Translations under genes and position numbers: made by a program | IMG/VR virus record: IMGVR_UViG_3300037245_000719 | Coordinates: 1-23,484 of that record | Direction: 5' to 3' (one strand) | From: a virus | DNA: 23,484 nt | The notes under the pieces: model-generated | What the model was told of the DNA's origin: nothing | What the model saw: only the letters and a program-made list of their open reading frames with translations | Databases searched by the model: none | Shown: positions 1 to 23,484 of the stretch, piece after piece | How the letters are laid out: every line of letters begins with the position of its first letter | How positions within the stretch are numbered: position 1 is the first letter of the stretch

Positions 1-8
1 GTGATCTT

Positions 9-263
9 ATGGGAACCGAGTTGAAGAAAAAGAAACGTGTCAGAGCAAGAGCTCGAGTACGGACCGAAGTCATGATCGTCCCTGAGTTGAAAGAAGGTAA
101 GAAGGGATTCAAGATTACTGGCCTGAGTCTCAGTCACATCAAGCTGCTGAACAGTGTGCTTGATAGAGCTGTGGCTGCCTCGATTGCCCTGGACATTGAA
201 GCTGACGAGCATGAGACTGAAGAGGTGCTCGATTATCTTTTCAATATAACTACGACTGAGTGA
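9..263 (+). CDS. Hypothetical small basic-N-terminus protein, possibly 5'-truncated
   Basis: I do not recognise this 84-residue product. Its N-terminus is strongly basic (Lys/Arg-rich over about residues 5-18). The C-terminal half is predicted to be helical and acidic, ending in a run of threonines. The frame is open back to the window edge and only eight bases precede the ATG, so no ribosome binding site can be seen and the true start may lie outside the window. The stop is followed at once by a strong AGGAGG-type site that serves the next gene, so the two are probably co-transcribed. The basic N-terminus could suit nucleic-acid binding, but that is a guess. I am fairly confident that it is coding because of its position in a tightly packed + strand series. 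Confidence 0.6.
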   Translation: MGTELKKKKRVRARARVRTEVMIVPELKEGKKGFKITGLSLSHIKLLNSVLDRAVAASIALDIEADEHETEEVLDYLFNITTTE

Positions 264-276
264 GGAGGTGATATAG

Positions 277-441
277 ATGGCAGCTGCCAAACCGACAATG
301 ATGTCAAAAGGAGTTCCAACAACTGCTCAACCGAGGGAGATCACGTTAGTTCGATGTCCGAAGTGTGGAGCAAAGCACGATCAGGCAATCAAATGTCTTT
401 GTCCGAAGCTTGACGTGAAGACTCCGACTTACAAGAAATAA
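277..441 (+). CDS. 54-residue zinc-ribbon-like peptide
   Basis: This short gene starts at an ATG seven bases after the AGGAGGTG site at 263-270 and encodes 54 residues. The only clear motif is a Cys cluster of the form CPKCG...KCLCP (about residues 27-43), that is CxxC, about eleven residues, then CxC, with a His between. This spacing suits a small zinc-binding knuckle, as in many tiny phage proteins, but I cannot assign a family. The N-terminal half looks unstructured (Ala, Pro, Thr, Met) and the C-terminus is short and basic. It lies 13 bases after the preceding gene and before a GC-rich hairpin at 457-476. The ribosome binding site and uninterrupted frame support a real gene. The function is unknown. 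Confidence 0.6.
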   Translation: MAAAKPTMMSKGVPTTAQPREITLVRCPKCGAKHDQAIKCLCPKLDVKTPTYKK

Positions 442-456
442 CCACATAACCTGGAA

Positions 457-476
457 GGGCTGGCTCCGGCTGGCCC
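457..476 (+). terminator. GC-rich hairpin with UNCG tetraloop (weak terminator or processing hairpin)
   Basis: Bases 457-464 pair with 469-476 around a TCCG loop, giving an 8-bp stem that includes two adjacent G-U wobble pairs in the transcript. The tail is only ATTT, so termination would be weak. The core TGGC-TCCG-GCTG is the same as in the strong terminator at 6703-6733, which suggests related elements. Confidence 0.5.
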
Positions 477-499
477 ATTTCCAATTGGAGGGAATCAAC

Positions 500-745
500 A
501 TGACTGATGATCGAGAGACAAGTTTAATACCATTTGAAATCGTCCCGGAGTGTGAGGGTTGTGCCAAGATCGTGGGTAACATGTGCAAAACCTATGAGAA
601 TCCGTCAATCTTCTGGAGAAACAAAGGGACCACGTTCTATGGCTGTGCCTGTGCAACCCACTGGTCAGCTCCGATCCTGTCCAATTCTGACAAGGTCCGT
701 ATCGGCCAGCAGAAACAGAAGGGAAAGACGAAGGTGGCCAAATGA
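500..745 (+). CDS. Small Cys-containing phage protein (PxKF-like arrangement)
   Basis: The product has 81 residues. The ATG at 500 is chosen over an upstream TTG at 485 because GGAGGG at 487-492 sits about seven bases before it, while the TTG start would lie on top of that site. The protein has a CEGC pair, a third Cys about seven residues later, an ENPSIFWRNKG segment and a GCACATH segment, then ends in a basic tail with GQQKQKGK. From memory this resembles a family of small phage and prophage proteins with a Cys-rich core and a RVGQQKQK-type tail, sometimes labelled by a PxKF motif. The match is not certain. The Cys residues may bind a metal. The stop overlaps the next start (ATGA), which implies translational coupling. 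The function is unknown. Confidence 0.65.
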   Translation: MTDDRETSLIPFEIVPECEGCAKIVGNMCKTYENPSIFWRNKGTTFYGCACATHWSAPILSNSDKVRIGQQKQKGKTKVAK

Positions 746-1011
746 AACCTTTGAAGTTCAAACCAGAGGCTGAGATCATCCAGGAGCTGACAGAAATTTG
801 TGGTAAGCTCCTGGAATTAGCTGACAATATCCCTCTTGAGAAGTTTGCCAGTGGTAACGAATGGATGGGTATGGACAAAGGATGTTTGTCCACGTCCATT
901 CTCATCGAGGGCAGCAGGGAGAAGATGAAAATCATAGCCGTCGAGGTCAAAGCTCGGAAGGATCACAGCAAAAAAATGAAGGCCCGGATGAGGAAATTAC
1001 GTAAGAAATAA
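742..1011 (+). CDS. Hypothetical protein, 89 residues
   Basis: The ATG overlaps the stop of the previous gene in an ATGA, so translation is probably coupled. The 89-residue product is mostly helical in character. The central part has a WMGMDKGC segment and a hydrophobic strand-like IIAVEV segment, and the C-terminus is very basic (KARMRKLRKK). I do not recognise the family. The basic tail may contact nucleic acid, or may simply reflect the small-protein style of this cluster, since the neighbouring products at 500-745 and 3096-3221 also end in or consist of basic stretches. The gene is followed by an 81-base gap with a short hairpin. Confidence 0.6.
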   Translation: MKPLKFKPEAEIIQELTEICGKLLELADNIPLEKFASGNEWMGMDKGCLSTSILIEGSREKMKIIAVEVKARKDHSKKMKARMRKLRKK

Positions 1012-1092
1012 ATAACTTACACCTGACTGGGTGTGTTGTTTACTATTTCACCACGTCGTTCAGGTAAACAGAAGAAAAAGAGAGGTAACATT
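1012..1092 (+). other. Short intergenic gap with a 5-bp hairpin
   Basis: Bases 1019-1023 (ACACC) can pair with 1030-1034 (GGTGT) around a six-base loop. No T-run follows, so it is not a convincing terminator. I see no promoter-like repeat here that recurs elsewhere in the window. A TTG at 1033 keeps an open frame into the next gene but has no ribosome binding site. Confidence 0.35.
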
Positions 1093-1314
1093 ATGTTAGA
1101 ATTGCCAGCATTAAGTTCAGACTTGATAGCTCAACTTCTTATTGAAGAAGAGGAAGTGAAAATCAGGCCGAGTATGCCTTTGGAAATGATTATGTATCTG
1201 TCAGGCCGAAGGCAATTAGCATTAGATCTTCAGACCAGACTGCTGGCCATGGAGGCCGGAGACACTGAGGCTGAACCCGTAGTTCAATCAAGAGACAAAT
1301 ATAACAGGAGGTAA
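1093..1314 (+). CDS. Conserved small phage protein upstream of the connector
   Basis: The product has 73 residues. The ATG at 1093 is preceded by AGAGGT at 1081-1086. An upstream TTG at 1033 would lengthen the frame by 20 basic, low-quality residues and has no binding site, so I prefer 1093. The N-terminus LELPALSSDLIAQLL followed by PSMPLEMIMYLSGRRQLALDL resembles small proteins often found just before the head-tail connector gene in T7-like and related podoviruses (pattern: LP..pSdLI..L, then a segment ending in aGrR..v..L). No function is known for those to my knowledge. The C-terminus is a disordered-looking acidic to basic tail. It lies five bases before the next gene and looks like part of the connector operon. 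Confidence 0.65.
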   Translation: MLELPALSSDLIAQLLIEEEEVKIRPSMPLEMIMYLSGRRQLALDLQTRLLAMEAGDTEAEPVVQSRDKYNRR

Positions 1315-1318
1315 ACAT

Positions 1319-1507
1319 ATGTGCATGAGTGGCCCGAACGTTCAGAAACAAGAACCGACACCCATCCAGCCACCTGACGAGAAAAGGCTTGAGTTAAATC
1401 CTGAAACACAAGGCCAGAAAACCAGAGCAAAGAAACTGGGAACCAAGAGGTTACAAATTCCTCTAAAGAAACCCGGTCAGCAAACTGGTAGTGGGCTGAA
1501 GATATAA
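1319..1507 (+). CDS. Proline-rich small protein preceding the connector
   Basis: The product has 62 residues and starts at an ATG seven bases after AGGAGG (1306-1311). It begins MCMSGP, continues with a Gln/Pro-rich stretch, then a basic KKLGTKRLQIPL segment, and ends QQTGSGLKI. This outline (Cys near the N-terminus, Pro-rich linker, K-G-x-x-x-L-x-I-P-L, then G-S-G-L-x-I) is shared, as I recall, by small proteins immediately upstream of head-tail connector genes in many T7-like and P22-like phages. Their role is not established, though the position suggests a minor virion or assembly role. It ends two bases before the connector ATG, which itself has only a weak ribosome binding site, so translation of the connector may depend on this gene. 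Confidence 0.65.
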   Translation: MCMSGPNVQKQEPTPIQPPDEKRLELNPETQGQKTRAKKLGTKRLQIPLKKPGQQTGSGLKI

Positions 1508-1509
1508 CG

Positions 1510-3096
1510 ATGGCCAAGACACTCGGACTGATAGCTCAGAGATGGGCTCGACTGGATGCTAAGAGAGGTTCCCACCTCAAGAGGGCAAGAGCATGTGCAG
1601 AATTAACACTGCCGTCTTTGCTGCCTCCGGTGGGTGCCGACGAGAACACAGAACTGCCGACTCCCTACCAGGGACTTGGTGCCAGAGCTGTGAACAATTT
1701 ATCTGCCAAGCTTTTGCTGGCTCTATTCCCTGCCAATACTTCGTTCTTCAGATTAGATGCTGATGAATTTGAGGCAGAAAAAATGAAAGAGAAAATGGGT
1801 GAGGATGATTTCAAAACCCAGGTTTCTTCCAAACTTCGTAAGGTTGAGAAAATGGTTGTCAGAGATTTTGAAGCCATGGCTCACCGAACCAAAATGTTTA
1901 AAGCAATGAAGTACATCGTTGTCTTAGGCAACACCTTGATCGAACAGCTGCCCTCTGGTAAACTGAAAGTCTACCGGCTGGATACTTATGTGGTCCGGAG
2001 AAATTCATCCGGTGACATGGTTGAAGCTGTGATCAGAGAGTTGATCGATGAGAATGATGTCCCGGAAGGCATGGAAATTCCAGACATGCATGCTCAGAAG
2101 GATACACCGAAGGAGGATGTGGAACTGTTCACCAGAATAATGTTGAAAGGTGACACCTTCCATGTTAGCCAAGAGATCCTCGGAGTCGTAGTACCTGACA
2201 GTGAAGCAACATATCCGAAAGGTAAAGAACCATTCATTGCCTTAGCATGGGCTCTCTCCGATGGAGACAACTATGGACGTGGACATGTTGATGAACAGTT
2301 GGGTGATTTCATTTCTTATGACGATCTAAGCAAATCTCTCCTCGAGGGTGCTGCTGCAGCTGCAAAGCTGATCTTCATGAACAAGCCTAATTCTACCACC
2401 AACATCCAAGACCTTCGTACAGCTCGTAATGGGCAGTTCATCGTAGGCAATGAGGACGATGTTGGAGTGTTACGAATAGACAAGGCCCACGATTTCAAGG
2501 TGGCATACGATCAAGCCATCATCATTGAGACTCGGCTGGCCAAGGCTTTCTTACTTCAGGAATCAATCCAACGAAATGCTGAACGTGTCACTGCTGAAGA
2601 GATTCGTATCATGGCTCAAGAGCTGGAAGATGCACTCGGAGGTATCTATTCCGTACTTGGTGTTGAACTTCAGAAGCCACTTGCTGGTTTACTGATGGCC
2701 AACATGAAGAAACGAAAGAAGATTCCACCGTTGCCGAAAGAGATTGAGACTACGGTCACCACAGGCTTCGAAGCCCTTGGCCGTGGACATGATCTGGCTA
2801 AGCTGAAACAGTTCAAGCAGGAGATCGTGGACTTTAATGATCCGACTGTAACCCAGATGTACATCAACATTTCTGATTACCTGACAAGAGTTGCCACGGC
2901 AATCGGTCTTGATTCTGATGGACTGGTACCCACCAAGGAGCAGGTTACTGCTGCCATGGCTAAGGAGAAACAACAGGCTCAGATGGCCGAGCTCACTAAG
3001 ACCGGAGCTGCCACTCAGGTAGCCAAGGGTGCTGTAGAGTCCGGACAACTTGATAACCTGCAACAAGGTATGCAACAAGGAGGTCAACAACAGTAA
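1510..3096 (+). CDS. Head-tail connector (portal) protein, T7 gp8-like
   Basis: This 528-residue protein matches the T7 gp8 connector in length (536 residues) and in its N-terminus, which has the family pattern of a helix with R.....R..H..RA..CAELTLPSLLPP, then the TPYQGLGARAVNNLSAKLLLALFP segment. In T7-like phages twelve copies form the ring at one capsid vertex through which DNA is packed and released and to which the tail attaches. Residues from about 345 to 450 contain ETRLAKAFLLQESIQRNAERVTAEEIR, typical of the stem/clip part. The C-terminus is Gln-rich and probably disordered. The start lies two bases after the preceding stop with a poor binding site, which suggests coupling. Its own stop overlaps the next ATG (TAATG). 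The identification is secure at family level (Head_tail_connector). Confidence 0.95.
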   Translation: MAKTLGLIAQRWARLDAKRGSHLKRARACAELTLPSLLPPVGADENTELPTPYQGLGARAVNNLSAKLLLALFPANTSFFRLDADEFEAEKMKEKMGEDDFKTQVSSKLRKVEKMVVRDFEAMAHRTKMFKAMKYIVVLGNTLIEQLPSGKLKVYRLDTYVVRRNSSGDMVEAVIRELIDENDVPEGMEIPDMHAQKDTPKEDVELFTRIMLKGDTFHVSQEILGVVVPDSEATYPKGKEPFIALAWALSDGDNYGRGHVDEQLGDFISYDDLSKSLLEGAAAAAKLIFMNKPNSTTNIQDLRTARNGQFIVGNEDDVGVLRIDKAHDFKVAYDQAIIIETRLAKAFLLQESIQRNAERVTAEEIRIMAQELEDALGGIYSVLGVELQKPLAGLLMANMKKRKKIPPLPKEIETTVTTGFEALGRGHDLAKLKQFKQEIVDFNDPTVTQMYINISDYLTRVATAIGLDSDGLVPTKEQVTAAMAKEKQQAQMAELTKTGAATQVAKGAVESGQLDNLQQGMQQGGQQQ

Positions 3097-3221
3097 TGAG
3101 AATAATCCGTAAGGTCAAAGGGAAGAAAATGAAAGTCCTGGCCGACCTCAAAATCAACCCCAAAGGTCTTCTGAAGGCTTTGATCAAGAAAAGGAAAAAG
3201 CTTGAAGAGTCCAAGAAATAA
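3096..3221 (+). CDS. 41-residue highly basic peptide
   Basis: This short frame starts at an ATG that overlaps the connector stop (TAATG) and lies 12 bases after AAGGAGG (3077-3083), which falls inside the connector gene. The product is very basic, with clusters such as RKVKGKK near the N-terminus and IKKRKKLEESKK at the C-terminus. It has no cysteines and almost no aromatic residues. An internal ATG at 3129 is an alternative start. I do not know a family. A tiny basic protein between connector and scaffold could bind nucleic acid or the acidic scaffold, but this is speculation. It fills an otherwise empty 146-base gap and has a plausible binding site, so I think it is real. Confidence 0.5.
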   Translation: MRIIRKVKGKKMKVLADLKINPKGLLKALIKKRKKLEESKK

Positions 3222-3242
3222 TCCTATAGGAGGGATAAACTA

Positions 3243-4160
3243 ATGGCCGACCAAGGCAACGTAACAACTCAAGCAATTGACGAAGCTGGACTGGCTGCTA
3301 TGGCTGCCAAGTCTGGTGACACACCTGAACATTTAGCTGCTATGGCAGCCAAGGCCGATGGCAAGGGTCCAGCTCAAGGGACCGAGAACTTATTGGCCGG
3401 GAAGTATAAGGATGAAGCTGCCCTGAAGACCGGGTTCGATTCACTCGTTGAAAAATACGGAACTGAAAAAGCTTACAAAATCCTCGAGACTGAGATGGGT
3501 AAGACAGCACAAAGTCAAGACCCTCTCAATCCAACCGATCCAATCGTTCCAAAAACAGGAGATGCACTGAATCCGGAAGGTGGTGACCCCGTCAAACCGG
3601 CAGCAGATGCTCTAACAGATCCTAACAAAGCTGCAGATGCTGCCAAAGTGGTGGCCGATGCCAAGCTTGACTTTGCAAAACTTAACGATGAGTTTGCACA
3701 GAATGGTGAGCTGTCCAAGGATAGTTACGAAAAGTTATCCAATGCTGGACTTAGCACAGAGATGGTCGACCAGTATATAGCTGGTATTGCTGCCTCAACT
3801 GAACTCCTGACAACCAAGGTTTATGGACTGGCCGGTGGTGAAGAAAACTTCAACACTCTCATCGAATGGGCTGGAGATAACCTGAATGCAGCTGAAACAC
3901 AGAACTTCAACAATGCCGTGACTGCCGGTGACATGGACAAACTTCCCATGATGGTTGAAGCATTGAAGACTCGATACGAAGCTGACCAAGGAAGTATGGG
4001 AGATCGTAAACGAGTTGAAGGTGAAGGTGTCAAGCCAGCTGTTGGTGGCTATGGTTCCAAAGCCGAGATGACTGCTGACATGAGAGATCCTCGATACAAA
4101 CTGGATGCTTCATATCGGAAGTCAGTGATGGACAAGTTGGCCAAGACAACGGCCTTCTAA
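3243..4160 (+). CDS. Capsid assembly scaffold protein, T7 gp9-like
   Basis: The product has 305 residues, close to T7 gp9 (307). It starts at an ATG with AGGAGGG eight bases upstream. The sequence is acidic and rich in Ala, Asp and Glu, with a probably disordered Pro/Asp-rich stretch near residues 95-140, as expected of a scaffold. The C-terminal region carries the pattern that I associate with T7-type scaffolds: GYGSKAEMTADMRDPRYKLD followed by ASYRKSVMDKLA. In T7 the scaffold fills the procapsid interior, shapes the shell with the connector and leaves before packaging. It lies directly after the connector operon and before the capsid gene, the normal order. What is not normal is the 622-base non-coding interval that follows. 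Confidence 0.9.
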   Translation: MADQGNVTTQAIDEAGLAAMAAKSGDTPEHLAAMAAKADGKGPAQGTENLLAGKYKDEAALKTGFDSLVEKYGTEKAYKILETEMGKTAQSQDPLNPTDPIVPKTGDALNPEGGDPVKPAADALTDPNKAADAAKVVADAKLDFAKLNDEFAQNGELSKDSYEKLSNAGLSTEMVDQYIAGIAASTELLTTKVYGLAGGEENFNTLIEWAGDNLNAAETQNFNNAVTAGDMDKLPMMVEALKTRYEADQGSMGDRKRVEGEGVKPAVGGYGSKAEMTADMRDPRYKLDASYRKSVMDKLAKTTAF

Positions 4161-4165
4161 ATAAA

Positions 4166-4237
4166 GAGGTAGCTCTCCTCCTGCAAAGGAAAGCAGGTAA
4201 AAGCCTGGAAATGTATGGTTCGAATCCTACTGCCTCA
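4166..4237 (+). ncRNA. tRNA-like element
   Basis: The span is 72 bases, the length of a tRNA. The ends GAGGTAG (4166-4172) and CTGCCTC (4230-4236) pair over seven positions with one wobble, followed by an unpaired A. The segment 4217-4227, GGTTCGAATCC, is a canonical T-loop with its inner stem. However, the T-stem needs a bulged T to complete five pairs, the middle hairpin (CCTGC at 4180-4184 with GCAGG at 4193-4197) does not present a normal seven-base anticodon loop with U33, and no normal D-arm is seen. I therefore call it tRNA-like, not a tRNA. An alternative is a remnant or attachment-site copy of a tRNA 3' end. Confidence 0.45.
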
Positions 4238-4581
4238 TGATGTTCGGTTTGGTGTTACTCGAACTAAAATAAAATTACCCTTTCATACCGGATAATTACC
4301 GGAAACCCTGAGACCCTGGGTTCCATCAGGTTAAAGAAGACCCTAACACTTTGGTACCGTTTCGAAGGAAGAAAGCCCTGGCACATGACCAGGAGTCTAA
4401 ACTTCATGGAAAACGGTACTCGATTTGGTGTCGTTTCCTACCAGCTTCGAGTTCTGCAGAGCTCCGGTAGAGTAAATGGCATACTTCTTTAGTACCCACA
4501 TCCCCTACGTATGCTCACCTGTATTCTTCAGGTGAGTCCACAACCCATCTTTGGCTACTGGCCAGAGATCCCTCCTCTCAA

Positions 4582-4622
4582 GGGACCAGCCGACAATAGC
4601 TCGTAAGGCTATGGCTGGTCCC
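4582..4622 (+). repeat. Two-part hairpin flanked by a 12-base direct repeat
   Basis: GGGACCAGCC (4582-4591) pairs perfectly with 4613-4622, and after a four-base bulge ATAGC (4596-4600) pairs with GCTAT (4608-4612) around a seven-base loop. The 12-mer TCCCTCCTCTCA occurs at 4569-4580 and again at 4619-4630. No T-run follows, so a simple intrinsic terminator is unlikely. Confidence 0.7.
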
Positions 4623-4686
4623 TCCTCTCACTCCCCCCAAATATGATAGCCCGATTAAGGCTGGCTGAGGTCAGCACTAAAGGACA

Positions 4687-4773
4687 CCTTGAATGTTGGA
4701 GACTGTGATACGGATGGATTTCGAAATGTCTATCATGTTTCATAACTATTAACCCAATCTAACATTCAAGGAG
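4687..4773 (+). promoter_or_regulatory. Long stem sequestering the capsid Shine-Dalgarno sequence
   Basis: Bases 4687-4700 pair with 4758-4771 over 14 positions with one G-U pair. The capsid ribosome binding site AAGGAG (4768-4773, nine bases before the ATG) has its first four bases inside the 3' arm. The 57-base loop contains a further 5-bp stem (4706-4710 with 4731-4735) and the palindrome ATTTCGAAAT (4718-4727). The element could limit capsid translation, or be cut by RNase III as T7 late mRNAs are. Which one applies cannot be told from sequence. Confidence 0.6.
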
Positions 4774-4782
4774 ATTATAACA

Positions 4783-5763
4783 ATGAGTGCTGCAACTGTA
4801 TCTTACTTAGGTTCGAGCAACGACACTTCCCCGGCAAATACTGCTGAGGAAAGAGCTCTGTTCCTGAAAGTGTTCTCTGGTGAAGTCTTAATGGCTTTCG
4901 AAGAGTACAATGAGTTCCTCGACAAACATTCCGTTCGAAATATCGTGTCCGGAAAACAAGCCCAGTTCCCCCTGTTCGGTCGTATGCCGGATGCCGAGTA
5001 TCATACTCCGGGTGCTGAGATCGTTGGTCAGCAGATCCCCATGGCCGAGAAGACCATAAGCATTGACAAGCTGTTAATCAGTCATGTGTTTATTCCCGTC
5101 CTGGATGATGCCATCTCTCATTACGATGTCCGTAGCAAGTATGCTGACATGTGTGGTAAGAAACTGGCCCAGACCTTCGACAATCATATTGGCCGTGAGC
5201 TGTTGCTTGCTGCTGCTTCCACGACTCCGATCACTGGTGATACCACCATGGGTGGAACCATCGTCAATGATGCTGAGTTCAATTCGGGAACTGCTGCCAC
5301 GAAACTGGCTGCTTGGGTAGAAGGCATGTTTGATGCTGCTGCCGTCCTGGACAACAAATGGGTAACTGGTAAACGGTATTGTGTCACGACTCCGGCTTAC
5401 TACTACTTCCTCGTTCAGCAAATGACCTCCAACGGTTTCTCTCTGATCAACAAAGACATCGATGGTCGTGGTTCTATTGCTGATGGTAACCTCGTAAAGG
5501 TTGCTGGTATCGATATGATTTCCTTTCCTGGCCTTCCGGTTGCTGACTACAGTGGTGAAGATTACCATGCAGTCAATGCCGAGAACACCGTCGGAATCAT
5601 CTTTACCGATCAGGCTGTTGGTACCGTCAAACTCATGGACCTGTCCGTTGAGTCCGAGTGGGACATCCGTCGACAGGGTTGGCTGACTGTGGCTAAGTAT
5701 GCCATGGGTCACGGAATCTTGCAAGGTGAATGTGCCTATCAGCTCCGTACCTCTGCTCCCTAA
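4783..5763 (+). CDS. Major capsid protein, T7 gp10-like
   Basis: The product has 326 residues (T7 gp10A has 345) and shows the T7-type capsid pattern: an N-terminal stretch ending in ALFLKVFSGEVLMAFEE, then HSVRNIVSGKQAQFPLFGR, a PGAEIVGQQIPMAEKTISID segment matching the E-loop and P-domain boundary, LDDAISHYDVRSKYADM, and near the C-terminus a W-D-I-R-R-Q-G-W-L segment. It has the HK97 fold by family. The ATG has AAGGAG nine bases upstream, but that site is part of a long stem, so expression may be controlled. The stop codon lies in the loop of a small hairpin (5756-5774), followed by a strong terminator at 5795. T7 also has its terminator T-phi directly after gene 10. I see no evidence for a frameshifted longer form. 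Confidence 0.95.
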   Translation: MSAATVSYLGSSNDTSPANTAEERALFLKVFSGEVLMAFEEYNEFLDKHSVRNIVSGKQAQFPLFGRMPDAEYHTPGAEIVGQQIPMAEKTISIDKLLISHVFIPVLDDAISHYDVRSKYADMCGKKLAQTFDNHIGRELLLAAASTTPITGDTTMGGTIVNDAEFNSGTAATKLAAWVEGMFDAAAVLDNKWVTGKRYCVTTPAYYYFLVQQMTSNGFSLINKDIDGRGSIADGNLVKVAGIDMISFPGLPVADYSGEDYHAVNAENTVGIIFTDQAVGTVKLMDLSVESEWDIRRQGWLTVAKYAMGHGILQGECAYQLRTSAP

Positions 5764-5774
5764 TTAATTGGGAG
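5756..5774 (+). repeat. Hairpin enclosing the capsid stop codon
   Basis: CTCCC (5756-5760) pairs with GGGAG (5770-5774). The loop TAATTAATT begins with the stop codon itself. The decoration gene has the same arrangement with different stem bases (6667-6685). Confidence 0.55.
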
Positions 5775-5794
5775 TGTAAACAATAACTAAACAA

Positions 5795-5825
5795 GGGCTG
5801 GCCATCGGTGGCTGGCCCTTTTTTT
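5795..5825 (+). terminator. Strong intrinsic terminator after the capsid gene
   Basis: Bases 5795-5804 pair with 5809-5818 over ten positions, including two adjacent G-U pairs, around a four-base loop, and seven T residues follow (5819-5825). Its position matches T-phi after gene 10 of T7. The complementary strand would have two mismatches in the stem and no T-run, so it is directional. Confidence 0.9.
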
Positions 5826-5857
5826 AACACTTTAACGAATAAAAGGGAATGTAAAAA

Positions 5858-6676
5858 ATGTCTCAAACTTCGATGTTCAAAAATGAAAGAATGTTCTTCA
5901 ACTCTGGTGGACTGTCTACTGACTCTGTTTTCGGTGAACTGAGAAAAGAGCTGCAGTGGTCTGGTATGTGTGCTGAAGTTCAAGTGGCCGAGACTGTTGT
6001 GCAGGGAGATGTACTGTATCCAGTTCGTACCACCACCGTCACCAGAAACACTTGGCTCAAGGCCGACTCTGATGTCGTGGCTACCATGCCTGGAATGGCT
6101 TACGTTCTGAAAGGTGCTACCTCTGGTGGCATTGCTTTCGTCATGCTTGATGGTTACATCCGTGACGATGCTCAAGACTTGGGTGCCAAGGCTGCCGTAA
6201 TTGGTACCTGTACCGATGCCTGGGCTGACAATGAATACTTCAATATTGGTGCTGATATTTATCAGATGGATCTTGATGCTGCTGGTGTAGTCGAAGGTCG
6301 AATTATCTTACCGTTCGTAACCGGCTCCGTGACAAAAGAAGATGCTGCTGCTCATATCACACTGGCCGTGAATACATTAGGTACCGAACTGGTAACCTGT
6401 GTGGACAATGAAGACGGTACCTTTACCGTGACTGCTATCAGTAAGGGTTCCCTTGCTAATGCCATCACTTCCGTGGACACCAATGCCACCAAGCTTTCCT
6501 TTGCTGATGTGACTCTGTTGCTCGGTAATGCTGGTGGACCGATACATCTCGGTGGAACGTCTAAAGTCCAGTTAGCTCTGCCTTCTGGTGGAACCAAGAT
6601 TGGTCAGGTATTAGGTTATGCTCTGAATGACCGTGAGCTGATCTTTCGTCCGATCTATCACATGACCACTGGTTAA
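5858..6676 (+). CDS. Putative head decoration / minor capsid protein
   Basis: The product has 272 residues and starts at an ATG nine bases after AAGGGA. It is rich in Gly, Thr, Val and Asp and looks mostly beta. Residues about 45-150 (VVQGDVLYPV, then GMAYVLKGATSGGIAFV, GYIRDDAQ and AAVIGTC) resemble small beta decoration proteins in style. Residues about 159-228 look like a separate inserted domain with the pattern A..I..AVN.....T......DGT.TVTA..KG.L.N, which is similar to a small beta domain seen in several phage tail and sheath proteins. T7 has no separate gene here, where its capsid instead has a frameshifted 10B form. The position after the capsid gene, with its own stop-codon hairpin and terminator, suggests an abundant head protein. 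I infer decoration. A fibre on the head or a minor tail role is possible. Confidence 0.55.
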   Translation: MSQTSMFKNERMFFNSGGLSTDSVFGELRKELQWSGMCAEVQVAETVVQGDVLYPVRTTTVTRNTWLKADSDVVATMPGMAYVLKGATSGGIAFVMLDGYIRDDAQDLGAKAAVIGTCTDAWADNEYFNIGADIYQMDLDAAGVVEGRIILPFVTGSVTKEDAAAHITLAVNTLGTELVTCVDNEDGTFTVTAISKGSLANAITSVDTNATKLSFADVTLLLGNAGGPIHLGGTSKVQLALPSGGTKIGQVLGYALNDRELIFRPIYHMTTG

Positions 6677-6685
6677 TTCCCAGTG
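6667..6685 (+). repeat. Hairpin enclosing the decoration-gene stop codon
   Basis: CACTGG (6667-6672) pairs with CCAGTG (6680-6685). The loop TTAATTC contains the stop codon TAA (6674-6676). It is the structural counterpart of the hairpin at the capsid stop, with different paired bases but the same TTAATT core in the loop. Confidence 0.55.
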
Positions 6686-6702
6686 ACAATTTAAAACCCA
6701 TA

Positions 6703-6733
6703 GGGGAATGGCTCCGGCTGTTCCCCTTTTTTT
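6703..6733 (+). terminator. Strong intrinsic terminator after the decoration gene
   Basis: Bases 6703-6712 pair with 6717-6726 over ten positions around a TCCG (UNCG-type) loop closed by C-G, and seven T residues follow (6727-6733). As in the capsid terminator, the stem contains a tandem U-G/G-U step. Confidence 0.9.
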
Positions 6734-6795
6734 GCTACAACAAATATGTAGTACCTAACCTTAAAAATACAACTTAAATATAGTAAGGAGGAACC
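6734..6795 (+). promoter_or_regulatory. AT-rich leader before tail tubular protein A, possible promoter
   Basis: After the terminator comes a 5-bp hairpin CTACA/TGTAG (near 6736-6752), then an AT-rich tract ending in the ribosome binding site AAGGAGG (6785-6791). Because a terminator precedes the tail genes, a promoter is expected here unless read-through supplies them. The AT-rich tract resembles that at 5826-5857 at about 13 of 20 positions, which is too weak to define a consensus. Confidence 0.25.
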
Positions 6796-7380
6796 ATGGC
6801 CTACGGAGATTATGGTAAAACAACCGAACTGGAAGCAATCAATATCATGCTGAGTGTTATAGGAGAGCAACCTGTCTCTGCTGTACCATCCTCTGGCCTG
6901 AGTGTTGCCTCCATAGCAAGAGACATCCTGTACGAATATTCAAGAGAGGTCCAGACAGAAGGACTCCTCTGCAATACCCAAAAAGACTATCCTCTTATCC
7001 CAGATGAATCAGATCACTGTGTACTGCCAGCTAACACTCTCGACGTGGATGCTGACGAATGGTGGCACGATTACGTAGAGAGAGACAGTATGCTCTACGA
7101 CCGGGAAGAGAATACCGATGAATTTTCTGAAACCATCCAGGTGACGATAACGTTCTTCCTGGCATGGACAAAATTACCACAACATGTACGACGATACATC
7201 AACATACTGGGTGCCCGAGCATTTCAAGAAAGGTTCGTGGCCGATGAAGCACTGTGGAAATTCTCAGAAGACGATGAGTCAAAAGCTCTCCGTCAGATGA
7301 AACGAAAAGAAGACAACAACAGTGAGCTCAGCATCTTTGATAACATGTTTATGAATCGTGGTGTGCTAAGGAGATCTTAA
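6796..7380 (+). CDS. Tail tubular protein A, T7 gp11-like
   Basis: The product has 194 residues (T7 gp11 has 196) and starts at an ATG five bases after AAGGAGG. The N-terminus has the family pattern ELEAINIMLSVIGEQPV followed by ARDILYEYSREVQTEG, and then W.....Y.L.PD and the LPANTLDVDAD segment. The C-terminal half contains the typical LPQHVRRYINILGARAFQER and a helix of charged residues. In T7, a dodecamer of gp11 (gatekeeper) binds below the connector and carries the nozzle protein and the fibres. It is followed one base later by the nozzle gene, as in T7. Identification at family level is secure. Confidence 0.93.
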   Translation: MAYGDYGKTTELEAINIMLSVIGEQPVSAVPSSGLSVASIARDILYEYSREVQTEGLLCNTQKDYPLIPDESDHCVLPANTLDVDADEWWHDYVERDSMLYDREENTDEFSETIQVTITFFLAWTKLPQHVRRYINILGARAFQERFVADEALWKFSEDDESKALRQMKRKEDNNSELSIFDNMFMNRGVLRRS

Positions 7381-7381
7381 T

Positions 7382-9784
7382 ATGGGAAACGTATCAAGAA
7401 CATTACCGGGTTTCACAAATGGTGTCAGTCAACAGGCTGCCTCTGTCCGGAGAGATGATCAATGTGAGCTCCAAGAGAATTGCTTTGCTACCATAGCTGA
7501 TGGTCTGATGCAAAAACCCAACAGTGAAGTGGTCAAGGTGATTGGTGAGCTGGCCGATGGTGGCTCCGGAGCAATCAAAGTCCACAAGATAATCAGAGAT
7601 GCAAACGAGAAATACATCGTGACCATCTCACAAGATAGTACTGATCCAATTCGTGTGCATGCAATAGATGGCACAGAGCAAACTGTCCGGTATGGAACTC
7701 TGGACGAAGACGATAACTTCTCAGCTGACAGTGGTGTGCAGGATTACCTTGACTGTACGGCTCCTCTTAAGAACATTAAGATGGTGACCATAGCTGACTA
7801 CACCTTTATACTGAACAACGAAGTTGAATGTGACATGACAGCTGACCGGGCTGCTCAGAGAGAAGACTATTCATACGTGTGGGTCAAGAGACATTACGAT
7901 GGAAAGTATCGGCTCACCTTAAGATGGACTGAGTCTGGAACACCTAATACAGCACAGGAAGGCAATACTTTCAAGACCGAGGACTACAAAGGAACTGAGG
8001 ATATTGCTGAGTATTTTAAAGAATGGGCTGACAGTAATGTTGGCTCTGAGTTTACCTGTACCCAAACTGGAAGTCTCCTGAGATTCGAACCGAAGGGTGC
8101 CGTGGATGCATTCAGTACCAAAATAGATACCTCTGATCCCTATGGAAATGAGGCCATGTTTGCCATCAACTTTGGTGAGGTCTCTGGCTCGAGCAGGTTA
8201 CCAGCACAGCTGCCGAACGATGACGTGATCAAGGTTGGTGGTGATTCTGAAACAGCTCAAGATGATTATTATATGAAGTATGATCATGACCGGAAGTCCT
8301 GGGTGGAGACTGTCAAGCCTTACCTGTACAATGTGATCGATCCGAATACGGTACCTCACAAGCTGGTACGAACATCGGCTGGTGAGTTCACATTTGCACC
8401 AAACCTGTGGGAGGATCGATTGGTGGGAGATGAAGATTCAGCTCCTGAGTCGTCCTTCATTGGCCGGGTGATCAACAATATTACCTTCCACAAGAATCGA
8501 TTATGGTTCCTGGCAGGTGACAATGTGGTGAGCTCCAAGGCATCTGATTATCTGAACCTCTGGCCGGGAACTGTGCTGGATGTGCTGGATGATGGTCCGA
8601 TTGATATTGCCGGTGCTGGTGAGAATGTGACAAACTTCCGTTCTTCTAAAGGATTTGAGAATGGTCTGCTGCTCCTGGGTGATGAAGTCCAGTTTGCTCT
8701 GACAGCTGGTGACAAGACATTCACACCTAAGTCTGTGGCCCTGGACTCAACAACTGAGTTCACGATCGATCCCTGGGTAGATCCGGTGAAGGTTGGTCCT
8801 GACATTTTCTTTGTATGCCCGACTGAAAACTTCGAACAGATCAGGGAATATGGCATCCAGCCTGACACCTTGATTCAAGATGCTGCTGACATCACGGCTC
8901 ACGTAGCCAAGTATATCCCGAAAGGTGATATCCAGATGGAAGCATGTAGTTTGAAGGATATGCTGTTCATCAACAGCTCAGCTGATCCTAACACCATGTA
9001 CGTTTATAAGTTCTTTTGGGTAGGAAATGAGAAGGTTCAGTCCCAGTGGATGAAATGGTCCTGGCCGACCGGTACCCATATTGAAGGCATGAAAGTCTTT
9101 GGGTCCACATTATATGTCTTACTGTGGGATTCAGTCAACGAGTATATCCTGGAAAAGATAGAGCTCGAGAACGTGCAGACAGATAGCCTGGGAATGAGAA
9201 TAGGTCTGGACCACCTGATGTCCGTGGCCGGTGCCGATGGCTCATACAGCTCTGGCAATGATGACACCACCTATACCTTGGATATGAACACAACTTTAGG
9301 TTCGTGGGTAGTCGTCAGTGAAGACGATTTGTCTGAGGTGACTCCTAAGAGTTTGTCTGGGACCACGTTGGTCCTCGAGGGTGACACGACAGGTACTGAC
9401 CACAAGATCGGTCAAACCTTCACGTCCACCTATCAATTCTCTGAGTGGTATGCAAAAGACAGTGACGGGAAATCTATCCTGCAGGGACGATTGCAGCTAA
9501 GATCGATGACCCTTTCATTCAAGGACACCGGATACTTCAAGATCGAAGTGACTGCCGGTGGCCGAAGTGCCGTTGAGCAAATCCTATCCGATGAGTTCAC
9601 CAGTCTCAAGATTGGTGAGAGTACAGTCGGTGCTATCACCTTGATGACCGGTGAGAAGGATTTTCTTATCATGGCTAAGTCGAAACAAACTGTTATTCAA
9701 TTAATCTCAGATAGCTACCTGCCCTTTGCCATTCAACTGGGAGGATGGGAAGCTACCTTTACTTTAAGGAGTCCATTAATGTAA
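7382..9784 (+). CDS. Tail tubular protein B (nozzle), T7 gp12-like
   Basis: The product has 800 residues, very close to T7 gp12 (794). It starts at an ATG one base after the previous stop, with AAGGAG eight bases upstream. The N-terminus has the family motif LPGFTNGVSQQAASVRRDDQ and the ENCFATIADGLMQKPNSEVV segment. Further on, NNITFHKNRLWFLAGDNVVSS and the following SDYLNLWP segment are also typical, as is FTPKSVALDSTTEF. In T7 six copies form the beta-propeller nozzle at the tail tip, which takes part in the ejection channel. Residues about 640-690 look like a variable beta insertion. The stop codon overlaps the next ATG (TAATG). Confidence 0.95.
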   Translation: MGNVSRTLPGFTNGVSQQAASVRRDDQCELQENCFATIADGLMQKPNSEVVKVIGELADGGSGAIKVHKIIRDANEKYIVTISQDSTDPIRVHAIDGTEQTVRYGTLDEDDNFSADSGVQDYLDCTAPLKNIKMVTIADYTFILNNEVECDMTADRAAQREDYSYVWVKRHYDGKYRLTLRWTESGTPNTAQEGNTFKTEDYKGTEDIAEYFKEWADSNVGSEFTCTQTGSLLRFEPKGAVDAFSTKIDTSDPYGNEAMFAINFGEVSGSSRLPAQLPNDDVIKVGGDSETAQDDYYMKYDHDRKSWVETVKPYLYNVIDPNTVPHKLVRTSAGEFTFAPNLWEDRLVGDEDSAPESSFIGRVINNITFHKNRLWFLAGDNVVSSKASDYLNLWPGTVLDVLDDGPIDIAGAGENVTNFRSSKGFENGLLLLGDEVQFALTAGDKTFTPKSVALDSTTEFTIDPWVDPVKVGPDIFFVCPTENFEQIREYGIQPDTLIQDAADITAHVAKYIPKGDIQMEACSLKDMLFINSSADPNTMYVYKFFWVGNEKVQSQWMKWSWPTGTHIEGMKVFGSTLYVLLWDSVNEYILEKIELENVQTDSLGMRIGLDHLMSVAGADGSYSSGNDDTTYTLDMNTTLGSWVVVSEDDLSEVTPKSLSGTTLVLEGDTTGTDHKIGQTFTSTYQFSEWYAKDSDGKSILQGRLQLRSMTLSFKDTGYFKIEVTAGGRSAVEQILSDEFTSLKIGESTVGAITLMTGEKDFLIMAKSKQTVIQLISDSYLPFAIQLGGWEATFTLRSPLM

Positions 9785-10239
9785 TGCTGAAATTCAAACG
9801 GATTACCATGAAGAATCTCGAGGAGTTGAGGTTCTTCGTGCTCCGTTCAGAAGATGCCAGGGAAATCATGACAGTGACCGGGTTTAACCGAACGTGGCCA
9901 GCTTTGAAATCATGCCTTGCACATTCAACTGAATGGACAGAGATGACGACATATGGGAGTGAGGTGATAATGCTGCATGGACTGAGCTCATACTCAAAAA
10001 TCGGGATACCTTGGATGATAGCCAGTGATGGTCTATATCAACACAAGCAAGTCCTACAACGATATTCCTACAAGGTGATTGCTGATATGCAGAAGAGCTT
10101 TCCAGTCCTAATGAACATGGTTGACTGCCGGAATGCTGTTCACATCAGATGGATTAAACATATGGGATTCACCTTCGATCCAACAGGAAACCAAAAAATA
10201 GGTGGAGTTGACTTTCTCAGCTTCTTTAAAAGGAGATAA
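9784..10239 (+). CDS. T7 gp13-like protein with acetyltransferase-type fold
   Basis: I choose the ATG at 9784, which overlaps the nozzle stop and lies 12 bases after AAGGAG (9766-9771), giving 151 residues. An ATG at 9745 in the same frame is possible (164 residues) but lies fully inside the nozzle gene. The protein shares its place and size with T7 gp13 (138 residues). The C-terminal VDCRNAVHIRWIKHMGFTF (about residues 113-131) is typical of the GNAT-like family DUF2833 found at this place in T7-like phages, where a short helix before a G-F strand resembles the end of the acetyl-CoA fold. Whether it has enzyme activity is not known. In T7, gp13 is needed for correct assembly of the internal core. 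Confidence 0.75.
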   Translation: MLKFKRITMKNLEELRFFVLRSEDAREIMTVTGFNRTWPALKSCLAHSTEWTEMTTYGSEVIMLHGLSSYSKIGIPWMIASDGLYQHKQVLQRYSYKVIADMQKSFPVLMNMVDCRNAVHIRWIKHMGFTFDPTGNQKIGGVDFLSFFKRR

Positions 10240-10242
10240 TAG

Positions 10243-10812
10243 ATGTGCTATCCCATAATTATACCGATTGCCATGGCTGCTGTATCTGCTGCAGCCTCAG
10301 CTTACGGTGTGGTTCAACAGAATAAAGCTATGAAACTACAGGCTGAGGAAGCTTCCAAAGCTGAAGGACTGGACTTGTCACGTCTGACTGCCCGGTCCGA
10401 AGAGGAATCTGATGCAGCTGCTCAGGAGAAATTGCAAAGAGAACTTCAAACCCAAAGGGAACGTGGACGTATTAGAGTGGCCCAGGGAGAGGCTGGAGTG
10501 ACAGGACCGACCACTTTAAGGGTGTTAAGCTCATCTTTAAGGCAGGGTGCCATGGATGTCAGTGTGATTGAAGCCAACCGTTTAGCAAAGATTGAGCAAT
10601 TGCAATATGACAGAATGGGTGTGAGTGCTAAAGCTGAGTCCCGGAGAGCTGGTGCTCAAGCTGGCTTTGTGAGTCCTGGTTTGGCTGCTCTTCAGATCAC
10701 TGGTTCAGCTGCCGAAGGATATGCTGCTGGAAGTTCGTTAACTGCCGGGTTAGGCTCTGGAGCTGGAACGAAGAAAAAACCATCCGTCCAAACCAATTCA
10801 CGTAGAAAATAA
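10243..10812 (+). CDS. Internal virion protein B, T7 gp14-like
   Basis: The product has 189 residues (T7 gp14 has 196) and starts at an ATG seven bases after AAGGAG. It begins MCYPIIIPIAMAAVSAAASA, a Cys next to a hydrophobic, small-residue stretch, as T7 gp14 does. The middle is a long charged helical region (about residues 27-85), followed by GEAGVTGPTTLRVLSSSLRQ, a feature of the family, and a Gly/Ala-rich C-terminus. In T7, gp14 leaves the core on infection and forms a pore in the outer membrane. The neighbours (gp13-like before, two large core proteins after) support the call. Confidence 0.88.
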   Translation: MCYPIIIPIAMAAVSAAASAYGVVQQNKAMKLQAEEASKAEGLDLSRLTARSEEESDAAAQEKLQRELQTQRERGRIRVAQGEAGVTGPTTLRVLSSSLRQGAMDVSVIEANRLAKIEQLQYDRMGVSAKAESRRAGAQAGFVSPGLAALQITGSAAEGYAAGSSLTAGLGSGAGTKKKPSVQTNSRRK

Positions 10813-10824
10813 AGGAGACCTATT

Positions 10825-12498
10825 ATGCCGAGGCAAATGGGGAAATCATTAAAAGGACAGAAGTCTATTCATGAGCAGGATTCATTTGACTTCACGGCTC
10901 CAAGACGGAGACCGGCTGCTCGACCGAGTGACCAGTTTTTTCCCGAAGCTGTGGATACACAAGCTGGTCAACGTATTCTGAATTTTGTACAGGGTATTGG
11001 CCGATCTGGCAGTATGCTGAGAGAAGCTCAACGGAGAACTGCTGCTGCTCATAAGGCTGAGGGTCGAACCTCTGCCATGAAAGAAGAGGACGTTAGTGCT
11101 GATGCATCGGCTGCATTCGTGGAAGGCCATGAAGGTTTTCAGGGAGAGGCTGGAGCTAATCAATACCGTCTGGAGATGGACGAGCTATACCGTAACAAGT
11201 ATCAGGTTGATCCGAAGGAATGGGACAAGCTGAAGAACCAAATCAATAGTAAGTATCTCAATGGTGCCTCTGATGCATATGTCCAGGGATTTGTCCCGAG
11301 GGCTGTGCAGATCGAGACTCAGATTGATAAGAAGTATGCCGATCAGCAGTTCATTATGGTTCAGGATGAATACCTGACAAACGTTGCTGAGGGTACGGAG
11401 TTGGCCATGAGTATGGTGCTGAAGGATAACTCTATTCCTGACGACCAGAAGGCTCAGGCTATCCGGGACAAAATAACCATGATGCAAGAGAATGGTATTG
11501 AGTTCTACGGTCTTGATCGTAATCAGATATCCCGTGTTGTCGTCAAGAAGATTGGTACCCTGGCTCAGAGAACGGGTCGACCTGACTTACTGGCTTTCAC
11601 CATGGTGCCTGATAAGGATGGCCACAAGATGATCGACCGGCCAGCTATGGCTGACCAAGTGGCCCAGTACATTAAGGGTGCTCAGAATGAACAACAGTCT
11701 CAAGTCAATGCTCAGATTGCCCGAGAAGAGAAGCTCCAGAAGGAAATAAACCTATCGATCGATCGAGGTCTGGTCCTTGCAGAAGAGTATGGAGATGTCC
11801 GGGTGGCTAAGGAAATGGTTGACAAATTTGCTGACAACCTGTCACCTGAACGACTGGCCTATCACTGGAAGAGAATCCACAAGATGGAAGATCCTGACAG
11901 CTGGCCGAAGCAGTCCAATATGATGGATTACCGAGGCTATATGGCCAAGGCCATCAAAGGTGAGATGTCTGACATTGATTGGATGGAAGCTCCTGATTCA
12001 CTTTCGTATAATGATTACAAGGAGATTGCCAAGATCGATATCAGGGCTCGAGAGAAACCTGCTGAGACTTCAAAGGCTAATGCCATGGTCAAGGATTACA
12101 GAACCTCTGCTCTTAATAAGGTGGCTCCGGAGGACATGTTCGGACTCACAACCCTACTGACACCTGGACTGGGTGCTGACCGGGCTGAAGCTCTTAAGCA
12201 TAAGTTCACCATGTGGCAGACCTATCGTGACGATTCAAAGGATATGACTCCTGAAGAGGTCATGAAGATGTCCACTATATTCCAGGCCGAGGTCGTGGAA
12301 GAGATGCCGGAGACTGTATTCAAGAATGATGAGACCACCAGTACTGGTGGTGGCCAACCGAAACCTGCTGGCCAGCATACCAAGACCGGTGGAGTGAACC
12401 AGCCTAAGACACCGATGACCGATGTCGAAGCTGAACCAGTTCTAACTGATCTGACTGAACTCAAGAAACGATTGAAGGAACTGAAAAGTAAACAATAA
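10825..12498 (+). CDS. Internal virion protein C, gp15-like by position
   Basis: The product has 557 residues, shorter than T7 gp15 (747). It starts at an ATG eight bases after AAGGAG. The N-terminus is basic and Pro/Arg-rich (about residues 1-40), followed by long helical stretches rich in Glu, Lys and Ala, for example SAFVEGHEGFQG-type and AEYLTNVAEGTE-type segments, and a C-terminal Gly/Pro-rich linker (about residues 505-530) before a final charged helix. I assign it mainly from position between the gp14-like and gp16-like genes and from its helical composition. In T7, gp15 and gp16 form the periplasmic tunnel for DNA. I see no enzymatic motif. Confidence 0.7.
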   Translation: MPRQMGKSLKGQKSIHEQDSFDFTAPRRRPAARPSDQFFPEAVDTQAGQRILNFVQGIGRSGSMLREAQRRTAAAHKAEGRTSAMKEEDVSADASAAFVEGHEGFQGEAGANQYRLEMDELYRNKYQVDPKEWDKLKNQINSKYLNGASDAYVQGFVPRAVQIETQIDKKYADQQFIMVQDEYLTNVAEGTELAMSMVLKDNSIPDDQKAQAIRDKITMMQENGIEFYGLDRNQISRVVVKKIGTLAQRTGRPDLLAFTMVPDKDGHKMIDRPAMADQVAQYIKGAQNEQQSQVNAQIAREEKLQKEINLSIDRGLVLAEEYGDVRVAKEMVDKFADNLSPERLAYHWKRIHKMEDPDSWPKQSNMMDYRGYMAKAIKGEMSDIDWMEAPDSLSYNDYKEIAKIDIRAREKPAETSKANAMVKDYRTSALNKVAPEDMFGLTTLLTPGLGADRAEALKHKFTMWQTYRDDSKDMTPEEVMKMSTIFQAEVVEEMPETVFKNDETTSTGGGQPKPAGQHTKTGGVNQPKTPMTDVEAEPVLTDLTELKKRLKELKSKQ

Positions 12499-12519
12499 AC
12501 CTAAAGAAGGGAGACACAT

Positions 12520-15500
12520 ATGTCTGAGGGCATGTTCGATGATATGGAGACCCCTTCTCTTTCTTCCGAGGAAGAGGAGGTTTCCGATGTTAAACCTATT
12601 CCCCAAATTGAACCCGAACGTACTGTAACACCTGTCCGGCCTGAAACCCAACCAGCAAACATTATCAAGCTGATGGAAGATGGTGTGATTGACAAGAAGC
12701 AAGCTGACAAGATGGTCCTTGATTACCAGCTGACCGGCAACCTGTATGACATGGATGAACAGGCTGTTATTGAAGGTGTTGAAGCTGGTAAGATTACTAT
12801 CCAACAGGCAGAACGTTACGTGGAAAGAAAAGAGAATCCTGTATGGTGGCATGCAAAAGACTTGACCACCGGAGTTGCCCGAGGAGCTGTCAAGGGCATT
12901 GAAGAGATGGCAGAGACCGTTCGATGGTTGTGGAATCTTGGCCCTCATGGGGCTGACATGACGATCGATGAGAAGGCTGATCTTGGATCTTCATACATAC
13001 CTGAATCAGAATTTGTCGTAGGACAGGTGGCCGGTGGCTTTGCACAGTTTGCCACGGCTTTCATTCCTGCCACAAAATTAGTGAGGGCTGCCAAGTTCGG
13101 TGGCAATTTAATCAAATCAAAGTTCCTGGCCGAGTCGATCGTGAAGCATCCGAAGCTGGCCGGGTTTATGCAACGGGTTTCCCAGGGAGCTGCAGCTGGA
13201 GCAATAGCTGATTTTGCCTCCTTTGATCCTTTCGAAGGTAGGGTATCTGATTTCTTTTCAGAGCTTGGAATCCTGCCAGAGTACATGAACTTCATGACCA
13301 CCAACCCTGATAACCCTGAAGGTCTGGAAAGATTCAAGAATGTGATCGAAGGCCTGGGACTGGGTGTTGTGATGGACATGTCCATTATGTTTGGAAGCAA
13401 GGTGCTCCGTTCTGTTTCTCACATGAAGAACAGAGGTGGAATGGATAAAGTGGCTGAAGCTGCCATGCAGAATGAGAAGACGGCCAGAGCATATGAATCT
13501 GCACAATCGGGAAAAAACGACTCTCTGAGTTCCTCGAGGTTGGACGATCCCGAGGCAAAGCATATTAAGGCTGGCCCTGATATGCCCTCTACTGCCAAGC
13601 AAGAGCTGGCTGCCGAGAAGACCTTCAAAAACCTGATGGACGACGACTTCAAACCGGGACAGGATGATACCTTCATTAAGAAGATGGAATCCTTTTCAGA
13701 TGCTCAGAGTGTGATGAGAGCAGCTGCCGATTCTGTGCCGAAGAGAAAGATTCAGACTCATAAGCTAACCGATGTGAAAGCCAACCGAGAGATCAAGAAG
13801 CTGGCCGAACATACCGGTGGATCTGTTAATGGTGTTGTCAACAACATGAGAAATATGTATGGTGACATCAAAGGTGCCACTGAGAAAGCCAGAGCTATGT
13901 ACCGAGTACTGACGGAACATTCAGAACAACTCGGGAAGATGGTTCGTGAATGGAGGACCAAAGGTGGAACTCACGAAGAGATTGCTCGACTGATGGAGCA
14001 TGTCAAGATGAACCAGGAGATGCAAGCAATGTGTTACGGGGTCCGGACCGAGTTTGGTCGTGGCCTGAACATGCATAAGATGGAACATCGTGGCTCGAGG
14101 TGGGATTACTCAGAGCTGGCCGAGGGTCAAGATTTACCTGAGTACATCATGAAGAACAAAGAGGAAGCCGAAAGGTTTCTGAAGAATTATGATAACTTAG
14201 CAACCAACAAAGATCGACTGAAGTTCTCCAGAATGCTCGGCAAGGAAACCTGGGGGAGACATGCTCTGTCATTTGTACAGGCTAATCTGCTTTGGAATCC
14301 GGCAACTCATGGTGTCAATGTGACATCTCAGGCTGCTGCCCTGCTGTTCAAAACTGTTGCAAGAACCACGGCTCATGGTATTGTCTCGGGACTTAAATGG
14401 GATAAAACTGGCATGAAGGTTGCCCTGGTAGAAATCCTTGGAATGGGTGAGGCTCTGAAGACTTCCTTTGCTGTGAATCCTTTCCTGAAGAAAGGGAAGA
14501 AAGCTCTCGAGAAGTATAAGAAGAATAACACAATCACTGAGATGGTAGATGGTAAGAAGGTAACCCGGCAAGCAACGTTTGCTGAAAGGGTAAAGAAGAA
14601 TCCAGAGATCGGAACATTCTGGAGAGCTCTAATTGCCAGAGAAGGTATCATCGATCCATCACTTAAGATTGGTGCCGATATGGTGACCACACAGCATGCA
14701 TTCAAGAATAGCTGGCTCGGTGGCTTAGGTCGGACAATCAATACACTGCACAAACTTCCATTCCATTTGCTGGCCGGAGTGGATGAGGTATTTAAAACAG
14801 TTGGTACACAGTCAAAGTATAATGGCCTGATCATGGAGGAAGGGATCAGGAATGGCAAGGTCGGTACCTCACTTGATGCTTACTACAAGACTGAGAAACC
14901 GAAGTGGAAGGCTGAGAATGTGAATGAGGCCCTGAAGGTGGGTAAAGAGATTACCTTTCAGGATGACCTTGGTAAGTTTGCCGGGGGAATTGATAAGGCT
15001 GTCAGCTCCAATGACTGGGGTCTGCTGGCCAAAGCTGCCTTTGCACCGTTCTATAAGACTGCTGTCAACTTAGTGAAGTATGCTGGCCGAAACTCTGCCC
15101 TGGGATTACTGTCTGGAAATGTCCGGAGAACCTTGATGAAAGGTGATGTGGATGCATTTGAGATGGGTATCCGGATAGCAATGGGATCGGCTGCCTGTAT
15201 GTGGGGTTATCAGCAAACAGGAGAAGGCCGGTTAGTTGGCCGAATCCCTGCTGATGAACGTGACATAGCAAGGGCTGCAAAGGTTCTTGAGTACTCCAGA
15301 TATAATGAGAAGAAACGAGAGTGGGTTTCCTATCGACGGGCTGATCCATATGGTCTGTGGTTAGGAGCTGCCTCTGACTTGCATCTGGCTGCTGATATAA
15401 TGAAGCAGTATCAATCTCCGGAGAACGTGGAGACTGAGTTGGAAGATGTGATGGCTGCCTTGATCATGGTGTTCACTGAACCGATTGTGAATGGTACCTG

Positions 15501-16206
15501 GATGAAAGGCCTGAAGGATGCTACTGGATTTATATTTGATCCGGAGAGAAGTGTGCATTCGTTAAAGAAGGTTGGTCTCCAGAAACTCACCTCACTGATT
15601 CCTGTTACTACCGGGATCGACTGGGTGAATACTACCTTTGGAAGTGATGATGTCTACCGGGAAGTACATGAGTTAGTTGACATCTTCTATAAGAAAGTCG
15701 AAGGCTTAAGTAAAGAGTTACTACCACATAGAGATCCTATCTATGGTCGTATTGCTAAACGAGAGCCCCGATGGTTATACCTTGTTAATAAGACTACCAT
15801 GCCTGAAGATCCTGTGTTAATTGAGATGGTTAGGGTCAAAGCTAACATCAGAACTCCACGAGAATTCCTTATACTTAATGGGATAAAAGTGGACTTGACT
15901 CCAACTAAGATCAATGAGTTCGAAGAGATCTACTCTAAACTACCTGTCGAAGAAGGGTTGACTACACTGATCAACAGTGCTGGCTACAAGCAGGTTGGTG
16001 ATCTTAAGAAGAAAGAACTGCTTAAGAAACAGGTACAACATTTTCGAGCTGCTGCAAAGGGTATCTTCCTCAGTAAGAATAAGGAAGTAGTCGAAGAAGT
16101 GAAGACCGAGTCTCTACGACAAGGCAAGATGGATGCTGGTCTGATCGAAACTGATGACACAAGTTCATTCCTGTACAACTGGAGTAAGAAGTTTGGTAAA
16201 CAATAA
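12520..16206 (+). CDS. Large internal virion protein, gp16-like, without visible transglycosylase
   Basis: The product has 1228 residues (T7 gp16 has 1318). The N-terminus is acidic and disordered-looking. T7 gp16 has a lytic transglycosylase domain there, with a catalytic Glu in an E-S motif and a GLMQ-type motif, and neither is visible here. About residues 167-190 and 218-247 hold hydrophobic helices ending in DFASFDPFEGRVSDFF, a motif I know from large ejected phage proteins. Around residues 843-866 is PFYKTAVNLVKYAGRNSALG, and near 941 RRADPYGLWLGAASDL, both also typical of that group. A short acidic C-terminus follows. By position it should be ejected and form part of the trans-envelope channel. 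It is the longest gene in the window. Confidence 0.8.
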   Translation: MSEGMFDDMETPSLSSEEEEVSDVKPIPQIEPERTVTPVRPETQPANIIKLMEDGVIDKKQADKMVLDYQLTGNLYDMDEQAVIEGVEAGKITIQQAERYVERKENPVWWHAKDLTTGVARGAVKGIEEMAETVRWLWNLGPHGADMTIDEKADLGSSYIPESEFVVGQVAGGFAQFATAFIPATKLVRAAKFGGNLIKSKFLAESIVKHPKLAGFMQRVSQGAAAGAIADFASFDPFEGRVSDFFSELGILPEYMNFMTTNPDNPEGLERFKNVIEGLGLGVVMDMSIMFGSKVLRSVSHMKNRGGMDKVAEAAMQNEKTARAYESAQSGKNDSLSSSRLDDPEAKHIKAGPDMPSTAKQELAAEKTFKNLMDDDFKPGQDDTFIKKMESFSDAQSVMRAAADSVPKRKIQTHKLTDVKANREIKKLAEHTGGSVNGVVNNMRNMYGDIKGATEKARAMYRVLTEHSEQLGKMVREWRTKGGTHEEIARLMEHVKMNQEMQAMCYGVRTEFGRGLNMHKMEHRGSRWDYSELAEGQDLPEYIMKNKEEAERFLKNYDNLATNKDRLKFSRMLGKETWGRHALSFVQANLLWNPATHGVNVTSQAAALLFKTVARTTAHGIVSGLKWDKTGMKVALVEILGMGEALKTSFAVNPFLKKGKKALEKYKKNNTITEMVDGKKVTRQATFAERVKKNPEIGTFWRALIAREGIIDPSLKIGADMVTTQHAFKNSWLGGLGRTINTLHKLPFHLLAGVDEVFKTVGTQSKYNGLIMEEGIRNGKVGTSLDAYYKTEKPKWKAENVNEALKVGKEITFQDDLGKFAGGIDKAVSSNDWGLLAKAAFAPFYKTAVNLVKYAGRNSALGLLSGNVRRTLMKGDVDAFEMGIRIAMGSAACMWGYQQTGEGRLVGRIPADERDIARAAKVLEYSRYNEKKREWVSYRRADPYGLWLGAASDLHLAADIMKQYQSPENVETELEDVMAALIMVFTEPIVNGTWMKGLKDATGFIFDPERSVHSLKKVGLQKLTSLIPVTTGIDWVNTTFGSDDVYREVHELVDIFYKKVEGLSKELLPHRDPIYGRIAKREPRWLYLVNKTTMPEDPVLIEMVRVKANIRTPREFLILNGIKVDLTPTKINEFEEIYSKLPVEEGLTTLINSAGYKQVGDLKKKELLKKQVQHFRAAAKGIFLSKNKEVVEEVKTESLRQGKMDAGLIETDDTSSFLYNWSKKFGKQ

Positions 16207-16226
16207 TCTATAAGGAGGTCAAGCAA

Positions 16227-18185
16227 TTGGCTAATAGTTACATCAAGTATGTCGGTGACGGGTCTACTGTAGGCCCGTACTCGATTCCTTTCCCCTATAT
16301 GCATCAGTCACATATCGTTGTGACAGTGACAGGAATCGAACGGGAATTCACATGGTTATCGGCTACCACAATAGAGTTAAATTCAGCTGCCGATCTGGAT
16401 GCACCCATCTTCATTAAGAGGGTGACAAACAGAGAAGAACGGATGGTTGATTACACCGAGGGTACCCTCTTAAGTGAGGAAGTCCTCAACATTGACTCCA
16501 AACAATCCTTCTACTTAGTACAGGAGGCCTTTGATTGGATAACCTTAAACCAGGATGAAGATGGATTAGTATTCCATGATCGGGAAGCAATTCTTAATGC
16601 TATAACCGGATGGGTCGATGAGAGTGTACTGACAGAAGAAGTCAGTGCCAACCTTGACTACGTCATCAATCGACTGGTGGCTGAAGATGCTATCTACCGA
16701 GTTGTTGATGGAGACATGTATGAAGAAGGTATATTGGAAAGTCCTCTCCGGAGGATCACCTATTCTGAGTTCGACTGCATTGCAACTGATGCAAAAATAG
16801 TCCTGCATGCTGGAAAGATTGAAGACCTCGAGACTGAGGGTGGAGATCTGGAAACCAGAATCACTTCTGCTGAGATCGACATTGATGGTGCTGAGGCTGC
16901 TATTGTTTTGACTGTGGCTGACATCGTCATCAACGGAGAAGATATCACTTATAATGCTGGTGAGATTTCACTGCTGACAAATGAGTACATGGTCCGGCTG
17001 GATAATAACGGATATGTTGCTGGCTTCGGTTTATATAATGATGGTGAGGGTGAGTCTCAGTTCATTATAAATGTAGATAAGTTTGCACTCATACAGAATG
17101 ATGGGACGGGACTGAAGACTCCGTTCGTTGTCTCTGAAGGAGTTGTAGCAATCGATGGTACGTTGATGGTCCTGGGTTCTATCTGGGGCAACAAGATTGC
17201 TGCTAATGCCATCACGGCTGAGAAGATCAATGTCTCAACCCTGAGTGCTATTGCTGCAAACATTGGTACAGTTACTGCCGGTGTGATCCAATCAACAAAC
17301 TGGGGTCCGACTGCTGGAAGTCATTTCAACTTGGCAACCGGCAAGCTGCAGATCAACTCAGCTGAGGGAATCACAATTAATGGTGGTGGAGATATCTCCC
17401 TGGTAGCTGGTGAGGATGATGCTGCCGAGATAACGTTTTCTGGTGGTGCCAGCTATCCTGATATGCATATCAGTATGCATGATGCAAATAAGACCTTATG
17501 CTTTTACCCTGATGTGGCTGATGACATGAGAGTGTACTTCGGGTTTGATCGATCCACATACTCTCAAAGGAGACTGGAGATCTTCAGAGTGGATTGTACT
17601 GCTCAGGCAGTTATGGAAGTTGTTGATCCGGACACCAAGGCTGAGACTCAATTTGCTATGTATGACACCTTCATATACCTAAGATCAAAGGCCTCTGCAT
17701 TAGGGTCTTACACAGGCTTCTACATAAATCCTGATTATATCAAAGTCATAGGTGACATGCATCCCTACGGACATAAGTTTGTTGATTTAGGGAGAAACGA
17801 TTTGGCCTACGATCATGTGTATGCTGATCACCATGATAATGTAGCTGACATGCCATGGTTCGATGACCGGAAGGATAAGGATGGCAACGTGGTTTCTGTA
17901 GATGACTTAGCAGTCATTCATGGGATCAAGCCTTCAAACAATTACGATCCACTCACAGGCTTTCGAACCATCAACGACTCGACTCTACCCACATGGCTGG
18001 TAACGAAACACCATAAGGATGGAGAAGAGAAGAATGAAGATGGTGACAGAATCCGTTCGTGGGAAAGGGGTGATGTGGCTGTCAATCCTGATGGCAAACC
18101 CTACCTTGATCTGATGGTGATGATCGGCCTCCTAATGGGAGCTGTCCGTCAACTTGACAATAAAATAGAAGCAATGAAAGGATAA
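16227..18185 (+). CDS. Tail fibre: gp17-type N-terminus with gpJ/DUF1983-like middle
   Basis: The product has 652 residues and starts at a TTG eight bases after AAGGAGG (16212-16218). The next ATG is at residue 24, inside the conserved domain, so TTG is the start. Residues 1 to about 95 match the T7 gp17 tail-attachment domain (YSIPFPYMHQSHIVVTVTGI, then IFIKRVTNREERMVDYTEG, then SKQSFYLVQEAFD). About residues 190-245 form a helical coiled-coil-like linker. About 253-345 (EYMVRLDNNGYVAGFGLYND, then FIINVDKFALIQ, GSIWGNKIAANAITAEKI and AIAANIGTVTAGVI) resemble the DUF1983 region of siphophage host-specificity proteins. The last 130 residues form a module shared with the next gene. It binds the host surface by inference. 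Confidence 0.88.
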   Translation: MANSYIKYVGDGSTVGPYSIPFPYMHQSHIVVTVTGIEREFTWLSATTIELNSAADLDAPIFIKRVTNREERMVDYTEGTLLSEEVLNIDSKQSFYLVQEAFDWITLNQDEDGLVFHDREAILNAITGWVDESVLTEEVSANLDYVINRLVAEDAIYRVVDGDMYEEGILESPLRRITYSEFDCIATDAKIVLHAGKIEDLETEGGDLETRITSAEIDIDGAEAAIVLTVADIVINGEDITYNAGEISLLTNEYMVRLDNNGYVAGFGLYNDGEGESQFIINVDKFALIQNDGTGLKTPFVVSEGVVAIDGTLMVLGSIWGNKIAANAITAEKINVSTLSAIAANIGTVTAGVIQSTNWGPTAGSHFNLATGKLQINSAEGITINGGGDISLVAGEDDAAEITFSGGASYPDMHISMHDANKTLCFYPDVADDMRVYFGFDRSTYSQRRLEIFRVDCTAQAVMEVVDPDTKAETQFAMYDTFIYLRSKASALGSYTGFYINPDYIKVIGDMHPYGHKFVDLGRNDLAYDHVYADHHDNVADMPWFDDRKDKDGNVVSVDDLAVIHGIKPSNNYDPLTGFRTINDSTLPTWLVTKHHKDGEEKNEDGDRIRSWERGDVAVNPDGKPYLDLMVMIGLLMGAVRQLDNKIEAMKG

Positions 18186-18189
18186 ATAA

Positions 18190-21100
18190 ATGGCTACAAT
18201 CGTAACAAGAGCTGGTAAGGGTGAACCTCTTACTGTCACAGAGCACGATGCCAACCTGACAAACCTGAATGATGCTATCGGCTCGAGTGAGACTGATGTC
18301 TCTGATCTTGACGATAGGATCACGGTTAACGAGGGAGAAATCGATACTCTGCAGACCGATGTGGATGCTGCCGAGGTTGATATTGATGACCTCGAGACCG
18401 AGGCTGGTCTGAATACCACTCACCGTGGAGTTGTGACTGGTAATCCTCATGCTGTCACTCAGTCTGATGTTGGACTGAATGCCCTGACTAATGAAGCTCA
18501 ACTTGTTAGGGGAGCTGAAGACTATTCAAAGTTCGATCCGAAAACGTCGATAGCTGATGACGATACCTTTCTGATTGAAGACTCTGAGGATGCTGAATCG
18601 AAGAAATACATAACTGGCAAGATGATCAAATATGCCCAAACAAATGGTTTCCTGGCTGGCTCTGGAGCTGAGCTGGATTCCTTATTCACAATCACTGAAG
18701 CTGCAGGAAAAGTCCACCTGAACTGGATTGCTGATTGCACGTACTGTGTTGGTGGTAAGTTCTTTACCATCGATGATAACTTAGAGATCGACATCACTGA
18801 TGTACATGGACTGCATTGGATCTATTTCGATAACACCGGTACCTTGAAGATCCAGGCTCCGGGTGGAAGCATTGCTGCTTTGATCCTGTCCAACTGTCTG
18901 GTGGCTGCTGTGTACTGGGAGGCCACTGGTAATTCTGTACTCAGACTGCTGGATGAACGGCATGGTGCTGATATGTCTCCGGCAACTCATTACCATTTAC
19001 ATGAAACCCTTGGTGCCATGTGGGAGCAGGGATTCACTCCGGCTGCCCTGGATGTTGATGGGTCTGGTACCGATGCTTCCCATGCTCAGTTTGATATCAG
19101 TGCCGGTGAATACCACGACGAAGATATTGAGCATTCATATGGTGGAGAAGTTAATGCCTGGGTACACACCTTCTTTAGACAAGGCTCCGGTGGACCATGG
19201 TTCCAGATGTCTGCCTCTAATGGTTTCCCGTTAGCTGGTGGTGTGATTGGTGATCGGCTCGACTGGAATGATTATAATGGTGGAGCATGGCAGTTGCAAG
19301 AAGTGGGGAACAATCAATTCGTCCTATCTCATTACTTTGCTTTAGGTGACGAGATTCTTTGTATAATGGGACAGGCTACCCACATCTCTGTTGTTGCTGC
19401 CCGGTCGGCTGCCAGTACGGAAATGAACTCGTTGATCACTGATGGCTTACCTATGCCTGAGATGGTCCCTCTGTTCTCGATCCTGTGGCAGACAAATGAT
19501 GGCTATTCGAATGCACTGGCTGCCCGTATCCGATCCGTTGACGATGGTGAGTATATCGACTGGAGAGGTGAGGATCTTGTGTCCTTTGCTGGCTCCACCA
19601 TAGTTGACACCATTCAGTTCAATACCGACTTTGCAAATGGTAATGCTGAAGGTCGGCTGCAGTGGAATGCTGAAGACGGTACCCTCGAGTATGGGCTGCC
19701 GGGTGGAAACGTTAATCTTCAAATAGGTCAGGAACATGTCCTCAGATGTGCAAATGCTTCTGGTGATGATATTGCTGATGGCTCAGTGGTCTATGTGTCT
19801 GGAGTTTCAGGGAATAGGCCGACTATCGAGTTAGCTGATGCTGATCCTACGGATTCAATTCCGGAAGCTGTTGTGCTCGGGATGACAACTGAGTTGATAT
19901 CAAATAATGGGACAGGCTATGTTACTCTTCTTGGTCTGGTCCGAGATGTGGATACCGATGGGATGACCCCTGGTACCATGCTTTGGCTGTCTGTAACACC
20001 TGGAGAGTATACCGAAACAAAGCCAACGGCTCCTAACCGAAGTATTGCTATTGGGCTGGTTATTGTGGCTCATGCTGATACTGGGATAATCTTCGTAAAC
20101 ACAACCGTAATAGCCCCGGTGATGGCATCTCCGGATGTCCTGGCTGGTGCTCCTGCTGATGGTCAAGTATTACAGTTCGTTAATTCAAATGGTAGGTTCG
20201 AGCTTTCGGATGACGTAGCAAGCAACACGGCTGCCCGGCATGCTGAATCTCATGCACAGGCCAGTCATAATGACACCAATGCAACCGGTGCTGAGCTGGA
20301 AGAGCTGACCGGTGCTGGAGAAACAATACTTCATTATCATAGTATGCTGAAAGATGATGCTGAGGTTGGTGCCCTCTATACAAAGGATGGTGCCATGCAG
20401 TTGAACTTCAATGGTCTAAAAGCCATGGTGACAAACATATCCGGGATATCGATTGTGGATACGGATGGAGCAGTGCCATACATTTACTTTTATGACGATG
20501 ACTCCAACCTGTTGGCTCAGTTCCGACACCGGACAACCACCTTAACATTAGGTAATAAAGTTGATGGTGGTCATACTGAGTTCCGTGGTGAGAATACGGC
20601 AAGTGACGAAGTGTTGCTGATCGACATGGACCCTGATGCTGGTGTAATCCTGTATTGTGAAGGGCTCCAGAATGCTCAGTTCATACCTCATGGGGTGAAC
20701 CTTCGAAGTATTGATAGTACGGATGTCTACCTCAATTTTGAGAGTTCCGTGGGTCTCCAACAGGCCCGGTTTAAGTCCTCAGCTGGTCTATTCGAAATGA
20801 AGAACTTTCACTTCGGGGGTCACGTATACCTAAAGGCAACGAACACTGGGGAAGTCGAAAAGCATATCCTGGATGGTGATCCCGATGCTGGTGTAGTGCT
20901 GAACTTCACAGGGTTGAAGTCCTTTTCAACAAGGGCAAGTGGTATTGATGTTTATGATACTGCTGGCTCGGATATACAGATCAGGCTCAATAACTCTGCT
21001 GATACTCATCGTGCTACCTTTAAACATACCGGCTCTTACGTCCAGATCAACGACGAGATGGACGGTGGTGCATTCTGGATGACTGCAAAGAAGACCGACT

Positions 21101-21714
21101 CTACTGTTTACTGGGTTGGGTGGAGTCCGAACACTCGAGCATTCTATTCCTCACTTTCTAAGGGATTGGATCTTGGCCGAAGTGGAACTCCATGGGATAC
21201 AGCTTATGCCGATGACTTTGAGAACATAGCTGATTTCTTCTTCATGGATGACCGGAAGGACAAGGATGGAAAGATTGTCCCGATAGACGATGGTGCTGTA
21301 ATTGAAGGCATTGTGCCTTCTGGTGATTACGATCCTATTACTGGATTGAGGATCATCAACGATTCGTCTCTGCCAACTTGGCTCGTTTCAAAACATAAAC
21401 ATGCCGGTGAAGATAAGGATGAGGCCGGTGATGTAGTAAGGACGTGGGAGAAAGGTGACATCTGCAGGACTGATGATGGTAAACCTTACCTCTCCCTGAA
21501 GACCATGATCAGCTTACTGATGGGTGCTTCCCGGCAGACCAATGGTCGGGTGAAGACTCTTGAAGCCCAAATCCAGATATTGGATGATCGACGGATTTCT
21601 AATGAGGCCACCGTACAGAATCAGATGCTGAGCATGTTGGCAAAGAACTATGCACTGCAGGGTCGTGTTGAAGAGCTCGAGTCTGCTAAACAGGATAAAG
21701 AGGAGAAAGAGTAA
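18190..21714 (+). CDS. Second large fibre / receptor-binding protein
   Basis: The product has 1174 residues and starts four bases after the first fibre gene. The N-terminus MATIVTRAGKGEPLTVTEHD is a common start of phage fibre-type proteins. About residues 27-75 are acidic heptad-like coiled coil. GNPHAVTQSDVGLNALTNEA (about 84-103) is a repeat motif of many fibres. About 531-645 is a beta domain of a type often found in fibres (GSVVYVSGVSG, then GMTPGTMLWLSVTPGEY). Residues 732-980 are three tandem repeats of about 83 residues. About 993-1125 is the C-terminal module shared with the first fibre, followed here by an extra coiled coil to the end. It probably binds a second receptor or forms a tip on the first fibre. 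The ribosome binding site is weak (AAAGGA). Confidence 0.8.
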   Translation: MATIVTRAGKGEPLTVTEHDANLTNLNDAIGSSETDVSDLDDRITVNEGEIDTLQTDVDAAEVDIDDLETEAGLNTTHRGVVTGNPHAVTQSDVGLNALTNEAQLVRGAEDYSKFDPKTSIADDDTFLIEDSEDAESKKYITGKMIKYAQTNGFLAGSGAELDSLFTITEAAGKVHLNWIADCTYCVGGKFFTIDDNLEIDITDVHGLHWIYFDNTGTLKIQAPGGSIAALILSNCLVAAVYWEATGNSVLRLLDERHGADMSPATHYHLHETLGAMWEQGFTPAALDVDGSGTDASHAQFDISAGEYHDEDIEHSYGGEVNAWVHTFFRQGSGGPWFQMSASNGFPLAGGVIGDRLDWNDYNGGAWQLQEVGNNQFVLSHYFALGDEILCIMGQATHISVVAARSAASTEMNSLITDGLPMPEMVPLFSILWQTNDGYSNALAARIRSVDDGEYIDWRGEDLVSFAGSTIVDTIQFNTDFANGNAEGRLQWNAEDGTLEYGLPGGNVNLQIGQEHVLRCANASGDDIADGSVVYVSGVSGNRPTIELADADPTDSIPEAVVLGMTTELISNNGTGYVTLLGLVRDVDTDGMTPGTMLWLSVTPGEYTETKPTAPNRSIAIGLVIVAHADTGIIFVNTTVIAPVMASPDVLAGAPADGQVLQFVNSNGRFELSDDVASNTAARHAESHAQASHNDTNATGAELEELTGAGETILHYHSMLKDDAEVGALYTKDGAMQLNFNGLKAMVTNISGISIVDTDGAVPYIYFYDDDSNLLAQFRHRTTTLTLGNKVDGGHTEFRGENTASDEVLLIDMDPDAGVILYCEGLQNAQFIPHGVNLRSIDSTDVYLNFESSVGLQQARFKSSAGLFEMKNFHFGGHVYLKATNTGEVEKHILDGDPDAGVVLNFTGLKSFSTRASGIDVYDTAGSDIQIRLNNSADTHRATFKHTGSYVQINDEMDGGAFWMTAKKTDSTVYWVGWSPNTRAFYSSLSKGLDLGRSGTPWDTAYADDFENIADFFFMDDRKDKDGKIVPIDDGAVIEGIVPSGDYDPITGLRIINDSSLPTWLVSKHKHAGEDKDEAGDVVRTWEKGDICRTDDGKPYLSLKTMISLLMGASRQTNGRVKTLEAQIQILDDRRISNEATVQNQMLSMLAKNYALQGRVEELESAKQDKEEKE

Positions 21715-21890
21715 TGGAAGAGATCAAGAAAACCGTGCAAGTCCTATTGCAGAACTTTGCAAAGGAAGAGGCTGGCAATCGTGTGACTTCGAATAATATG
21801 ATGGGGCTCATGATGAACATCAATGCTGCCCTTGATGGCAAGATCACCATGACCAAACCGAAAGCTGAGAATGTCTCAGACAACGGTTAA
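21714..21890 (+). CDS. 58-residue hypothetical protein
   Basis: The ATG overlaps the stop of the fibre gene (TAATG) and has AGGAG (21701-21705) eight bases upstream. The product is amphipathic and helical in its first 20 residues (EEIKKTVQVLLQNFAKEE), then has a Met-rich stretch (NNMMGLMMNINAALDG) and a short polar tail. I do not recognise a family. Its place just before the holin-like gene, with which it overlaps by 20 bases, suggests a lysis or packaging accessory role, but the sequence gives no function. There is no membrane segment. Confidence 0.6.
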   Translation: MEEIKKTVQVLLQNFAKEEAGNRVTSNNMMGLMMNINAALDGKITMTKPKAENVSDNG

Positions 21891-22152
21891 ACCAAGGAAT
21901 CCGGTAGAGAGGAGATCAGGTAGCACTGAGATCCTCCTCCGGATCACTGCCATTGAAGTCAGTCAAAAGTACATGACACAAATGCTTGAGACACAGGCCA
22001 AACAAACCTGTGGACAACGTGGCTGCACCCTGAACGATGAAGTGGTTACCCTTAAAACCCATATGAAGGTGATGAAGTGGGCTGGTGGGACTGCCATTGC
22101 TGGTGTGATCGGTGGGGTCATACGGATTTGCTACAAAGCTTTTGTAACCTAA
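21871..22152 (+). CDS. Putative holin, single membrane segment near the C-terminus
   Basis: The product has 93 residues. The first 65 are soluble and helical with a CGQRGC pair, and residues about 70-84 (WAGGTAIAGVIGGVI) form a short hydrophobic segment, followed by RICYKAF. The layout, a soluble helical N-terminal part and one C-terminal membrane segment, resembles XhlA-type proteins, and the location between the fibre and small terminase is that of the T7 holin gene 17.5. The start overlaps the preceding gene by 20 bases and has only a weak binding site, so translation is probably coupled. Holin is inferred from position and topology. No endolysin lies in the window, and no Rz/Rz1-like spanin pair is seen before the large terminase. 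Confidence 0.5.
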   Translation: MSQTTVKPRNPVERRSGSTEILLRITAIEVSQKYMTQMLETQAKQTCGQRGCTLNDEVVTLKTHMKVMKWAGGTAIAGVIGGVIRICYKAFVT

Positions 22153-22172
22153 AACCCTGGAGGGATTATGAC

Positions 22173-22487
22173 GTGGAAGATTTAAAAGATATCGATAAGG
22201 TAAATGAACAACTGATGAAACGGCTCCAGCTGGCTGTTGTGAAGAAGCTGCTGGAGAAGATTGAAGGGGAGGAGGGAACTTCCCAGGATCTGAACACTGC
22301 TGTCCGGATGATCCGAGATTACAACATTGATCTGGACTCTGACAAAGACGAAGATGAAATGTCTCCGGAGGAGGAGCAAATGCTGGCTGAGTTTGCCAAG
22401 ACGGAATTTAAGCTGGAAGAAGATGATCTGCCTCCGAGTCGTTATACCTTAAAGGAAACAGATGCAAAAGACAAAGAAGAAAGTTAA
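22173..22487 (+). CDS. Terminase small subunit, T7 gp18-like
   Basis: The product has 104 residues (T7 gp18 has 89). The start is a GTG at 22173, eight bases after GGAGGG (22159-22164). The frame is open further upstream to 22077 but those residues are a Trp/Cys-rich translation of the holin gene in another frame. A nearby ATG at 22168 is in a different frame and stops after five codons. The N-terminal helices (QLMKRLQLAVVKKLLEKIE) and the segment DLNTAVRMIRDYNI match the pattern of T7-type small terminases, in which a K.L.DN.I-like helix end is common. The C-terminus is acidic. It recognises concatemer DNA and helps the large subunit load it. It overlaps the large subunit gene by 26 bases. 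Confidence 0.8.
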   Translation: MEDLKDIDKVNEQLMKRLQLAVVKKLLEKIEGEEGTSQDLNTAVRMIRDYNIDLDSDKDEDEMSPEEEQMLAEFAKTEFKLEEDDLPPSRYTLKETDAKDKEES

Positions 22488-23484
22488 GCTGAGCAAGTTC
22501 GAACAGAAGTGCCGTGAATCCTTCTCGTTCTTTCTGAAGGTTGTGTGGAGTCACCTGGACCTGAGAAATTCAAAGGGTGAGCAATCTCCACCAACTCCTG
22601 TCCAATATGAGATTGCCAATTACCTGCAGTATGGTCCGAAGAGGGCAATCATTGAAGCCTTCCGTGGGGTTGGCAAAAGCTGGATTACGTCAGCATTTGT
22701 TTGCTGGCATTTACTTCGAGACCCTCAGATTAAAATTCTGGTGGTCTCAGCTTCTAAATCCAGAGCTGACGATTTCTCAACATTTACTTTGAGATTGATC
22801 AAGGAACTGCCCGTACTGAAACATCTTAATCCAAAAACTGATCAGAGAGAATCTAAGGTGGCCTTTGATGTTGGTCCCTCAGATGCTGCTCATGCTTCGT
22901 CAGTCCGATCAGCTGGCATCACCGGCATGATAACCGGCTCTCGAGCTGGCCTCATTATTGCTGATGATATTGAAGTCCCGAACAATTCTGCCACCGACGA
23001 CCTCAGAGAAAAGCTGGTGGGTGCCGTGGCCGAGTTCAATGCCATTCTGGTGCCCGAGGGAAACCCACGGATAATCTTCCTGGGAACACCTCAGACTGAA
23101 GAATCGGTTTACAACAAATTACGTGATCGTGGGTATCAGGCAAGGATCTGGCCCAGTCGTTATCCGAACCAGAAACAGATCGAATCTTACCGGGGAGCTT
23201 TGGCCCCGACCATTCAAGACATCATAGACGAGTCGGCTGTATCGTTAGCTGGAAGGCCAACTGATCCACTCAGATTCAATGATGCTGATCTAATCGAACG
23301 TGAGGCCTCCTATGGCCGGTCAGGATTTGCCCTGCAGTTTATGCTGGATACGTCACTGTCCGATGCCGAAAGATATCCTCTGAAGACTGCTGACCTGATA
23401 TGCATGGATTGTAATCCAACTCAGGGTCCGAACTCCATTCAATATGGCTCGGCTAAAGAACAGGTGCTGAAAGAGTCGTATGTC
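22462..23484 (+). CDS. Terminase large subunit, T7 gp19-like (3' end outside window)
   Basis: The frame is open from the ATG at 22462 to the window end (341 codons, against 586 residues in T7 gp19). AAAGGA (22451-22456) lies five bases before the start. The ATPase core is clear: Walker A at about residues 67-74 (FRGVGKSW), Walker B at about 164-171 (LIIADDIE), and the coupling motif FLGTPQ at about 206-211. An adenine-binding Q-motif-like QYEIANYL occurs near residue 48. The nuclease domain, expected after about residue 350, is mostly outside the window. The protein is the motor that pumps DNA into the procapsid through the connector and cuts the concatemer. Its start overlaps the small subunit gene, a common arrangement. 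Confidence 0.93.
   Translation, partial: MQKTKKKVKLSKFEQKCRESFSFFLKVVWSHLDLRNSKGEQSPPTPVQYEIANYLQYGPKRAIIEAFRGVGKSWITSAFVCWHLLRDPQIKILVVSASKSRADDFSTFTLRLIKELPVLKHLNPKTDQRESKVAFDVGPSDAAHASSVRSAGITGMITGSRAGLIIADDIEVPNNSATDDLREKLVGAVAEFNAILVPEGNPRIIFLGTPQTEESVYNKLRDRGYQARIWPSRYPNQKQIESYRGALAPTIQDIIDESAVSLAGRPTDPLRFNDADLIEREASYGRSGFALQFMLDTSLSDAERYPLKTADLICMDCNPTQGPNSIQYGSAKEQVLKESYV

Follow-up and report, generated by a model that had tools for sequence, protein, structure and literature searches.

What lies in the 622 nt that separate the scaffold gene from the major capsid gene of this T7-like phage? In the window, by which we mean the whole stretch of 23 484 nt that was analysed, the gap that opens after the scaffold stop (4160) and ends before the capsid ATG (4783) is exactly 622 nt long (4161–4782), and the remaining gaps of the late region are all at most 119 nt. 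The first-pass annotation, which described a structured non-coding gap of 622 bases among gaps of less than 120 bases, was accurate in both respects. The plus strand of the interval contains no open reading frame of at least 40 amino acids, and the minus strand contains two, of 47 and 44 amino acids. Neither a match to a sigma-70-like promoter pattern nor long direct repeats of the kind that mark phage promoters are seen within the gap. The capsid protein that follows is 44% identical to the major capsid protein of phage LUZ100 (tblastn). The features discussed below are collected in Table 1. Elsewhere in the window, strong intrinsic-terminator-like hairpins with T-runs are present after the capsid gene (5793–5820) and after the next gene (6702–6727), and two adjacent long open reading frames (16227–18185 and 18190–21714) share a similar C-terminal region, DDRKDKDG...YDPxTGxRxINDSxLPTWLVxKH, which is perhaps a duplicated tail-fibre domain.

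Table 1. Positions of the features in and around the scaffold–capsid interval of the window.
Feature	Position	Strand	Basis
Scaffold gene	3243–4160		
tRNA-like structure	4166–4236	+	Acceptor and T-arm criterion; cloverleaf-like MFE fold
Nested hairpins of the first-pass annotation (4354–4362/4411–4419 and others)	4339–4480	+	Perfect 9 bp repeat; z = −1.85
Leader hairpin 1, AUCUUUGGCU-ACU-GGCCAGAGAU	4547–4569	+	Fold; z = −5.5 for 4540–4640
CU-rich unpaired linker, CCCTCCTCTCA	4570–4580	+	Read from the sequence
Leader hairpin 2, AGGGACCAGCC ... GGCUGGUCCCU	4581–4623	+	Fold; pair counts in relatives
Capsid-leader motif, extended form: AGCCC, GCUGGC-UGAG-GUCAGC (4660–4675), GGACACC (4682–4688)	4648–4688	+	
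Helix CCUUGAAUGUUGGA (4687–4700)/UCUAACAUUCAAGG (4758–4771) over the capsid Shine–Dalgarno sequence AAGGAG (4768–4773)	4687–4771	+	MFE and centroid folds
Major capsid gene, led by the structured RNA	4783–5763	+	tblastn against T7-type capsid proteins

The minimum free energy of the interval is −199.4 kcal mol−1, compared with −165.1 ± 8.3 kcal mol−1 for shuffled sequences (z = −4.1), and none of 20 shuffles folds as well. An energy no lower than that of shuffled sequence, which had been named in advance as grounds for giving up the idea of a structured RNA, is therefore not what is observed. The local fold is strongest at 4540–4640 (z = −5.5) and 4640–4785 (z = −4.2), while the stability of the tRNA-like stretch 4161–4260 does not rise above that of shuffles (z = +0.3). 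The nested repeats to which attention had been drawn earlier are present as quoted, with a perfect 9 bp match between GTACCGTTT (4354–4362) and AAACGGTAC (4411–4419) and with GAAG (4364–4367) pairing with CTTC (4402–4405). The local fold of this stretch (4340–4480) is weak (z = −1.85) and no homologue of it (4339–4480) was found in any relative. A DNA search with the interval across the phage collection gave no match. The Rfam covariance models, including those for GOLLD and ROOL, gave no match at the gathering score in the window and none at E values up to 5 in the segment 4000–4900. Because relatives retain the 3′ part only and because Rfam contains no match, the interval is a composite of three parts: 4166–4236, 4237–4546 and 4547–4782. 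The second of these is structured, and no homologue of it was found.

The third part can be followed through the relatives found via the capsid protein. These comprise two identical copies (L001 and L002), a group with about 55–61% capsid identity (L003, L085–L089, L249, L252 and L253) and many phages at 45% or below. The gap shrinks from 622 nt in the window to 484 nt in L003 and 268–453 nt in L085–L089 (268 nt in L085), and is commonly 130–200 nt in more distant phages. Within the clade the leader has a common layout, in which hairpin 1, a CU-rich linker, hairpin 2, a second CU-rich linker, AGCCC, the motif hairpin, GGACACC and the anti-Shine–Dalgarno helix follow each other. A counterpart of hairpin 1 with another sequence stands at the same place in L085–L088, L003 and L249, the linker is represented by TCTCCTCTCCTCTT or CCCTCCTACTCC, and the hairpin 1 and hairpin 2 regions of L085–L088 and L003 fold with z values of −2.0 to −7.4. 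The basal pairs of hairpin 2 are retained in 64 of 64 cases over eight relatives, with two-sided changes at all eight positions. The loop of the motif hairpin is UGAG, UGCG or CGAG, and CCUUNAA pairs with the capsid Shine–Dalgarno sequence. The 10 bp core of this last helix is retained with compensatory changes in L085–L089, L249 and L253, and 7–8 of the 10 pairs are found in L003 and L252. Counted over the clade, pairing is kept in 45/45 cells for hairpin 1, 64/64 for hairpin 2, 35/35 for the motif hairpin and 65/70 for the anti-Shine–Dalgarno helix, percentages that are partly circular for the hairpins since their strands were picked from folds. Two-sided changes occur at most hairpin positions and at half of those of the anti-Shine–Dalgarno helix. 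The latter helix and the motif hairpin are the stronger evidence because they are anchored by conserved sequence.

The 3′ 240 nt are thus a conserved structured capsid leader, the stems of which have been rewritten yet remain complementary in the closest relatives, and its YNMG-loop hairpin is flanked by GCC...GAYA[AC]C. The suggestion of an unusually long capsid leader holds for these 240 nt, with their homologous leaders and compensatory changes. The covariation looked for in homologous intervals is present as compensatory change in the 3′ leader helices. The existence of a structured capsid leader with a tRNA-like start is well supported.

The core of this leader recurs far outside the clade. 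Its short form (model R1, built here) reads RC-C-[C NNN YNMG NNN G]-AYAA-Y and lies about 100 nt 5′ of the capsid ATG. The core is found about 60–130 nt before this codon in relatives with capsid identities as low as about 37% and includes invariant unpaired bases. Of 155 distinct T7-like capsid leaders, 90 have the strict pattern, compared with 0.23% of shuffles. For 35 distinct copies, the share of cells that pair is 90% (64% when shuffled) and the covariation score is 0.74 (0.23 when shuffled); the P1 pairs, which had no role in the selection, also covary. When run on whole records, R1 gives one strong match (E below 10−3) per genome in 11 of 25 records, and wherever the matches were compared with capsid coordinates they stand before the capsid gene. 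No R1 match is found in the leaders of T7, SP6, phiKMV, KP34 and gh-1, in which the gap is short. The window leader is not matched by R1 either, its best scores being at chance level (E of 4.4 or worse), and membership of the window therefore relies on an extended form with a longer P2: [AG]CC[CT], a spacer, a YNMG hairpin of at least 5 bp, a second spacer and GGAYA[AC]C, all of it 5′ of the capsid gene. This form is present in the window, L085–L088, LUZ100 and L096 and in none of 10 000 shuffles; since the pattern was set after viewing the window clade, the more independent evidence comes from LUZ100 and L096. Judged from its sequence, the core of the window leader belongs in this extended form to the wide T7-like capsid-leader motif. 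The motif is not among the Rfam families, and a search of L006 against Rfam returned only one sub-threshold match at chance level. Our search of the open-licence literature returned no account of the motif, nor of tRNA-like elements at the scaffold–capsid site. In the L004, L006, L016, L022 and L101 leaders another hairpin recurs just 5′ of the motif; it reads CAC...GUG, with ACGC or a similar sequence after it.

At the other end of the interval, an acceptor-like helix is formed by GAGGTA(G) at 4166–4171(72) and TGCCTC at 4231–4236. It abuts a T-arm (4213–4230, GTA(T)GG-TTCGAAT-CCTAC) of which the loop TTCGAAT fits the tRNA consensus, and the fold also has two short arms. A T-loop TTCRANY closed by a G–C pair, with a 5 bp T-stem (one bulge allowed) abutting an acceptor of at least 6 bp, occurs only here in the whole window on either strand, and in 6 of 20 000 sequences obtained by dinucleotide shuffling of the interval. 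The element falls outside the tRNA class, as its acceptor has 6 bp instead of 7, its anticodon-like loop 4 nt instead of 7 and its T-stem a bulge. The tRNA-like fold that had been noticed at the start of the interval is thus borne out by sequence and shape, while ARAGORN finds no tRNA gene in the window and the Rfam tRNA model (RF00005) no match. A tRNA call on the element by ARAGORN in relaxed mode (-ps70) was discarded, as this mode makes 108 calls in the window and more than two per shuffle. The closest relatives of the window phage lack the element, which is therefore not essential.

The slot between scaffold and capsid genes is occupied in a similar way in other phages. True tRNAs are found there in LUZ100, RHEph01, L018 and L074, and tRNA-like structures in Syn5, P60, P-SSP7 and many cyanophage contigs. 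A T-arm is present in 57 of 93 cyanophage leaders, and in 47 of these 57 an acceptor helix of at least 5 bp abuts it, which happens by chance in 21% of cases with shuffled and 32% with swapped upstream sequence. On an alignment made from sequence only, the pairs of these elements covary: 51 cells show two-sided change, compared with 14 in shuffles; the T-stem, and not the acceptor, was partly a criterion for their selection. The 5′ 71 nt of the interval form a tRNA-like structure, and they occupy the position at which related phages have tRNAs or tRNA-like structures. Several other features were seen in these leaders. In about 28 of the 93 cyanophage leaders (L212, L146, L138, L220 and L225 among them) the site of the tRNA-like element is taken instead by a hairpin whose loop, CACCUCAGAGUCGGA, is conserved. 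Matches to the Glutamine-II (downstream-peptide) riboswitch stand 5′ of the tRNA-like element and leader in L114 (P-SSP7; 2023–2076), L216 (313–365) and L143 (990–1042), that of L114 being inside the scaffold–capsid region just past a small annotated open reading frame. The L145 leader has, about 190–130 nt 5′ of the capsid ATG, a near-complete tRNA-like fold that includes an anticodon-like loop UCUUAUA; the call made on it by relaxed ARAGORN (anticodon UUA) is not trustworthy, given the more than two calls per shuffle.

Published RNA ends of LUZ100 bear on what such an element may do. The 3′ ends obtained by long-read RNA sequencing, including T14 and T15, are listed by the authors as termination sites, and a window from −60 to +40 is described around each (PMC10134795). 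Read by this convention, with T16, an intrinsic terminator, used to calibrate the offset, T14 maps 2–3 nt 5′ of the tRNA, and T15 maps to the 5′ edge of a leader hairpin of the CAC...GUG type, about 160 nt ahead of the capsid ATG. Contrary to the listing of the authors, we read both ends as processing products. We infer that the interval acts, with a probability of roughly 0.5, as a composite cis-acting RNA before the capsid gene: a tRNA-punctuated, processed and translationally controlled leader. The tRNA or its mimic would be a punctuation mark in the late polycistronic transcript, at which tRNA-processing enzymes (RNase P and possibly RNase Z) would cut and so set the capsid message apart from the genes for scaffold and portal. 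The freed message would keep a structured 5′ region that resists decay, and the anti-Shine–Dalgarno helix of the window clade together with the hairpins may set or time capsid translation. More tentatively, many T7-like phages could use a tRNA, or a non-decoding mimic evolved from one, as a dedicated RNase P/Z cutting signal that frees the capsid mRNA together with its conserved structured leader.

A serious, if somewhat less probable, alternative is that the leader is mainly a translational switch, in which a ligand or a protein (capsid, scaffold or host factor) on the YNMG hairpin opens or closes the Shine–Dalgarno helix. The masking helix is indeed conserved with compensatory change in the window clade, and the invariant unpaired bases of the motif core resemble those of a binding site. 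However, in leaders inspected by eye the masking helix is specific to the clade, whereas the motif is spread far more widely, and we know of no candidate ligand for it.

A further alternative, of modest probability, is that the tRNA-like element is a decayed cargo tRNA in a permissive insertion slot, with no present function and with the downstream leader real and separate. The slot does accept cargo in other phages, in the form of tRNAs, of psbA/hli and a small open reading frame in P-SSP7 and of small genes in others. The window copy itself has a bulged T-stem, a 6 bp acceptor and no 7 nt anticodon loop; it stands about 410 nt from the motif and is missing from the nearest relatives. Yet cyanophage elements without a usable anticodon arm still covary in the acceptor and T-stems, which argues against neutral decay, as this would not keep pairing.

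That the interval is a discrete ornate non-coding RNA of the GOLLD or ROOL type, as the first-pass annotation had proposed among other options on account of its size, ornate fold and tRNA-like start, is very improbable: membership finds no backing in Rfam even at the permissive threshold, and a single RNA of 500–600 nt does not agree with homologues that keep only the 3′ 240 nt, running into the capsid ribosome site, nor with a total length that varies from 622 nt (window) through 484 nt (L003) to 268 nt (L085). Phage attachment sites are often copies of tRNA 3′ ends, and on this general ground the element might be one, an idea that we reject as scarcely credible because the stems of such elements covary, and because they vary from phage to phage where a copied tRNA end would match a single host tRNA. 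The attachment-linked tRNA-Leu of LUZ100 adjoins the integrase gene elsewhere in the genome (PMC10134795) and is not in the scaffold–capsid slot.

No product of a T7-like phage is more abundant than its capsid protein, and to our knowledge there is no answer as to how phages without short leaders of the T7 type separate and boost the capsid message. If correct, the tRNA-punctuated leader would offer a route based on RNA in place of the local promoter and RNase III sites that T7 uses. T7-like phages that infect cyanobacteria, marine bacteria, Rhizobium, Pseudomonas and Bordetella have the covarying motif in common; without an Rfam entry and accompanied by tRNAs or tRNA-like elements, it would be a new family of cis-regulatory RNA. 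The punctuation of phage late mRNA by tRNAs would become testable in cultured LUZ100, Syn5, P60 and P-SSP7.

Among known systems, LUZ100 and RHEph01 (Autographiviridae) share with the window the slot and the order of tRNA, leader motif and capsid gene, and in LUZ100 RNA 3′ ends fall in this same slot at the 5′ edges of the tRNA and the leader hairpin; both differ in having complete tRNA-Asn genes, in contrast to the window element, which is only tRNA-like and has no proper anticodon loop. The elements found here in Syn5, P60, P-SSP7 and their relatives share with that of the window an acceptor-like helix that stacks on a T-arm, the loop of which reads T[TG]CRANY, 5′ of the leader motif. In Syn5, P-SSP7 and many of their cyanophage relatives the element stands at most about 40 nt from the motif, with one arm or a GGUG linker alone, while that of P60 has a cloverleaf fold like the window element and lies about 90 nt from the motif, compared with about 410 nt and two arms in the window. 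GOLLD and ROOL are similar in size range and tRNA association, but their covariance models find no match and the window structure is continuous with the capsid leader. The T7 gene 10 leader with its phi10 promoter and the putative RNase III site R10 of gh-1 are likewise regulatory RNA just 5′ of the capsid gene, in gaps that are short (about 93 and 100 nt) and contain neither the YNMG motif nor a tRNA-like element. Stem-loops at the 5′ terminus, as in ompA, stabilize mRNA, and by analogy the outcome proposed here would be the same, with a structured 5′ end shielding an abundant message.
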